From Holophagae bacterium (lineage in GTDB: Bacteria > Acidobacteriota > Holophagae > Acanthopleuribacterales > Acanthopleuribacteraceae): a stretch of 55,454 bases of DNA. Below, one piece after another: positions 1-55,454 of this stretch. The DNA lies in the NCBI GenBank assembly GCA_029263455.1, contig JAJCXM010000011.1:1-55454 (forward strand). The letters run 5' to 3'. Under the pieces are notes generated by a model that did not search any database, was not told the origin of the DNA, and saw nothing but the letters and a program-made list of their open reading frames with translations. The number at the start of each line of letters is the position of its first letter. The first letter of the stretch is position 1. The position numbers and the translations under genes were made by a program.

Positions 1-140
1 TTCTCAGCCACACGTGCGCATCGGCTGAATTTCAAGTCCTCTGTGAGGTAAGACCACCAACCGGAGAGCCGTATGCGGGAGAACCGCACGTACGGTTCGG
101 AGGGAGGGGGGATTCAGAAATGGCTCCTCCCTACCCCTAT
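1..140 (+). mobile_element. Group II intron, 3' end (domains V and VI)
   Basis: Bases 66-98 fold as a group II domain V: GAGCCGTATGCGG pairs with CCGCACGTACGGTTC around a GAGAA loop, with the usual internal bulge. Bases 99-135 form domain VI: 99-107 pairs with 126-135, leaving A133 bulged. That A lies seven bases before the AT at 139-140, the expected spacing from branch-point A to the 3' splice site. The intron body and any reverse transcriptase gene lie upstream of the window. The fold was done by eye and the intron class was not determined. Confidence 0.85.
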
Positions 141-174
141 CCTTACCGGAAGTTAGACCAGCGTTTTTCCCAGT

Positions 175-275
175 GTGTGTCCGTCTTCCTTGGCGTGGTG
201 TAACGGGTGAAGCCGAACAGATGGAGGTTAGCAATGTGAGTCCGCCTTCTAGGCGGAGGTTAGGATAGACAACAC
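175..275 (+). repeat. Family A intergenic repeat, partial copy
   Basis: This carries the family A signature: GTCTTCCTTGGCGTGGTGTAAC, then GTGAAGCCG and GAGGTT, followed by CAATGTGAGTCCG. Related copies lie at 2215-2450, 4914-5125 and 13445-13800. Complementary TCTTC/GAAGCC arms suggest a hairpin. It lies directly downstream of the group II intron, so the intron may have landed in or beside this repeat. Confidence 0.6.
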
Positions 276-396
276 TTGAGATGGGCGTTCATTCCAGCGT
301 CCCGCCAAATCTTGCCCTTTAACTGAAATCAAGCGAAGCCATAAGGTTCCTCAAATCACACACAAGCCCTGGTTAGCGAGGAGGAACTGATTCACG

Positions 397-765
397 TTAA
401 CGAACCTTGCCACCTACTTTGATTATGTCGACACGCCACAGCTTTGATTCTCTGCGAATCTCAACATCTAACTCATCCTCACTCGCACTAAGAGCCGCAA
501 GGTATGTATCGATTTGAAAAGGGTAGGACTCCAAAATCACGGATAACTGACAAACGCGCCTATTCCACTCATAAAGCAACACCCTTTCGTCAGGCGTTTT
601 ATAGACGAGGCGGCCATCGCGAAGAACATGGTCGGGTTCTACGCCGTCTAGATTAAGCCTAGTCGTCAGTTCGGCAATCGACACCTCAAAAACCGAAAAT
701 AGATCAGGATCAACAAAACAGTGAACGACGTCCTGCGAAATCATGAGCATCCATACAAACAGCAT
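397..765 (-). CDS. Hypothetical protein, 122 aa
   Basis: I do not recognise this protein. The ATG at 765 is preceded on the minus strand by GAAAGGGAAACG, a plausible ribosome binding site. The first ~12 residues are hydrophobic but there is no convincing signal peptide. The protein is acidic, with a central YKTPDERVLLYEWNRRV stretch and a basic C-terminus. It has no operon partner. It may be a real small gene, but only open frame and start signal support it. Confidence 0.5.
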   Translation of the reverse strand: MLFVWMLMISQDVVHCFVDPDLFSVFEVSIAELTTRLNLDGVEPDHVLRDGRLVYKTPDERVLLYEWNRRVCQLSVILESYPFQIDTYLAALSASEDELDVEIRRESKLWRVDIIKVGGKVR

Positions 766-976
766 CGTTTCCCTTTCGATTGATTATTAGGCGATCATTA
801 CTCGATTTACAACCACGACTCATAAAACAATCACAACAGATACGGTCACTAAATCGCTAGTGAAACAGCGGCGGAGCTTACGGTTTTATCGACGCGAAAT
901 ACGCCGGCGCGAGATATCGCACTAGTTAGCATCATTATTGCTAATGTTACTTGCGATATTCTAAAGAGGATGGACC

Positions 977-2191
977 TTGAAAACAGAACATAAGAACATC
1001 TCCTACTTGATTTTGCTGGTTTCCACGTGCCTTTCGCCGCTGCTGGCTCAACTGCCAGAACTACTTAAGACCAAGCCATATATAGAAAACGAAGGCTTCA
1101 TGTCTTCAGTACCCATCAAGACCGAGGGCAATAAGATATTTCTGCAGGCGCAAGCCAATGGAAGTTCCTACCAGTTCATCTTGGATACCGGATCACCGAC
1201 TATTTTGACACGTAAAGTGGCCAATGATTTGGGTTTAAAGATCGAGGGCGCTAATAAAGGCCAGGACGCCAATGGCAAACTTGTGACCATGGATCTTGCG
1301 ATCCTTGATCGATTAACCATCGGGCAAGTGCGTTTCCGAAACATTCCTGTCTTTATCTTTGACACAGACCATCTGCCCGCGGGCAAATGTATGTTTGATG
1401 GCGGTGTCATCGGGTCCGAGATCATGCCGTTATTATGTTGGCAAATCGATTTTCAGAAAAAGGCATTAACGCTAACCGATGATAGTGGTCGTTTGCATCA
1501 CATAAAACAGGCTCAGAAGTCCAAATTGAAGGTTGGCGGTTACCCTTTCCACCCCATAGTTGAGTACAAAATTAACCATGAATTTACCGACAACGCCATG
1601 TTCGATACCGGCAGTTCAGAACTGCTTCATTTGAACCAACTTGCCCTGGCCGAATTGAAAAAACAAAAGATCATCAAAAGGGATGTTACCCAAGGGTTTG
1701 GCTCCTTTGGTGTAAGTGCTGGTGGGCTGGGCCAAGACAGTACTTTTCATTTAGTCTCGCTCGACAAGCTCTCAATTGGCGAGCTTCTTTTCGAAGACAT
1801 TGAAGTCTGGTCCCGAACCGTGCCGCCAACCCTAATTGGGTCAAAAGTATTTGAAACGCATGTGGTTACGCTCGATTACGGCAAAGAGACCGTCTACTTT
1901 TCGAAGTATAAGGATCAAGAACAACCGCATGAATCATTTGGATTCAGGCCGTATCTTAGTCAGAATTCAGTGGTGGTGGCGTTCATCGAAGAGCCGTCAC
2001 GCGCAGTGCAGGCCGGCATCAAGCTTCACGATCAAATCCTAAGCATGAATCAAGAGGACTTGGTCTACATCACGGAAACCCAATACTGTGAGGTATTTGA
2101 AATGCTCAGGGCTCTGGAGCAACTGGATAGGGTAGATCTCACGATTAAGCGCGGAGATGATATTTGGAGCACAAGTTTGCAAAAGAATTAG
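977..2191 (+). CDS. Secreted aspartyl protease with two DTG lobes and a C-terminal PDZ-like domain
   Basis: The start is TTG at 977, eight bases after AGAGGA. A signal peptide covers about residues 1-25, cut near LLAQ. Two retropepsin-like lobes follow, each with an Asp-Thr-Gly motif: ILDTGSP with the Asp at residue 70, and MFDTGSS with the Asp at residue 210. Bacterial members of the aspartyl_protease_2 family often carry such paired lobes. Residues about 320-404 look like a PDZ domain (VVVAFIEEPSRAVQAGIKLHDQILSMN). The protein probably acts in the periplasm or outside the cell. It is monocistronic, with repeat-rich spacers on both sides. Confidence 0.85.
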   Translation: MKTEHKNISYLILLVSTCLSPLLAQLPELLKTKPYIENEGFMSSVPIKTEGNKIFLQAQANGSSYQFILDTGSPTILTRKVANDLGLKIEGANKGQDANGKLVTMDLAILDRLTIGQVRFRNIPVFIFDTDHLPAGKCMFDGGVIGSEIMPLLCWQIDFQKKALTLTDDSGRLHHIKQAQKSKLKVGGYPFHPIVEYKINHEFTDNAMFDTGSSELLHLNQLALAELKKQKIIKRDVTQGFGSFGVSAGGLGQDSTFHLVSLDKLSIGELLFEDIEVWSRTVPPTLIGSKVFETHVVTLDYGKETVYFSKYKDQEQPHESFGFRPYLSQNSVVVAFIEEPSRAVQAGIKLHDQILSMNQEDLVYITETQYCEVFEMLRALEQLDRVDLTIKRGDDIWSTSLQKN

Positions 2192-2214
2192 GCCGGATGA
2201 AAACAGGCTATTAA

Positions 2215-2450
2215 CCGCGAGTGTCCCGCTCAGTTGTAATCAATGTGAGTCTGGCTTCTAGAGGCTGTCGCATAACTCGCTTCAAGGCCCAAGAATGTGA
2301 GTTTGGCTTCCTTGGCGCGGCGTAACCAGTGAAGCCGGCTAGCCAGAGGTTATAATCCGTTTGTACCCAGGTAAATACAACAATTAAGATAGACGTTCTA
2401 ACCGTTACATCAAATAGATATGGTTTATGGGACAGCCGCATGTCAGATAT
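2215..2450 (+). repeat. Family A repeat (MITE-like) with TGTCCCGCT end
   Basis: It starts with GAGTGTCCCGCT, then has two CAATGTGAGT/GAATGTGAGT units. It contains TAGAGGCTGTCGCATAACTC, then GGCTTCCTTGGCGCGGCGTAAC and GTGAAGCCGGCTAGCCAGAG, whose GGCTTC/GAAGCC arms can pair. The downstream part (ATAATCCGTTTGTA, GTAAATACAACAA) matches the copy at 4914-5125 closely. No coding potential is seen. Confidence 0.75.
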
Positions 2451-2632
2451 TTGAATCGTCTACCTACGATCAGCCCTATTCTCATCGGCACATGTAAACG
2501 TAAAAGGGACCCACCTGATCAATGAAACTGTTAAGGACACACGGACTACATTCATTGTAATAACAGATGATTAGTTATTGATTAGCGAACATATTCCCAT
2601 TAATTTTCGTAAAAGAACTAAATCTATCGCGA

Positions 2633-4897
2633 GTGCAATTCATGTTACATGGCAACCCATTCATAACGTTCTGCGGAATACTGCTTATTTGCACAGTCTC
2701 GCGGGTCAGTGTGGCTCAGCTTCGACTGATCCCGCATCTCACCAATCAGAGTGGCGGTTTTGAATCTGAAATCATATTAGTCAATGCGAGTTCCGCGCCG
2801 CAGGGTTACCATTTACAGGGTTTTGACAGTGAAGGCGTGCTCCAGTCCAGTATCACAAGAACTCTTTCGCCATTTCAATCCATAAGTGGAACAGACCTGG
2901 CTCTTTTCGGCACTCAGCTTTCACACGTGCAAGTGAGTGAAGGCACGCAAATCGCTGCGTCTGTAAGGTTTCGAGCTAGTCGAGACGGTACCGGATCAGC
3001 CCACGTTCATGAATCCTCGCGCCAATCTGACAGATGGCGCATTTACCCGGGCGAGAACTCAGTGACCTGGGACGGAATAGCAATGGTGAACACGGGCGAT
3101 AACCCCGGCATGGTCTCGGTTAGCCAAATCGGCGCATCGGGTCAAGTGGTCAATGGACCCATCGTTATTGCTACGGCTATGCCCGTGATGGGCAAGCGCC
3201 TCTATCTTTTTGAGGCTGATTTCCCTTCAGTTGATCAAACGGTCTTTGAAATTACGGCCAATGTCCCCTTGGCGGTCTTGGCTTTACGTGGCAACCTGGG
3301 CTCTGACTACATCTGGGAGAATCAAGCTATCTCCGTCATCGAGAATCCGGTAACCGAGCCCAGATACCTGGTGCATATCACAAGCGCCGTCGGCGGATTT
3401 TCATCTCAACTGATCGTCTCTAATCCCACGGCGGAAACACAGCCCTTTGAATTGAGAGCCTATGACGCCATGGGAGGCGCGATTCAGGATGTACTTGGCT
3501 CGGTCAATCCCGGAGAGAGCCTGTATCAGAACGCCCAATCCCAGCTCGGAAGTGGGGTCTCGCACGTTGAGGTCATTCGCGGTAACGTCTTGAACATCAG
3601 CGTCGCCTACCAGAGAAACGGCGAAGCAACAGGTCCAGCCCATGTTCACAGCAGCCAGCGATCATCGCGCGCATGGCTTGTCTTTCCCGGCACCTTTGAA
3701 GTGACTTGGGATGGGATCGCCCTGTTGAACCTTGGCACGTCGTCGGCCCATACAAGAATTTGGCAAGTCAGTCAGTCTGGAGCGGTGTTGCGGGGGCCGA
3801 TAACCGCCTCAACGGAGTTGCCACCAAAGGGCAAGGCCCTGTACCTGTTCTCGCAAGACTTTGATGCTATCGAAGCGAGCCATTTTGAGGTTATCTCGTC
3901 TGAACCAACCATGGTGTTGGCCCTGCGTGGAAACCTGAATTCTGATCTACTTTGGGAAAACCAAGCCGTTCCGTTCACCACACCAAAGGCCGGAGCCAAA
4001 CCACCGTCTCGCATTGACTTTGCCATAGCCTTTGACCAGGTCCATCAGCAAACCATCATGGTTGGCGGCTTTGATTCAGCCTTTGACCTGCTGGCCGATA
4101 CCTGGTCTTGGAATGGAAGGCGCTGGACTGAGATAATGACGCCCGTTTCTCCTATGGCTCGAGCGCATCACGCCGGAGCCTTCAACGAATTCAGCCATCA
4201 AATGGTCATATTTGGCGGATTTGACAGCCCCCCATCCAAACGCAACGATTTCATGTCTTTTGATGGCCTAACTTGGGCTTCATTTCCTGGCGCTAGCCAG
4301 ATCCCAGCCGATGACGGCGAATTGGTGTTTGACAGCGCACGCAACATACTCATCCTGGTCGTCTCCAACGGCACGACTTTAGAAACCTGGGAACACGAGC
4401 AACAAGCTTGGACGCGAATAAACACGCCGACTCAGCCTGTCAGCGTTATTGATCAAGCCGTAACTTACGATCCGCTGCGCCACAATGTGGTTCTGTTCGG
4501 TGGCCTTGCTCCGGGAAACAGAATCGTCAACGAAACCTGGGAATACGACGGCCATGACTGGAGCAGCGCAGCACCAGCAACATCACCGCCACCGCTGATG
4601 GGGATGGCCTCGTGGTACGACACCCAACATCAACGATTCGTCGTGTTTGGCGGAATGAACGATAGCCGCGAATGGACCAACGAGACTTGGTCATACGACG
4701 GCTCTGATTGGGAGAGGATCGTTACCTCGACTTCGCCAACACCTCGGTGGGTCATGTTTGCGGCCTACCATCCCGGTCGCGGAGTAGCGACACTGTTTGG
4801 TGGCGAAGCCGACGGCGCAAGCGGATCAGAACTGCTCAATGATACCTGGGAGTTTGACGGTACGGACTGGCGTGAAGTCAACTTAGGGCAAGAATAG
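2633..4897 (+). CDS. Secreted protein with two HVHES/TWDGIA modules and Kelch-type repeats
   Basis: The start may be GTG 2633 or ATG 2642; neither has a clear Shine-Dalgarno sequence. A signal peptide ends near VSVAQ (~residue 29). Two copies of a ~220-residue beta-rich module follow, each with an HVH(E/S)S..R motif, a TWDGIA motif and a terminal LRGNL..(Y/L)(I/L)WENQA. The same module occurs once in the protein at 27171-28454. From ~residue 455, five Kelch-like blades (VxFGG with NDTWEFDGTDW-type motifs) suggest a beta-propeller. It is probably an exported binding protein. The module matches no family I can name. Confidence 0.85.
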   Translation: MQFMLHGNPFITFCGILLICTVSRVSVAQLRLIPHLTNQSGGFESEIILVNASSAPQGYHLQGFDSEGVLQSSITRTLSPFQSISGTDLALFGTQLSHVQVSEGTQIAASVRFRASRDGTGSAHVHESSRQSDRWRIYPGENSVTWDGIAMVNTGDNPGMVSVSQIGASGQVVNGPIVIATAMPVMGKRLYLFEADFPSVDQTVFEITANVPLAVLALRGNLGSDYIWENQAISVIENPVTEPRYLVHITSAVGGFSSQLIVSNPTAETQPFELRAYDAMGGAIQDVLGSVNPGESLYQNAQSQLGSGVSHVEVIRGNVLNISVAYQRNGEATGPAHVHSSQRSSRAWLVFPGTFEVTWDGIALLNLGTSSAHTRIWQVSQSGAVLRGPITASTELPPKGKALYLFSQDFDAIEASHFEVISSEPTMVLALRGNLNSDLLWENQAVPFTTPKAGAKPPSRIDFAIAFDQVHQQTIMVGGFDSAFDLLADTWSWNGRRWTEIMTPVSPMARAHHAGAFNEFSHQMVIFGGFDSPPSKRNDFMSFDGLTWASFPGASQIPADDGELVFDSARNILILVVSNGTTLETWEHEQQAWTRINTPTQPVSVIDQAVTYDPLRHNVVLFGGLAPGNRIVNETWEYDGHDWSSAAPATSPPPLMGMASWYDTQHQRFVVFGGMNDSREWTNETWSYDGSDWERIVTSTSPTPRWVMFAAYHPGRGVATLFGGEADGASGSELLNDTWEFDGTDWREVNLGQE

Positions 4898-4913
4898 TAC
4901 CTAGTCCATCCGT

Positions 4914-5125
4914 ATTAACCGTGGTGTCCCACTAAAATGTCAATGTGAGTCTGGCTTCCTCGGCGCCGCGTAAGGTGTGAAGCCGGCCAGACAGAGGTTA
5001 TAATCCGTTTGTATTCAAGTAAATACAACAAATAAGATATTCGTTCTGCCGTTGCGTCAAATTATTAGAACTTGTGTGCCAGCCTCTTCTAGCCAGAGGT
5101 GTTCGGGAAGGCTTGTGAGAGACGC
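4914..5125 (+). repeat. Family A repeat, copy 3
   Basis: It begins GTGGTGTCCCACTAAAATG and continues through CAATGTGAGTCTGGCTTCC, GTGAAGCCGGCCAG, TATAATCCGTTTGTA and GTAAATACAACAAATAAG, in the same order as the copy at 2215. The right part AGCCTCTTCTAGCCAGAGGTG is the inverse of the left arm GGCTTCTAGAGGCTG seen in other copies, so the family has inverted ends. Confidence 0.75.
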
Positions 5126-5157
5126 ATAACGTTGGACGCCGGCCCATCAAGATAAGA

Positions 5158-5228
5158 ATTCAAACGTTAAACCCGAGACATAAGCACCTCACTAGCTCTG
5201 ATGCTCTGCTAAAACACACATCCCGCTT
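5158..5228 (-). repeat. Decayed family B (RAYT leader) repeat
   Basis: TTCAAACGTTAAACCCGAGACATAAGCACC is recognisable as the reverse complement of a RAYT gene start with its upstream leader. The rest is diverged and the terminal TGTCCCGCT is reduced to ATCCCGCTTG. Bases 5229-5346 show no further gene. Confidence 0.55.
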
Positions 5229-5373
5229 GATCTTTATTTTGCAGTATAGAAAGACCTCTCAAGCGCCACCTCAGAACACGTGCGTTTCTCAAATACAGGA
5301 TTATAGGATCATTTACACTACTATTGAAACCGAAAGGGTATAGAATATGGGTACCTCATCGAAGGAGGCTACT

Positions 5374-5841
5374 TTGATTAGATATATTGCAATGGTTTTA
5401 CTCGCCGGATTGGCCCTGTCTCAGACAACGCCAAAGAGCATGGTCGCGGCTTACGACGCGATTGCCGACACCATCCTCGCGACCAAAAAAGCTGAACACA
5501 ACATCGTGGCGGCACTATTGGATGGCCATTTCCACGGTGCACAGGCCTATCACAGCAGCGGACAGTTCGACAAGGCTGCAGCCGAAATGGCGCTTTTTGG
5601 AAATGAAGGCGACAATGCCATCGGCGGGATACGCAAGAAGTTACTCGAAGGTGGACATCACCATCATTCCGATGCGGAAGCCAAGGGTACCTATGAACCT
5701 GGCTTCGTGATCATCACACGTGAGACCAAGCAAAACGTACTCAAAACCGTGGCTGCCTACCGGCTGGCAAAATCCGCTGGGGATAGGGAAAAGGCATGGA
5801 AACAATTCTCCGAATTGGCCCATGCAGCATTGTCTCCCTGA
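5374..5841 (+). CDS. Secreted hypothetical protein with a histidine cluster
   Basis: I chose the TTG at 5374 because GAAGGAGG ends five bases upstream. The mature N-terminus then follows a clean signal peptide ending LALSQ. The body is ~140 residues, mostly alpha-helical, with several HNIV/HFHGAQ histidines and an EGGHHHHSD run that could bind metal. No family is recognised. Its 3' end overlaps the CRTAC1-like gene at 5796 by 46 bases in another frame, so the two are probably co-transcribed and translationally coupled. Confidence 0.75.
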   Translation: MIRYIAMVLLAGLALSQTTPKSMVAAYDAIADTILATKKAEHNIVAALLDGHFHGAQAYHSSGQFDKAAAEMALFGNEGDNAIGGIRKKLLEGGHHHHSDAEAKGTYEPGFVIITRETKQNVLKTVAAYRLAKSAGDREKAWKQFSELAHAALSP

Positions 5842-7448
5842 GCCTCGCTCTGATGCTTGGGTGCCGCGAGCCCAAAATCGCAGCGCCCCAACTCCGTTTC
5901 GTCGAGGTCGGGACTGAATCGGGACTGGTTCACCCGACCTGGTGTGGCCGGGACGACAAACCGCATCTGCTTGAGTCGGGTGGTTCGGGTTTAGCGCTCC
6001 TAGATTACGACGGTGACGGCGACATGGATTTGTACCTGGTCAACGGATGGCGACTGGACGGAAGTGAGGTCATCGAGAAAGGGGCCAACCGCCTCTATCG
6101 CAATCGCGGTGACGGCCGTTTCGAGGACGTCACGCACGAAGCCGGTGTGGGCGATGAAGGTTGGGGTTGTGGCGTCGCGGTCGGAGACGCTGACGGTGAT
6201 GGCGACCCGGACCTCTTTGTCACGAATTTCGGCATGGATGTGCTGTACCTCAATCTGGGGAACGGGCGTTTCCAACGAGCCGAAAACGCACCGGGCATCG
6301 ACGGCTGGTCAACAGGTGCCGTTTTCTTCGATTCCGATGGTGATGGCGATCAGGACCTTTTTATAGCCGCCTACGTCGATTGTAGCTTGGACGACGTCCT
6401 CCAGGCAGAACGTTCCTTGAAATGGAAGGGCGACAAGGTGATGGTGGGCCCGTTTGGTTTGGAAGGCAAAGCCAATCGTTTTTTTGAGAACCAAGGCGGA
6501 GGTCAATTCGTCGAAGCGACGGAGCAGACCGGTTTGAGTGACGTGGGTTTGTTTTACAGCTTCGCGGTCATCGCGCTGGACCTGGACCACGACCTTGATT
6601 TGGACTTATACGTGGCCAACGACTCCAACCCAAATTACCTTTACATCAATGACGGCCAGGGCCATTTCGAGGAGACCGGGTTGTGGAGTGGGGCAGCGCT
6701 TGATCGCAATGGGATGGCCCAGGCCGGCATGGGACTGGCCTCGGGCGATGTGAACCACGATGGTTTGACCGATTTGTTCGTAACCAACTTCGAGAACGAC
6801 CACTCGACGCTATATCGCAATCTGGGCAGCGGCACGTTTGCCGATATATCGGTTGAGGCTGGCGTATGGGAACCCAGTTACATGCCCTTATCGTGGGGTA
6901 CCGTGTTTGCGGACTTCAACCTGGACGGGCACCTCGATCTGTTCATCGCCAATGGGCATATTTATCCGCAGGCCGACCACGCGCCTGAATCCGGCTCCGG
7001 CTACGACCAGTTCAACCAGCTATTGCAGGGGGAGCTGAATGGCTTCATCGACCGAAGTAGCACGGCCGGGCCCGGTTTGGCTGTTCGCCTTTCCAGCCGC
7101 GGCGTGGTGAGCGGTGACCTGGACTCAGACGGTGACTTAGACCTGATCATCTCCAACGTCGATGCTGCGCCTACCTATCTCCGAAACGATTCAATGCGCG
7201 CAGGACACTGGCTGATGATCGATGCACCGGGCGCGATCCGAGTCGAGTTGAGCGCCCTTAATTGGAGCCGAAGCATCGACCTGACGCGTGGAAGCTCCTA
7301 CGTCTCCGTCAGTGATCCCCGTTGCCATGTAGGCTTAGGCACCATCGATCGATTGACCAGCGTCAAAGCCATCTGGTCGCACGGACAAGTGGTGGTTCGC
7401 GAGGATATTAAGGCGGACCAGCTCATTCGAATGGTGCCAGAGCAGTGA
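5796..7448 (+). CDS. CRTAC1-like FG-GAP/VCBS lipoprotein with ASPIC/UnbV C-terminus
   Basis: The N-terminus carries a lipobox (LALMLGC), so it is predicted to be a surface or periplasmic lipoprotein. Several FG-GAP/VCBS-type calcium-binding loops follow (DYDGDGDMDLYLVN, DADGDGDPDLFVTN, DSDGDGDQDLFIA, DFNLDGHLDLFIAN, DLDSDGDLDLIISN), forming a probable seven-bladed propeller. The last ~75 residues match the ASPIC/UnbV domain found after such propellers (VGLGTIDRLTSVKAIWSHGQ). The start ATG follows AGGGAAAAGG and lies inside the upstream gene. Members act in adhesion or ligand binding; the substrate here is unknown. Confidence 0.88.
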   Translation: METILRIGPCSIVSLSLALMLGCREPKIAAPQLRFVEVGTESGLVHPTWCGRDDKPHLLESGGSGLALLDYDGDGDMDLYLVNGWRLDGSEVIEKGANRLYRNRGDGRFEDVTHEAGVGDEGWGCGVAVGDADGDGDPDLFVTNFGMDVLYLNLGNGRFQRAENAPGIDGWSTGAVFFDSDGDGDQDLFIAAYVDCSLDDVLQAERSLKWKGDKVMVGPFGLEGKANRFFENQGGGQFVEATEQTGLSDVGLFYSFAVIALDLDHDLDLDLYVANDSNPNYLYINDGQGHFEETGLWSGAALDRNGMAQAGMGLASGDVNHDGLTDLFVTNFENDHSTLYRNLGSGTFADISVEAGVWEPSYMPLSWGTVFADFNLDGHLDLFIANGHIYPQADHAPESGSGYDQFNQLLQGELNGFIDRSSTAGPGLAVRLSSRGVVSGDLDSDGDLDLIISNVDAAPTYLRNDSMRAGHWLMIDAPGAIRVELSALNWSRSIDLTRGSSYVSVSDPRCHVGLGTIDRLTSVKAIWSHGQVVVREDIKADQLIRMVPEQ

Positions 7449-7456
7449 AGCACAGG

Positions 7457-7575
7457 GGACCGTAAAGCCCGAGACATAAGCACCACACTTTCTGATTTGA
7501 TAGAACAGAGATCGATTCCCCGAATAGTAAGAATCAAGTGTTTACAAGCTATTTACCCGTTGGCGTCCCGCTAAT
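7457..7575 (-). repeat. Family B (RAYT leader) repeat, diverged
   Basis: It contains CCCGAGACATAAGCACC, a diverged GATTTGAT core, ATCAAGTGTTTACAAGC and the end GGCGTCCCGCTAATG. Read on the minus strand it is a RAYT 5' leader with the ATG in ..GCTTATGTCTCGGG. It directly abuts the broken parE toxin. Confidence 0.6.
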
Positions 7576-7609
7576 GTTTTCCACTGAGGTGTGCTGTCGT
7601 CTAGCGGTT

Positions 7610-7891
7610 TTAAGGTCGTTGCTCACGAACATCCCAGATACCCAACACATAGACATGTTTACCTGTTACTTCGTATCTCATTTCGTAATGTTCAACCAGC
7701 AGGCGTCGCACGTTTTTGGGTTTGAATTCTTCCAGATGTTCTCAGATGTTGGGATGGTCCAATAGTCGGGTAGGCGCTCTAACTAAAGCCTGAACCACGC
7801 TGGCCGCTGCTTTCGGGTTGACGGGTGCAAGGAAGTCGTGAAGACAAGCTAAGTCGATTAAGGCTTTGTGTCTCCACCGTAAAGCAATCAA
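7610..7891 (-). pseudogene. parE: ParE/RelE-type toxin gene with an in-frame TGA
   Basis: Read on the minus strand from the TTG at 7891, which overlaps the antitoxin stop as TTGA, the frame gives WRHKALIDLACLHDFLAPVN, then RLLDHPNI, stop, EHLEEFKPKNVRRLLVEHY, then MRYEV and VYVLGIWDVREQRP. This matches the ParE toxin family from end to end over 93 codons. The only interruption is TGA at 7742-7744, where relatives have glycine, so a GGA to TGA change is likely. The toxin should be truncated at about half length and inactive. Confidence 0.8.
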
Positions 7892-8154
7892 GGAATCGGC
7901 AGGGGAAGCGGTGTTCTGCTACCCAAACTATCCGCCCATGCATTGACAGCCTCATGGTCTACGGTACGTCCAGCCTCGACATCTGCCAGCGCTTCTAAGG
8001 TCCATTCATGGCGTTTTTCTTCTTGTTCGACCCAAGCCGTTAAGGCTTGCTTGACGATCCAACCCCGAGAACGATCGAGACGTGCTGCTGCTTCATCAAT
8101 TCGTTCTGCCAAAGGTAAAGGGACATGCGCCGTAAGTACCCTAGTTTGCGTCAT
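7888..8154 (-). CDS. Ribbon-helix-helix (CopG/ParD-type) antitoxin
   Basis: The ATG at 8154 follows TAGGAGAAGTGATT, a good ribosome binding site. The N-terminal half (VLTAHVPLPLAERIDEAAAR, then SRGWIVKQALTAWVEQEE) is a classic ribbon-helix-helix DNA-binding fold, which binds as a dimer and usually represses its own operon. The C-terminal half would bind the toxin. The toxin gene overlaps the stop codon and carries a nonsense mutation, so this is an orphan antitoxin in practice. Confidence 0.85.
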   Translation of the reverse strand: MTQTRVLTAHVPLPLAERIDEAAARLDRSRGWIVKQALTAWVEQEEKRHEWTLEALADVEAGRTVDHEAVNAWADSLGSRTPLPLPIP

Positions 8155-8367
8155 AATCACTTCTCCTAGTTGGGCCTAATTGAATTGACTATATGTGATT
8201 AATTCAAGAATCACTACCGCACGGACACGAATACGATTTGATTTTGGACAGTTTGCCAATGCTTTGCCACAAAGGCTTGACGTGCATCGTTGAAACGACT
8301 GCATTTGACACCCAAGCTTTCGCCTTCTACAGTACCTGATCAGGAATCTCAACGACCGGTGGTTTGA

Positions 8368-8805
8368 TTGAACGGTGTTTTTCAACTCGGTGATTGGACG
8401 GTTGACATCAACCGCAATCAAATTAGCAAGTCCGGCGTGAGCCACCGTCTGGAAAACAAACCGATGAAATTGCTCCACTTCTTGATGCAACATGCACAAC
8501 AAGATGTGACCCGAGATGCGATCATTCAATCTGTCTGGGGCGGTGCAACCCATTATGACGACTCGCTGACCGTGGCCATGAGTAACTTAAGGCAAGCCCT
8601 AGGCGATGACCCCAAGAATCCTAATTACATCAAGACGATACCGCGACACGGCTATCGGCTGCTCGTGCAACCCTCTAGCAACCTTCAACGCCCGAAAACG
8701 CGTTTCACTCGCAAAGTACTGATTCGTTTGGTTATCGCCACCTCCGCTGCCTTGTTGGCGTGTTTTTGGATCATCTACGAACTGTTCCTCGCGTATCACG
8801 AATAG
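8368..8805 (+). CDS. CadC/ToxR-like membrane-anchored winged-helix regulator
   Basis: The start is TTG 8368. Residues ~5-100 form an OmpR/PhoB-type winged helix (Trans_reg_C): LTVAMSNLRQALGDDP and YIKTIPRHGYRL are typical of CadC-like regulators. A single transmembrane helix follows at ~118-140 (IRLVIATSAALLACFWIIY). The C-terminal sensory part is only a few residues, much shorter than in CadC. It probably regulates from the membrane. The DoxX-like gene 80 bases downstream is a possible target or partner. Confidence 0.82.
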   Translation: MNGVFQLGDWTVDINRNQISKSGVSHRLENKPMKLLHFLMQHAQQDVTRDAIIQSVWGGATHYDDSLTVAMSNLRQALGDDPKNPNYIKTIPRHGYRLLVQPSSNLQRPKTRFTRKVLIRLVIATSAALLACFWIIYELFLAYHE

Positions 8806-8885
8806 TCTATTTAGAATTCCTACGAGTTCCTAATAATACTTAACCTCCAAAAGGCTGTAACTTGAGCCAAATAGGAGGTGTATCC

Positions 8886-9272
8886 ATGAAGAAGTGGAAG
8901 ACGATTTCAGTTTGGTTGCTGCAGGTTCTCTTGTGTTTTGCGTTTCTTATAGCATCACTTGGCAAGCTGACCTCAGCCCCTGCCGTTTTAGCCATGTTTC
9001 AGGCCTGGGGTTATCCCGTGTGGTTGGCTGGCGTGATTGGCGTTGTCGAGTTGACGGGTGCGGTTTTGTTGCTAGTTCCTCGTGCTGCGTTTTGGGGATG
9101 CTGCCTTTTGATGGTAGTAATGGTTGGAGCTGCTTTTACTCACCTTGTATCTGATCCTCCGTTACAAGTTTTGCGGCCCCTCATCTTCTTCTTGCTATTG
9201 TGGATCATTGCCCAATTCAGGTGGAAACAACTGACGCTGAGAAAACGATGTAATCAACGTCTGGCGAGCTAA
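8886..9272 (+). CDS. DoxX/MauE-like four-helix membrane protein
   Basis: The ATG at 8886 follows a strong AGGAGGTG. The protein has four hydrophobic helices. LLCFAFLIASLGKL at the start and GYPVWLAGVIGVVELTGAVL in the second helix match the DoxX-like family, small membrane proteins of poorly defined redox or quinone-linked role. It ends in a basic cytoplasmic tail. It lies on the same strand just after the CadC-like regulator. Confidence 0.8.
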   Translation: MKKWKTISVWLLQVLLCFAFLIASLGKLTSAPAVLAMFQAWGYPVWLAGVIGVVELTGAVLLLVPRAAFWGCCLLMVVMVGAAFTHLVSDPPLQVLRPLIFFLLLWIIAQFRWKQLTLRKRCNQRLAS

Positions 9273-9344
9273 CCAAAACAAAAAGACGAGCCCATTTGAT
9301 TAGCGAAGCGACGAAGGATCAAGTCCCACATCCGAGATATGACC

Positions 9345-9377
9345 CTATGTAATCAGGGTGTGTCCCGCTAATATGTC
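9345..9377 (+). repeat. Family A terminal unit
   Basis: GACCCTATGTAATCAGGGTG followed by TGTCCCGCTAATATG is nearly identical to 13817-13851. The CCCTATGTAATCAGGG part is a small inverted repeat. It appears to be a solo end of family A. Confidence 0.6.
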
Positions 9378-9391
9378 GTTGGGCGCGGGAA

Positions 9392-9504
9392 CTCACGTAA
9401 TCTTCAGTAATCCTTCAGACAATCACCGCACAAACACTCAAGGTAAAACGATATCTTGACGGGTCACCGGCGATACAAGCCGCTGAACAAAATATTGTCG
9501 GAGG
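9392..9504 (+). promoter_or_regulatory. Leader shared with the gene at 10266, copy 1
   Basis: This 110-base region upstream of the 9511 gene resembles 10154-10260 upstream of the next gene. The common order is CTCAC.TAATCTTCAG, CTTTCAG/CCTTCAG, CGCACAA.CACTC, AGGTAA, CGATA.CTTG and TCACCGG. The similarity stops at the two Shine-Dalgarno sequences, so a duplicated promoter or leader is likely. No promoter boxes were assigned. Confidence 0.55.
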
Positions 9505-9510
9505 TTTACA

Positions 9511-9975
9511 TTGAACAATTCATTTGTTCGTATCGTTCTTATGTCTATGTGCCTTTCCTTTATCGCCTCGGCACAAGAAATCAGTAGTGCGGTTTTGGAA
9601 AAACTTGCAGATAACGCGACCTTTGCTTGGGGTGCTGGAGATTGGCATCTTCGAGTGATCTTGCTAGATGCAGCCGATATGCCAATTGGAGTTTTAACTG
9701 CAGACAGTCAGCTCACGACCGATGCTGATGATTGGCCGCGAGGACTTGTTACGATGGCGAGCTCCGCCAGCACTGGTTACAAACTTCGTTTTTATCGAAA
9801 AGAGGGGTCACCGATTATTGCCGGTGAGCCAGGAATTGAGTTTTTTGACCATGACTGCGATGGGAGTTTGGTCTGTGATTCTGCCATGGCTATCGGCCTG
9901 GCTTTAAATAACAACTTGTTCTCGACTACCGGAGCGGTTTTACCTGTGGAGTTGCAGTCTTTCTTTGTAGATTAG
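9511..9975 (+). CDS. Small secreted protein with an LPVELQSFFVD tail
   Basis: The TTG start at 9511 follows GGAGG with seven-base spacing. A signal peptide ends near IASAQ (residue ~22), giving a mature protein of ~130 residues with predicted beta strands. Its C-terminus TGAVLPVELQSFFVD resembles the end LPVTLQRYEID of the YWTD-type protein at 31211-32155 although the bodies are unrelated. It shares its leader with the large secreted gene downstream. Function unknown. Confidence 0.75.
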   Translation: MNNSFVRIVLMSMCLSFIASAQEISSAVLEKLADNATFAWGAGDWHLRVILLDAADMPIGVLTADSQLTTDADDWPRGLVTMASSASTGYKLRFYRKEGSPIIAGEPGIEFFDHDCDGSLVCDSAMAIGLALNNNLFSTTGAVLPVELQSFFVD

Positions 9976-10153
9976 GCAGGTGTCTTCTGCCGACCAGGAT
10001 CGAGTCAGAAGGCCGACCTTTAACATATGTCCCCATGAGGACTATTTTATGTCTGCCATCTTCCCGCAATGGCGGCCGCATACGCATACTTCATAACCAG
10101 ATCACGGCCTAAAGCCTGGACACCGATTCCCGTATTGGTTGATGGCGGCAAAT

Positions 10154-10260
10154 CTCACCTAATCTTCAGAACTCTTTCAGGCAGCCTTCGCACAACACTC
10201 TAGGTAACGCGATACCTTGTCGAATCACCGGTGGCGCCGAGGCGCTTTTGATCGAAGGAG
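10154..10260 (+). promoter_or_regulatory. Leader shared with the gene at 9511, copy 2
   Basis: This is homologous to 9392-9504 and ends at the AAGGAG ribosome binding site of the next gene. Bases 9976-10153 between the two genes show no coding sequence. Confidence 0.5.
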
Positions 10261-10265
10261 ATGAC

Positions 10266-13160
10266 ATGATACGAATGCTTGGCCTTTTTTTCTTAATGAT
10301 GGGGATGAGACTGTTGGGTGTCGCACAAGTGTTGCCGGACTATATGAGTGCCGGCCACACATCCGGGGAAGAAATAGCGCTGGTCAATCGCGGTAATGTC
10401 TTGTTCAGTTCATTTCCGGCAATCGACCCGCCAGCTTATGCGGTGATCAGCCAAAATTTCACTGATGATGGAATTGATTTTCAGACCTATGGAGCTGATG
10501 ACTTCACCATATCAGACTGCGGTTGGACCATCGATGAAATCACTGTACGTGGTAACTATTCCAACAATCTCAACCCGATGTCGGCCGGACCTGCTACCTC
10601 AGTCAATGTCTTTATTCTGCCCAAAGAAGATACGCTTCCTGCATCCACGGATCCGGCAAGCATTGCGGTGTGGTTCGCAACGGGAATGCCTTATACGGAA
10701 CTCGATCTTGCCAATGGCGGCGATTTTCAGATCTCGATCCCTAACATTACGCTTGCAAAGGGTGATTACTGGCTCATTGTGCAAGCCAACATGGCGTTCC
10801 TTGCGGGTGGGCAGTGGAACTGGACCGAATCATCGCTTACGACCAATTCCGGCACTACCAATGGTGACGAAAGTGCTTGGTTCCAATCTATGCCCTTTAT
10901 TGTGAGTCCGGTCACCATGATGGCCACCTGTGCTGCTGCTTGGGGCAGGCGTGTCACAGACTGCTCGATTACCCGTTTTCCGGACAGCCGACCTCCGGCT
11001 GATCTTGATTTTGCATTCCAAATCGCGGGCTACATTCTGACAGCGGGCACGACCATTTCAGAAACCAATCTAACCACCACGGAGGATGGCGACGACGCCA
11101 CTTATACCCTGGTCTTGACATCACCCCCATGTCTTGGTGAAACGGTTACCGTAACGCCGTCCGTTGGCGATGCTACCGAGGGCAGCCATTCGCCTCCTTC
11201 GGTGATCTTCACGACGGCCAACTGGAATATGCCACAGACGATCATCGTTACTCCGGGCTCCAGCGGAGATGGCAACGACGGAGATGTGATGTACCAGATC
11301 TCTCACGCTGTTACCACAGATGACCCGGCGGGCTGTTATCTAGGTATTCTTGCCGCAACGATTGATGTTACCAACCAAAACATCGATGCCTCGCAGACGA
11401 TTTCTGTGCAACCCAATACCGGTCTAATGGTATCTGAGGATGGAGCGCTGGCAGCCATATTCACCATCGCTGCGTCCGGAAGTCTACCCAGTACGGACGT
11501 TACAGTCGCGTTAACCATCGATAACCCTAGTGAAGTGATGTTGTCCAGTTCGTCGGTTATGTTGAACGCAGGCAATGGATTTCAGGCGGCCGTCACGGTG
11601 ACGGGCGTCAGCGATGACGTCAAAGAAAACAACTTACCGTTTACAATCACAACCGAGCCAGCTGTCAGCGGCGATGTGACCTATAATGGCGTCAATCCAG
11701 CCAATGTCTCGGGTATCAACCTGGATAGCAATATCGCTTCGGTAATTGTGATGGGAATGCCAAGTCCACTTGTTACCAGCGAAACGGATAATGGAATCAG
11801 TTCGTCAAGCGCCATTGCGTATCGCCTGTCGTCCCAGCCTACGCGTCCCGTGACCTTTGTTCTTGATGTTGACGACGCTTCGGAAGTGGCTTTGTCGACC
11901 ACGAACTTAGTGTTCAACGATACCAATTGGAACCAAAACCAGATCGTGCCCGTATTCGGGTTGGACGACATGATTCAAGATGGCAACCGACCCTTTAATG
12001 TGATCTCTTCCAACACATCTAGTTCAGATGTGTTTTATGAGGGCGTGCCTGTGTCGCTTGTTCAGGGCACCAATCTAGACGACACCGACCTCGCTGGGGT
12101 CATTGTTGCGCCTACATCGGGTCTCGTAACTCAGGAGAACGGCACAACGGATATGTTTACGGTTCACCTTAATTCTGAGCCTATGTTTCCGGTTTCCCTA
12201 GATTTCGTCTCCAACGATGTGAGCGAAGGTCTGGTACACAGTGGTGCCGGTACACCGGCGGCATCGACAACGTTGACATTCGATGCGGCAAATTGGATGA
12301 ACAATCAAACGGTTACAGTAACTGGCCAACAGGACTTGCTCCGCCTGCTTGGAGATGGGGATGTCACTTACTCGGTATCGGGGGAAAACATGTTTACTGG
12401 AGATGTGTTCTATAGCCTAATCACTGATGCCCAGATTCCTAATGTGGAGGTCACAAACCAAGACGACGATCCCGAGGCCGCGATTCTGGCTACACCGTCC
12501 ATATTGACGTTCTTAGAGGACGACGCGCCCATGATGATTGCGGTGCGCCTCACGACTCAGCCGGACGGTGGTGATGTGCTGATTCCCATTTCATCACTTG
12601 ACACGTCGGAAGTGACCGTGTCTCCGAATTCATTGACGTTTACTCAGGCTAACTGGGACACCGTGCAAAACGTCATGGTGACCCCTAATCGTGATTATGT
12701 TATTGACGGTGACCAGATGACGACAATTATGTTAGGCGCAGCCAGCGGTGCTAACTACGGAGGATTGAGCGTTGATGTTTCGGTTACAGTGGAGGACGTC
12801 GATTCCTGCGACGTTATGTCATTAGTGTTGTCGCTCGGCGCGCCAATTCTTGCCTCAGGTCATCCGAACTGTGTGTTCGACTTGTATAAGAGTTTCGGTT
12901 CCGACGACCCTGCCGATTGGATGTACTTGGGAACGTTTATCCTAGACGGTGGGGGTCAAGTAGACACGGGCGTACTGCCAGAACCCGATTGCACTTATCT
13001 TACGACCATAGCAGGCACCTACATCATTCTCACGGTGGGCCGTTTCTCCACGGTTCCGGCACTTGGACTCTTGGGGTTGTTTTCGACCGTAGTGCTATTA
13101 GCCTTGGCGGCTGTTCTTGTCTCGATCAAAAGACGAAAACGTACTCAGGGGCTTGGGTAG
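10266..13160 (+). CDS. Large secreted repeat protein with an IPTL-CTERM-like anchor
   Basis: The ATG at 10266 follows AAGGAG. A signal peptide ends at LLGVAQ. After an N-terminal beta domain (residues ~25-250), about five tandem ~110-residue modules follow. They share motifs such as LTFDAANWMNNQTVTVTG, VTLTFTQANWDTVQNV and (S)DVTYNGV, and resemble cell-surface beta-sandwich repeats of the Calx-beta or cadherin-like sort. The C-terminus has VPALGLLGL, a ~20-residue hydrophobic helix and KRRKR. That layout resembles the IPTL-CTERM sorting signal but lacks the usual Trp. Probable surface adhesin or structural protein. Confidence 0.82.
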   Translation: MIRMLGLFFLMMGMRLLGVAQVLPDYMSAGHTSGEEIALVNRGNVLFSSFPAIDPPAYAVISQNFTDDGIDFQTYGADDFTISDCGWTIDEITVRGNYSNNLNPMSAGPATSVNVFILPKEDTLPASTDPASIAVWFATGMPYTELDLANGGDFQISIPNITLAKGDYWLIVQANMAFLAGGQWNWTESSLTTNSGTTNGDESAWFQSMPFIVSPVTMMATCAAAWGRRVTDCSITRFPDSRPPADLDFAFQIAGYILTAGTTISETNLTTTEDGDDATYTLVLTSPPCLGETVTVTPSVGDATEGSHSPPSVIFTTANWNMPQTIIVTPGSSGDGNDGDVMYQISHAVTTDDPAGCYLGILAATIDVTNQNIDASQTISVQPNTGLMVSEDGALAAIFTIAASGSLPSTDVTVALTIDNPSEVMLSSSSVMLNAGNGFQAAVTVTGVSDDVKENNLPFTITTEPAVSGDVTYNGVNPANVSGINLDSNIASVIVMGMPSPLVTSETDNGISSSSAIAYRLSSQPTRPVTFVLDVDDASEVALSTTNLVFNDTNWNQNQIVPVFGLDDMIQDGNRPFNVISSNTSSSDVFYEGVPVSLVQGTNLDDTDLAGVIVAPTSGLVTQENGTTDMFTVHLNSEPMFPVSLDFVSNDVSEGLVHSGAGTPAASTTLTFDAANWMNNQTVTVTGQQDLLRLLGDGDVTYSVSGENMFTGDVFYSLITDAQIPNVEVTNQDDDPEAAILATPSILTFLEDDAPMMIAVRLTTQPDGGDVLIPISSLDTSEVTVSPNSLTFTQANWDTVQNVMVTPNRDYVIDGDQMTTIMLGAASGANYGGLSVDVSVTVEDVDSCDVMSLVLSLGAPILASGHPNCVFDLYKSFGSDDPADWMYLGTFILDGGGQVDTGVLPEPDCTYLTTIAGTYIILTVGRFSTVPALGLLGLFSTVVLLALAAVLVSIKRRKRTQGLG

Positions 13161-13444
13161 AATGGGGATGTTTCAGGTTGAAGGTAGACTGGAACCTAAA
13201 CTAACGTGACGCAGTTGGTGATGTCGCATTCGCCTGGACGTCAAAACGTGTTTTCCATGCAACAAGATCCTAACTTATCCGCCCTGTTTTCGCTGGTTTG
13301 AAAAGCGAAAACCCGGCGCTTAAACCCGATCATTAAAGCTTATGCGGATCGTTTGATATGGATGGAATGACCGTTTCTGGCGTCAACGAGGCGCTCGACT
13401 GACTCATTCGGTCCGGCTCCCATATGCGTGTTGCGCAAGCCCGA

Positions 13445-13852
13445 CATTCACAGGGAGTGTCCCGCTATAACCGCTAAAATGACCCCGAAAAAAGGGACAC
13501 CAAGCGAGGATGTCCCTCTAAATCTTCAATGTGAGTCTGGCTTCAAGGAGGCTGTCGCATAACTCGCTTCAAGGCCCAAGAATGTGAGTTTGGCTTCTAG
13601 AGGCTGTTGCATAAGTCGCTTCAATCGTCTTCAATGTGAGTCCGAGCTTCCTTGGCGTGGCGTAACTAGTGAAGCCGGCTAGCCGGCGGTTCGAAGTCTT
13701 TTGTTTTTATGTACTTAGCAATGCTCCAATTGAACTAATAAGCTGTTCCGTCGAATTATTAGGACTTATGCGACAGCCTCTTCTAGCCAAAGGTGTTCTT
13801 TTTTTCCTAGAGAACTTGTGACCCCATGTAATCAGGGTGTGTCCCGCTAATA
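13445..13852 (+). repeat. Family A repeat, longest copy, with inverted ends
   Basis: It contains AGTGTCCCGCTATAACC and GGGACACC close together, three GTGAGT units, two left arms (GGAGGCTGTCGCATAACTCG and AGAGGCTGTTGCATAAGTCG) and the matching right arm ACTTATGCGACAGCCTCTTC. The arms are near-perfect inverse complements, as in a nested MITE. The block ends with the ATGTAATCAGGGTGTGTCCC unit shared with 9345. No coding sequence lies in 13161-13893. Confidence 0.75.
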
Positions 13853-13893
13853 TGACGGCTTAGAGCCGGCCTTGTCTTGATGGGTAGCTCCCT

Positions 13894-14358
13894 TTAACAA
13901 GAAGTTGATTCCGACAGCGATTCGTCCAAAATCTCGAGGGCCAGTGGCCAGTTTTCCTCGTGTCCGGCGCGCGACTTCTCGGAGGCGAAACCGGAGTGGG
14001 TCAGACGGACTTCCGTTGCCCCACCATTGGGGATAAGCTCAATCCGAAGGACCGTTTCGGCTCCTTCCGTTCCCTCTGCAGTCCCGTTTCCCGTCATCCA
14101 CGTCATTTCGATGAGCTGGTTTTCTCGTACATCAAGGAATCGGCCGTAGTGAGGATGTCTGCCCCATTCATCCCGATTGTAGAAGAAGTATGGCCGCCCT
14201 GGCTCTGGCACCATGGCGAGCGTTCCGGTCTGGGCGAACCAGGTGTCGAAGCGGTTGGTCCAGGCGGCGTAGACTTCTTCTGGCCTGGCTTTGACGGTGT
14301 ATTCGCAGGTCATCTGCAGCGGTCGAGCGGAAAGATCGGGGCGGGGCACGGAATTCAC
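13894..14358 (-). CDS. START-like (SRPBCC/AHSA1) domain protein
   Basis: I chose the GTG at 14358 because CAGGAGG precedes it on the minus strand. The ~154 residues match the AHSA1/SRPBCC helix-grip fold: VKARPEEVYAAWTNRFDTWF at the start, a central strand block, FLDVRENQLIEMTWMTG, and TEVRLTHSGF before the long C-terminal helix. Such proteins bind hydrophobic ligands or act as stress factors. The ligand is unknown. Strand and context suggest a single-gene unit. Confidence 0.85.
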   Translation of the reverse strand: MNSVPRPDLSARPLQMTCEYTVKARPEEVYAAWTNRFDTWFAQTGTLAMVPEPGRPYFFYNRDEWGRHPHYGRFLDVRENQLIEMTWMTGNGTAEGTEGAETVLRIELIPNGGATEVRLTHSGFASEKSRAGHEENWPLALEILDESLSESTSC

Positions 14359-14415
14359 GGGAACCTCCTGATGAGACGGTGATTGTCGCAAAACAGTATC
14401 ATGTCGACGGGCCAT

Positions 14416-14947
14416 AAAACCAAGTTCGAGTGGCTCATCGAGCCTCGTGGTTCGGAGGCGGCGCCCCTCATGATGGCCACGAATCGGAAAAAATCGCCGT
14501 CATACTGGGTTTAGGCCAACGAACTCCAGCTTCCGTAGGGGCAGTTTGACATCACGTATTCCAGGCGCACTCATTTACAGGGCAAGACAAACGTACCTCT
14601 GATTCTTCGATGTTCTGTGAAAAAATACCAACAAGAAAATGGGGCCAACCACGCCGCCAAAGCGAGATTGTGTCGGCCGTTGGCAAACAAGAACAGAAGT
14701 GGTGCCGCAAACAAAGGGACGCTTTTCTTTATGTTCATGAGTTATTCCTATCGAGATTCGAAGGTTCACGGAGTCCCTTGCCCGAGTCACATCGTCAGAA
14801 AAAACTGACAGTCATGAGTCCGAATTAACTAACAGAGCGGCCCGTTCGAATCTCTAACATGCTGGTTTTGTTAAACTTGAGTCTGGCATCTGAATTGCCC
14901 TTAGTAGCTCGACGCTTCAGCGTCCTAACCTACAAAAAGGAATCACG
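14416..14947. other. Non-coding stretch with no supported gene
   Basis: I see no convincing gene, RNA or repeat in this spacer. Short open frames lack ribosome binding sites and recognisable composition. The last 15 bases hold the AAAAGGA ribosome binding site of the next gene. Confidence 0.5.
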
Positions 14948-16726
14948 ATGACTATTTACTTGCTCACACTCACTCTTATTCTCGGCAACCCAAACTACCG
15001 CGTGCCTCATTACTCTGTGAAAGATGGACTCTGGTCAACCACTGCCGAGCTGGTGAATCCCACCACCAACGAACTCAGCTTGACGTTTAGCTTTCAATCG
15101 AGTGACGGATTAACTCAAGAAACCACTGAACTTGTACTCGCTCCCATGTCCAGTTGGGTAGGACCCATCGAGAACTTAGTGGACCAACTGCCATCGCCTA
15201 CCGGCTGGATTGAGATTGAGACCTCACTTTCAGAATTTACCGGCCTACTGCAATTCCAGTTCATCCCCACAGGTGGCACCACCAGCATGCCGATCATGCC
15301 TATTGAGGAATCGGGCTATCGTTTAGCTATTGCGTCAGGCAAGGATTACGGCATCAGCGAACTAGGATTTGCACTGGTCAACCCCAATCCCGAGGATATC
15401 AACGTTGTACTCCGGTTGGTCGGTCGAGACGGTCGCTATGGAACAGCCACCCAGCACCAGATGGCACCCAGATCGACTTGGGTCGCCATGCTCCAAGACG
15501 TGCTTGACGGCAGCCAGGAGGAGGACGGATGGGTCGAGGTTCTAAGCGATCAACCGTTGCAAGGGCTGGCTCTGGTATTCAAACAACAAAACAAGCAAAT
15601 CATCGCGGTGCCTTGCGCCCCCAATGCCGATGGCATCCGCGAAAACATGCAGATGGCCATTGACCAGGAATATCAATTGAATCCCTGGGCGGGCGCTATT
15701 GTCGGACTGGCGGATAGTTCAAGAAGCATGACTGTGGTTGCGGCTGGTTATGCCAACCGAGAAACTCAGGAACCGATGACAACGCAACATGCCGGTGAAA
15801 TCGGATCCATTTCCAAAACGTTCGTTGCCGCCTTGGCTTTGAAACTCCAGGAAGAAGGGCTACTGGATTTGGACGACGTCATTGAGCCTTGGTTCCCTCA
15901 GGTTCCGTATGCTGACCGAATCACTTTGCGAATGTTACTGAATCACACCAGCGGTTTACCCAATTGCTACACGGAAGCCTTCTTTTTAGACATGATTGAC
16001 TCGGTCCTGTCCGGCGATATGCGTACCTGGTCGACCGAAGATTTATTGACCTACGCTCTTGCGGAGCCATTCACCTTTGAGCCTGGCGCAGGCGGCTCCT
16101 ACTCAAATACGGGCTACATACTGATCACCCGAATTCTCGAACAAACAACGGGCAACACACTGGCCGAATTATTGCGAACCCGCATTTTCGATCCATTGGG
16201 ACTCAAGCACACCTGGCTTCAGGACGCCGAAGAAGCCCGTAATCCCGCCTGGATGGGCTATCTGTTTGACGAGGGAATTACCGATGAACCCGTCCCGCTC
16301 ACCGGCAGCTACCACCGCAGCTGTCTATGGGGACCCGCTGGAATCGCCTCCACCCCTCAGGACCTGATGGTGTTTTTCGATCGACTGCTCCGCGGTCACT
16401 TGCTGCAGAACGATTCGTTGCTGGAAATGCTCACGCCTGCGCGGCAAAACGACGGATCTGATTATGGTCTCGGGATCGGACTGATCTATGAATCTGGCGA
16501 GTTGGTCCTAGCCTGGCACAACGGTGGTTGGGCCGATGGCACATCGTTTGCTATCCACGACATGCAGACCCATCAAACAATTGCTGTCCAATGCAATCAT
16601 GACCGCGATCAACAAATATCCGAGCTAATGATGGTGGCTATCCCGTTCATGACCTCCAACCGGTTGAAACAGAGCGGTTCCATAAAGATTCCGACTCTGC
16701 TTGACCGCCATCATCTTCAGCACTAG
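14948..16726 (+). CDS. Secreted serine hydrolase (class C beta-lactamase family) with an N-terminal beta domain
   Basis: A short signal-like N-terminus is followed by ~210 residues of beta-sandwich type (WSTTAELVNPTTNELSLTF). Residues ~235-560 form a PF00144 serine hydrolase. The nucleophile motif SxxK is SISK at 287-290, the Tyr motif is YSN at 385-387, and HNGG at 522-525 replaces the KTG triad. This set fits esterases or D-aminopeptidases rather than true beta-lactamases. It is the first gene of a five-gene run: the next gene starts nine bases after its stop. Confidence 0.88.
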   Translation: MTIYLLTLTLILGNPNYRVPHYSVKDGLWSTTAELVNPTTNELSLTFSFQSSDGLTQETTELVLAPMSSWVGPIENLVDQLPSPTGWIEIETSLSEFTGLLQFQFIPTGGTTSMPIMPIEESGYRLAIASGKDYGISELGFALVNPNPEDINVVLRLVGRDGRYGTATQHQMAPRSTWVAMLQDVLDGSQEEDGWVEVLSDQPLQGLALVFKQQNKQIIAVPCAPNADGIRENMQMAIDQEYQLNPWAGAIVGLADSSRSMTVVAAGYANRETQEPMTTQHAGEIGSISKTFVAALALKLQEEGLLDLDDVIEPWFPQVPYADRITLRMLLNHTSGLPNCYTEAFFLDMIDSVLSGDMRTWSTEDLLTYALAEPFTFEPGAGGSYSNTGYILITRILEQTTGNTLAELLRTRIFDPLGLKHTWLQDAEEARNPAWMGYLFDEGITDEPVPLTGSYHRSCLWGPAGIASTPQDLMVFFDRLLRGHLLQNDSLLEMLTPARQNDGSDYGLGIGLIYESGELVLAWHNGGWADGTSFAIHDMQTHQTIAVQCNHDRDQQISELMMVAIPFMTSNRLKQSGSIKIPTLLDRHHLQH

Positions 16727-16735
16727 GCTACAAAT

Positions 16736-17986
16736 ATGTGGCTGGCAACATTGATCTTATGCACAGCGCTCGGGGCCGATGCCCCGAGCTACACCATCGA
16801 ACAAATCGTCTTCGAACACGACGGACGAATCAGCGAGACCATTCTCCGCAGTGAGTTAGGACTCAACGCACCAGCGACTTTAAGCGAATCCGACCTCAGA
16901 AACGGTCAGCATCGAATTCGACGCCTGCCGTTTGTCCTCGATGCCGACCTTTCACTCAAGAAAGGATCGAAACGAGGTTTGTACGTCCTGCTGATTACGG
17001 TAGAAGAAGCGCCCCGTGGGACTTGGCTCATTCTGTCAACGCCACTTCAATTGACGGCTGATGATGTGTTCGAAGGCGGTGACACCACCCTTTCGCCACC
17101 CATCCCAATACCACTGTATAGCTGGCGTTGGCCCATTGGACGCAAGGCGCTGCTGCAGTACACCACACCCGGTTTTCTGAATTACGGTCGTTTCGGGATT
17201 GCAGAGCGCGGCGTATTCTCTGCAGGTCTTAGTTTTCCGGGCAACGCAACCCCGTCGACGATACCGGAGTCGGGACGCGCTACCATTCCGGAAATTGACT
17301 TCGACGCGTGGCGGCTCGACACGTCCTTCGACTGGCGTATTCGCGGCGACCATTGGATGGCTGTTTCAGCGGCCCAAATGCAGGGAACCGCCAGCAAGCT
17401 CTTGATCGCGGGCGCAGACGATCAGGAATTCGACGCGCAGATCAAACAGGCACGGTACCAGTTGACGTGGAGACGGAACACTTTAGACCATTCCATTTTC
17501 ACCACCTCTGGAAGCCTCTTAAGCATGGCGATTGCGCGTGAAGACGAAGTACGTGAACGGTTCGGACAGCTCGAAGCAGACAACCAATCCAAACTTGCGC
17601 GATTCAACTCACGCATATTCCGACCTCTGGGCAGCCAAAGCTATATACAAATGGGAGGCGAGCTCCAAGCGCGCTGGAATCGGTTTGATTCCCAATCCAC
17701 CGACCTGAACGGCGAGCCCCTCGGGAATTACCGTCAGGATCACATCCATCTGGACATGGGTTGGGGACGCCAATGGTTGCAACAACGTATTTGGGGCTTT
17801 ACCGGAGACATCCGACTGGGGCTGACTGGATCCGTGAGGCGTTCTCTAAGTGAACAAGAAGATCTCTATCCAGATCCCAATTTCACCCGCTCGAGCCTGG
17901 GCCTTGCACTGACCGCGCGCAGCCCAAAGCTCTTGATGCAATTCTCCCTCATCTACACATCAACGCCCACGGAGCTGTATCCATGA
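16736..17986 (+). CDS. POTRA-containing outer-membrane beta-barrel-like protein
   Basis: After a signal peptide (MWLATLILCTALGA), residues ~18-95 look like a POTRA domain (IEQIVFEHDGRISETILRSELG, then RRLPFVLDADL). The remaining ~300 residues have alternating hydrophobic strands and aromatic girdles, consistent with an Omp85-like or related barrel. At 416 residues it is shorter than BamA. It lies between the hydrolase and a DUF4390-like gene and overlaps the latter by ATGA. A role in outer-membrane assembly or export of the upstream hydrolase is inference. Confidence 0.65.
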   Translation: MWLATLILCTALGADAPSYTIEQIVFEHDGRISETILRSELGLNAPATLSESDLRNGQHRIRRLPFVLDADLSLKKGSKRGLYVLLITVEEAPRGTWLILSTPLQLTADDVFEGGDTTLSPPIPIPLYSWRWPIGRKALLQYTTPGFLNYGRFGIAERGVFSAGLSFPGNATPSTIPESGRATIPEIDFDAWRLDTSFDWRIRGDHWMAVSAAQMQGTASKLLIAGADDQEFDAQIKQARYQLTWRRNTLDHSIFTTSGSLLSMAIAREDEVRERFGQLEADNQSKLARFNSRIFRPLGSQSYIQMGGELQARWNRFDSQSTDLNGEPLGNYRQDHIHLDMGWGRQWLQQRIWGFTGDIRLGLTGSVRRSLSEQEDLYPDPNFTRSSLGLALTARSPKLLMQFSLIYTSTPTELYP

Positions 17987-18525
17987 CGCTGCTCTTGATG
18001 ATGGGGATGAACTGGGGTTCTGTGTTGGTCAACCAGGGGTCCGAGCGTGTTTTTTTGCTTAGAATTCCGGAATACGTATTAAGCGACTCAAGGGTGCAGA
18101 AGTCCATCCACTCCGGGCTCACCTGCACCCTCATGTTTGACCTACGTGCAAACGATGCGTTCCGCAAAACAGGCCTTGTGACGGTGCGTTTCGAACCATG
18201 GGACGAGATCTTCCTTGTGGAAATCGTCGTCGATGGCCAGAAACACAACCCGCAAACTGTCACGTCCAACAAGGACTTGATTGCTTGGCTGACACAAGTC
18301 GGATTCCGCATCCATACCGGAGACCAAGTCATCCAATCCATTTCAGTCAACCTGAAACTAGTACCTTTCTCCGAAAAAGAACAAGAGGATGCGCAACGCT
18401 GGTTCACCAAAGACCTGAACAACGATCGCGGTAGTCTAAGCACGGTGGCCGACTATGTCCTCGCGAGTTCGATCGGCCGAAAGTCGGCTTGTCAGTTCAG
18501 TTGGGAGGTGGATTTAGCACCATGA
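17983..18525 (+). CDS. DUF4390-like protein preceding the two-component pair
   Basis: It overlaps the upstream stop by ATGA and its own stop overlaps the kinase ATG in the same way. RIPEYVLSDSRVQKSIHSGL, FEPWDEIFLVEIV and LVPFSEKEQEDAQRWF follow the pattern of DUF4390 proteins. In proteobacteria those stand just before NtrY/NtrX-like genes. The N-terminus is hydrophobic and could direct it to the envelope. The family call rests on weak sequence similarity plus conserved gene order. Confidence 0.55.
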   Translation: MTLLLMMGMNWGSVLVNQGSERVFLLRIPEYVLSDSRVQKSIHSGLTCTLMFDLRANDAFRKTGLVTVRFEPWDEIFLVEIVVDGQKHNPQTVTSNKDLIAWLTQVGFRIHTGDQVIQSISVNLKLVPFSEKEQEDAQRWFTKDLNNDRGSLSTVADYVLASSIGRKSACQFSWEVDLAP

Positions 18526-19709
18526 ACCTTCGCTTGATGAATACCACTCTTTTGATTTCACTGATGGCGACTTTGATCGTCGTCAAGTTGGTTCAGAATC
18601 AACTTACCGGCAGTATTCTTGACGTAGCTTTTAATCAAGAAAGCCAAAGTCTCTTGCTGTCTAGCCGCGATGATCAGCGCCAGCTTGCCGAATTGGATTC
18701 GTCCCGTGAGTCAAAATATCGCCAACGCTTTGATGTGATTCAAACCCATCTTCAACGTATGAAGATCATCGAAGCCAATCGGCGGCGCATCAAACAGCGG
18801 TCTGATCTCCTGATTTGGTTGGTCATGGCGATCGTGGCCGGCGCAACCGCATGGGTCTTGCTTTCGCGTTCCAGGCGTCGGGACCAACGCCTCAGACAGC
18901 TCATTCCTCATCTGCAAGCCTTAGCCAGTGGCAGTCACAGAATACAAGTGAGTGAACAGGGAACCGACTTGGTTGGTCGGTTTGCTCGGCTTATCGAAGA
19001 CACGGCCTCGGGTTTTGCTCGTGAACGCCAGCGCTCCGCGTCATTGCAAAACCTGAAGTCTTGGCAAGAGATGGCACGACGCCACGCCCACGAGTTAAAG
19101 ACCCCTTTGGCGGCCCTAAAGTTGGAGCTTGAACGGCTGTCCGAACATCGAGACGTCGACCGTGCCGCAGCAGTGGCATCCATGTTTGAGGAACTCGATC
19201 AGATCAACCTGTTTGTGGCCGCCTTCACAGGCTTCGCTCGACTGGGGAAACCACGCACGGAAGTGCGCGATCTGGGGCCGTTCATAGAGCGTTTCGCCAC
19301 CACCTTCGCAAGTGCTTGGGATGTTCTTGAGATACACGTTGAACTCGCAACGCAACCCGTGATCGCTGCGATCGACATTCACCTGATTAAACAAGTGTTG
19401 GTTAATCTCTGTTCCAATTCTGCACACGCAGGCGCCAGCAGGATCCAGTTGCAATCATCATTGCACGTGAATCGCAGGGATGTGGGAATTGACGTAATCG
19501 ATGATGGCCCGGGCCTACCAGATATGATTCGCGCGCACCTCTTTCAACCCTACACGACCACGTCCAAGCTCGGCGAGGGCATGGGTCTGGGGCTGGCCAT
19601 TTCACGTAAGATCATGTTGGATCACGGGGGCGATTTGATCCTGCTTTTCAGCGGCACGGCAGGCACAGGATTCCGCCTTGAGTTCCCGCACCCGGAGGAC
19701 GCACCATGA
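18522..19709 (+). CDS. NtrY-like sensor histidine kinase
   Basis: The ATG at 18522 follows GGGAGGTGG. Two membrane helices (residues ~5-25 and ~95-115) enclose a short ~70-residue periplasmic segment with a coiled-coil look. A HAMP-like linker precedes HisKA, with the phospho-acceptor His in ARRHAHELKTPLAAL. The HATPase has NLCSNSAHAGA (N box), DVIDDGPGLP (G1) and GEGMGLGLAISRKI (G2). It is translationally coupled to the response regulator by an ATGA overlap. Confidence 0.9.
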   Translation: MNLRLMNTTLLISLMATLIVVKLVQNQLTGSILDVAFNQESQSLLLSSRDDQRQLAELDSSRESKYRQRFDVIQTHLQRMKIIEANRRRIKQRSDLLIWLVMAIVAGATAWVLLSRSRRRDQRLRQLIPHLQALASGSHRIQVSEQGTDLVGRFARLIEDTASGFARERQRSASLQNLKSWQEMARRHAHELKTPLAALKLELERLSEHRDVDRAAAVASMFEELDQINLFVAAFTGFARLGKPRTEVRDLGPFIERFATTFASAWDVLEIHVELATQPVIAAIDIHLIKQVLVNLCSNSAHAGASRIQLQSSLHVNRRDVGIDVIDDGPGLPDMIRAHLFQPYTTTSKLGEGMGLGLAISRKIMLDHGGDLILLFSGTAGTGFRLEFPHPEDAP

Positions 19710-21070
19710 CTCAGATCGCCTTAATCGAAGACCATGCCAAAATCCGCGCTAACCTCACCTTTCTTCTGGAAGCTGAATCCTATACGGTGAGTGCATTTGA
19801 CTCCGCGGAACGCTTTTTGGATGCGATGGATGAAGGCTCGTCATATGACCTGATCCTCATGGACATTCGACTCCCCGGATTATCGGGATTAGATTGTTGT
19901 CGCCAACTCAAACGCAAACATCGCGAGATTCCGGTGATCGTCATTTCCGGTGAAGCCTCAATGGACGAAACCGTGGCCGCCCTGGAACTGGGAGTGTTTG
20001 ACTTCATCGAGAAACCCATCGCTGGAATACGGCTGCTGCAGTCCATTCGGCATGCCCTTGAGGTGATCTCGCTGCGACGCCGTTTGCGCTTGCTTCAGCA
20101 ACAGGAGGGTACTCCGCTACTGGGCACCTCGAAGGTCATGTCTGAGCTCCGTCAGGCCATCGAAAGAGTTGCCCCGACTCATTCTCGTATCTTGATCAGA
20201 GGTGAAAGTGGAACCGGAAAAGAACTCGTTGCCGCATCCATTCACGCCCATTCGACATACCAAAAAGGCCCGTTTGTAAAACTCAATTGCGCGGCCATTC
20301 CCGCACACTTAATAGAGGGCGAGCTTTTTGGACACAAACGAGGCGCCTTTACGGATGCCCACCAAGACCGACCGGGCGTCTTTGAACAGGCAAACGGTGG
20401 GACGCTTTTCCTGGATGAAATCGGCGATATGGATGTTCAGCTACAATCACGATTTCTGCGCGTACTGGAAGCGGGAACCGTCCGCCGCATTGGCGATACC
20501 TGCGAACGACCTGTGGAGGTGCGCGTCATTGCAGCCACTCACCAGGATCTTGAGACACGCGTACAACAGGGGCTGTTTCGCGAAGACCTCTTTTACCGTT
20601 TAGCTGCAATCCCCCTGGATGTTCCTCCCCTCCGCGATAGACTGGAAGATGTACCCCTCCTGTTCCGCCATTTCACCGTCCAAATCAGCCGCCTCAATCA
20701 GCTTGTCCCAAGACCTCTGGCTGACGATGTCGACGAACTCCTACAGAACTTGCCGTGGCGCGGAAACGTACGGGAACTCAAGAATGTGGCTGAACGAGCC
20801 ATGGTTCTGGGGTCAGGGATGATTGAATCAAGCGAGTTGAGATTGCTGGCCAGCCAACCCGCCCCCAAAGCACACCGGTGGATTCAGATCGAGTCCTTGA
20901 GCGACTTACCCAACCTCAAAGATTTTCGCTACGAAACGGAACGAGCCTACATCGAAATGGTCCTTCACCGTTTTGGCTGGAACATTACGCGAGCGGCTAC
21001 TCAATTAGGTCTGCAGCGATCCTATTTGCACCAAAAAATCAGCCAACTGGGCATCGAACGCCCGATCTAG
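19706..21070 (+). CDS. NtrC-family sigma54-dependent response regulator
   Basis: A receiver domain (residues 1-120) has the phospho-acceptor Asp53 in LILMDIRLPG and Lys103 in EKP. The AAA+ domain has Walker A GESGTGKE at 167-174, the sigma54-contacting GAFTDA loop at 213-218 and Walker B GGTLFLDEIG. The C-terminal Fis-type helix-turn-helix is NITRAATQLGLQRSYLHQKI. It should activate RpoN promoters on phosphorylation by the adjoining kinase. It is the last gene of the run. Confidence 0.93.
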   Translation: MTQIALIEDHAKIRANLTFLLEAESYTVSAFDSAERFLDAMDEGSSYDLILMDIRLPGLSGLDCCRQLKRKHREIPVIVISGEASMDETVAALELGVFDFIEKPIAGIRLLQSIRHALEVISLRRRLRLLQQQEGTPLLGTSKVMSELRQAIERVAPTHSRILIRGESGTGKELVAASIHAHSTYQKGPFVKLNCAAIPAHLIEGELFGHKRGAFTDAHQDRPGVFEQANGGTLFLDEIGDMDVQLQSRFLRVLEAGTVRRIGDTCERPVEVRVIAATHQDLETRVQQGLFREDLFYRLAAIPLDVPPLRDRLEDVPLLFRHFTVQISRLNQLVPRPLADDVDELLQNLPWRGNVRELKNVAERAMVLGSGMIESSELRLLASQPAPKAHRWIQIESLSDLPNLKDFRYETERAYIEMVLHRFGWNITRAATQLGLQRSYLHQKISQLGIERPI

Positions 21071-21389
21071 TGGCTTTCGAAGTAGTGGCTAGACCGAAAT
21101 TTTGAATGTGCGAATCGACGAAGATCCCGTCGTGCTTTGATGGCGGCTGTTTTCCGCTAGCGCAGCGTGCGCTCAATTTTCGGCTGCCAGTTGTCTATTT
21201 TATCGCTTGGACGTGTCATATTGATGCTTGTAAAGTTTCTCCAATACAATGGTAAATAACCATCTAATGGAAACGAATTAAAGAAATAGGTTTTGCCGAT
21301 ATGCGTCTTGCTTCCTTTGAAGATGTCTTCACAGGCAAAATTGGGCCTCACGACAACGTGCCCGATAAAATACTTTTTCGACCCGCGAC
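21071..21389. other. Spacer after the two-component operon
   Basis: A minus-strand open stretch at 21157-21351 has no start signal or recognisable similarity. I see no RNA or terminator here. Confidence 0.4.
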
Positions 21390-21686
21390 TCAGAACCAGT
21401 ACATCCGCATCCGGCGGAGAAACTCTGTGCTCAGCTCAATTCCGGAATTCGTCCCGAGAACGGAGTCGACCCCGCATCAGGGGCATAGTGCCGTCTGACC
21501 TACTTCACCAATGTCGTCGATCCACTCGATGATCTCGTGCGGCGAGAACGTTTTGCAACAGTAGAAGCACCCGCAGTGGTCGCTCGCCAGTAACTCGGAC
21601 CGGTGATTGCTTGACTTTGTATGAGCAAATCGAATGTCGTAAGGGAAGCTGGCCACACGTCGTTGATGAACGTCCTCGAATCCCAT
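21390..21686 (-). pseudogene. CGCFYC-motif protein gene with an in-frame TGA
   Basis: The ATG at 21686 follows GGAGGGAGAC. The frame gives GFEDVHQRRV, then ASDHCGCFYCCKTFSPHEII, EWIDD, TALCP, stop, CGVDSVLGTNSGIE and a terminal FLRRMRMYWF. Known relatives read ALCPxCGIDSV here and end in a similar YWF, so TGA at 21477-21479 has replaced one codon, probably Arg. The two Cys pairs suggest a zinc site. The rest of the frame is intact, so the lesion looks recent. Confidence 0.75.
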
Positions 21687-22163
21687 GTCTCCCTCCGCCC
21701 AACACCAGTTTCGCCGACCGCTACACCGAAAGTTGATCAATCGTGAACTTGCCAAAACCACCTAACTTGAGATCATCAGCTGCGAGTTGCTGTCCGACGA
21801 AAACGTCTGTTGTCACGACAAGTATATAAGGATTCGAACCAATTTCCTCTAATCTGAAACCGCAACATGGGCCAAATGAGGGACAATCCGCGAGTCAAAT
21901 TTGATCCGTCATCGATTGTGTACCAGATATTGACTGCCTGTTCAGGCACCGTCCCGATAATTCAAATCTTGGCGGGATAGCTTTTCGATGATCGGACAAC
22001 GCTCGTCGATATTTACCGAGGATGTCCCGCTAAAACTGCAGACCCCACCAAAGACCTTTTTCTGTCTAGTTCTTCTGGGGAGCGCTATACTGGTTGTTTT
22101 GTCGAGGCTCTTGCCACCAATCAAAGCGAAATTCGGTTTTGTACAGACGAAAGGGTCGAACGG
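21687..22163. other. Spacer with a solo TGTCCCGCTAAAA end
   Basis: GAGGATGTCCCGCTAAAACTGCAG at 22018-22041 matches the end of family A (compare 4920 and 13500), a relic of that repeat. Otherwise the stretch appears empty. Confidence 0.5.
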
Positions 22164-22814
22164 ATGAGCCAAGTCTTTGTTCTCTCGCTAGCTTTATTAA
22201 TGTTCCAAGAAAAACCCGATGGTTTTTTTGAGGGACGCATTCAATATAAGGTAAAGACCGAATTCACTGGCGATTTTGACCCGGATACGATCGAACTCAT
22301 AAAGAAAACCAGAGGAACGAGAATTAGTAGGTTTTGGAAGAGCGATGGCAGGACATTTGTCCATTGCATAGACGCCAATTTCATTGAGATGTTCTGGTAC
22401 GATCCTCAGAAAAATATGGATTACGTCAAGTTCAAAGGGGAGAATCGGATTGAATACGGCTTCGGCGATGAGCCCTACACCAAACCAGTGATCGTTAAGA
22501 AGTCAAGCGATCTAAAGATTCTCGGCTACGATACGGTTTTAATCGAGGTGCTGTTGGATGGCGATATGACTCGATATTGGATGGCTCCAAGTCTCCCGAT
22601 CGATGTCACTAAATACGAGCAATATACCATTGCTGACTGGAACAAGGTTCTCGAACTTGGAAAAGGCGTGATGTTAAAAAAGGAAGTAGAGTCCGATGGT
22701 TACGTTTGCACGGAAACAGCGGTTTCAGTCAAGCTGGGGACGATAGCCGAAAAAATGTTCAAACTACCCGATTTGCCCCTTGTTAAAGCCAAACCCTTGC
22801 TGACGAATGATTGA
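22164..22814 (+). CDS. Exported protein, DUF4412-like
   Basis: The ATG at 22164 is preceded by GAACGG, a weak ribosome binding site. A short signal peptide (VFVLSLALLMFQ) precedes GRIQYKVKTEF, SRFWKSDGRTFVH and TRYWMAPSLPIDVTKYEQ. This layout resembles DUF4412-type periplasmic proteins, which have a strand-rich body and a late TRYW motif. The similarity was judged by eye and is moderate. It stands alone between repeat-rich spacers. Confidence 0.65.
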   Translation: MSQVFVLSLALLMFQEKPDGFFEGRIQYKVKTEFTGDFDPDTIELIKKTRGTRISRFWKSDGRTFVHCIDANFIEMFWYDPQKNMDYVKFKGENRIEYGFGDEPYTKPVIVKKSSDLKILGYDTVLIEVLLDGDMTRYWMAPSLPIDVTKYEQYTIADWNKVLELGKGVMLKKEVESDGYVCTETAVSVKLGTIAEKMFKLPDLPLVKAKPLLTND

Positions 22815-22901
22815 CCTTCTCCAAAAACGGCAACGCCGCTCCGGCTACCCCAAGAATCCACATGCGAAACTAGCGCCTTAAGAACGGTCAGAAGGCATGA
22901 A

Positions 22902-22970
22902 CGGTGACAGGGAGCGTGGAGAGGGGACTAGTAGCTAGTGGAGTATGTGGTTAAACGATCCCTGTCACCG
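22902..22970. repeat. Family C hairpin element
   Basis: CGGTGACAGGGA at 22902-22913 and TCCCTGTCACCG at 22959-22970 are perfect 12-base inverted repeats around a 45-base core. The core holds the palindrome ACTAGTAGCTAGT. The left 50 bases recur at 33779-33831. The small size suggests a MITE-like or REP-like unit. Confidence 0.75.
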
Positions 22971-23079
22971 AACTCATCCCGATTCGGCACAGTTAACGCC
23001 AAGACTATTTGAGCATTTGGGTGAACAGACAAGTCTACGAAAAGCCCTTCACCGCTAGCCACATTCTTGGTTCTCTCTG

Positions 23080-23433
23080 GGCTCAGATCAATCGGTGACC
23101 CCAACCCACCCCTCTCTGCGAACGATTGCAAAGCGGGTTTTTCTCAAGCGGAGTGCGAAGTCGACAGGAGCCTAAGCGACTGAGGCAGCGCTTTCGCCGA
23201 AGAGATTGAATGAATTGAAGAGACCCGGTCTGTGAATCGAGCGCAGCGAGGTTCGCAAGCGACAAGGCAGGGGAGTTGCGCGTGACTTCAAGGCTACGTA
23301 CCCGAAGCACCTCTCTGCGTTCGATGCCCGGTGCGAGCTCTTCAGTGTGGCAGGCACCTCGGCCAAAGCGGTACCTCAGTCGCTCGGGCTCCTGTCGATA
23401 CCGCACTCCGCCGGAGGAGGTGGTTTCATGCCT
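23080..23433. repeat. Family D repeat, 354 bases, copy 1
   Basis: It matches 30506-30859 over its full length at high identity. Near each end it carries inverted copies of CGACAGGAGCC.. GCGACTGAGG (23160-23190 and the inverse near 23365-23400). It ends with GGAGGAGGTGGTTTCATGCC directly against a RAYT 5' remnant. The same D-to-RAYT junction is found in the second copy. No coding potential is supported. Confidence 0.8.
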
Positions 23434-23591
23434 GTATTTCCTGAAAGATCCATTCCTTGCTGACATCGTAATCAAACAAGAAAGCCTGCTTACCGCGCCA
23501 TAGCTTAAGCGAAGGCGGAACACACGGTGCGGTTCATAACGTGATAAGCCTGCCCGTCAAGATGCGACTTCAAACGACAAATTCGTGCCAT
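23434..23591 (-). pseudogene. RAYT transposase 5' remnant with an embedded palindrome
   Basis: Read from the ATG at 23591 it encodes MARICRLKSHLDGQAYHVMN and RTV, nearly the start of the intact RAYT at 48793, preceded by the same TTTGAGGGGGAACTT leader. An insertion containing CGCCTTCGCTTAAGCTATGG brings stop codons in frame. Homology then resumes (VSKEW-like) until the family D boundary at 23434. The leader homology continues to about 23660. Bases 23661-23848 show nothing further. Confidence 0.85.
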
Positions 23592-23848
23592 AAGTTCCCC
23601 CTCAAAGAAAAATGGTTGATGGTATGTCTAAAACATGGTTCCTTTGATCCCAGAAATCAAGCTGAAATCAGCCATCCAGTATCAGTCAGGATTTCAAGAA
23701 TAGGTTATAGGCTTGGCTCACAACAACGTGTCCTCATAAAACTTTCTTTTCGACTCACCTTCTCCGTTGCTTGACCTCCAAGACCCCAACTCCGCGATGA
23801 TATCGCTCTCATCCCTCGATGCACGCCAATGACCGTCGTACCAAGGCT

Positions 23849-26044
23849 CTACTTGATGTTCTCAGGGTGCTGGGGCTTGTGTTGCATATCAGCTAACCTT
23901 TCGATCATTTTTTTGACGTTGGGATGTTCCGGTCCAAACGATTGCTTGCCCTTTTCGATGACCTCTCGTTGGAGTTGCTCAGCTTCCTGGTATCGTTCTA
24001 GCTTCCAAATGGTCTTGGCTAAATTACTCATCGCAATGACGGTACTTGGGTGATCGGGTCCAAATACTCTTTCAAATCCATGCACTAACTCTAATTGAAG
24101 CGCTTCCGCTTCCGAGTCTCGATTCTGAACTGAGAGTATCGCGGCGAGGTTACTCAATGAAATCAACGTATGAGGGTGTTCTAACCCTAAATCTCGCTTA
24201 CGTTTCTCCACGACTTCTCGTAGCAGTTGTTCTGCTTCATCGTTGCGATTGAGCTTCGACAGCGTATTGGCCAAATTGCCCATAGAGATCAGAATTGCGG
24301 GATTATCTGCTCCCCACACCTGGCTCTCTTTTGCCCAAACAAGTCGTTGAAGTTCTTCGGCTTCTTGGTATTGACCCATCTCCGAGAGGATCGTCGCCAG
24401 GTTAGCCATTGCGGTCAATGTGTCAGGGTGCTCTGCGCCAAACACCTGCTTACTCTTCGCTACAACCTTTCGCTGAAGATCTCTTGCTTCCTCGTAATGA
24501 CCTAGAGCCATTAGGGTTTGGGCTAGATTGCTGGTTGAGATCAGCGTTTCGGGGTGATCGTTGCCCAGTTGTTTATGTTCTTGTTCAAGCGTATCCCTTT
24601 GAATAGATTCCGCTGCTTTGAATTGGCCTAGATTGGCCAAGATGAAGCCCAAATCACTCATGGTCTGTAAGGTGTCAGGATGTTCGGCCCCCAATATACG
24701 GGTTCTCGCCTTCCCCACTTCTCGCAAGAGTGTTTCTGCGTCCTCAAGACGACCTAACTGGAAAAGCGCCGTCGCCAGGTTATTTTTGCAATCCAGGGTG
24801 ATGGGATGCACATCTCCTAATTGCGCGCTGTAGATCATCTGTGCCTTCTCCGCATGGTTGTACGCTCGGGTGTAGGCACCCAGAGACACGAATATCTTGC
24901 CAAATGTATTGTGCAAATTGGCACGAATCAACGGATGGTCCGCAAAGTCTCGGTCGATCTTCGCTTCAGCATCGTCAAGCATGTCCACGACTTTCAAATC
25001 GATGCCCGTTTGACGGGGTTCGACTTTCACCAGCATGTCGCTGAGAAAAACACTGGTCTGCTGAGCGGCGCGTTCAGATCGTTTGGCACGATAAAACCCT
25101 ATCGTTGAGAGTGTGGTGCCTAATACCAGTAACACCAGAAAGGCCGTCAACACGATGTTCCGGGTTCGGCGAATGGGCTTGGCAATAATCCAGTTCAGTT
25201 GGGTTTCGGTCTCCACTGCAGATGGTCTAAGCGTTGGAACCCGGGCCTTTAATCGATTGATCAGTCTGGTCAGATCGGAAGAAAGTCCTTCCACGGGCAA
25301 GGAATCTGCATTCATCGCTTTCCACAAAAGGGCCTCCATGGTGATCTCTGGGCTGTATGACCCTCGTCCTGTAAAGAGTTCCTGAAACATCAATCCCACA
25401 GAGTACATATCACTGGCCGTGGTTGGAGGCTCCGACATAGCTTGCTCGGGGCTCATGTACTTGGGGGTGCCCACAATGGTGCTCATTTGAGTTTGAAGGA
25501 CGGTTTCCATGTCGTCTGATACGGCCTCTTGGCCGAAGGGGAGGTCGTCCAGCAAACCCGTATCAACATCGTGCGTGTCTCTCGCGAGCCCAAAATCCAG
25601 GATCTTGACTGGTCCTTTGTGGGTAATCATCACGTTTTCTGGCTTGAGATCCCGGTGCACGATGTTTTGTTCATGGGCCACGGCCAATGCTCCCACAATC
25701 TCGCGCGCGATGCGTAGCTTCTCGCTTTGACCGATTCCGGACGTGATTGCCTCCTGGAGGTTGACGCCCGAAACCAGTTCCATAATCAAAAAATCACCTT
25801 GCTCGTCCTCAACCAAATCGTACAGACGACAGATATTGGGGTGTTCGAGCCTGGAGAGCATTTGCGCTTCGCGCAACATCCGCGCCTTAGCCTTTTCGTC
25901 AAGTTGATGCTCATGGCGGATGGCTTTTACGGCGACTCTTCGCTCCAGTTTCCTGTCGTAACCGAGGTAGACGTCCCCCATACCGCCTTGGCCAAGAACG
26001 TCGATCAGTTGAATCGGTCCCAAGGTAGTCCCAACCAATGTCAT
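23849..26044 (-). CDS. Membrane Ser/Thr protein kinase with kinesin-light-chain-type TPRs
   Basis: The ATG at 26044 follows TTGGAGG. Residues ~8-275 form a Hanks-type kinase: GQGGMGDVYLG (P-loop), AVKAIR (Lys), HRDLKPENVM (catalytic loop), DFGLA (Mg) and MSPEQ. A transmembrane helix follows near residue 300 (VLTAFLVLLVLGTTLSTIGF). About eight 42-residue TPR/KLC repeats come after it, with recurrent HPDTL and NLA motifs. The kinase faces the cytoplasm and the TPRs lie on the far side. It lies 119 bases downstream of the ECF sigma gene on the same strand, so both are probably one signalling unit. Confidence 0.92.
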   Translation of the reverse strand: MTLVGTTLGPIQLIDVLGQGGMGDVYLGYDRKLERRVAVKAIRHEHQLDEKAKARMLREAQMLSRLEHPNICRLYDLVEDEQGDFLIMELVSGVNLQEAITSGIGQSEKLRIAREIVGALAVAHEQNIVHRDLKPENVMITHKGPVKILDFGLARDTHDVDTGLLDDLPFGQEAVSDDMETVLQTQMSTIVGTPKYMSPEQAMSEPPTTASDMYSVGLMFQELFTGRGSYSPEITMEALLWKAMNADSLPVEGLSSDLTRLINRLKARVPTLRPSAVETETQLNWIIAKPIRRTRNIVLTAFLVLLVLGTTLSTIGFYRAKRSERAAQQTSVFLSDMLVKVEPRQTGIDLKVVDMLDDAEAKIDRDFADHPLIRANLHNTFGKIFVSLGAYTRAYNHAEKAQMIYSAQLGDVHPITLDCKNNLATALFQLGRLEDAETLLREVGKARTRILGAEHPDTLQTMSDLGFILANLGQFKAAESIQRDTLEQEHKQLGNDHPETLISTSNLAQTLMALGHYEEARDLQRKVVAKSKQVFGAEHPDTLTAMANLATILSEMGQYQEAEELQRLVWAKESQVWGADNPAILISMGNLANTLSKLNRNDEAEQLLREVVEKRKRDLGLEHPHTLISLSNLAAILSVQNRDSEAEALQLELVHGFERVFGPDHPSTVIAMSNLAKTIWKLERYQEAEQLQREVIEKGKQSFGPEHPNVKKMIERLADMQHKPQHPENIK

Positions 26045-26163
26045 GCAATCCTCCAACTTAACCCAACCTGTTCGTGGCCTTGTGCTCCGTTAAAATGAGG
26101 CTAACACAAAGGGATTGCATCGCAGGACAAATAGGGGATCTTGAGTTTTTCCAACAAGCTTTG

Positions 26164-26856
26164 TTAACTACGCGCTGTCTTGAAACTTAACACCGCCCTA
26201 AGCCACTTTTTCGCCATGGTGTAGTGACGCTCCACGGTTGCCTGACTGATGTCCAAAGCAAGCGCAATATCCTTGGTTTTGAGTCCTGCCCAGTACTTGA
26301 GGAAGACCACCTGATACTGACGGTAGTGCAGACCCTTTAACTTCTCCAATGATTGATTCACCGACAGGATCTCTTCATATTCGTAATCCTCGCCCACATC
26401 TAGCAACACTTCGTTCAGCGTCTGGTGGCCAAATACACCCTTCACCTGGGCTCCCTTTGGATTTCTGCGTCGCGCGTGCTCAAGTAATAACTGCCGAATC
26501 GCCCGTGCCGCGGCAAACAGAAAATAGCCACGATCTCGAATCTCACCCGTAAAACTCATGATATCTCGATCGATCCGCAAAAATGCCATATGTGCGAGAT
26601 CGGTGGGATGCAAATCCGTCTGGCCTTCTCTAGCCAGTTTCGACGCCGACATGGAACTGAGTGCCTCATATAATGCTGAAACCACATTGTCACGCGCCAT
26701 CAAGGCCGATTCGAGTAACGCACTGGCCTCGGCATTGAGGCACTCGGGGTGCGAGTCCTTTAGCGCTTCTCCTTGTATTTGGGTGGCCTGCTGTCGCTTA
26801 TCACGCCAGATACGAAGTTCAATCGTTACATTTATGGCCTTATCCCGAGAAATCAA
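26164..26856 (-). CDS. ECF-subfamily sigma factor (TIGR02999-like)
   Basis: The start is TTG at 26856 after AAAGGGAAAA. Sigma region 2 corresponds to LHPTDLAHMAFLRIDRD and ARAIRQLLLEHARRRNPKG. Region 4 is LKGLHYRQYQVVFLKYWAGL, then ALDISQATVERHYTMAKKWL, a helix-turn-helix for the -35 box. This layout is typical of the ECF type encoded beside Ser/Thr kinases in acidobacteria and planctomycetes. Phosphorylation by the kinase downstream is a plausible but unproven control. Confidence 0.88.
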   Translation of the reverse strand: MISRDKAINVTIELRIWRDKRQQATQIQGEALKDSHPECLNAEASALLESALMARDNVVSALYEALSSMSASKLAREGQTDLHPTDLAHMAFLRIDRDIMSFTGEIRDRGYFLFAAARAIRQLLLEHARRRNPKGAQVKGVFGHQTLNEVLLDVGEDYEYEEILSVNQSLEKLKGLHYRQYQVVFLKYWAGLKTKDIALALDISQATVERHYTMAKKWLRAVLSFKTARS

Positions 26857-26925
26857 CGCTTTTTCCCTTTCTTTTCTGATCTTAGCAAAAAGAGGCGTGA
26901 TTCACGCTGGCCAAGATTGAAAGCC

Positions 26926-26995
26926 TTTTGATGGGTTTTCCCTACTTATCCCACCTCTATAGATAAGCGCGCGATTCTGCGAGTAAATCGCTCAA
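26926..26995 (+). promoter_or_regulatory. Upstream box shared with the 28780 gene, copy 1
   Basis: TTTTGATGGGTTTTCCCTAC, then CTTATC.CACCTCTA.AGATAAG and TCTGCGAG.AA.TCGCTCAA also occur at 28673-28743 with very few differences. CTTATC/GATAAG arms can form a six-pair hairpin or a dyad operator. It lies in the divergent spacer between the ECF sigma gene and the 27171 gene. I read it as a common promoter or operator. Confidence 0.6.
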
Positions 26996-27170
26996 TCATA
27001 AAATCCTGGCTTGCTGTTGCCACATGAGCCCAGTCCCGGCTTGGGTTCTGCCAGTGGCAGCCCGCGTGAACGCTCATCGGTTGTTCGATCAGCCTCAGGC
27101 ATGCATGAAAAAGAATCCATGACAGATCACCATTATCAACACCGCAGCTAACCAAAAAAAGGAGACTCAG

Positions 27171-28454
27171 ATGGTCATCAAACACAAAATTTTCGTATTA
27201 CTACCCCTAGTATTCATGTTCCAAAACCCTACATTTTCTCAAGTTGAAGGGAAGGTCATGCGATTTGATGATCTAGCCATCTTGACTCCCTCCCTCGTGT
27301 ATGCGACCTCGAGTTGTTCTGGAAACTCCATAGAGGACCCACGAGGTGATATGGCAAGTGATTTCATGGATCTCATCAAAGCCTCCTGTTATTTGGAAGG
27401 CCCCGTCCTGAAGGTAACTATCGAAGTGGCAGAACTGCCGAATGAACTTGTTTTCAATCGGCAGGGATTGGCAGAGGGCACCACAGAATATAGGTGGCAA
27501 GCAGAAATCGACGTAGATGGCGATCCCTCGACGGGATCCTCGACCGGGAGTGAATATTTGGTGATGGCCATCCACCGTGTTGATGATCAGACTGCGACCA
27601 CCTTGCCCATCAACGAGGGAGTAGAAGCAATGGGCCTCAAACACATCTCAGGTAATTCCTGGAGCATCTTTCCTGCGTCACTGGACATAAACACAGCCAC
27701 TAATACCATGACGTTACGCAGCGAGGTTCCCAATATCTCCGAGGATACCAGTATCGTTGTGAACACGCTGGAGCAGCACCCGGTCAACGGATATCTCGGT
27801 GATGTGTCCAATGCCTGCATGTCACCGTCCCTGTCGGCACGTGGATATATCGTTCATGTTTCCAGTTCCAGCGGCGGGTTCGAGCCCAATCTCATCATAG
27901 CGAACACCAATATGACGGAACCCGTTACGAGTGTGCTCGAATTCTTCAACAAGGCTGGATCATTGATTGCAGATTACGAGCAAGTGCTTGAGGCAGGTGA
28001 GACACTATCGGCCAAGCCAGAGGATTTGGCCAATTCACAAGATGTATCCCACATCGGCCTTAGGGGTAGCGAAGACGTTCGGGTATCCATCACCTATTTG
28101 GCGCAAGTCGAAAACGCAAGTGTCGTTCATGTGCATGAATCGCGGGTCCAATCTCAACGATGGCGATTCTATCAAGGTGACTGGGACGCCACCTGGGACG
28201 GCATAGCGGTACTGAACACGTCAGATTCTTCCGTTGAGATCGAAATCACACAGTACGCATCATTTACCGCAATAAGAACAGTTGATATGGTGCTCGGGCC
28301 TCTGGAGAAAGGGCTCATGGTCCTCTCCAGCTCATTCAACTCCAACGAAGGTTCGTATTTCGAATTGACGGGTGATCAACCCTTTTCCGTTGTGTCGTTA
28401 AGAGGCACTCAGGATCAACGCTATCTTTGGGAGAATCTCGCTATTCCGCTGTGA
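27171..28454 (+). CDS. Secreted protein with one HVHES/TWDGIA module
   Basis: The ATG follows AAAAGGAGACTCAG. A signal peptide ends at NPTFSQ. Residues ~25-205 form an N-terminal domain with a calcium-loop-like DVDGDPSTGSSTGSEY. Residues ~220-427 repeat the module seen twice in the 2633 gene product, with HVHESRVQSQRWRFYQGD, then TWDGIAVLN and VSLRGTQDQRYLWENLAIPL. The protein ends with the module. Divergent from the ECF sigma gene and sharing an upstream box with 28780, it may belong to the sigma regulon. Confidence 0.8.
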   Translation: MVIKHKIFVLLPLVFMFQNPTFSQVEGKVMRFDDLAILTPSLVYATSSCSGNSIEDPRGDMASDFMDLIKASCYLEGPVLKVTIEVAELPNELVFNRQGLAEGTTEYRWQAEIDVDGDPSTGSSTGSEYLVMAIHRVDDQTATTLPINEGVEAMGLKHISGNSWSIFPASLDINTATNTMTLRSEVPNISEDTSIVVNTLEQHPVNGYLGDVSNACMSPSLSARGYIVHVSSSSGGFEPNLIIANTNMTEPVTSVLEFFNKAGSLIADYEQVLEAGETLSAKPEDLANSQDVSHIGLRGSEDVRVSITYLAQVENASVVHVHESRVQSQRWRFYQGDWDATWDGIAVLNTSDSSVEIEITQYASFTAIRTVDMVLGPLEKGLMVLSSSFNSNEGSYFELTGDQPFSVVSLRGTQDQRYLWENLAIPL

Positions 28455-28479
28455 ATCTCTCGCTCTCTATGACTGCGAA

Positions 28480-28520
28480 GCTTGGCGCGGAGACGGAGTT
28501 GATTCGTCTCCGCGCCAAGC
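28480..28520 (+). terminator. Perfect 16-bp stem hairpin after the 27171 gene
   Basis: GCTTGGCGCGGAGACG at 28480-28495 pairs perfectly with CGTCTCCGCGCCAAGC at 28505-28520 around a nine-base loop. It lies 26 bases after the stop. There is no clear U-run, so it may end transcription in both directions or protect the 3' end. Confidence 0.75.
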
Positions 28521-28672
28521 GTGTGTGACTCGTGAGCCTAAAATGGCCGGGAGGTGATCATTGCGTACGATAGTACTTTGAATCATGGCGAAGGAACCAC
28601 ACGCAAGAACAACGAATGTGTATACGAATCCGGTCCACCTAGATCGGATAATTACCGCGATATTTCAAATAC

Positions 28673-28743
28673 TTTTGATGGGTTTTCCCTACTTATCTCA
28701 CCTCTACAGATAAGCGTCTCAATCTGCGAGCAATTCGCTCAAG
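28673..28743 (+). promoter_or_regulatory. Upstream box shared with the 27171 gene, copy 2
   Basis: It is nearly identical to 26926-26995, including the CTTATC..GATAAG dyad. It lies about 35 bases before the start codon of the 28780 gene. Confidence 0.6.
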
Positions 28744-28779
28744 GGTTGGGCTGCTTAATCAAAAAAGGGGTCCTATGCA

Positions 28780-29910
28780 ATGAAACACATCTTACTTTCA
28801 GTCCTGTGTCTCTGTATTCCGGTGTATGCGCAAATTTCAGTCATCCTCGATTCCGCCGATGGACTCAACGGGCCAGGTGGGCTTGCGGTTGATAGCACGG
28901 GTAATTTGTACGTGGCTGGATCATTCAGTGACAACGCGTATAAGATCACATCCGGGGGAACGATCGCGGAAATCATCGATGCAACGGGTGACGGGACCAA
29001 TGCGCTGGACAACCCCAGCGATATCGCGGTTGACGGATCGGGTAACGTTTACGTGTGTGCCTACAACAGTGACAACGCGTTCAAGATCACGCCCGGTGGC
29101 TCCATAACGGAAATCATCGATGCGACGGGCGATGGCATGGGCAATACGCTGGATTACCCAACCGATATTTGTGTAGACGGCGCGGGGAACGTCTTCGTTA
29201 GTGGCCTGATCAGTGATAATGCTTTTAAGATCACGCCCGGCGGTGTGATCACGGAAATCATCGATGAATTTGATGGGCTCGATGGCGGAAGTTCCATCGC
29301 GGTGGACGGATTGGGCAACGTATTCGTAAGTGGACAAAACAGCAACAACCTGTTCAAGATCGCGCCTGGCGGCGCCATCACGGAGATTCTGGACGCCACG
29401 GGTGATGGCATGGCCCATGGGTTTGAATTCGCGGCTGGAATCACGGTGGATGCGTCGAACAACGTTTATGTGTGTGGCTATGTAAGCACCAACGTCTTTA
29501 AGATTACGCCCGGTGGCGTAATCACTGCGATCATCGATGCCAGCGGTGATGGCATGGGCAATACGCTCGATAACCCCGTCGATCTCGCCGTAGCTGCAGA
29601 GGGGACAGTCTATGTGGCGGGGCAGGCGAGCTACAACGCGTTCGAGATCACCAGTGGGGGTGTGATCACGGAAGTGATCGACTCGATGGGTGATGGCATG
29701 GGCAATCCACTGGCCATCGCCCAAGGCGTCGCCGTTGATGCATCGGGCAATGTGTTCGTGTCGGGAAATTTCAGCGACAACGTGTTTATGATCACGCCCG
29801 AACCGCCTTGTGGCGCTACCCCCGAGTTCTTCACTGAACTCGGAAACTGGCCAACAGTCGCGCAGACCCTGGAATCCCTCATCATGATCGTCAATGACGC
29901 CTGTATGTAG
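28780..29910 (+). CDS. Secreted NHL-type beta-propeller protein
   Basis: A signal peptide (MKHILLSVLCLCIPVYAQ) precedes ~seven repeats of 43-48 residues. Each has a GIAVDGSGNVYVxG strand, a SDNAFKITPGG strand and an EIIDATGDGMGN turn, which fits NHL/SMP-30-like propellers. The repeats are unusually alike at DNA level, implying recent internal duplication. The C-terminal ~30 residues (FFTELGNWPTVAQTLESL) are a separate helical tail. It shares its upstream box with the 27171 gene. Confidence 0.85.
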   Translation: MKHILLSVLCLCIPVYAQISVILDSADGLNGPGGLAVDSTGNLYVAGSFSDNAYKITSGGTIAEIIDATGDGTNALDNPSDIAVDGSGNVYVCAYNSDNAFKITPGGSITEIIDATGDGMGNTLDYPTDICVDGAGNVFVSGLISDNAFKITPGGVITEIIDEFDGLDGGSSIAVDGLGNVFVSGQNSNNLFKIAPGGAITEILDATGDGMAHGFEFAAGITVDASNNVYVCGYVSTNVFKITPGGVITAIIDASGDGMGNTLDNPVDLAVAAEGTVYVAGQASYNAFEITSGGVITEVIDSMGDGMGNPLAIAQGVAVDASGNVFVSGNFSDNVFMITPEPPCGATPEFFTELGNWPTVAQTLESLIMIVNDACM

Positions 29911-29984
29911 GAGCTGTCACCTGGCCATCGTTGCGACAATCGCTTTCGGACGCGAGTTCTAGTGAGACACCTGCTTTAAATCTA

Positions 29985-30177
29985 GCTTAAGTTAAAGCTG
30001 TAGTGTCCCGCTGTAGCTACTCGCTTAAGGACGTGATAAGCCTAACCACCTAAATGAGGCTTCAAACGTTGAAATCCGAGACATAAGCACCTCTCTGGCT
30101 GAATTGATGGAGAGAGCAGGGGTTCCCCCATCGTGAGAATTAAGTATTTACAGGTGATTTACCGGGGGTGTTCCGCT
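29985..30177 (-). repeat. Family B (RAYT leader) repeat plus a short solo end
   Basis: TTAAAGCTGTAGTGTCCCGC at 29990-30010 is a solo family B end. The next copy runs from ACGTGATAAGCCTAACC at 30031 through AAATCCGAGACATAAGCACC and TTGATGGAGAGAGC to GGGTGTTCCGCTAAATTT. It is more diverged than the copies beyond 33 kb. Confidence 0.65.
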
Positions 30178-30505
30178 AAATTTTCTTCCTGATGCCTTAC
30201 GCCGTAGAGGCCGGAGGCCGAATGTCCCGGTAGCCCACTCCGATGCCGACGCAGTCGGGTGAGGGGTGGGTAGCGATGATGAGAGTAGCAAGAGCCCAGA
30301 GCGCAGCGCCGGGCGACTGATGCCTAACCGCCGGAATTCCAATCAAAGCCCCAGATGTCTGCTAAACGTCTCATTTCATCGTCAAAAGAATGGATGGTGC
30401 TCTTCCTGATCCTCGACATACCGTTTGACGGCGCGTATTTGGTTTTGGAGCACGAAAACGCGCCATTAACCCCATGTGATATCAATCGCCCGTCGCTGCG
30501 CTCTT
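30178..30505 (-). other. Spacer with a possible cassette scrap
   Basis: On the minus strand 30323-30422 reads MSRIRKSTIHSFDDEMRRLA, then DIWGFDWNSGG and a TAG in GGCGGTTAGGCATC, which looks like an attC core. This could be a small cassette end, cut by family D on its 5' side. The rest (GCCGTAGAGGCCGGAGGCCG) is an unassigned G+C-rich repeat. Confidence 0.3.
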
Positions 30506-30859
30506 GGCTCAGATCAGTAGGTGACCACAAGTCACCCCTCTCTGCGAACGATTGCAAAGCGGGTTCTTCTCAAGCGGAGTGCGGTGTCGACAGGAGCCTA
30601 CGCGACTGAGGCAGCGCTTTCGCCGAAGAGATAGAGTGAGTCGAAGAGACCCGATCTGTGAATCGAGCGCAGCGAGGTTCGCAAGCGACAAGGCCGGGGA
30701 GTTGCGGGTGACTTCAAGGCTACGTACCCGCGCACCTCACTGCGTTCGATGCCCGGTGCGGGCTCTTCAGTGTGGCAATCACTTCGTCCAAAGCGGTACC
30801 TCAGTCGCTCGGGCTCCTGTCGATACCGCACTCCGTCGGAGGAGGTGGTTTCATGCCAG
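30506..30859. repeat. Family D repeat, 354 bases, copy 2
   Basis: This is full-length homology to 23080-23433, including the inverted CGACAGGAGCC arms and the GGAGGTGGTTTCATGCC end. It abuts a RAYT 5' remnant in the same way as copy 1. Confidence 0.8.
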
Positions 30860-30988
30860 TATTTCCTGGTAAATCCACTCTTTGGTGATGTCGCGCCATA
30901 GCTTAAACGAAGGCGGGGCGCACCGTGCGATGCATCACGTGATAGGCCTGACCGTCTAAGTGCGATTCAAACGTGAAACCCGAGACAT
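30860..30988 (-). pseudogene. RAYT 5' remnant with an embedded palindrome, frameshifted
   Basis: From the ATG at 30988 it encodes MSRVSRL, then a one-base deletion shifts the frame. GCCCCGCCTTCGTTTAAGC is the palindrome also found inside the remnants at 23434 and 45441. A further 25 bases of RAYT sequence are missing. It ends in family D at 30860. Confidence 0.75.
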
Positions 30989-31086
30989 GAACACCCCACC
31001 TGGCTGAGTTGATGGGCTAAATATGGGTTCCCAAATAGGATAAATCAAGTGTTTATAGAGTTTAAAGCTGTGCTGTCCCGCTGTAG
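30989..31086 (-). repeat. Family B leader, TGTCCCGCTGTA end
   Basis: This is the non-coding leader of the RAYT remnant above: CACCCCACCTGGCTGAGTTG, ATCAAGTGTTTATAG and GTGCTGTCCCGCTGTAG. The CACCCCA..TGGG arms form a small hairpin near the transposase start. Confidence 0.8.
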
Positions 31087-31210
31087 GGCCATTCCCAACT
31101 CATGTAATACATATCCGTTTGGCGCAGCTGACGACTATTCAACTTGTATAGAGTGAGAAGCAACATCAACAGCTACCTGAGCGCCTTTAAGACAAATTCG
31201 AGACGTCGCG

Positions 31211-32155
31211 TTAATCAATCTCATATCGCTGCAAAGTCACCGGCAAATCCGCGTTTTCAACCGCAAGGCCAGGCCCCACACTAAATCCTCCGGCGCCACC
31301 ATCTATAATCGTCATCAGAGCAGATCCGTCCAAGTTCGCCGACTTTATGACATCTGAAGCGAGGTCTGACCAATAGATCTTATTTGCCGTTCGATCCACA
31401 ACGATATCTTCCATGTTTGATCCAACGCTAGCGCCAGAAAGGACGGTTGTAACTACGCCTGTTCCATCTAGCGCAGCCCGTTGAATGAGGTTCGTGTCTT
31501 GAACCCAAAAAACTTCGTTTGTTGCGAAACTGAAATCAAAGCCCTCAAGAGTATTACTTCCGACATTAGGCCAGATGGTCGTTTGCGAAACACCCGTCCC
31601 CACGGGCGCTCGACGCAGGCTGCCGAAGTTACTGGCTGTTGGATCTAGTCCATCAGTCCAGAAGATCTGTTGGTTGCTGATGTGAATCCGAATCTGCCGA
31701 AAAGCGGCATCGGCATCAGAAAGAACAGTTTCCACGGTCGAGCCATCCGTATTTGCTCTGCGTATTAACCCACTTGTACCCTGCTCCAGCCAGTAGATTT
31801 TATTGTCGGTCGGATTGTATGTTATCGACAGTGGAAATTGAGCTCCGACATTGATTAGTTGAGTGAACCCAGTACCATTGTGGTTGATTCTATCAATTGA
31901 TTGGACGTTAAAACCCGGACCCTGCTGTGTGGCGATTATAAAAATGAAACTATTCGCTCCATCATAGGCAAGCCCGCCGATCAGGGGAAAATTGGGATAA
32001 GTGAACATAGACGTTTGACCAGACCCATCCAGGTTAGCCCTCCATAACTCTTGAGAATTTTTTGTGAAGAAAAGAGATTGCGACAGAGCTACAGTTGGCG
32101 AAATAAATGCCATAAGAATTAGTACAGCTGCAATTTTTGAAAAACTTGAGTTCAT
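31211..32155 (-). CDS. Secreted YWTD-type beta-propeller protein
   Basis: The signal peptide ends near ALSQS. Six or more LDLR class B-like blades follow, each with an IYW(L/S)/IFWTD/VFWVQ strand and a RANTDGS/RAALDGT/SANLDGS turn. This is the usual YWTD propeller signature. The protein ends LPVTLQRYEID, similar to the tail of the 9511 gene product, which suggests a shared C-terminal signal. A ribosome binding site CGGAG precedes the ATG. No partner gene lies beside it. Confidence 0.85.
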   Translation of the reverse strand: MNSSFSKIAAVLILMAFISPTVALSQSLFFTKNSQELWRANLDGSGQTSMFTYPNFPLIGGLAYDGANSFIFIIATQQGPGFNVQSIDRINHNGTGFTQLINVGAQFPLSITYNPTDNKIYWLEQGTSGLIRRANTDGSTVETVLSDADAAFRQIRIHISNQQIFWTDGLDPTASNFGSLRRAPVGTGVSQTTIWPNVGSNTLEGFDFSFATNEVFWVQDTNLIQRAALDGTGVVTTVLSGASVGSNMEDIVVDRTANKIYWSDLASDVIKSANLDGSALMTIIDGGAGGFSVGPGLAVENADLPVTLQRYEID

Positions 32156-32430
32156 GATGACTCCGAGAGGATATTGTCGATGCCAGTATAAATTGAAGCT
32201 GGCCGAATGCTAAGGCATAAAACAAAAAATCCTGGCCGCAACGATCTTCTTTTCCCTAAAGCAATGAATACGAACAAGCAATAATAAGGTCCGCAGCCTA
32301 AAACTTACACTGTCCTTCGATTCGCGGTAGAGTCATAGTGAGATGGCGCGTTCCGAGTCTGATATTCTTGACGATGGTAATAATCACTTGCCCATTTGGT
32401 ATTGGGTTGAGAACCAAGTAGAGGTCGTCA

Positions 32431-33141
32431 ATGAAATCAATATGCGTGCTGATTTTGTCGCTGTGGACGTACAGCCATGCGCAGGATCAACTGCAATCGG
32501 ATTGGGAGCAAGTGCTCGACATTGTGCCTCCTAGAAGCTTTCCGGTAAACGGTCCTTGGCCGGTGACCGTGGGAATACAGGTCGACCCCAGTGGATTGGT
32601 GTCTTCATTTTGCGTAGAGGATCGGATGAGTCGCATGGCAATCAAAATCAGTGGCGATCAGCTTCGTCAGTGGTTGTTTGAACCCATCCAAGGTGATGAG
32701 CAACGAATATTTATCCTGAAGCTCGTGTATTACCCCACTGAAACATGGGAAAAGCCCTTAACGACCGTCCTCGCCTTTGAAGATCCATTCACCCTGCACA
32801 TACGTACCTATTTACCATCGATTTTCAGGTTGGAAAGAAGGAACAATGCGATTCCGATCAAATCTTGCGAGAAGCATGACCAGACCATGGAGGTTGAAAT
32901 CGTGCCTTGTCAGTACGGCCTAATAGTGGGGTTCGATGAGAAATCTAGGTCCTCTTTGCGCGCATCTGTGGTTGCCCGAGCAATGAGGCGACATTTTCCC
33001 AACAGTCCCGCTCGTGTTCGTTGTGGATTCTGCATTCCAGGATCAGAAACACACGCCGAAGTCTACGTCTGCACCGTATGTAAAACCAATCGAGAATCAT
33101 GGTTCAAAAAGCACAAGCGCTTTGTGGAGGAATTCTATTGA
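32431..33141 (+). CDS. Exported protein with a TonB-C-like N-terminal domain
   Basis: A signal peptide (ICVLILSLWTYSHAQ) precedes VTVGIQVDPSGLVSSFCVED and a QLRQWLFEP motif, which resemble the C-terminal domain of TonB-like proteins. The C-terminal half has three Cys pairs in VRCGFC, CTVC and KSCEKH, perhaps disulfides. The full family is not recognised. Its stop lies 20 bases before a family B repeat. Confidence 0.65.
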   Translation: MKSICVLILSLWTYSHAQDQLQSDWEQVLDIVPPRSFPVNGPWPVTVGIQVDPSGLVSSFCVEDRMSRMAIKISGDQLRQWLFEPIQGDEQRIFILKLVYYPTETWEKPLTTVLAFEDPFTLHIRTYLPSIFRLERRNNAIPIKSCEKHDQTMEVEIVPCQYGLIVGFDEKSRSSLRASVVARAMRRHFPNSPARVRCGFCIPGSETHAEVYVCTVCKTNRESWFKKHKRFVEEFY

Positions 33142-33160
33142 CTTGGCGGCCCACCCTCGC

Positions 33161-33327
33161 GGAACGTCACGTGAAAAGTGTTCACTAGGCCTGACCATCT
33201 AAATGTGACTTCAAACGTGAAACCCGAGACATCCCCCTCACAAGCTGAGTTGATGAGGCAAACATGGGTTCGCAAGCATGAAAAGCCAAGTGTTTACTGG
33301 CCTTAATGATGTGGTGTCCCGCAGTAG
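33161..33327 (-). repeat. Family B repeat with both ends
   Basis: Left end GGAACGTCACGTGAAAAGTG, then the RAYT start in antisense (CTAAATGTGACTTCAAACGTG), the leader, and the end GTGTCCCGCAGTAG. The ~165-base unit keeps only ~20 RAYT codons. It joins the truncated DUF4349 gene at 33328. Confidence 0.8.
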
Positions 33328-33749
33328 CCCCACCTCATGACATCGAACATGCAGTCACAGCAGTTGGAGGGCGAGTCGAAAAGTGGTCGGTACAGGATGG
33401 TGACTGGCTCTATATGACGCTTCGCATTCCCGAGCCGCGGCTAGACGAAGCGATGGATTTGATCGCGGACCTGGGTAAGGTCGTCCGCAGAAGCCTCGAG
33501 TCCCAAGACGTTACCGAAGAGCTAATCGACCTGGAAGCCCGACTCAAGAACCTTCGCACCCTTCGCGATCGGCTCCGAGACTACTTGACGCAAGCCAAGG
33601 ATCTAACAGAGATTCTCGCCGTTGAGCGCGAGCTAGCCCGAGTTCAGACCGAGTTGGAATCCCTAGAAGCGAAACTAAAGGTGCTCCGGGATCAGGTCTC
33701 CATGTCCGAATTAAGAGTTCACGTCTCAAAGAAGAGATGGTGGCAATAG
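33328..33749 (+). pseudogene. DUF4349-domain protein, 5'-truncated by a family B repeat
   Basis: The frame carries GGRVEKWSVQDGDWLYMTLR, VTEELIDLEARLKNLRTLRD and ILAVERELARVQTELESLEA, the coiled-coil core of DUF4349 proteins. Complete members start with a lipobox and N-terminal strands and usually end in a membrane helix. Here everything before the GG..EK strand is missing and replaced by repeat sequence. No true start codon is visible, so this is a gene remnant. Confidence 0.8.
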
Positions 33750-33778
33750 TACCGCAAGCGTATAACGACGTGATGCAT

Positions 33779-33831
33779 GAACGGTGACAGGGAGCGTGGA
33801 GAGGGGACTAGTAGCGAGTTGAGTATGTGGA
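33779..33831. repeat. Family C element, left part
   Basis: ACGGTGACAGGGAGCGTGG through GAGTATGTGG matches 22901-22950. The right inverted arm is missing. Bases 33832-34073 hold an open minus-strand frame I cannot assign. Confidence 0.65.
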
Positions 33832-34073
33832 ATGGCTTTAGGCATGTATTAGTGGGTATGAGGGGGCTTGGTTTCGTTCGACGATGAGGTCAACGGAGCT
33901 TTCAAGTCTTGACCTTCGAGTGCAAATCCAACAGCTGTTTCGTAAATCGGTCCTGCCCTTTGGAAATTCCGTAAATTGGCACAAACCTGGATCATGGACT
34001 CGGTTGAGGTTATTGGGATGATTTATTTGAGCGATTTGAAGAAACTTTGACCTTAGCGGAAGAAGGCCGACCG

Positions 34074-34242
34074 GGGACACGTCACGTGAAAAGTAGTCAC
34101 TGCGCCAACATCTAAATGAGACTTCAAACGTGAAACCCGAGACATAAGCACCCCACTGGCTGAATTGATGGGGCAAACATGGGTTCGCAAATCGAAAAAA
34201 TCAAGTGTTTATTGGCCTTAACGATGTGGTGTCCCGCTGTAG
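34074..34242 (-). repeat. Family B repeat, complete 169-base copy
   Basis: It starts GGGACACGTCACGTGAAAAG and ends GTGGTGTCCCGCTGTAG. GGGACAC/GTGTCCC form a seven-base terminal inverted repeat. Inside are CATCTAAATGAGACTTCAAACG (RAYT codons in antisense) and the CACCCCA..TGGGG hairpin. It truncates the cassette gene to its right. Confidence 0.85.
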
Positions 34243-34648
34243 TGTCCCTCTTTCCGGCCGAGTTGACTTGAAACTCGTAGACACCATCGGGCACCGCTAT
34301 AAGAGGGTACCCTAGCTGGTCGTCCATTCCCCCAGGGGCGAAGACTGAACCCTCTTCGGTAGTGCGGCCCGAGAACTGATCGGCGTGGCCGCCAGCGATC
34401 TCGGGATCTCCAGCCTTCATGCCGGCGAGTGCGGGAACATAGCCCGGGAGCCACGACGGCCAAACCATCTCTGCTGAGCGATGAGCGAAGGAAATGAAGC
34501 TTTGATCGCTCACGAAGAACGAGCCAAGATACGGGTCGGATTCGATACGCCAGACAACGCTGCGGACGTGCCCCACGAGCTGAGAGTACACAGGCCACCC
34601 ACAGTCAGCAGCCTCAAGACGCTGGATCAGGTCTTCTGGCCTCGCCAC
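34243..34648 (-). pseudogene. Integron cassette gene, 3'-truncated by family B
   Basis: GTG at 34648 follows TTGGAGGTGAA. The product starts ARPEDLIQRLEAADCGWPVY and runs to YEFQVNSAGK, then enters the repeat end (RDTTAGHH..). I do not recognise the family. A 63-base attC lies just upstream of it on its own strand, so it was the downstream neighbour of the next cassette. Confidence 0.65.
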
Positions 34649-34731
34649 TTCACCTCCAATGCTGAGCCCAAGTTGCCGCAGGACCGCCGAGCTTCGGACA
34701 CTCCCCAAGTGTCAAGGAGATTCCCAACGCC

Positions 34732-34794
34732 GCCTAACGCCCGCATCAATTTGGGCCGCGGAGTTTGCCGTTCACTTGCATGCGATTGTTAGCT
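34732..34794 (-). other. attC site 1
   Basis: Cores GCCTAAC (34732-34738) and GTTAGCT (34788-34794) flank an imperfect palindrome with CGCAT/ATGCG arms. It belongs to the 34800-35378 cassette on the minus strand. Confidence 0.75.
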
Positions 34795-34799
34795 GCTGC

Positions 34800-35378
34800 C
34801 TATAACCAGCCGACATTAATGAAATCTCCTGAATCGAACCCTACAGCATAGCCTACTTTACAATCTGGGTTTGACTCTTTGAATTTTTGCATAGCTGCTT
34901 GTGCTAGCTTTAAGCCGTAGGCCATGCATAGTGTATATTCTGCCTTGTTTCCCAGTTTAGATTTCGAGTAAGCAAGACGGTAAATCTGCCGCATAATTAC
35001 TGATTCAAAGCTTCCGTGTTCCGGGTAGAACTCCGCGTTACACGCCCAGTCTGCATCTTCATCATTAGGATCATAAGAAGATGCCACACTAAAATACATG
35101 CCTGCGCTTGTTTCCCCATTTTCGAGGACCGGATTGTTGATTCCGAACCAGAAACCTTGCTCAAGAAAGTTAGCGGGCTCGCTTCGTAGCACTGCTACAA
35201 CATGGTCAGAGCGGGTGGAGACTTCGGAAGCGTACTCGAGTTTTGAAAAATCATCCCAAGCTTGATTGGGCTCAATAAATCTACAAACAGATATCACTTC
35301 TTGCATGAATTGAGAGACATCAAGTTTATTCTTGCTCTCTTCTATTGCTAAAAACGCCCTTGCGTAATCAAATGGCAC
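34800..35378 (-). CDS. Integron cassette protein, unknown
   Basis: GTG at 35378 follows AAAGGAG and lies ~20 bases inside the cassette boundary of attC 2, as expected for cassette genes. The ~192-residue product is acidic with FWFGINNPVLENGETSAGMY and GYAVGFDSGDFINVGWL. It has no signal peptide. No family recognised. Lower G+C than neighbours suggests separate origin. Confidence 0.7.
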   Translation of the reverse strand: MPFDYARAFLAIEESKNKLDVSQFMQEVISVCRFIEPNQAWDDFSKLEYASEVSTRSDHVVAVLRSEPANFLEQGFWFGINNPVLENGETSAGMYFSVASSYDPNDEDADWACNAEFYPEHGSFESVIMRQIYRLAYSKSKLGNKAEYTLCMAYGLKLAQAAMQKFKESNPDCKVGYAVGFDSGDFINVGWL

Positions 35379-35402
35379 AACATCTCCTTTTACAGCTTTT
35401 AC

Positions 35403-35477
35403 AGCTAACGGCTGGTACTCAGCGGCCAAAGTGCCCGCGGAGCGTGCGGTTTGATCCGCTGCAAAGATTTGTTAGGC
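35403..35477 (-). other. attC site 2
   Basis: Cores AGCTAAC and GTTAGGC flank a 61-base palindrome that is closely related to attC 3 (CGGCTGG.A.TCAGCGGCCA and GCGGAGCGTGCGGT). Confidence 0.8.
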
Positions 35478-35503
35478 GACTTCCCATTATGCCACCGTGT
35501 TGG

Positions 35504-36106
35504 CTACCACTCGAGTGTCTCTGGTTTCCGAATTCCGTTGTAGTTGTCTGAAGTGGTATCTACTTCCACCTTTAGGCCGAGGAGTTCAAAGCCGACGGTC
35601 TCTGCCAAAGCTATCTCCATCTCGGACTCAGATAGGTAGCCCGGGCACTCATCATAATTGTCCATGGTCAGAACCCGATCACGCAACAGATCTGTCAGGA
35701 ACATTGCACTGGCGTCACCTATGACTGGCCTAAGGATATCTGGATAGCCTCGCAGCAGCTGGTCAGCTGCCTCCAACTCGGACCGATCCTCGAACAACCA
35801 TGTCGAAGTGTACTCTTCAATGGTTCTCCGAAGCAGGAACTCACGGAACGTGCGCGCAAACACGGTTGCCTCTGCTCCAATGCCGTAGAACAGTACCAAA
35901 GGCTCGGCCCCGCCCCACTCATCGAACAGGAGCCAACAGTCTCTTCGGCCAGAGAACGCAAATTCCACGAGCCCTGGGTGCAGGAAGTCCCAGTACTCTT
36001 GCATGAGCTCAGCATGAGGCTTGAACACGCAGTCAGTGAAGTACAGGCGTTCATCGCGGTCTAGACCGAGTAAATAGAACAGCTGTAGCGAGTCGGGAAT
36101 CTTCAT
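35504..36106 (-). CDS. Integron cassette protein, possible SUKH-like
   Basis: The 200-residue product starts MKIPDSLQLFYLLGLDRDER. It has FAFSGRRDCWLLFDEWGGAE and an acidic C-terminus. Length and Trp-rich strand pattern resemble SMI1/KNR4 (SUKH) immunity proteins, but the family match is weak. It is flanked by related attC sites 2 and 3, so it is a full cassette. Confidence 0.65.
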   Translation of the reverse strand: MKIPDSLQLFYLLGLDRDERLYFTDCVFKPHAELMQEYWDFLHPGLVEFAFSGRRDCWLLFDEWGGAEPLVLFYGIGAEATVFARTFREFLLRRTIEEYTSTWLFEDRSELEAADQLLRGYPDILRPVIGDASAMFLTDLLRDRVLTMDNYDECPGYLSESEMEIALAETVGFELLGLKVEVDTTSDNYNGIRKPETLEW

Positions 36107-36142
36107 TTAGTACTGCCAGTTGCCATAGTAGTAGCAGAAGTC

Positions 36143-36217
36143 GCCTAACGGCTGGAATTCAGCGGCCAGGGCACTCGCGGAGCGTGCGGTAGGGTCCGCC
36201 GCAATGATTCGTTAGGC
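36143..36217 (-). other. attC site 3
   Basis: Cores GCCTAAC (36143) and GTTAGGC (36211) are fully complementary. The antitoxin stop codon TAA lies inside the right core, a common cassette arrangement. Confidence 0.85.
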
Positions 36218-36526
36218 GCCCCGGCGCACTGGGGCAGGGTTTTGCACCGCATCCAGCACGGCGTCAGGGTGCTTTGCTACGACCTCAATCAGAACGCGGG
36301 CACTCCCTTCAGGCGTGCGACGCCCTTGCTCCCAGTTACGTAGCGTGGCGACACTGATGCCCATGAGTGCGGCAAAGCGAGATTGGGAAAGACCAAAGCT
36401 CACGCGAATAGCCTTAACGTCGGGTGCTCGGAACTCGCGGAGGCGGAATGGCTCTCGCGTGTTGGCGAGAATCTCTGCGCCCTCACGGACGCTCTCAATA
36501 AGTTCGTCGAAGAGTTCGTCTTTCAT
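36212..36526 (-). CDS. NadS/HigA-type HTH antitoxin
   Basis: A Xre-type helix-turn-helix covers IRVSFGLSQSRFAALMGISV and ATLRNWEQGRRTPEG. The N-terminus (FDELIESVREG) is the usual NadS helix. It would bind the toxin and repress the operon. Here the toxin gene comes first and overlaps by four bases (ATGA). Confidence 0.88.
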   Translation of the reverse strand: MKDELFDELIESVREGAEILANTREPFRLREFRAPDVKAIRVSFGLSQSRFAALMGISVATLRNWEQGRRTPEGSARVLIEVVAKHPDAVLDAVQNPAPVRRGA

Positions 36527-36846
36527 GGGTACTCTCTTTCTACGATCTTTCGGAGTTGGTCACGCTGGCTCTTGGTTAGGTCCGCTCGTTCGTTCTTTGC
36601 AAACACAAACAGCAGAAGGATCCTCTGGCTCTCGGCATGGAAGTAGTAGAGAATCCTCAAGCTACCCCGTTTGCCCCGACCCCCAGCGCTCCAACGGACC
36701 TTTCGAAGTCCGCCAGTTCCAGGTACAACAGAACCAGCGCGTGGATTCGCGACCAACTCAAGCTGAAACTCACGAAACTCCTCCGTAGAGAGGAGCCGAT
36801 CGACGCGCCGAGTGAAGACCCGCGTTTCGAGAATGACCACGAACAC
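36523..36846 (-). CDS. RelE/HigB-type toxin
   Basis: The likely start is GTG 36846; an upstream extension of the frame runs into non-cassette sequence. FTRRVDRLLSTEEFREFQ, then PGTGGLRKVRWSAGGRGKRG and RILYYFHAESQRILLLFVFA, then KNERADLTKSQRDQLRK are the canonical features of this family of ribosome-dependent mRNA interferases. Toxin-antitoxin cassettes are common in chromosomal integrons, where they stabilise arrays. Confidence 0.87.
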   Translation of the reverse strand: MFVVILETRVFTRRVDRLLSTEEFREFQLELVANPRAGSVVPGTGGLRKVRWSAGGRGKRGSLRILYYFHAESQRILLLFVFAKNERADLTKSQRDQLRKIVEREYP

Positions 36847-36988
36847 AGCGTACGCCAATGGCGCATGATGAGTCAAGCCTTTTGTTGTCGGATGAGGCAC
36901 CGTTTTGGAGCTAATAGATACACTCTGTTCACTCCGGTTTATCAATAGGTTAGTTGGCCTGAAAGGCTCTGGCAATACTAGCCCAGGT

Positions 36989-37051
36989 CAAGAGCTCCCG
37001 ATGCGGAAATCAAGTGTTCATTGGACTTAAAGCTGTGGTGTCCCGCTGTAG
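36989..37051 (-). repeat. Family B repeat, right end only
   Basis: GATGCGGAAATCAAGTGTTC and GCTGTGGTGTCCCGCTGTAG. The RAYT start and left part are missing. It truncates the gene to its right. Confidence 0.75.
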
Positions 37052-37351
37052 CGCCGTCGACAACATTTTTGCCCTTGTTTGATCTGGCACATTAACCCAG
37101 ATTGTGGCACTTGACAGCTTTAAAGTGATGCCTAAACCAGAAGCTACGACATTAACAATTTGATTGAACCAGTCCGAGTGATCCCACTTTCTCGGAGTTG
37201 GAGCTAAGAAAGCTTTTACTTCATTATCCCAGTAAAAATCAGCCGCCTCTCGATAAATATATTGATACATAGGCTTGCCGCCGCTTGCGAGCACGACAAA
37301 CATTTCTCCGTTTTCCAGTATCTCAATTTTGGATATTTCTTCGATTTCCAT
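37052..37351 (-). pseudogene. Integron cassette gene, 3'-truncated by family B
   Basis: ATG 37351 encodes MEIEEISKIEILENGEMFVV and a body up to DQTRAKMLST, then joins the repeat end (ALQRDTTALSPMNT). The family is not recognised. attC 4 lies directly upstream, so this was a cassette of a minus-strand array. Confidence 0.65.
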
Positions 37352-37357
37352 AGCGAC

Positions 37358-37414
37358 ACTTAACGCCCAAGTTCAGGTGCCAGCTTGCTGGTCACCTGCA
37401 GCGCTTTGTTAGAT
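37358..37414 (-). other. attC site 4
   Basis: Cores ACTTAAC and GTTAGAT flank CAGGTGCCAGC/GCTGG.CACCTG, a nearly perfect stem with one extrahelical T. Confidence 0.8.
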
Positions 37415-37564
37415 TTTTCATGCTTTTGTGCCTTGGCTCCCAGCTCCATGAGAACCTCCTGCATTTTTCTGTGACGTGAGCATCTCGAGAAATCTAGTGG
37501 GCTCCAGCCGTGCATGTCAAGCGGCAACACATTGGCACCTTTGGACGCAAGAAACTGAAAGTTG
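37360..37564 (-). pseudogene. Ankyrin-repeat cassette gene, 3' end only
   Basis: The minus-strand frame reads FLASKGANVLPLDMHGWSPL, DFSRCSRHRKMQEVLMELGA and KAQKHEKSN, an ankyrin repeat. It continues through attC 4 to a TAA inside the attC core. The 5' part was replaced by a family B end at 37565. Confidence 0.65.
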
Positions 37565-37674
37565 TTGTGTCCCGCTGTATCCTTCTTACCACGAGCTGAG
37601 TTGATGGGGTGAATATGGGTGCCTAAACAGCAAAAGTCAAGTGTTTACTGGCCTTAGTGATGTGGTGTCCCGCT
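37565..37674 (-). repeat. Two adjoining family B ends
   Basis: GTTGTGTCCCGCTGTA at 37566-37581 is one end. A second, partial copy (GAGCTGAGTTGATGGGGTG to GATGTGGTGTCCCGC) follows at 37593-37674. Confidence 0.75.
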
Positions 37675-37720
37675 TCCAACGTTTTCCGACGCCGGGTAAA
37701 GATACGTGTGGCATGAGGCC

Positions 37721-37788
37721 CTCTAACAAACGCATGCAGACGGACGGCCACTTCGCGGCCGCCGCTGATGCTGAGCGCTATGTTCCTG
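37721..37788 (+). other. attC site 5
   Basis: CTCTAAC, then GCATgCAGaCGGaCGGCC pairs with GGCCGCCGCTGATGC, leaving extrahelical G, A, A on one arm, the attC hallmark. The right core keeps GTT but is otherwise degenerate. This is the only plus-oriented cassette group. Confidence 0.75.
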
Positions 37789-37821
37789 TGCACATCGCTA
37801 AAGATGGAGTAAACTTGCTAG

Positions 37822-38034
37822 ATGGAAAAAACATATACAGCAATCGTTAAAAGCGAAGGTGGTTGGTGGATCGGCTGGATCGCAGAGATTCCTGGAGTCA
37901 ATTGCCAGGAATCATCGAAACAAGCGCTTCTTGAGACATTGTCGATCACTTTGCGTGAAGCACTTGAACTAAATCGCGATGAGGCATTAAATTCGGCGGG
38001 CGATGATTTTGAGGAACTGCAGATCGCACTATGA
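37822..38034 (+). CDS. hicB: HicB antitoxin
   Basis: 70 residues: YTAIVKSEGGWWIGWIAEIP, GVNCQESSKQALLETLSITL and REALELNRDEAL form the partial RNase H-like fold of HicB. It has no separate DNA-binding tail. The gene overlaps hicA by ATGA and precedes it, the reverse of many hicAB operons. It is a plus-strand cassette between attC 5 and 6. Confidence 0.9.
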   Translation: MEKTYTAIVKSEGGWWIGWIAEIPGVNCQESSKQALLETLSITLREALELNRDEALNSAGDDFEELQIAL

Positions 38035-38216
38035 AGCGACGTGACCTGATTCGACATCTCGAATCTCATGGTTGCGAATTGCTCAGAGAGGGTGGCAGAC
38101 ACTCTTGGTGGACCAACACTTCTTTAAACAAACGCTCTGCGGTCCCACGTCACCGAGAAATAAACGAACATTTAACTCGTAAGATTTGTCGTGATCTTGG
38201 AGTCGAAACACCATGA
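38031..38216 (+). CDS. hicA: HicA mRNA interferase toxin
   Basis: 61 residues with the double-stranded RNA-binding-like fold of HicA: KRRDLIRHLESHGCELLREG, GGRHSWWTNTSLNKRSAVPR and HREINEHLTRKICRDLG. The catalytic His lies in GGRHSWW. Neutralised by HicB. The stop is four bases before the left core of attC 6. Confidence 0.92.
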   Translation: MKRRDLIRHLESHGCELLREGGRHSWWTNTSLNKRSAVPRHREINEHLTRKICRDLGVETP

Positions 38217-38220
38217 TGAC

Positions 38221-38355
38221 ACATAACAAAGCATTGCAGCGGACCGTATGGCTTCGCCGATTGCGTTCCTACCAAAACCAATCGCTAATGCTATGATTTC
38301 GTCACAGCGGAACGGCGCCGAAAGCCATAAGGCCGCTGAATTCTAGACGTTATGC
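38221..38355 (+). other. attC site 6, long type
   Basis: Cores ACATAAC and GTTATGC flank a 120-base palindrome. Arms CAGCGG.CC.TATGGCTT and AAGCCATA.GG.CCGCTG pair with single extrahelical bases. Its length is like that of Vibrio VCR-type sites. Confidence 0.8.
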
Positions 38356-38383
38356 GCACTGACTTCGGAGGCAGCACCTAAAA

Positions 38384-38857
38384 ATGAGAGCAAATGACGT
38401 TCTCGATGACTGCCGCAGGGCTCTCGCCCTCGCCGATGAAGTTCGCGATGAGCTGGACTTCCGGGTGCACTGGGTCGCGCTACTCGCGCTTCTCCGGGCA
38501 GTCGGACACGTCCTGGCCAAGGTTGACGCTGCCTCCAGCCCGGCAATGCAAACAGCCGTGGATGACCGGTGGGAAGAATGGCGCAGGAATCGTAGGGAGC
38601 ATCGCATCTTCTGGGAGTTCATCGAGGTCGAGCGGAATTCCGTGCTCAAAACTTAAGAACTCGGAACCCATCCCGGAGACGTGGATGTCGTTGCGGCCCC
38701 GAATGAAGGAAAAGCAGAGGTTTTCACGCTTGACGAGTGCATCTTTAAGCCCATGCTCGATGGACCGTTCGCAGGGGAAGATGGCCGGGATGTAGTACGT
38801 GATGCTATCTCGTGGTGGGAGTGCCAGCTATCGAAGATCGCGCCGGCAGAGTCATGA
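38384..38857 (+). pseudogene. Cassette gene with an in-frame TAA
   Basis: ATG 38384: MRANDVLDDCRRALALADEV, HWVALLALLRAVGHVLAKVD and RIFWEFIEVERNSVLKT, then TAA at 38654-38656. The same frame continues to DECIFKPMLDGPFAGEDGRD and ISWWECQLSKIAPAES and stops at 38857. I recall a family of hypothetical proteins that reads ILKEY at the stop position, so a point mutation is likely. Function unknown. Confidence 0.7.
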
Positions 38858-38890
38858 TTATTGCACTTAATGATGCGGTGTCCCGTTGTG

Positions 38891-39031
38891 CTTCACTGAT
38901 TCAAGGATTTCCTGGTAAATCCACTCTTTGGTGACGTCGTCGTCAAAGAAGAACGATTCACGCACCGTTCGATTCATCACGTGATAGGCCTGCCCATCTA
39001 AATGAGACTTCAAACGTGAAGCTCGGGACAT
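38891..39031 (-). pseudogene. RAYT 5' remnant, open frame
   Basis: ATG 39031 encodes MSRASRLKSHLDGQAYHVMN, RTVRESFFFDDDVTKEWIYQ and EIL without a stop, homologous to the first 46 residues of the RAYT at 48793. It then breaks off. This copy lacks the embedded palindrome. Confidence 0.85.
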
Positions 39032-39127
39032 AAGCACCCCACTAGCTGAGTTGATGGGCTAAATATGGGTTCCCGAATAGTAAAAATCGAGTGTTTATTG
39101 GGTTTGAAGCTGTGGTGTCCCGTTGTT
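39032..39127 (-). repeat. Family B leader
   Basis: CACCCCACTAGCTGAGTTG, TCGAGTGTTTATTGGG and GTGGTGTCCCGTTGT. It is joined to an intI scrap at 39128. Confidence 0.8.
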
Positions 39128-39180
39128 GTAGCCTGTCAGTGAATCGAGAATTGAAGCGTTTCTCACCCATCTCGCCGTGG
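39128..39180 (+). pseudogene. intI: Integron integrase (intI) scrap
   Basis: GTGAATCGAGAATTGAAGCG and TTTCTCACCCATCTCGCCG encode SESRIEAFLTHLAVD, the same N-terminal intI segment as at 46940-46980 and 52780-52820. It is followed by the same family B end (TGGGCTTAAAGTTGTGGTG) as the 46.9 kb copy. Confidence 0.75.
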
Positions 39181-39348
39181 ACTGGGCTTAAAGTTGTGGT
39201 GTCCTGCTGGAGTCTCTAAATGAGACTTCAAACGTGAAACCCGAGACACAAGCACCCCACCTGGCTGAGTTGATGGGGTGAATATGGGTTCCTAAACAGC
39301 AAAAATCAAGTGTTTATTGGCCTTAATGATGCGGTGTCCCGCTGTAGC
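39181..39348 (-). repeat. Family B end plus a complete family B leader
   Basis: GGGCTTAAAGTTGTGGTGTC is an end; then CTAAATGAGACTTCAAACG to GCGGTGTCCCGCTGTAG. The arrangement is nearly identical to 46981-47144, so the two loci are segmental copies. Confidence 0.8.
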
Positions 39349-39602
39349 TGTAGTTGAAGCGCGTGGTCGTAGTAGTCAATCTTCCAAAAGTAGTCGTCGC
39401 CATGGATAACGACTTTGCCAAAGTCGGCTTCTCCATAAGGGTCGTTGCCATCACGTTCGACTTCGAATTGAGAAATGCACGAGAGCAGGCGCTTACGGAC
39501 AATGGGTTCCAACGCCTGCACACCAGGCGTCAAGAATACCCGTCCACCGATTAGGGTTTGTCTGAATTCATTGTTCAGTTGGCGAATGGATTGAGCTGTC
39601 AT
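39349..39602 (-). pseudogene. DUF3768 protein gene, 3'-truncated by family B
   Basis: ATG 39602 follows TTGGAGG. IRQLNNEFRQTLIGGRVFLT, DGNDPYGEADFGKVVIHGD and YFWKIDYYDHALQL are the DUF3768 core. Known members continue ~20 residues more. Here the frame enters the repeat end (QRDTASLRPINT). Probably a former cassette, although no attC is visible next to it. Confidence 0.8.
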
Positions 39603-39785
39603 GAGATCCTCCAAGGTGTGTTTTTGCATGCGCCTAAGAAAGACGGCTGGTCAACGACGGAGGCCATGAGAAAAACGGAGTGTCTATGCGCAGCATAGAA
39701 GCCGATTTTGTCGTTGCCGATGGTCGTGGCTGGCGCTATGTTTCGAGGCCAAAAAACACAGACGGAGTGATCAAATAGGGATCGA

Positions 39786-40115
39786 ATGCCAATGGCTGTC
39801 CAGGCCAAGCCCTATTCTTGGCACATGATCGTTCTTCAATCCATTTGTCCCGAGGAAAACCGATTCCGTGAATACATCATGGAACTGGAAGTTGATCTAT
39901 TCAGCGCTAACTTGAATATTAGTTGGGGACGAATCGGAGGACGGCATCGTCGGATTGAACTTCAGTTTGACACGCGAGTTGAAGCGGAGAAGGAAGCCAG
40001 GCGACGATTGAAGCGGCGGGGTCAACGCCGTTATGTCGTGATCGAATGTACCGACAACACCTGTCCTTTAGAAAATGGACACGAGGAACAACTGGTACGA
40101 GAATCTTTGACTTGA
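39786..40115 (+). CDS. WGR-domain protein
   Basis: 109 residues with the WGR core: FREYIMELEVDLFSANLNIS, then WGRIGGRHRRIELQFDTRVE and AEKEARRRLKRRGQRRY. WGR domains occur in molybdate regulator-like and PARP-type proteins and bind nucleic acid. Standing alone, the role is unknown. Bases 39603-39785 upstream hold nothing I can assign. Confidence 0.8.
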   Translation: MPMAVQAKPYSWHMIVLQSICPEENRFREYIMELEVDLFSANLNISWGRIGGRHRRIELQFDTRVEAEKEARRRLKRRGQRRYVVIECTDNTCPLENGHEEQLVRESLT

Positions 40116-40414
40116 GTGATGTCCCGGAATCCTTGCAACCGCTTAAATGACGGATGAATGCGGCGATTGGCTTCTATGCAATAGGCATTCATGTGGCGAC
40201 TCGCCAGAATATTCCGCATCCCCAAATCCGCTGTCAAATGACAATGCCCTCTGAGCGCCACAACGGCAGTAACCTCGGAGTTAGACTTGAGCCAATCTAG
40301 AATCTGAAGTCCCTGAATCTCGGAGCCCATTTGCTGAAGATCCAGAAGGACACAATCGAAATGACTCGATCCCAGTTTCGATCGCGATACGTGTCCAGTC
40401 CTTGCGGAGTCACG
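40116..40414 (-). pseudogene. Response-regulator receiver remnant
   Basis: The minus frame reads SSHFDCVLLDLQQMGSEIQG, LQILDWLKSNSEVTAVVALR and GHCHLTADLGMRN, similar to the centre of a receiver domain (LLDL acceptor strand, then VVxLxGH). It has no start codon and an upstream TAG. The 3' part is off-pattern, so it is probably a decayed FixJ-type gene. Confidence 0.45.
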
Positions 40415-40486
40415 CTACGGGGATTCGCTCAAGTTAAATGACCGCCGTTCCGAAGTGATCATTGGGGAGAGAATTCGGGAATATGA

Positions 40487-41632
40487 ATGAAAACAACGCA
40501 GTTCGTGTGGCGTGAAGGCGACCAATGGCCGCTGGCTATTAACGTTTCACCAGGGGTTCAGCTGGTATTTGTTTTAGGAAGTCACCAGTCGATCAGAGTG
40601 GCCGACTTCATTGCGGCATTAAACGCTATCTATCCCAGCGCATTCATAGCAGGTTGCAGTACCGCCGGTGAAATAGCAGAGACTTCCGTCATGGACGGAA
40701 CCGTGGTCGTTACGGCGATCGAGTTTGAGACGACGACTATCCAGACAGCCAGTGTTGAGGTGAAGGACCCTGAAGACAGTTACGCTGCCGGATTGGCGCT
40801 GATCCAGCAACTGGAAAGTCAGGATCTTAGGCACGTATTTGTCTTGTCCGAAGGACTCGAAATCAATGGCACTAAACTAACGGCAGGTCTTCGTGCAAAC
40901 TTACAACCATCGGTGGCCGTAACTGGAGGTTTGGCCGCTGATGGCGAGAAATTTGAGAGCACTGTGGTCATTTCCAATGGCATTCCACAGGTACGAACCG
41001 TCACTGCCATCGGATTTTATGGTGACAATCTGAGAGTCAGTTATGGCTCACTCGGAGGGTGGGACCCCTTTGGACCTGAGCGTGTGGTCACAAAGTCTAT
41101 AGACAACACCCTTTTTGAACTTGACGGCAAATCCGCTCTCGAACTTTATAAGTTGTACTTGGGTGAACACAGCCATGGTCTACCAGCCGCCGGACTACTA
41201 TTCCCCTTGGCGATACGGGTCAATGGATCAACGATACCACTCGTTCGAACCATCTTGTCTGTTGACGAGGAGCAGCAATCCATCACGTTCGCTGGTGACA
41301 TCCCTATAGGTTCGATTGCCCGGTTGATGAAAGCCAATTTTGATCGCTTAGTTGACGGTGCGGAAGGAGCGGCTGAAACCTGTCGCCATACACTCGGGGA
41401 CATTGAGCCGAATTTGGCGATCTTGATCAGTTGCGTCGGGCGAAAAATGGTATTACGGCAGCGTGTTGAGGAAGAAATCGAAGCCGTGCGAGATATCTTA
41501 GGGCCAACCACATGTTTCGCGGGATTCTATTCCTACGGAGAACTCTCTCCATTTGTGCACGGAAGTCCGTGTGAGTTGCACAACCAGACGATGACGATCA
41601 CCACTCTGGATGAGGTTCCCGCTCATGGGTAA
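40487..41632 (+). CDS. FIST-domain sensory protein
   Basis: 381 residues. The N-terminal FIST domain has VFVLGSHQSIRVADFIAAL, IAGCSTAGEIAETSVMDGTV and HVFVLSEGLEINGT. The FIST_C part has LYKLYLGEHSHGLPAAGLLF, GDIPIGSIARLMKANFDRLV and CFAGFYSYGELSPF. FIST domains are thought to bind small ligands such as amino acids. The stop overlaps the kinase start, so the protein likely feeds the kinase. Confidence 0.92.
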   Translation: MKTTQFVWREGDQWPLAINVSPGVQLVFVLGSHQSIRVADFIAALNAIYPSAFIAGCSTAGEIAETSVMDGTVVVTAIEFETTTIQTASVEVKDPEDSYAAGLALIQQLESQDLRHVFVLSEGLEINGTKLTAGLRANLQPSVAVTGGLAADGEKFESTVVISNGIPQVRTVTAIGFYGDNLRVSYGSLGGWDPFGPERVVTKSIDNTLFELDGKSALELYKLYLGEHSHGLPAAGLLFPLAIRVNGSTIPLVRTILSVDEEQQSITFAGDIPIGSIARLMKANFDRLVDGAEGAAETCRHTLGDIEPNLAILISCVGRKMVLRQRVEEEIEAVRDILGPTTCFAGFYSYGELSPFVHGSPCELHNQTMTITTLDEVPAHG

Positions 41633-44072
41633 CTATCACAGGTTACTAAAGAGACAGATCAAGCAGCACCTGAATGGGTCCAGCATGGAGTCCTTTCTGG
41701 ACTCGATTAACGAAGCCTATAAACAGTTCGATTCGGATCGAAGCATGTTAGAGCGATCCCTAGAATTGAGTTCCGATGAACTGCTATTGGCGAATTCAGA
41801 AATGCGGGCCATTATTGATTCCTTTCCGGATCTCTTCTTTCTCATTGAGAATGACGGCACGATTGTCGACTGTCGTAGCGGAAGCACTAACACGCTGTTT
41901 CTCGGCGAGCTTGCTTTCTTGGGCAAAAGAATACAGGATGTCCCCCACCCCTCAGTGGCGGCAGCTTTCTCTGAAGCTATATCAAGACTCCAAGAAGGTG
42001 AAACACAGGTGAGTACGGAGTACTCTCTTTCGATTCATGGACAGAAGATGTATTTCGAAGCGCGACTTACAGCCCTTCACGCGGATCAGATATTTGTCAT
42101 AATTCGCGATATCACACAAAAAACAAAAGGACAGAACCGGCTCACCCGATCGCTGTCACTGTACCGAGAAATTCTCGAGAGTACTGCAGACGGAATACTA
42201 GTGATTTCCAACGCCGGTAAGATCGTCAGCTTCAACCAAAGATTCATTGATATGTGGAGAATACCAGCGAATCTGATCAAGTCCCAATCGGATGAACGTT
42301 TACTCCAATATGTATTGGACCAACTCAAAGATCCTGACGGTTTTTCGGCGCGAGTCGCCCATCTATACCAGCATCCCAATGATTCAAGTGAGGACTGTAT
42401 CGAATTCCTGGATGGAAGGTATTTCGAAAGGCACTCACAACCCTACCGAGTTGATGGTAAGGTACTCGGTAGGGTTTGGTGCTTTCATGACGCCAGCTCC
42501 GCTCGAAATTCGTTGAAAGCACTTGAGGACTCGGAAGCGCATGTCCGTCTAGTGTTAGATCGGGCAATGGATGCCATTATCGTTCTGAATGCCCGATATG
42601 AGATTGTGAATTGGAATCCACGCGCAACCGAGATCTTCGGCTGGCCAGCTACAGATGCGTTAGGTCAGACATTTTCTGCAATATGCCTTTCGGCTGTAGA
42701 CGCGCCATTGTTTGATAAATCGTTAGCTCAGCATTTGGTGGCTATTCCTTTGGATAGCCAGACCTTTGAACTAGCATGTGTCACCATGCAACGCAAAGGT
42801 GTCGTGATTGAGTTTCAACTTACAGGGGCCTACTTATCTGGGGCCTCTTTCGTCATTGTTTTTGCCAAAGATGTTACCGAAAAGCGAAACGCGCATCACC
42901 AGTCCCGAATACTTGAAGCAAGACTAGCCCAATCCGCTAAGCTCGAGTCGTTGGGTCGGCTTGCGGGGGGCGTTGCACACGATCTAAATAACCTACTTGG
43001 GCCCTTGGTGGGTTACCCAGATTTAATTATCGATCAACTTGGCTTAGATCATCCTGCCGTTGAAGATCTTGTGGCAATGCGTGATTCAGCGACCCGCGCA
43101 TCTATGGTCATTCGCGATTTATTGACCCTTGCCCGCAGAGGCAATTTCAAACCCAAGCCACTGAGTCTCAATCAAGAAATACGGAACTACACTTCGTCGC
43201 CAGCATTTAAGGCCCTCTGTGAAGACCACAGAAACGTATCACTTCAATTGCAACTGGAAGAAGTACCCAATATCAGCGGGTCTTCGGCCCATTTGGCACA
43301 AGTCATTATGAACTTAGTTAACAACGCGTTTGAAGCCACTACATCTTCAGGGTGTGTCACAGTCAAGACCTGTTCGATAGAGGTAACTCGGCCCATCGTT
43401 GAATTTGATCCGGTAACGCCTGGTTTGTACGTAGCGTTGGAAATACAAGATACAGGAGTTGGTATTAACACAAATAACATTGCACAACTCGTTGAGCCAT
43501 TTTATTCAACTAAAACCATGGGTAAGAGCGGGTCTGGACTTGGGTTATCGATTGTCTACGGAGCTGTAAAAGACCACGGTGGCCATCTTCAGGTTGAGGC
43601 TGCCAAGCCAGCAGGGAGCATATTTCGTGTGTATTTTCCTCCTATCTTAGACCTAGTGGATGACCAGACAGGTTATGACTCACCAAGAGGTTCAGGTCAG
43701 TCGGTTCTGGTTATTGATGACGTGGAAAGTCAGCGCACCTTAGCTGTTCGGTTTCTAAACTATTTGGGTTACAGCGCCACCGGTGTCGGCTCAGGTCCCG
43801 AAGCCATTGAGTACATCAAAACACGCAATATAGACCTGATCCTGCTGGACATGATTTTGAATAATGATGAGTATAACGGTCTAGAAACGTATCGTGAGAT
43901 TTCTGCAATTCACCCAACTAAGTGCCTTATTATGAGCGGCTATTCAGAGAACGACCAAGTCAAAAACACCCTATTATCGGGAGCTGACGGGTTTATTCAC
44001 AAACCCTTTACGGTTCAATCGCTAGCTGAGTCCGTCAACCGAATCCTGCTCGATCAGAATGTAAAAACCTAG
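41625..44072 (+). CDS. Hybrid histidine kinase with PAS domains and a receiver
   Basis: I prefer ATG 41625, overlapping the FIST gene stop. It is soluble. Three PAS-like domains (~60-170, 180-290, 295-420) include LESTADGILVISNAGKIVSF and AMDAIIVLNARYEIVNWNPR. HisKA has the acceptor His in GGVAHDLNNLLG. The HATPase shows MNLVNNAFEA, DTGVGI and KSGSGLGLSIVYG. The C-terminal receiver has VLVIDDVE, the acceptor Asp in LILLDMI and a late HKP. It belongs to the FIST two-component type. Confidence 0.92.
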   Translation: MGNYHRLLKRQIKQHLNGSSMESFLDSINEAYKQFDSDRSMLERSLELSSDELLLANSEMRAIIDSFPDLFFLIENDGTIVDCRSGSTNTLFLGELAFLGKRIQDVPHPSVAAAFSEAISRLQEGETQVSTEYSLSIHGQKMYFEARLTALHADQIFVIIRDITQKTKGQNRLTRSLSLYREILESTADGILVISNAGKIVSFNQRFIDMWRIPANLIKSQSDERLLQYVLDQLKDPDGFSARVAHLYQHPNDSSEDCIEFLDGRYFERHSQPYRVDGKVLGRVWCFHDASSARNSLKALEDSEAHVRLVLDRAMDAIIVLNARYEIVNWNPRATEIFGWPATDALGQTFSAICLSAVDAPLFDKSLAQHLVAIPLDSQTFELACVTMQRKGVVIEFQLTGAYLSGASFVIVFAKDVTEKRNAHHQSRILEARLAQSAKLESLGRLAGGVAHDLNNLLGPLVGYPDLIIDQLGLDHPAVEDLVAMRDSATRASMVIRDLLTLARRGNFKPKPLSLNQEIRNYTSSPAFKALCEDHRNVSLQLQLEEVPNISGSSAHLAQVIMNLVNNAFEATTSSGCVTVKTCSIEVTRPIVEFDPVTPGLYVALEIQDTGVGINTNNIAQLVEPFYSTKTMGKSGSGLGLSIVYGAVKDHGGHLQVEAAKPAGSIFRVYFPPILDLVDDQTGYDSPRGSGQSVLVIDDVESQRTLAVRFLNYLGYSATGVGSGPEAIEYIKTRNIDLILLDMILNNDEYNGLETYREISAIHPTKCLIMSGYSENDQVKNTLLSGADGFIHKPFTVQSLAESVNRILLDQNVKT

Positions 44073-44401
44073 TCGCGTCTTCATCTCGTTCGGTAGTGGA
44101 TGCTCAAGCGTGGTTACTATTCGCCCAATGGCTCTATGGAGTGTTTGTTTAAACTAGGGCGACAGATGTTTAACTTTGGTCCGAGTCGGAAAAGTGATCT
44201 TTAGCACGTGCGCTAATTCACCGATATTACAATCAGATGATCAAATTCACCAGCGCATTTCAATTACCCACAGATGAAAATGGGAACGCTAAACACGGAG
44301 GCTTGTACAATTCATCATGCGGACTTGACAATGGTTTTCAGGCTGCATACTGGTCCCAGCGCCAGCCCAAATTAATTAGGACTGATCTAGTCCTCTAAAG
44401 T
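44073..44401. other. Spacer between kinase and receiver genes
   Basis: No gene, repeat or convincing terminator recognised. Confidence 0.4.
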
Positions 44402-44761
44402 TTAATGGTCGATTGCTATCGCAGAAGACAATGTATTCACAAGCATTGACTTTGAGAACGGTTTAGAGATCAAAGAAACGGAGCCCATAGGTAAGAGGTT
44501 ATCATTACCCGACATAATAATACTGATCAGGTTTGGCAAGAATAACTTCGCGCGGGCGATTAATTCCGGCCCTTCCATCTCCGGCATTTCATAATCTGTT
44601 AAAAGAATGTCCCCTTTGTTTGATGCCAGACACTCCAATGCCTCGATTGGGCAATGGTGAAAGCATGTGTCGCAACCCAATCCATCTAAAGCGCGTCTCA
44701 TGAATTGAAGGATGGCCGTATCGTTATCAACAATTTCGATTCTTTTTAGTTTGGGAGGCAT
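44402..44761 (-). CDS. Single-domain response regulator
   Basis: ATG 44761 follows GAAAGGGG. A full receiver: KRIEIVDNDTAILQFMRRAL, the acceptor Asp in ILLTDYEMPEMEGPEL, IIMSGND and the Lys in LISKPFSKS. It has no output domain. It converges with the hybrid kinase gene and is a likely partner. Confidence 0.88.
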   Translation of the reverse strand: MPPKLKRIEIVDNDTAILQFMRRALDGLGCDTCFHHCPIEALECLASNKGDILLTDYEMPEMEGPELIARAKLFLPNLISIIMSGNDNLLPMGSVSLISKPFSKSMLVNTLSSAIAIDH

Positions 44762-44895
44762 TGATGCCCCTTTCACATTTACGACGTGACAATTGTACGG
44801 AATAAACGTGATTATTGTTTCGTAGCTAAGTCCTAAGCATTATTCGCTACGAATATCTGGGCGATATGTCTTTGCCGCGATACGTGGCGTCGCCT

Positions 44896-45204
44896 TCATA
44901 TGTTCAATCTTGCTCTGGAATTGCGTAACATTTCTAATAAAAAAGGACGAGCGGGTGTGGTGTTAACAATCCGTGAGATGAATCCACTCAATTGACGAAA
45001 CGAGGCTATATAGAGTGAGCAATCGAAGAAATCACTCACCAACGAGAAAGAATTTGTAAGCTTGACTCTACCCCGAATCGAAGGACAGTGTAAGTTTTTG
45101 GCTGCGGCCCTTTTGATTGCTTGTTCATATTCATTGGGCGACATGTCGCCCAATGAATGGTGGATTCGGATCGGGTTATAGAACCCTTCGATGTAGTTAA
45201 ACAC
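44896..45204 (-). pseudogene. IS3-family transposase OrfB, C-terminal scrap
   Basis: FNYIEGFYNPIRIHHSLGDM, then SPNEYEQ, is the C-terminal hallmark of IS3-type DDE transposases (YIEGFYN..R.H..LG..SP). The rest of the transposase is missing. The tail after SPNEYEQ is off-pattern. Confidence 0.7.
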
Positions 45205-45440
45205 TTTCTATGTGATCTGTCCCCAAGAATTCCTGTCGATACTCGCACTCCGTCGGAAGACGCTTCAACCTTCGTTTAACTTCTTCGCGTTCCTGGCCCG
45301 TGTAGCCGTGTTGTTCTCGTTCGCTTTCAAGCACGTTGGCGGAGTTCACGTCGCGCCAGGTGATGGCTTTGATGCCGTGGTGTCCCGCTGTATCGCCTGG
45401 GTTATAAACCACGTTTCACGCGATACGTCCCCAAATTTTA
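45205..45440 (-). other. Mosaic spacer with family B and RAYT-element ends
   Basis: It contains GCCGTGGTGTCCCGCTGTA (45376-45394) and TTTCACGCGATACGTCCCC (45412-45430), the latter resembling the right inverted repeat of the RAYT element at 50036. A minus-strand open frame between them (LERLPTECEYRQEF-type) is not recognised. Confidence 0.5.
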
Positions 45441-45592
45441 CCTGTTAGATCCACTCTTTGGTGACGTCGTCGTCAAAGAAGAACGATTGCTTGCCGCGCC
45501 ATAGCTTAAGCGAAGGCGGGGCGCACCGTTCGGTTCATAACGTGATAGGCCTGACCGTCCAAGTGCGACTTCAAACGTGAAACCCGAGACAT
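45441..45592 (-). pseudogene. RAYT 5' remnant with an embedded palindrome
   Basis: ATG 45592: MSRVSRLKSHLDGQAYHVMN and RTVR, then the CCGCCTTCGCTTAAGCTATG insertion stops the frame. RAYT sequence resumes (SFFFDDDVTKEW) and breaks off at 45441. The insertion point is the same as in the 23434 and 30860 remnants. Confidence 0.85.
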
Positions 45593-45688
45593 AAGCACCC
45601 CACTAGCTGAGTTGATGGAGAAAATATGGGTTCCTAAACAGCAAAAATCAAGTGTTTGTTGGCTTTAATGCTGCGGTGTCCCGCTGTA
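45593..45688 (-). repeat. Family B leader
   Basis: CACCCCACTAGCTGAGTTG, AATCAAGTGTTTGTTGG and GCGGTGTCCCGCTGTA. It truncates the SUKH gene to its right. Confidence 0.8.
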
Positions 45689-45978
45689 CCGCTCCAGTAG
45701 TAGTAGAGCGCACCGTAATCTGACTCAAGGACCGACAGGAACGTTCGGTAACCGAAGAAGTTGATGGCGATTGGAACGAGTGCCACGTCTACCAACTCCA
45801 ATTCGCTCGGAGGTATGAAGTCGTCGATCACGGCTGGGCCAAAAGGCGTGGGCTCTTCGGCCTCGACAGAAACTCCCGGATCCAAGAACAGGTCACCGAG
45901 TGCGTCGACGTATTCTTTGTACAGTCTTGGTAGCTCTACACCGAGACGGTGTTCGACGTCAGTCCACGACATCTTCAA
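45689..45978 (-). pseudogene. SUKH (SMI1/KNR4) cassette gene, 3'-truncated by family B
   Basis: MSWTDVEHRLGVELPRLYKE and YVDALGDL are the N-terminal signature of SMI1/KNR4 proteins, and PIAINFFGYRTFLSVLESDY, then GALYYYW, the central strands. SUKH proteins are often toxin-neutralising immunity proteins. The frame then runs into the repeat (SGTAGHRSIKANK). Start ATG 45978 or 45972. Confidence 0.78.
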
Positions 45979-46003
45979 TTTGTACTTCCCGCTGCAATGA
46001 TTT

Positions 46004-46010
46004 GTTAGGC
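46004..46010 (-). other. attC half-site of the DUF4291 cassette
   Basis: GTTAGGC here is the complement of this cassette's own start at 46679-46685 (GCCTAAC), as expected of an R'' core. The second core towards the SUKH gene is missing, so the attC is damaged. Confidence 0.6.
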
Positions 46011-46019
46011 GGCTGGCGG

Positions 46020-46652
46020 TTACTGCGACTCAATTTTCAGATTCCTGCAGGCAGTTTTACTGGTGGGTAAGTAGACGCTCTCCGCTGGGGTAACAAGATT
46101 CTCATACGGAGGACTAACGTGGGCCCTTTCAGCTTCAACGAACTCACTGATGTCCGTGATGGAGATGCACTCTTCCTGGCCATAGCGACGGAGGATCTCG
46201 CCACGGAGACCGAGCTGAACCGCCCGCCGTTCGACCTTGATGCCAGCGGGATCGTGATCCGGATCCCATTGCAGCCGCACCGACGATTCTTGAACGGCCG
46301 ACTGCCACTCGTCTCGGGTGTTGAACAGGGAAGGGTCGAAGCTTGATGGCACTGCGGCCTCTAGGATTTCCTCGAAAAAGGTACGACTTAGCCTGACCGC
46401 CAGCGTTACCTCCTGACCCGACTTGGTGCCCCAACCTGAACGGTACATCATCCAGAGAAAATTGGGTTTAACCCAACTCATGCGCGTGAAGCTGAAGGCC
46501 CCACCGAACCGCCCATGCTCAGCTGCATAGTGGCCGATCTCGGGGCGATAGGCCTGATACACGACGATGGACTCCTCATCGTGCTGAGCAAGGATGTGAC
46601 GCCCAGAAGGTGGCCAGCGTCGCGACTGGTCTGTGTAGTTCTCGGTTCTCAC
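46020..46652 (-). CDS. DUF4291 protein, first cassette at attI copy 1
   Basis: GTG 46652 gives RTENYTDQSRRWPPSGRHIL. The family core is IVVYQAYRPEIGHYAAEHGR, SWVKPNFLWMMYRSGWGTK and VRLQWDPDHDPAGIKVERRA, then VQLGLRGEILRRY. DUF4291 proteins are of unknown function and recur as gene cassettes. Its 5' side meets attI at 46683. Confidence 0.88.
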   Translation of the reverse strand: MRTENYTDQSRRWPPSGRHILAQHDEESIVVYQAYRPEIGHYAAEHGRFGGAFSFTRMSWVKPNFLWMMYRSGWGTKSGQEVTLAVRLSRTFFEEILEAAVPSSFDPSLFNTRDEWQSAVQESSVRLQWDPDHDPAGIKVERRAVQLGLRGEILRRYGQEECISITDISEFVEAERAHVSPPYENLVTPAESVYLPTSKTACRNLKIESQ

Positions 46653-46682
46653 GCTTCGGATACCACGCGATCCCGGCCGCCT

Positions 46683-46782
46683 AACCACTGATTATCATGT
46701 TGATGGACCTGATAAGTTGTTAATTTGTTTGGTCTTCTTCATAATGCCCTGAACGAATATCACACTAGCAGTGGGGAATTCG
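46683..46782 (+). other. attI site and intI promoter region, copy 1
   Basis: From AACCACTGATTATCATG onwards the sequence is nearly identical to 52522-52620. Left of this triplet the two loci differ completely (cassettes). This is exactly the pattern of G^TT crossover at attI. The segment leads straight to intI. Confidence 0.8.
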
Positions 46783-46980
46783 ATGGTCAAGCAAAATACA
46801 GGGCTGATGGAAAACGTTCGCAATACGCTACGACGAAGGCATTACTCCATTCACACGGAACGTAGTTATTGTGACTGGATCCGGCGCACCATTCATTTCC
46901 ATGGGTTCAAGAATCGCGAGGATTTGTTTCGGGACGGTGAATCGAGAATTTAAGCGTTTCTCACCCATCTCGCCGTGGAC
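46783..46980 (+). pseudogene. intI: intI fragment, copy 1, nonsense-mutated and truncated
   Basis: MVKQNTGLMENVRNTLRRRH, then YSIHTERSYCDWIRRTIHFH, matches the N-terminal SAM-like domain of integron integrases (LRRKHYSIRTE..YxDWI..FI.FH). GAA has become TAA at 46951-46953; AFLTHLAVD follows in frame, then the gene is cut by family B. All catalytic R..H..R..Y residues are missing. Confidence 0.85.
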
Positions 46981-47144
46981 TGGGCTTAAAGTTGTGGTGT
47001 CCTGCTGTAGTCTCTAAATGAGACTTCAAACGTGAAACCCGAGACATAAGCACCCCACTTGGCTGAGTTGATGGGGTGAATATGGGTTCCTAAACAGCAA
47101 ATATCAAGTGTTTACTGGCCTTAGTGATGTGGTGTCCCGCTGTA
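46981..47144 (-). repeat. Family B end plus a complete family B leader
   Basis: GGGCTTAAAGTTGTGGTGTC, then CTAAATGAGACTTCAAACG to GTGGTGTCCCGCTGTA. Duplicate of 39181-39348. Confidence 0.82.
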
Positions 47145-47322
47145 CCGCCCCCTGCGGCGAACGGAATGGGCATGGCAGAGCTTGGCGCTGGGGTCTGAGT
47201 CGTATTGCCGAGGTGTGATTCAGCGTTTCAAGTTGCAATCGCCAGGACTCAATCAACCGTTTGAGTTGGGTTCAGGCCTATGCAACACACATATGCGAGC
47301 TGGCCCGCATTCAACTAAATAA
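47145..47322 (+). pseudogene. RAYT 3' remnant
   Basis: The plus frame RRTEWAWQSLALGSESYCR, then FKLQSPGLNQPFELGSGLCN and THMRAGPHSTK, is the C-terminus of the 48793 transposase with two substitutions. It starts right at the TGTCCCGCTGTA junction. Confidence 0.88.
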
Positions 47323-47667
47323 CGCTTCGGGCTACTGAAACCAACCGCGTTTTTGGTTCGTTGCTGGCGAACAGGGGATAGATACGTCCAGAGTGACGGC
47401 CTAAGCGAACCAAGCAAGCATTTTGGTCAGATTACTTGACGATCGAAACAACATATCCCAGAACTCGGCTGATTCACGGACACATTTCAGTCGTCGCGTG
47501 CTTGGAGAAAAGGAAACGGCGCTTCAAGTCCGAAATCTGCCAGATCATGACCAGGAAATCGACCAGAAAGCCGAGGTGAGGTCGAAATGATGGATCGCAA
47601 TCTCATTGGTAATGCTCAAAGTTGGCTCATAGACTAGGTTTCACGTGATACGTCCCCATAAATTTCT
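47323..47667 (+). repeat. RAYT element 3' non-coding tail, copy
   Basis: Nearly identical to 49729-50061, with a ~12-base insertion around 47452 (AACATATCCC) and point changes. It ends in TTTCACGTGATACGTCCCC. Contains AACCAA.CGCGTTT.TTGGTT and other small inverted repeats; no open frame. Confidence 0.82.
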
Positions 47668-47804
47668 TTCAGACGCCAAATACAAACAACCTCAACCTTT
47701 CTTGATGAATAACTCTCATACCTGGTTCGATTACCCTGAACACGCTCAACACGGCAGGTTGGTCAAGCGCCGATCAACGCGAGTAAATACTGTGTTGTCG
47801 TGTT

Positions 47805-48437
47805 TCAACGAATTAGGACTAACATCTCCTTCTCTTCGTGCGAATTAGGAAATGAGAATTCACGCATGATCTCGTAACCTGCACCAGTCGATGTTCCAGG
47901 GCCCCATAGCCTGATTTTGATTGCTTCATGGACGTGACTTGATGGGATTGATGAATCGTAGTCTACTCTCATTTTGAGCTTGTACAATCCAGCAGGAATT
48001 GATTGCTCAAGCGGGTAAATTCGGTAGTGATCACTTCTTAGGCGACTGGTTATTCCGTCTGGATTGGGGGTTCGGTTCATTTCGTCATGAAAAACCCTGC
48101 TGCCGACATCAAGATCGACTATAGAGTATTGAATCCCAATTTGATTGTTATCCAAATCTAACCCCATAATCTTAATTGCCACGTGGCAGGTCCGGTGGGC
48201 AGGAGAATCTATGTCGACCACGTATGGAAATCTTATCGCTTGGCTTAGACTTTCCTTTATTCGCTCCAATTGGTCTATTCTTGTCTGGAGCTCTCTCCGT
48301 TCGTCCGTCAATGTTTTCAGAGCGATAGGGTCAATAGCAGCCGCAGTTTCATGAAGACCATCAACCAATTTCTTTAGTTTACATCCCGAAAACCCAATAA
48401 TGGCAATCAAGGATACTAAATATAGGTGGTGTTTCAT
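47805..48437 (-). CDS. Lipoprotein, hypothetical
   Basis: ATG 48437 follows AAAAGGAAG. The lipobox is IGFSGC (Cys at residue ~19). A coiled-coil (LTDERRELQTRIDQLERIKE) precedes a beta-rich domain with YRIYPLEQSIPAGLYKLKMR. It has no known family. It lies between two RAYT-element tails, so it may be a passenger or the original chromosomal gene. Confidence 0.72.
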   Translation of the reverse strand: MKHHLYLVSLIAIIGFSGCKLKKLVDGLHETAAAIDPIALKTLTDERRELQTRIDQLERIKESLSQAIRFPYVVDIDSPAHRTCHVAIKIMGLDLDNNQIGIQYSIVDLDVGSRVFHDEMNRTPNPDGITSRLRSDHYRIYPLEQSIPAGLYKLKMRVDYDSSIPSSHVHEAIKIRLWGPGTSTGAGYEIMREFSFPNSHEEKEMLVLIR

Positions 48438-48641
48438 AAGTACTACTTCCTTTTGGTATACACACAATCTGGTTGCTGTGGCCGCTTACATCAAAGAACA
48501 TCAGTAACTATTTGTGATGACTAATGTCATAACAGGACAAGTCGCCTAAACCTTGACTCCCACCTTTGTCAGGATGTCAGGATAGCTGTCGCCTCATCTA
48601 GGCCCAGTGACAGGGTAGCAGCAGTAATAATAGAAGATTTT

Positions 48642-50061
48642 ATTTTATAGGGACGTATCACGTGAAATGTGGTCTATTACCCATCTTCTATATTGTGCCT
48701 TGCAAGAGTTGGCCATCTTCACTTGATTTCTGATCTCACAAGACCCATGTTCTAAACATCACCAATCACCATATTTCTTTGAGGGGGAACTTATGGCACG
48801 TATTTGTCGTTTGAAGTCGCATCTGGATGGGCAGGCTTACCACGTCATGAACCGCACCGTACGGCAGGCGTTCTTGTTTGATGACGATGTCAGCAAGGAG
48901 TGGATCTATCAGGAAATATTGGCGTTGGCCAAGATCTATACGGTCGACCTGCACGCCATTGCCGTTATGAGCAATCACTATCACATCATCTTGACCGTGC
49001 TGAAACCTGTGCTGACGGAAAAGGATGTGGAAGCCCGTTTTGCGCGATACCAGCGTCGATTACGTCATCCACAGAAGTGGTACGAATGGCGATTCGAGGA
49101 ATGGGCAACCCGCCTATCGGACCTTTCGCGCTTCATGCAGGACCTGAATCGGTCGATAGCCCACTACGTCAATGGCCGTGATCAAGCTAAAGGGTCGCTT
49201 TGGGGCGACCGCTTCAAATCAACCCTCCTCGACGATGGTGACGGGTTTCTGCGCTGTATGGCCTATGTGGAAATGAACCCTGTGAAGGCTGGTCTGTGCC
49301 AGAAACCGTCAGAATATCGATGGTGTTCCATGGGCCGATTCCATCGTGGTGGTAAGAAGGCAGCCGGCGTCGCCTTCCCCAAAATCAAGGGTTTTGATTT
49401 TGCTAAGACAACGGCTCAAAGACAGAAAGCGTTTCGGATCTTCCTCGATCACCTAGCCGACCGTGAGCATGACCTAGATAGCAAATTGGAAGTCGACATG
49501 GTCGAGTTGCAGAAAGCGCTCTCGTCTTGGAAATTGGACGAACTGGCTGACTGGGTGTTACGCCGAACGGAATGGGCATGGCAGAGCTTGGCGCTGGGTT
49601 CGGAGTCCTACTGTCGAGACGTTATCCGGCGTTTCAAGTTGCAATCGCCCGGACTCAATCAACCGTTTGAGTTGGGTTCAGGCCTGTGCAACACACATAT
49701 GCGAGCTGGCCCGCATTCAACTAAATAACGCCTCGGGCTACTGAAACCAACCGCGTTTTTGGTTCGTTGCTGGCGAACAGGGGAATAGATGCGTCCGAAG
49801 TGGCAGCCTAAGCGAACCAAGCAAGCATTTTGGTCTGATTACTTGACGATCGAAACAGAACTCGGCTGATTCACGGACAAACTTCAGTCGTCGCGTGCTT
49901 GGAGAAAAGGAAACGGCGCTTCATGTCCGAAATCTGCCAGATCATGACCAGGAAATCGACCAGATAGCCGAGGTGAGGTCGAAATGATGGATCGCGATCT
50001 CATTGGCATTGCTCAAAGTTGGCTCATAGACTGGGTTTCACGTGATACGTCCCCATAAATT
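48642..50061 (+). mobile_element. Complete RAYT-bearing element with terminal inverted repeats
   Basis: GGGACGTATCACGTGAAA at 48650-48667 and its perfect complement at 50036-50053 bound the element; similarity extends through flanking A+T bases to about 26 bases. It holds a 5' leader, the transposase, and a ~330-base 3' tail. Fragments of each part recur across the window, so this is a plausible master copy. Confidence 0.8.
48793..49728 (+). CDS. REP-associated tyrosine transposase (Y1/HUH, IS200-like)
   Basis: The ATG follows GAGGGGGAACTT. RLKSHLDGQAYHVMNRTVR starts the Y1 fold. The HUH metal site is in AVMSNHYHIILTV. The catalytic Tyr is probably in RCMAYVEMNPVKAGLC. At 311 residues it is longer than the usual ~150-220, with a C-terminal extension from ~residue 195 that includes a helical RRTEWAWQSLALGSESY segment. 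It would nick and join single-stranded DNA at hairpin ends. Confidence 0.92.
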   Translation: MARICRLKSHLDGQAYHVMNRTVRQAFLFDDDVSKEWIYQEILALAKIYTVDLHAIAVMSNHYHIILTVLKPVLTEKDVEARFARYQRRLRHPQKWYEWRFEEWATRLSDLSRFMQDLNRSIAHYVNGRDQAKGSLWGDRFKSTLLDDGDGFLRCMAYVEMNPVKAGLCQKPSEYRWCSMGRFHRGGKKAAGVAFPKIKGFDFAKTTAQRQKAFRIFLDHLADREHDLDSKLEVDMVELQKALSSWKLDELADWVLRRTEWAWQSLALGSESYCRDVIRRFKLQSPGLNQPFELGSGLCNTHMRAGPHSTK

Positions 50062-50173
50062 GACAGGCTCGTTTATTGGATTGACACGAGCGTATCAAAA
50101 GGTTCTCAATGGCCACAAAGAGGCTGTTGAGCGCGCGATCGAGAAAGGCAAGCAGTACTTGGCAGAGGAATAA
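50062..50173 (+). pseudogene. Gene 3' end cut by the RAYT element
   Basis: The frame GSFIGLTRAYQKVLNGHKEA and VERAIEKGKQYLAEE ends in TAA at the base before the next ATG. The N-terminus was lost at the element's right end. It is perhaps the end of a toxin-type gene, with the next gene as its partner; this is only a guess. Confidence 0.5.
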
Positions 50174-50668
50174 ATGGACGTCAACACAAAAATGAAAGAC
50201 ATTCTGAAAGAAATACGCGGTTTGCCTAAAACCAAACTACCCAAATCGCTAGATTCCATCATCAACGAAGGTTTCGTAGAATCAGATGGGGCCTTGCTCC
50301 TGAATGTGTTTTGGGACAAAAAAACAAGATACAACCAACGTTTGCACTTTGATCTGACGGGATTCGAATGTTTTATTAATCATCATCATTTCAGAGGCAA
50401 AGTAAGTAAAATCGAATCGATGATCCTATTTTCGTTGAACGTATTGAACTTGTTCAAGACATTGAAACGAAACGACGTGCTTAAAGTTATTCTCGAGAAG
50501 ACACAGCGCGAAACTACATTCCGGTGCTATCTAGAAAGATCCGATGAACCGGATTACTTAGTAGAAGATCTCAATGAATACAACACGCCACTGATGATCT
50601 TAAGATCTGACCGTGAATATGCAAGCCCGGATGCCCAGGTCATGCAGAATTGGCTGGCAGGACTATAA
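50174..50668 (+). CDS. Hypothetical protein, 164 aa
   Basis: The ATG abuts the stop of the truncated gene before it, so the two formed an operon. The product has a strand-rich centre (LLLNVFWDKKTRYNQRLHFD) and acidic C-terminus, no signal peptide. Size and context would suit an immunity protein, but no family is recognised. It is A+T-richer than neighbours. Confidence 0.65.
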   Translation: MDVNTKMKDILKEIRGLPKTKLPKSLDSIINEGFVESDGALLLNVFWDKKTRYNQRLHFDLTGFECFINHHHFRGKVSKIESMILFSLNVLNLFKTLKRNDVLKVILEKTQRETTFRCYLERSDEPDYLVEDLNEYNTPLMILRSDREYASPDAQVMQNWLAGL

Positions 50669-50689
50669 TTCAGCCTCCCCCGCATAGAG

Positions 50690-50726
50690 CGAATTAAGTG
50701 GCTTTTATGCTCTAGTGTCCCGCTGC
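50690..50726 (-). repeat. Family B end
   Basis: ATTAAGTGGCTTTTATGCTC and TAGTGTCCCGCTGCA, the right end only. Confidence 0.65.
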
Positions 50727-50760
50727 ACTCGCTTTCTTACCGCTGCTCACGCGAGCACGG

Positions 50761-51371
50761 CTACGCATTGTCAAAAGCAACAACCCACGATTCATAGACC
50801 TCAGGCGCCCAGCGCTTGACCCGAGGGAAGAGCCACTCGGCCGAGCGAGGTTGAGATTGAACCCACGCTCGTCGTCTGCAATGAGCTCGGCTGGGCCTAC
50901 CATCTGTAGGGCGTAGTGGCGAGCAGCGACCAACAAAGCAAACTGAGGCAGAGAAAAAGCAAGGACGTCAAAGTCCCATGAACCTTGGCCGTGTAGGGCC
51001 TGGAGGACACGAGGTGTCCCGCGGCCCTCAACAAGGTCAATGATGATTGGATCAGCACCTTCGTCAGCGAGCAGAAACCATGAGTCTGACCAATCATCAA
51101 GGTCTTCGTTTGTCAGCGGGTTGTAGTTGTAACCATCAAGCCGCCGAGACAGGTCGTCAAAACCGTACACGTCGATTGCGTTACCCACAGATTCGAACAG
51201 GAACCGGTCCGGTGACAGGAAGTGACCAATGTAGGTCTGAAGATCACGGGGGAAGGAGCCGCCATAGTCGGCTTGAAGAGTCGAAAGTCGGCTCTCGCCA
51301 CCTCCCTCGAATGGGTAACGCTCCTCGACCCAGAACAACCGAACTTCGGAGTGCACCTGCTCAAAGTCCAT
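50761..51371 (-). pseudogene. SUKH (SMI1/KNR4) cassette gene with a frameshift
   Basis: ATG 51371: FEQVHSEVRLFWVEERYPFE, LSTLQADYGGSFPRDLQTYI, then DVYGFDDLSRRLDGYNYNPL, the SUKH core DEGADPIIIDL, and GSWDFDVLAFSLPQFALLVA. After GFNLNL a one-base indel near 50840 shifts the frame. In the new frame the expected ending SAEWLFPRVKRWAPEVYESW, then VVAFDNA and TAG at 50761, continues. The unshifted frame instead runs into the repeat. Confidence 0.8.
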
Positions 51372-51386
51372 AGCTATATCCTGGCG

Positions 51387-51450
51387 GCCCAACGAGTTGG
51401 CCGTTCATCGGTCGGGCGAAGCGCGGTCCGTCTGCAACGGCTGGTTAGGC
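51387..51450 (-). other. attC site 8
   Basis: Cores GCCCAAC (51387) and GTTAGGC (51444) flank GTTGGCCGTTC/GGCGAAGC and CGGTCCG arms, an imperfect palindrome. Confidence 0.7.
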
Positions 51451-51462
51451 TGCGCCCAGTCA

Positions 51463-51780
51463 TCACATGGATTCCACTGCACTGACGAATGAACCGTAAG
51501 ACCCTATGTACCAGGACACTCCATTCTGAAGTCTGCACTCCAATCCAAACGCGGCGGCCCCCTCATCATAGACCACGCGATACGCAGCATCGTTTGAGCC
51601 AGTGTCGTCGGTGACTAGCCAGACGTGCCCAGGTTGTACTCCTTCTGGGTCGTGCATGACGCTGATGCGTCGCGGAGTGACCAGATGGGCCTCTGCCCAG
51701 GGTCTTAGTCGGTCAGTCAACTCCACCAGTCCACGCTCGACGTAGGACCTAATCAACTCTTCGACCGAGCCTGTGCTCAT
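51463..51780 (-). CDS. Integron cassette protein, 105 aa
   Basis: ATG 51780 lies only nine bases inside the cassette boundary, so it may be translated with almost no leader. Features: SVEELIRSYVERGLVELTDR, HVWLVTDDTGSNDAAYRVVY and ECRLQNGVSWYIGSYGSFVS. Complete between attC sites 8 and 9. Family not recognised. Confidence 0.72.
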   Translation of the reverse strand: MSTGSVEELIRSYVERGLVELTDRLRPWAEAHLVTPRRISVMHDPEGVQPGHVWLVTDDTGSNDAAYRVVYDEGAAAFGLECRLQNGVSWYIGSYGSFVSAVESM

Positions 51781-51784
51781 GACT

Positions 51785-51841
51785 GCCTAACGTGCGAGCC
51801 TGAACGGCGGCCATGCCGTCCGTTCCAGGCTTGTGTTCTGC
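51785..51841 (-). other. attC site 9
   Basis: Cores GCCTAAC and GTTCTGC flank GAGCCTGAACGG/CCGTTCCAGGCTT arms. GTTCTGC matches the start of this cassette at attI copy 2 (GCAGAAC at 52518-52524), the self-complementarity rule for R'' and R'. Confidence 0.82.
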
Positions 51842-51883
51842 GAGCCCCAAGATCGAGACTCCTTGAAACTGTTCTTCTATAGC

Positions 51884-52474
51884 TCACTCCGACTGAGCCT
51901 CCTCAATACCAGTGTCGTCGTGGCAACGCGCGTACTCTGCCTTCGACACCCAGTACCCAGTTACCATCACAAGTAAGAAAAGACCGAGTGAGAACGGCAC
52001 TCTCAGCGGCTCGAACCCGAGTCGAGGATCGATGCCGCAGAAGGCGACGTAGGCCCATACTGAGATCGTCGCCGGATAGATTACAGCAGCAGCGAAGGTG
52101 TTCGTGGCCAAGGGAAGTTTGGGCCTCCGGATCGGCGAGAATGCCCCTTCAAAGCTGCTGCCAATGAGTTGAGATTCTATTGCTCTCGCTCTAATGGTGA
52201 AGACAGTGCAGTGTTGTATGCCACGGATCTCGTAGAGATAAAGAGCCATCGCTACAAGACCTCCGAAGATTCCAATCGCAAGCAAGTGCTCCGGTTTCTG
52301 AACGTCGTCGATTTTGATTATCGCGAAGAGTCCTGTGCCGGACGCCAGTGGAAGCAAAGCCAATAGCTTGGCCCGGAACTCTGCAATGCCGTCGTGAGAT
52401 TTACAGAGTTCCTCATAGACGATCCTCAATGCAGTGAACCGATCTTCCGCAGGCGAGTCTTCGCTATTGCTCAT
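51884..52474 (-). CDS. Four-helix membrane protein, first cassette at attI copy 2
   Basis: ATG 52474 follows CAAGGGA. Two N-terminal helices (KLLALLPLASGTGLFAIIK, LLAIGIFGGLVAMALYLYEI) and two C-terminal ones (FAAAVIYPATISVWAYVAF, FSLGLFLLVMVTGYWV) enclose a cytoplasmic loop. Similar hypothetical cassette proteins exist, and some resemble membrane effectors of defence systems; the role here is unknown. Confidence 0.78.
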   Translation of the reverse strand: MSNSEDSPAEDRFTALRIVYEELCKSHDGIAEFRAKLLALLPLASGTGLFAIIKIDDVQKPEHLLAIGIFGGLVAMALYLYEIRGIQHCTVFTIRARAIESQLIGSSFEGAFSPIRRPKLPLATNTFAAAVIYPATISVWAYVAFCGIDPRLGFEPLRVPFSLGLFLLVMVTGYWVSKAEYARCHDDTGIEEAQSE

Positions 52475-52521
52475 TCCCTTGATTCCTCATGTACAAAACC
52501 AACAAACTGGTGGTTCGCAGA

Positions 52522-52620
52522 ACCACTGATTATCATGTTGATGGACCTGATAAGTTGCTAATTTGTTTGGCCTTCTTCATGATGACCTAAATAAATATCA
52601 CACTAGCAGTGGGGAATTCG
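52522..52620 (+). other. attI site and intI promoter region, copy 2
   Basis: AACCACTGATTATCATG, GATGGACCTGATAAGTTG and ATCACACTAGCAGTGGGG match 46683-46782. The left side carries a different cassette. Confidence 0.8.
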
Positions 52621-52832
52621 ATGGTCAATAAAAATGCATGGCTGACGGAAAACGTTCGCAATACGCTACGACGAAGGCATTACTCCATTCACACGGAACG
52701 TAGTTATTGTGACTGGATCCGGCGCCACATCATTTCCTTGGGTTCAAGAATCGCGGGGATTTTTTTTCAGGACAGTGAATCGAGAATTGAAGCGTTTCTC
52801 ACCCATCTCGCCGTGGACAAGGACCAATCCCT
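52621..52832 (+). pseudogene. intI: intI fragment, copy 2, with two compensating indels
   Basis: MVNKNAWLTENVRNTLRRRH and YSIHTERSYCDWIRR match copy 1. Between 52722 and 52770 the frame shifts and returns (HIISLGSRIAGIFFQDSES instead of TIHFHGFKNREDLFRDGES). EAFLTHLAVD and KDQS follow, then the gene is cut by GGGACAG, the left end of family B. Confidence 0.85.
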
Positions 52833-53002
52833 GGGACAGATCGCGTGAAACCTAGTCACTGGGGCATTGTCTAATTGAGACTTCAAACGTGAAACCCGAG
52901 ACATAAGCACCCCACCTGGCTGAGTTGATGGGGTGAATATGGGTTCCTAAACAGAAAAAATCAAGTGTTTATTGGCCTTAATGATGCGGTGTCCCGCTGT
53001 AC
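52833..53002 (-). repeat. Family B repeat, complete 170-base copy
   Basis: GGGACAGATCGCGTGAAACC to GCGGTGTCCCGCTGTA, with RAYT codons in antisense (TCTAATTGAGACTTCAAACG) and the CACCCCA hairpin. Same layout as 34074-34242. Confidence 0.85.
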
Positions 53003-53009
53003 CCTCATT

Positions 53010-53215
53010 GTCTTTGGCATTGCTCAAAGTTGGCTCATAGACTAGGTTTCACGTGATACGTCCCCATAAATTTGCTTCAAGTCCGAGATCTGACAGATCA
53101 TGACCAGGAAATCGACCAGAAAGCCGAGGTGAGGTCGAAATGATGGATCGCAATCTCATTGGTAATGCTCAAAGTTGGCTCATAATCTAGGTTTCACGTG
53201 ATACGTCCCCATAAA
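53010..53215 (+). repeat. Tandem RAYT element 3' tails
   Basis: Two partial copies of the tail, each ending TTTCACGTGATACGTCCCC (53046-53066 and 53192-53213), like 50036. The first is ~50 bases, the second ~145. Confidence 0.82.
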
Positions 53216-53336
53216 AACTTTGTTTATCTCATTGGAGGCGTTTAAAGTTTCCCTTCTGTTTGTATTTCTTTGCCAAGTGTTGGGAAGGCTCTTCCAACTC
53301 GATATGGGTAAGACTACCTAATAACATAAATCACCT

Positions 53337-54779
53337 TCAAGGCACCGAACAATTCAGTGTTGGAGTGAATTCGCCATCTGAAATAGAATAGACCCATTCT
53401 AGAAGGAGTTCGGAACCAGGCCAATTTGGAAAGTCCACAAAGAATTCTGCGCGCTGAGGGTTAAAGATAAATTCATCCAACGACATCGCCTGGATGTCCA
53501 AAATTTCGGGACAGTCACCGAGATCGAGGAAATTCTTGTGACACGAGAATCTGCGCAATTGATATAAGTTTGCGATACTTGGTAAACTCTCAAATTCGTT
53601 TTCTGCACAATAAAGGTATCTCAGGCTCGTTGGCAGATTAGGCAAAGTTGTCAAAAGGTTAGCGCTACAGTCAATATAAATCATAGATAATAAATTCTGA
53701 ATATCTTGAAAACTGGTCACTCTGTTGTAACTGAACTCTAAGTGCGAAAGACGAGTAATTTGCGCGAGATCAGGCAAGCTGGCCAATTCGTTGGAGACAC
53801 AGATTAGCCACCGCAAACTCGTCGGTAGATTGGGCAAACTAGTCAACCGGTTGTCTCCGCACTCGAGTTTCGTGAGTGCCGTGCTCTGTAGTTCTGGTAA
53901 AACCTCAAGTAGGTTTTTTCGACAATTTAGAATCGTTAGACTGTCTGGCAATTCAGGTAAGAGGGCAATTGAGTTGTTGTAGCAATGTAATTCCGTCAAG
54001 ATCGTGTGATCAAGTACCGGGAGGCTCCCTAGTAGATTGTCATTACAACTCAGCAATTCCAAACTGGATGGAAGCGCAGGCAGACTCGACAGAAGATTGT
54101 TGTTGCAACTCAGATACCTCAGGCTCGATGGTAGATTTGGGAGACTTGATAAGAAATTATCTTCACAATAAATACTTTCCAGGCTTGTAAGATCTGTTAG
54201 GTCAGGAAAACTCGTCAATAAATTGTTGCGACATGCGATGGTCTCTATCTTATCAAGAGAAGACAGATCGTCTAGTTCCGTCAGGAGATTATTGTCGCAA
54301 AGAATATACTCCATATTGGGCGGCAGCGGAGGCAGGCTCGTCAATAGATTGTCATGGCAATACAATAGTGGCAAACCTGATACAGCGGAAAGATCTGGCA
54401 AGCATGTCAATTGATTGTTATTGCAGAACATCTCGATCATCGTTGTGGGAATATCTGGTAAGCTCGTTAGCAAACAGTCACCACAATAGAGGAAAGCCAA
54501 GTTGGCAGGCAGAGTGGGTAGACTCGTCAATGGGTTACCACTGCAATTCAGGCCATATAAATTGGAGAATGCCTCCAAACCCGTAAGATCCGTAATGTTC
54601 GAATATGGAAAATTTATTGATGACACAATCTCTGCTTCTGCGTAGGAAATTTCCCCGTCTGAATTTGAATCGAATTGTGCAATGCACATCGCCTTGAAGA
54701 TTGGATCAGGAATGTGAACATTTTGAGCCGTCATTTCTAAAGAAAATAGGGCCAACATAGCAACATATAAAATTTTCAA
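53337..54779 (-). CDS. Secreted leucine-rich-repeat protein with an EF-hand-like loop
   Basis: A signal peptide ends at EMTAQ. Residues ~36-48 have DSNSDGEISYAEA, a calcium EF-hand/dockerin-like loop. About sixteen LRRs of ~21 residues follow with consensus LxxLxCxxNxLTSLPxLP, with Cys on the LxC position in most repeats. The C-terminal ~60 residues (FFVDFPNWPGSELLLEWVYS) form a cap that recalls FFTELGNWP in the NHL protein at 28780. Probable surface ligand-binding protein. Confidence 0.88.
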   Translation of the reverse strand: MKILYVAMLALFSLEMTAQNVHIPDPIFKAMCIAQFDSNSDGEISYAEAEIVSSINFPYSNITDLTGLEAFSNLYGLNCSGNPLTSLPTLPANLAFLYCGDCLLTSLPDIPTTMIEMFCNNNQLTCLPDLSAVSGLPLLYCHDNLLTSLPPLPPNMEYILCDNNLLTELDDLSSLDKIETIACRNNLLTSFPDLTDLTSLESIYCEDNFLSSLPNLPSSLRYLSCNNNLLSSLPALPSSLELLSCNDNLLGSLPVLDHTILTELHCYNNSIALLPELPDSLTILNCRKNLLEVLPELQSTALTKLECGDNRLTSLPNLPTSLRWLICVSNELASLPDLAQITRLSHLEFSYNRVTSFQDIQNLLSMIYIDCSANLLTTLPNLPTSLRYLYCAENEFESLPSIANLYQLRRFSCHKNFLDLGDCPEILDIQAMSLDEFIFNPQRAEFFVDFPNWPGSELLLEWVYSISDGEFTPTLNCSVP

Positions 54780-54991
54780 CGCGAACCCTTACTTTAGCCT
54801 GTTAACGTGGCTATCTTGACACATTCGATGCAATTTTATGAAAAAAAGTACCAGGGTTGAGCAGCATCAACAGCCGTCGTGATCATCGCGAGTCTGGACC
54901 CTGCAGGCAAAAATTATGCAGCAAAAACGTCTCACCCCTTTTTACCCATCTTCATCGACCGCCAAATGATGACGGTCTAAGTTAGCTCCAG
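54780..54991. other. Spacer upstream of the LRR gene
   Basis: It should hold the LRR gene promoter. No repeat or gene is recognised. Confidence 0.35.
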
Positions 54992-55117
54992 TCATTGCGC
55001 GATCTTAGGAAAGTTCACCGACCAGGCCTCAATCAATTCCTTCCAAAAAGCCTGCTTCTCTTGACGCGACGCGCCTTTAAGTAACCCATTTCCAACCGCA
55101 CATTCTGCAAATGCCAT
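54992..55117 (-). CDS. Short protein, 41 aa, possibly a truncated IS accessory gene
   Basis: ATG 55117 follows AAGGAGGTGCACG, an excellent ribosome binding site. The product is MAFAECAVGNGLLKGASRQE and KQAFWKELIEAWSVNFPKIA, then a stop. QAFWKELIEAW is mildly reminiscent of IS66 TnpA starts, and IS66 sequence lies ~70 bases upstream. The call is tentative. Confidence 0.45.
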   Translation of the reverse strand: MAFAECAVGNGLLKGASRQEKQAFWKELIEAWSVNFPKIAQ

Positions 55118-55184
55118 CGTGCACCTCCTTGTGCACCAGCATCACTCATTGTCACCCACAGGTGAAGATGCAGTTCCTATCCCG

Positions 55185-55265
55185 CTGTAAGCGAGCGATA
55201 AACCGCATCTGGTGTGAATGAAGTACGTCCGCCAGAATGGCGAAATGCTGGATTTGGGTGATCGC
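55185..55265 (-). mobile_element. IS66 right end
   Basis: TGTAAGCGAGCGATAAACC lies just beyond the IS66 transposase stop. IS66-family ends begin GTAAGCG, so the IS probably terminates at about 55187. Confidence 0.6.
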
Positions 55266-55454
55266 TTAGATGTTTTGAGGTGTGCAGTTGGGAGCCAGGA
55301 TCAGGATTTCCTGATCGCTTTTGGCGTCGATCAACCCGTTCAACAAGAACGTCAAGTAAGCGAATGGTTCCCACCCATTGGCTTTAGCTGTTTCGATCAA
55401 AGTGTAGATAGTTGCACTTGCCTTGGCGCCATCGGGATTGCCTGCAAACAGCCA
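55266..55454 (-). CDS. tnpC: IS66 family transposase (TnpC), C-terminus, partial
   Basis: The frame open to the window edge reads WLFAGNPDGAKASATIYTLI, ETAKANGWEPFAYLTFLLNG and LIDAKSDQEILILAPNC, the C-terminal block of IS66 DDE transposases (NWLFAGSPxGAKASAxxYSLIETAKANG..PYxYL). The remainder lies beyond the window. Confidence 0.9.
   Translation of the reverse strand, partial: WLFAGNPDGAKASATIYTLIETAKANGWEPFAYLTFLLNGLIDAKSDQEILILAPNCTPQNI

Follow-up and report, generated by a model that had tools for sequence, protein, structure and literature searches.

The window (the whole stretch of DNA that was analysed, 55,454 nt long) contains a pair of regulatory genes on the minus strand, an ECF sigma factor gene (26164-26856) with a Ser/Thr kinase gene (23849-26056) downstream of it. 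The sigma factor gene has a TTG start and encodes a protein of 230 aa, which belongs to the PF07638 family with a score of 83.5 bits (cut-off 21.1); the kinase gene encodes a protein of 735 aa with a Pkinase domain (175.4 bits, cut-off 31.7) and TPR repeats (TPR_10). Next to this pair, on the plus strand, lie gene 1 (27171-28454), coding for a predicted secreted protein of 427 aa with no Pfam or NCBIfam match, and gene 2 (28780-29910), coding for a predicted secreted beta-propeller protein of 376 aa with SBBP/NHL repeats. Secretion was called from a signal-peptide-like N-terminus by a crude rule. An earlier note on this DNA had described two non-homologous secreted-protein genes beside an ECF sigma factor and a Ser/Thr kinase, and this description agrees with the BLASTP comparison of the two proteins (best E 0.24), with their signal-like starts, and with the PF07638 and Pkinase scores. 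Gene 1 is followed by an 18-bp G+C-rich hairpin on the plus strand (28480-28520, z -6.40), which has no T run after it and is probably the end of the gene 1 transcript.

The note had also reported a box of about 70 bases, near-identical at two sites. Both the repeat and its coordinates proved correct: the box consists of two direct copies of 79 nt on the plus strand, at 26917-26995 and 28664-28742, identical at 67 of the 79 positions. Local alignment of the upstream regions gave a score of 110, compared with 39 for the best of 300 mononucleotide shuffles; the flanks of the two copies are unrelated, and in the alignment the similarity ends abruptly on either side of the 79 nt. The duplication is well beyond chance. 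Copy 1 is located between the divergently oriented sigma factor gene and gene 1, with the sigma factor start 60 nt away and the ATG of gene 1 175 nt downstream, and copy 2 between genes 1 and 2, with the ATG of gene 2 37 nt downstream. By the earlier note's own criterion, a box found mainly inside or downstream of genes would have refuted its reading; instead, both full copies are intergenic, co-oriented and upstream of plus-strand genes, and the 23 partial matches checked in the genome all fall inside ORFs of 90 codons or more. Inspection by eye also revealed an ORF of 32 codons (27025-27123) between copy 1 and gene 1, which may be a leader peptide or a product of chance.

The differences between the two copies are unevenly distributed, with 2 in the 45 positions of a conserved core (26925-26969 in copy 1, 28672-28716 in copy 2) and 10 in the 34 positions outside it (Fisher p 0.003 for a core picked post hoc). 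The core contains the dyad CTTATC-N11-GATAAG (26945-26967 and 28692-28714), with the same arms in both copies. The arms emphasised in the earlier note are therefore present, but the dyad is a weaker feature than was claimed, because perfect dyads of 6 bp or more (loop 3-20) occurred in 210 of 1000 dinucleotide shuffles of copy 1 and in 152 of 1000 of copy 2, i.e. in 15-21% of shuffled boxes; of 554 intergenic segments of 79 nt, drawn from 34 loci, 140 contained one as well. The dyad common to both copies is not beyond chance. Copy 2 additionally holds a 7-bp dyad, a length reached by 29 of 1000 shuffles.

Also within the core, and identical in both copies, is the sequence GGGTTTT-N16-TCTA (26933-26959 and 28680-28706, plus strand), which could represent a -35/-10 pair. 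Its spacing fits that of ECF promoters. As in autoregulated RpoE-type promoters, the box lies upstream, and its possible bipartite element shows RpoE-like spacing. It differs from them, however, in having no AAC on the plus strand and in being conserved over the whole 45-nt core and not in two short blocks, a pattern which, with two copies, is indistinguishable from that of a recent duplication. Two copies cannot define a motif. A looser RpoE-like pattern, GG...TT-N15-17-TCT[AG], was rejected as evidence since its 14 matches in the window, boxes counted, make it uninformative. The RpoE -35 element is given as GGAACTT, and the AAC and CGT elements are described as not being used by all ECFs, in the available part of the source (PMC8103513). 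In the present case, the ECF combination of AAC (-35) and CGT (-10) was not found on the coding strand of either copy: AAC is absent from the plus strand of both, and CGT occurs there in copy 2 alone, at 28715. On the minus strand, AAC is present in both copies, with no CGT in the box.

Other promoter types were considered as well. No sigma-70-like pair was found on the plus strand inside either copy. On the minus strand, a weak candidate (27023 to 26995) just reaches the end of copy 1, but sigma-70-like sites occur no more often than in shuffles (6 versus 8.9). The sigma-54 search gave 6 matches, none of them near the boxes and in a number no greater than chance, and was set aside. Likewise, a reading of the box as an integron attC site was dropped on inspection of the box ends.

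The earlier note had suggested searching for the box upstream of other genes, and no further copy turned up in the genome, which measures 6.25 Mb and is about 95% complete. The block TTTTCCCTACTTATCNCAC occurs at exactly 2 sites, and with up to 3 mismatches at 4 places, as against 4 for a reversed control; the dyad pattern gave 2 exact matches and 6 with one mismatch, i.e. 8 as against 18 for the control. Searches of the genome with three sub-blocks revealed no credible third copy. When 199 genomes (the own genome and 198 relatives) were searched with the box by BLASTN, the two known copies were recovered, followed by matches with E of 0.013 or worse per genome, which over 198 genomes is chance level. 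A covariance model built on both copies, run on seven genomes, returned the same two sites and one match with E 0.05 in a relative (genome G002, locus L142), which is antisense within a glycosyltransferase-like ORF and was attributed to chance. A pattern scan of genome contigs yielded 2 records, one from Metabacillus (intergenic, upstream of an ORF) and one from a proteobacterial MAG (inside an ORF); they too look like chance, about 0.8 being expected at uniform base composition, and show no further resemblance to the box. Plasmids and phages gave no match, and viral contigs 0 records. Within the scope of these searches, the box is private to this genome and present in two copies.

Whether the surroundings of ECF genes commonly contain such pairs was assessed in a survey of 94 of 112 ECF matches from five genomes, covering 732 intergenic regions and 171,898 bases. 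The loci included the window and 23 others of its own genome, with 10 of 10, 30 of 31, 19 of 20 and 11 of 27 from genomes G001, G003, G005 and G004, respectively; the fetched stretches overlap in two cases (L110/L118 and L119/L125). Both strands were compared and pairs within one intergenic region were left out (an earlier run on a subset had considered same-strand pairs only), and a pair was counted as private if it had E below 1e-4 and no match in another region. No private direct-repeat pair upstream of two genes was present at the 93 other ECF loci (of 111 found), and the idea that paired boxes are a general feature of ECF-kinase loci was therefore discarded. This counts against a general mechanism and at the same time marks the box as unusual. 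Apart from the box, private pairs were present in the window (56 nt, see below), in L133, in L121 and in L235 (36 nt, weak). The repeats in L133 and L121 adjoin genes which, from reading their translations, we take to resemble REP-associated transposases. L235 is an ECF-kinase locus of the relative G004; one copy of its 36-nt repeat (86% identity, 323-358 and 8766-8801) lies in the gap that precedes the sigma factor gene and the other downstream of an operon.

The sigma factor itself belongs to a large set, the genome containing 24 ECF factors of the PF07638-type family, 20 of which have a kinase within two genes according to a motif rule. Its region 2.2 motif is HPTD, with the Thr present and one Asp kept, and Thr or Ser is found at the third position of this motif in 23 of the 24 family members. 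Among the matches listed from 396 genomes of the phylum, the closest other sigma factor is 38-39% identical; because no close relative is in reach, cross-species footprinting was ruled out. In gene arrangement, the pair resembles the ECF43 pairs EcfP-PknT of Vibrio parahaemolyticus and EcfK-PknS of Xanthomonas citri, where an ECF factor gene likewise lies beside a Ser/Thr kinase gene. The likeness extends in part to region 2.2, where a Thr is present and for which the accessible part of one report gives the consensus QTTA (PMC13147305). In contrast to ECF43 factors, which have Thr in place of the acidic DAED motif, HPTD keeps an acidic D next to the Thr; the N-terminal part of the sigma factor is longer than in its paralogs, and its score against TIGR02999 (Sig-70_X6), 101 bits, is below the cut-off of 126.15. 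From the portions available, the region 2.2 Thr is the proposed site of activating phosphorylation in ECF43 factors (PMC13147305, PMC8999054), yet in EcfK it was dispensable in one assay, and sites in the linker matter (PMC13147305). For these reasons, we infer activation of the present sigma factor by its kinase only as plausible.

The box probably represents a promoter region that was duplicated locally, not a genome-wide class of promoter. The latter is unsupported because the genome holds only two copies and nothing beyond chance was found in the relatives, and the claim of a general promoter class fails because the box is confined to one locus; the absence of AAC from the plus strand and of paired boxes from the other ECF loci point the same way. 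Of the earlier suggestion that the box is the sigma factor's own promoter class, what survives is a local cis-regulatory region, supported by its placement; the class does not, and nothing beyond position links this sigma factor with the box.

The reading that we prefer, tentatively and well short of confidence, is that the box arose by local duplication of a promoter/operator region, with the adjacent kinase-linked ECF sigma factor as its most likely reader. The duplicated box would place two neighbouring secreted-protein genes under common control, and copy 1, lying in the divergent gap, might also provide autoregulation of the sigma-kinase operon. The adjacent ECF sigma factor would be the most economical reader, something like GGGTTTT-N16-TCTA would serve as -35/-10, and the partner kinase would phosphorylate the sigma factor and thereby switch it on, as in ECF43-type pairs. 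In favour of this reading, both boxes lie upstream, and in the same orientation, of genes that adjoin the sigma-kinase pair. The distance of copy 1 from the sigma factor start is as expected for an autoregulated ECF locus; according to the part of the source at hand, autoregulation applies to about 55% of ECFs (PMC8103513). In addition, gene 2 probably depends on a promoter downstream of the strong hairpin that follows gene 1, and copy 2 takes up much of the space between this hairpin and the ATG of gene 2. The greater conservation of the core, the identity of GGGTTTT-N16-TCTA in both copies and the Thr of region 2.2 also speak for this reading, whereas the missing AAC, the frequency of the looser pattern, the lack of such pairs at the 93 other ECF loci and the wealth of other intergenic repeats in the genome speak against it. 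The lack of a credible third copy fits a dedicated local regulon, which is possible.

Next in probability, although rather unlikely, is that the box combines an ordinary promoter with an operator for some other regulator, which would bind as a dimer to the CTTATC/GATAAG arms or to the GGGTTTTCCC palindrome, the ECF pair being a mere neighbour. The upstream placement of both copies suits an operator equally well, and there are 0 differences over 26 arm positions, for which P is 0.005 if 12 differences are randomly spread (the arms having been picked post hoc). However, the dyad is not beyond chance, the ordinary promoter would have to do with no sigma-70-like pair on the plus strand within the boxes and a weak candidate on the minus strand, and, among the proteins scanned, no regulator immediately adjoining the boxes was found apart from the sigma-kinase pair.

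Less likely again is a box without regulatory function, either a short dispersed repeat or the scar of a duplication. This neutral reading is a real rival because the background is rich in repeats: the window holds 28 families of direct repeats that are 35 nt or longer, of which some are coding, together with intergenic families with 57 and 6 genome matches and a second private two-copy intergenic pair. The box, however, falls outside all those families and has no third copy, its two copies are upstream and co-oriented, and the differences between them avoid the core (a post hoc observation). Its absence elsewhere, the upstream placement and the conserved core thus weaken the reading. As to known repeats, the box is short and intergenic and contains small palindromes, as REP-type and other short intergenic repeats do, and many such repeats exist in this genome and its relatives. 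It differs from REP-type repeats in having two copies only, in lacking a G+C-rich hairpin, and in lying upstream of two co-oriented genes; no REP-associated transposase-like gene was recognised beside it.

The repeats of the window are described here in their own right. Long intergenic repeats are dense between 22895 and 53217. The family of 23075-23304 and 30501-30730 has 57 matches in the genome and that of 47155-47378 and 49561-49784 has 6, query included. The private intergenic pair 22895-22950 and 33775-33830 (56 nt, 96% identical) lies downstream of genes at both sites. A match to the group II intron model RF00029 (61.8 bits) is present at 64-140 of the window.

Finally, post-initiation control of genes 1 and 2 by a structured 5' leader RNA encoded in the box appears highly improbable, for although three small hairpins are predicted and copy 2 (plus strand) folds with z -2.81, only 1 of 200 shuffles being as good, copy 1 is weaker (z -1.53, with 19 of 200 shuffles folding equally well), the predicted folds differ between the copies with no compensatory change, the distances to the start codons are very unlike (175 versus 37 nt), and Rfam gave no match over the box either at the gathering threshold in a scan of the window or at E up to 5.

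In a more specific form of the preferred reading, which is a doubtful proposition, a T-rich promoter type (GGGTTTT-N16-TCTA, overlapping the dyad) would be private to two sites of the genome, both in the locus of the kinase-linked ECF factor that reads it and that has no close relatives. If true, every one of the approximately 20 sigma-kinase pairs of the genome might act as a dedicated local switch and use a promoter code of its own. The literature searched, which comprised partial texts, showed no target promoter for an ECF43-type factor, and the near-identical boxes upstream of genes beside a sigma-kinase pair would be a concrete candidate for one.

As regards the genes that the boxes precede, the C-terminal part of the gene 1 product (about 200 aa) has no Pfam match, but gave 27 matches in proteins of the genome, for example that encoded at 2711-3973 of the window, and is also found in its family. 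This part is perhaps a repeat domain, hitherto undescribed, that occurs in proteins predicted to be exported.

Follow-up and report, generated by a model that had tools for sequence, protein, structure and literature searches.

The usual picture of RAYTs is one of domesticated transposases that do not move. The preliminary description of the locus analysed here started from the premise that RAYTs lack long terminal inverted repeats (TIRs), which is outdated: a RAYT-like gene inside long TIRs has been known since 2013, when Di Nocera et al. (PMC3733652), in the part of their paper used here, described RAYT-like genes with long flanking TIRs under the names TIRYTs/TIRtrons. In the same part, families of TIR repeats occur as single copies, dimers and clusters, and the TIR motif GGGGWSAS is found in some, not all, of the TIRYTs described. 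Quentin et al. 2018 (PMC6006769) assigned 20 of 26 TIRYTs to subclass 2.1. The members of subclass 2.3, which is not among the TIR-flanked proteins listed there, are characterized as long proteins with many copies and no REPs. According to a 2021 paper (PMC8266576), there is no evidence of mobility for tnpA-REP genes, which are mostly single copy.

We analysed a window of 55,454 nucleotides from a Holophagae bacterium (contig JAJCXM010000011.1), in which a unit of about 1.42 kb occupies positions 48642-50061. The inverted repeat core, GGGACGTATCACGTGAAA, lies on the plus strand at one end of the unit and its exact complement at the other. With up to 3 mismatches, GGGACGTATCACGTGAAA had 8 matches in the window against 0.02 expected from shuffles. 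The 18-bp core is part of a 44-nt imperfect inverted repeat with 82% complementary arms, and local alignment of the 5' flank with the reverse-complemented 3' flank scored 48, against a maximum of 25 in 200 shuffles. The perfect 18-bp TIRs, the 1.4-kb unit and the 311-residue transposase with a long 3' tail that had been reported for this locus were all borne out (Table 1). A simple hairpin scan extending up to 1 kb from the transposase gene revealed no REP hairpin having a GT[AG]G foot, and folding of those element ends that were tested (44-73 nt) gave no hairpin signal above chance. Recognition of the ends is therefore likely to depend on the repeat sequence rather than on subterminal hairpins of the IS200/IS605 kind.

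Table 1. Positions of the element, its broken copies and related solo ends in the window
Feature	Position	Strand	Remarks
5' terminal inverted repeat arm, 44 nt	48644..48687	+	perfect 18-nt core 48650-48667
Y1/HUH transposase, 311 aa, intact	48793..49728	+	NHYH at 61-64, catalytic Y158 in YVEMNP
3' tail, 333 bp, stop codon to element end	49729..50061	+	similar tail lengths, diverged sequence in sister subfamilies
3' terminal inverted repeat arm	50016..50059	+	perfect core 50036-50053; element terminus ...ACGTCCCCATAAA
5'-truncated element copy, 92% identical	47155..47664	+	ORF nt 769-936, full tail, 3' TIR
Solo 3' end, last 62 bp of tail, 97% identical	53011..53072	+	
Solo 3' end, 142 bp of tail, 93% identical	53074..53215	+	tandem with 53011..53072
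Solo 3' end, 36 nt	45398..45433	+	TIR, one mismatch
Solo 5' end, C24-type sister element (5' UTR, ORF start), 86-93% identical	23430..23738	-	
Solo 5' end, subfamily B, TIR TACAGCGGGACACC	52870..53006	-	adjoins truncated integrase fragment
Subfamily-B 5' remnants, about 12 in window	7482-7574, 30021-30181, 30861-31082, 33186-33322, 34109-34238, 37007-37047, 37590-37674, 38899-39122, 39215-39343, 45513-45685, 47013-47141, 52870-53006	-	

The protein matched Pfam Y1_Tnp (PF01797) above the cut-off and NCBIfam REP_Tyr_transpos below it (64.4 vs 80 bits). Its HUH motif reads NHYH and its tyrosine motif, YVEMNP, follows the class-2 (TnpA-REP) pattern Y---NP; both the HuH and the Tyr are kept across family members. 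The spacing between them is 97 residues; long relatives from gammaproteobacteria have 113, and short, subclass-2.1-like proteins have 61. In the tree, the protein clustered with copies from its own genome and with relatives from its own genus, and the gammaproteobacterial long forms, the short forms and E. coli RayT were placed elsewhere, with the deep branches poorly resolved. The comparison with IS200/IS605 and RAYT groups proposed in the preliminary description thus suggests a clade of its own near Quentin subclasses 2.1 and 2.3, the subclass labels of our reference proteins being derived from motifs, length and host and not from a published list. Profile comparison related the family to long and short forms alike. 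A sequence search of the PDB gave no match, and AlphaFold, run from a two-row alignment, gave no usable model (pLDDT 34).

DNA- and protein-level searches of the same genome found 43 family matches, about ten of them long and about 30 of them remnants, with copies on more than 10 contigs; judging from these matches, the family is multicopy and most of its copies are decayed. The preliminary description had allowed that no second full copy might exist anywhere, but a TIR-bounded one is present on contig C24. This is the closest long copy (83% DNA and 92% amino acid identity), with a TIR of its own (TATGGGGACACGTTG) and nearly the same geometry, 148 bp from TIR to ATG and 326 bp after the stop codon, compared with 149 and 331 in the window copy. 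Contig C34 carries a third, weaker TIR pair, and both TIRs are clear only in the window and C24 copies. Homology begins at GGGAC at 12 A-type loci (1 at a contig end) and ends at GTCCC(C) at 14 3' ends, 9 of which read GTCCCCATAA; the flanks outside both boundaries are unrelated. A sister subfamily in the same genome, B, has the terminus TACAGCGGGACACC. It had also been asked whether the inverted repeats are shared with unrelated loci; repeats found elsewhere, where assignable, are ends of the same family.

Outside this genome, contig L096 of another metagenome-assembled genome (MAG) carries an element with 86% DNA identity and an identical 3' terminus, its 5' end being lost. The contigs concerned (JAJDCL010000022-25, L096-L098) contain the family at up to 93% amino acid identity and come from a MAG labelled Candidatus Saccharibacteria. 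One of them has an exact 64-bp stretch in common with C24, and the label or the binning of that MAG is therefore probably wrong. One scan of genome contigs found three loci only, all from this MAG, which is probably contaminated. A search of viral contigs and phages found no family member, and a plasmid search found distant relatives only (<35% identity). When the TIR test was applied to controls, subclass-2.1-like elements showed TIRs, and one gammaproteobacterial long-form copy was barely above shuffles. A long gammaproteobacterial relative on a Pseudoalteromonas HL-AS2 plasmid (L099, 2833-2864 and 2899-2930) has a 22-nt TIR (GACACCCA...) with a tandem second 5' end, stacked as in the window; a direct repeat of roughly 110 bp lies outside both TIRs.

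The tail had been said to recur at 47323 and twice near 53.1 kb, and it does, with 92% identity over 47323-47664. The first copy, however, begins earlier, at 47155 inside the ORF (from nt 769 onward), and the list lacked one further 3' end of 36 nt (Table 1). The truncated tails start beside subfamily-B 5' ends of opposite orientation, at 47141/47155, where the copy adjoins a sister-element 5' end, and at 53006/53011. The recurring tails are broken copies, and for those that begin at an inserted sister 5' end, nested insertion and deletion are the most likely cause of the break. LINE-like 5' truncation and one-ended (IS91-like) transposition are unneeded for these tails, which begin at the sister 5' end; either could still account for other solo-tail copies. 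Tandem 3' ends occur at 53 kb in the window, as two ends on C24 and as two in L096, which may point to a preference for insertion beside existing ends.

Subfamily-B solo 5' ends are scattered over 7.5-53 kb of the window and recur at four sites in C8:181-211 kb of the same genome; every one is on the minus strand, and the 3' part is missing from nearly all. Three genes, at 34124-34708, 37010-37351 and 45634-45978, have C-termini that run into a subfamily-B TIR. The segment from 30 to 53 kb contains attC-like sites (RYYYAAC...GTTRRRY, strong folding) at 36143-36217, 37358-37414 and 51387-51450, together with truncated integrase fragments. The sites lie near small genes, for example one encoding DUF4291 (46020-46688) and others with weak SUKH/SMI1 matches, and the region is probably a chromosomal integron cassette region. 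An N-terminal integrase fragment is present in three copies (39126-39182, 46678-46980 and 52516-52818), of which one was scanned and matched Phage_int_SAM_4. All three break off at roughly the same position, and a subfamily-B 5' end in inverted orientation comes next. It looks as if this composite of integrase fragment and subfamily-B end has been duplicated, with one boundary at the TIR.

In the reading that we consider probable, the unit is an autonomous transposable element, a TIRtron of about 1.42 kb that is moved by its own TIRYT acting on its TIRs. The TIRYT, a RAYT-like Y1/HUH tyrosine transposase, would recognise the element's own TIRs and move the whole TIR-to-TIR unit, presumably by Y1 HUH single-strand cleavage and joining. 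The family would have spread through the genome long ago, and repeated insertion, nesting of subfamilies and deletion would account for the 5' ends and 3' tails that now stand alone. We infer that the TIRs are the substrate of the transposase and that past movement went by transposition, not recombination; the single-strand mechanism would follow by analogy with the enzyme family.

The window copy gave a dN/dS of 0.046 against the C24 copy and of 0.084 against the L096 copy; the transposase is under strong purifying selection (0.05-0.08). It has been kept functional while the tails of the window and C24 copies diverged until they could be aligned at their ends only. The preliminary description had proposed a RAYT that still mobilises its own gene. 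Mobilisation of the whole unit is the best reading of the sequence data, given the full second copy, the sharp boundaries that copies share, the purifying selection and the intact catalytic residues, and a transposase of this type probably moved its own gene in the past. The data gave no sign of the present-day activity implied by "still". Values of dS were 1.10 (window-C24) and 0.43 (window-L096), the family copies thus appearing old (0.4-1.1), and no near-identical copy was found in the element's own genome; with dS of at least 0.4 to its closest relatives, the window copy has not transposed recently. Searches for an empty site, by joined flanks in its own genome and with the C34 flanks in a same-genus genome, found nothing comparable. 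A Pseudoalteromonas locus was rejected as an empty site: two other strains lack the transposase between the ACT-domain and methyltransferase genes, but they also lack two neighbouring genes. Near-identical copies could have been collapsed in the assembly, since a number of contigs end within a copy, but the exact overlaps at those ends were just 55 bp and 115 bp long. Some of the similar copies could also derive from horizontal transfer and not from transposition.

The purifying selection would also be compatible with a host function, and a domesticated TIRYT is the first alternative to weigh. Here the transposase would be kept for a host function, as has been suggested for tnpA-REP genes, the TIR ends alone or nothing would still move, and the TIRs would be vestiges of an ancestral transposon. 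The family members on C38, G001 C33 and G001 C10, in which the TIR test detected no TIRs, fit this explanation, as does the picture of tnpA-REP genes as mostly single copy and lacking evidence of mobility (PMC8266576). Against it, this gene is multicopy and accompanied by numerous remnants with sharp boundaries in common. Moreover, the window and C24 tails can now be aligned at the end only, so that perfect 18-bp TIRs would probably not have persisted without recent function. We therefore regard domestication as unlikely.

With no transposon at all, copies could have spread through homologous recombination and segmental duplication within an integron-like region rich in repeats, the TIRs being a coincidence or the result of gene conversion between ends. 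The segmental repeats of integrase fragment and subfamily-B 5' end at three places in the window favour this explanation, but it hardly accounts for copies on more than 10 contigs with unrelated flanks, for boundaries that fall at TIRs and not at random points, or for TIRs far above chance, and we consider it quite improbable. An IS200/IS605-family insertion sequence (subclass 1.1), for which the Pfam Y1_Tnp match and the HUH motif could speak, is contradicted by the motif and end tests (YVEMNP, class 2, instead of Y---Q; 311 aa vs about 150; long TIRs; subterminal hairpins not beyond chance) and by the long branch between the family and the IS200-like protein of the same genome, and is extremely improbable.

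Returning to the TIRtron reading, a multicopy family with its transposase gene inside conserved TIRs and a selected coding sequence argues that at least this branch behaved as real transposons. Whole-unit mobilisation is mildly notable because mobility of tnpA-REP genes is unreported (PMC8266576), and the circumstantial evidence for it is better here than in PMC6006769, PMC8266576 and the part of PMC3733652 used here. A wider reading, which we offer only tentatively, is that the long-TIRYT lineage with the 97-residue HuH-Tyr spacing consists of self-mobilising TIR-bounded transposons; these would be evidence for mobility of class-2 TnpA-Y1 tnpA genes, with insertion favoured beside existing termini to yield tandem ends. 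The TIRs of 18-44 nt are concrete substrates for a biochemical test of cutting by a TIRYT.

Taken together, the sequence comparisons indicate that the element is a further TIRtron whose protein lineage is not identical to subclass 2.3. Like the TIRYTs/TIRtrons in the part of PMC3733652 used here, it has a RAYT-like tyrosine transposase with long TIRs and no GTAG REPs, and the genome contains TIR ends that lie alone or in clusters. The absence of REP hairpins within 1 kb and of a hairpin signal above chance at the ends examined is as expected of TIRYTs. GGGGWSAS fits C24 GGGGACAC in full and the window 3' end GGGGACGT at 6 of 8 positions; the window 5' end reads AGGGACGT. The family differs from the elements in that part of the paper in its greater number of near-full copies, its 3' tail of 333 bp and its longer protein, which carries a core insertion. 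RAYT/REPtrons (E. coli RayT, subclass 2.2) likewise encode a class-2 Y1 HUH enzyme with Y---NP, but the present element is multicopy and TIR-bounded, and REP hairpins with a GT[AG]G foot are absent within 1 kb of its gene. It shares with subclass 2.1 the flanking TIRs, a Y-E-x-N-P motif, the absence of REPs and a C-terminal extension, but subclass 2.1 proteins are about 235 aa long, have a spacing of 61, are insertion-free and lie on another branch of the tree. With subclass 2.3 (PMC6006769) it has in common a long protein (311 aa vs a median of 325), NHYH, extra residues between HuH and Tyr, many divergent copies per genome and the absence of REPs. From the signature of that subclass (NHYH, W-E, YVDLNP and a 55-aa insertion between beta3 and alphaC) the window protein retains NHYH, but it has WG instead of WE, YVEMNP instead of YVDLNP and a spacing of 97 instead of the 113 of gammaproteobacterial long forms, and it falls in a separate clade.
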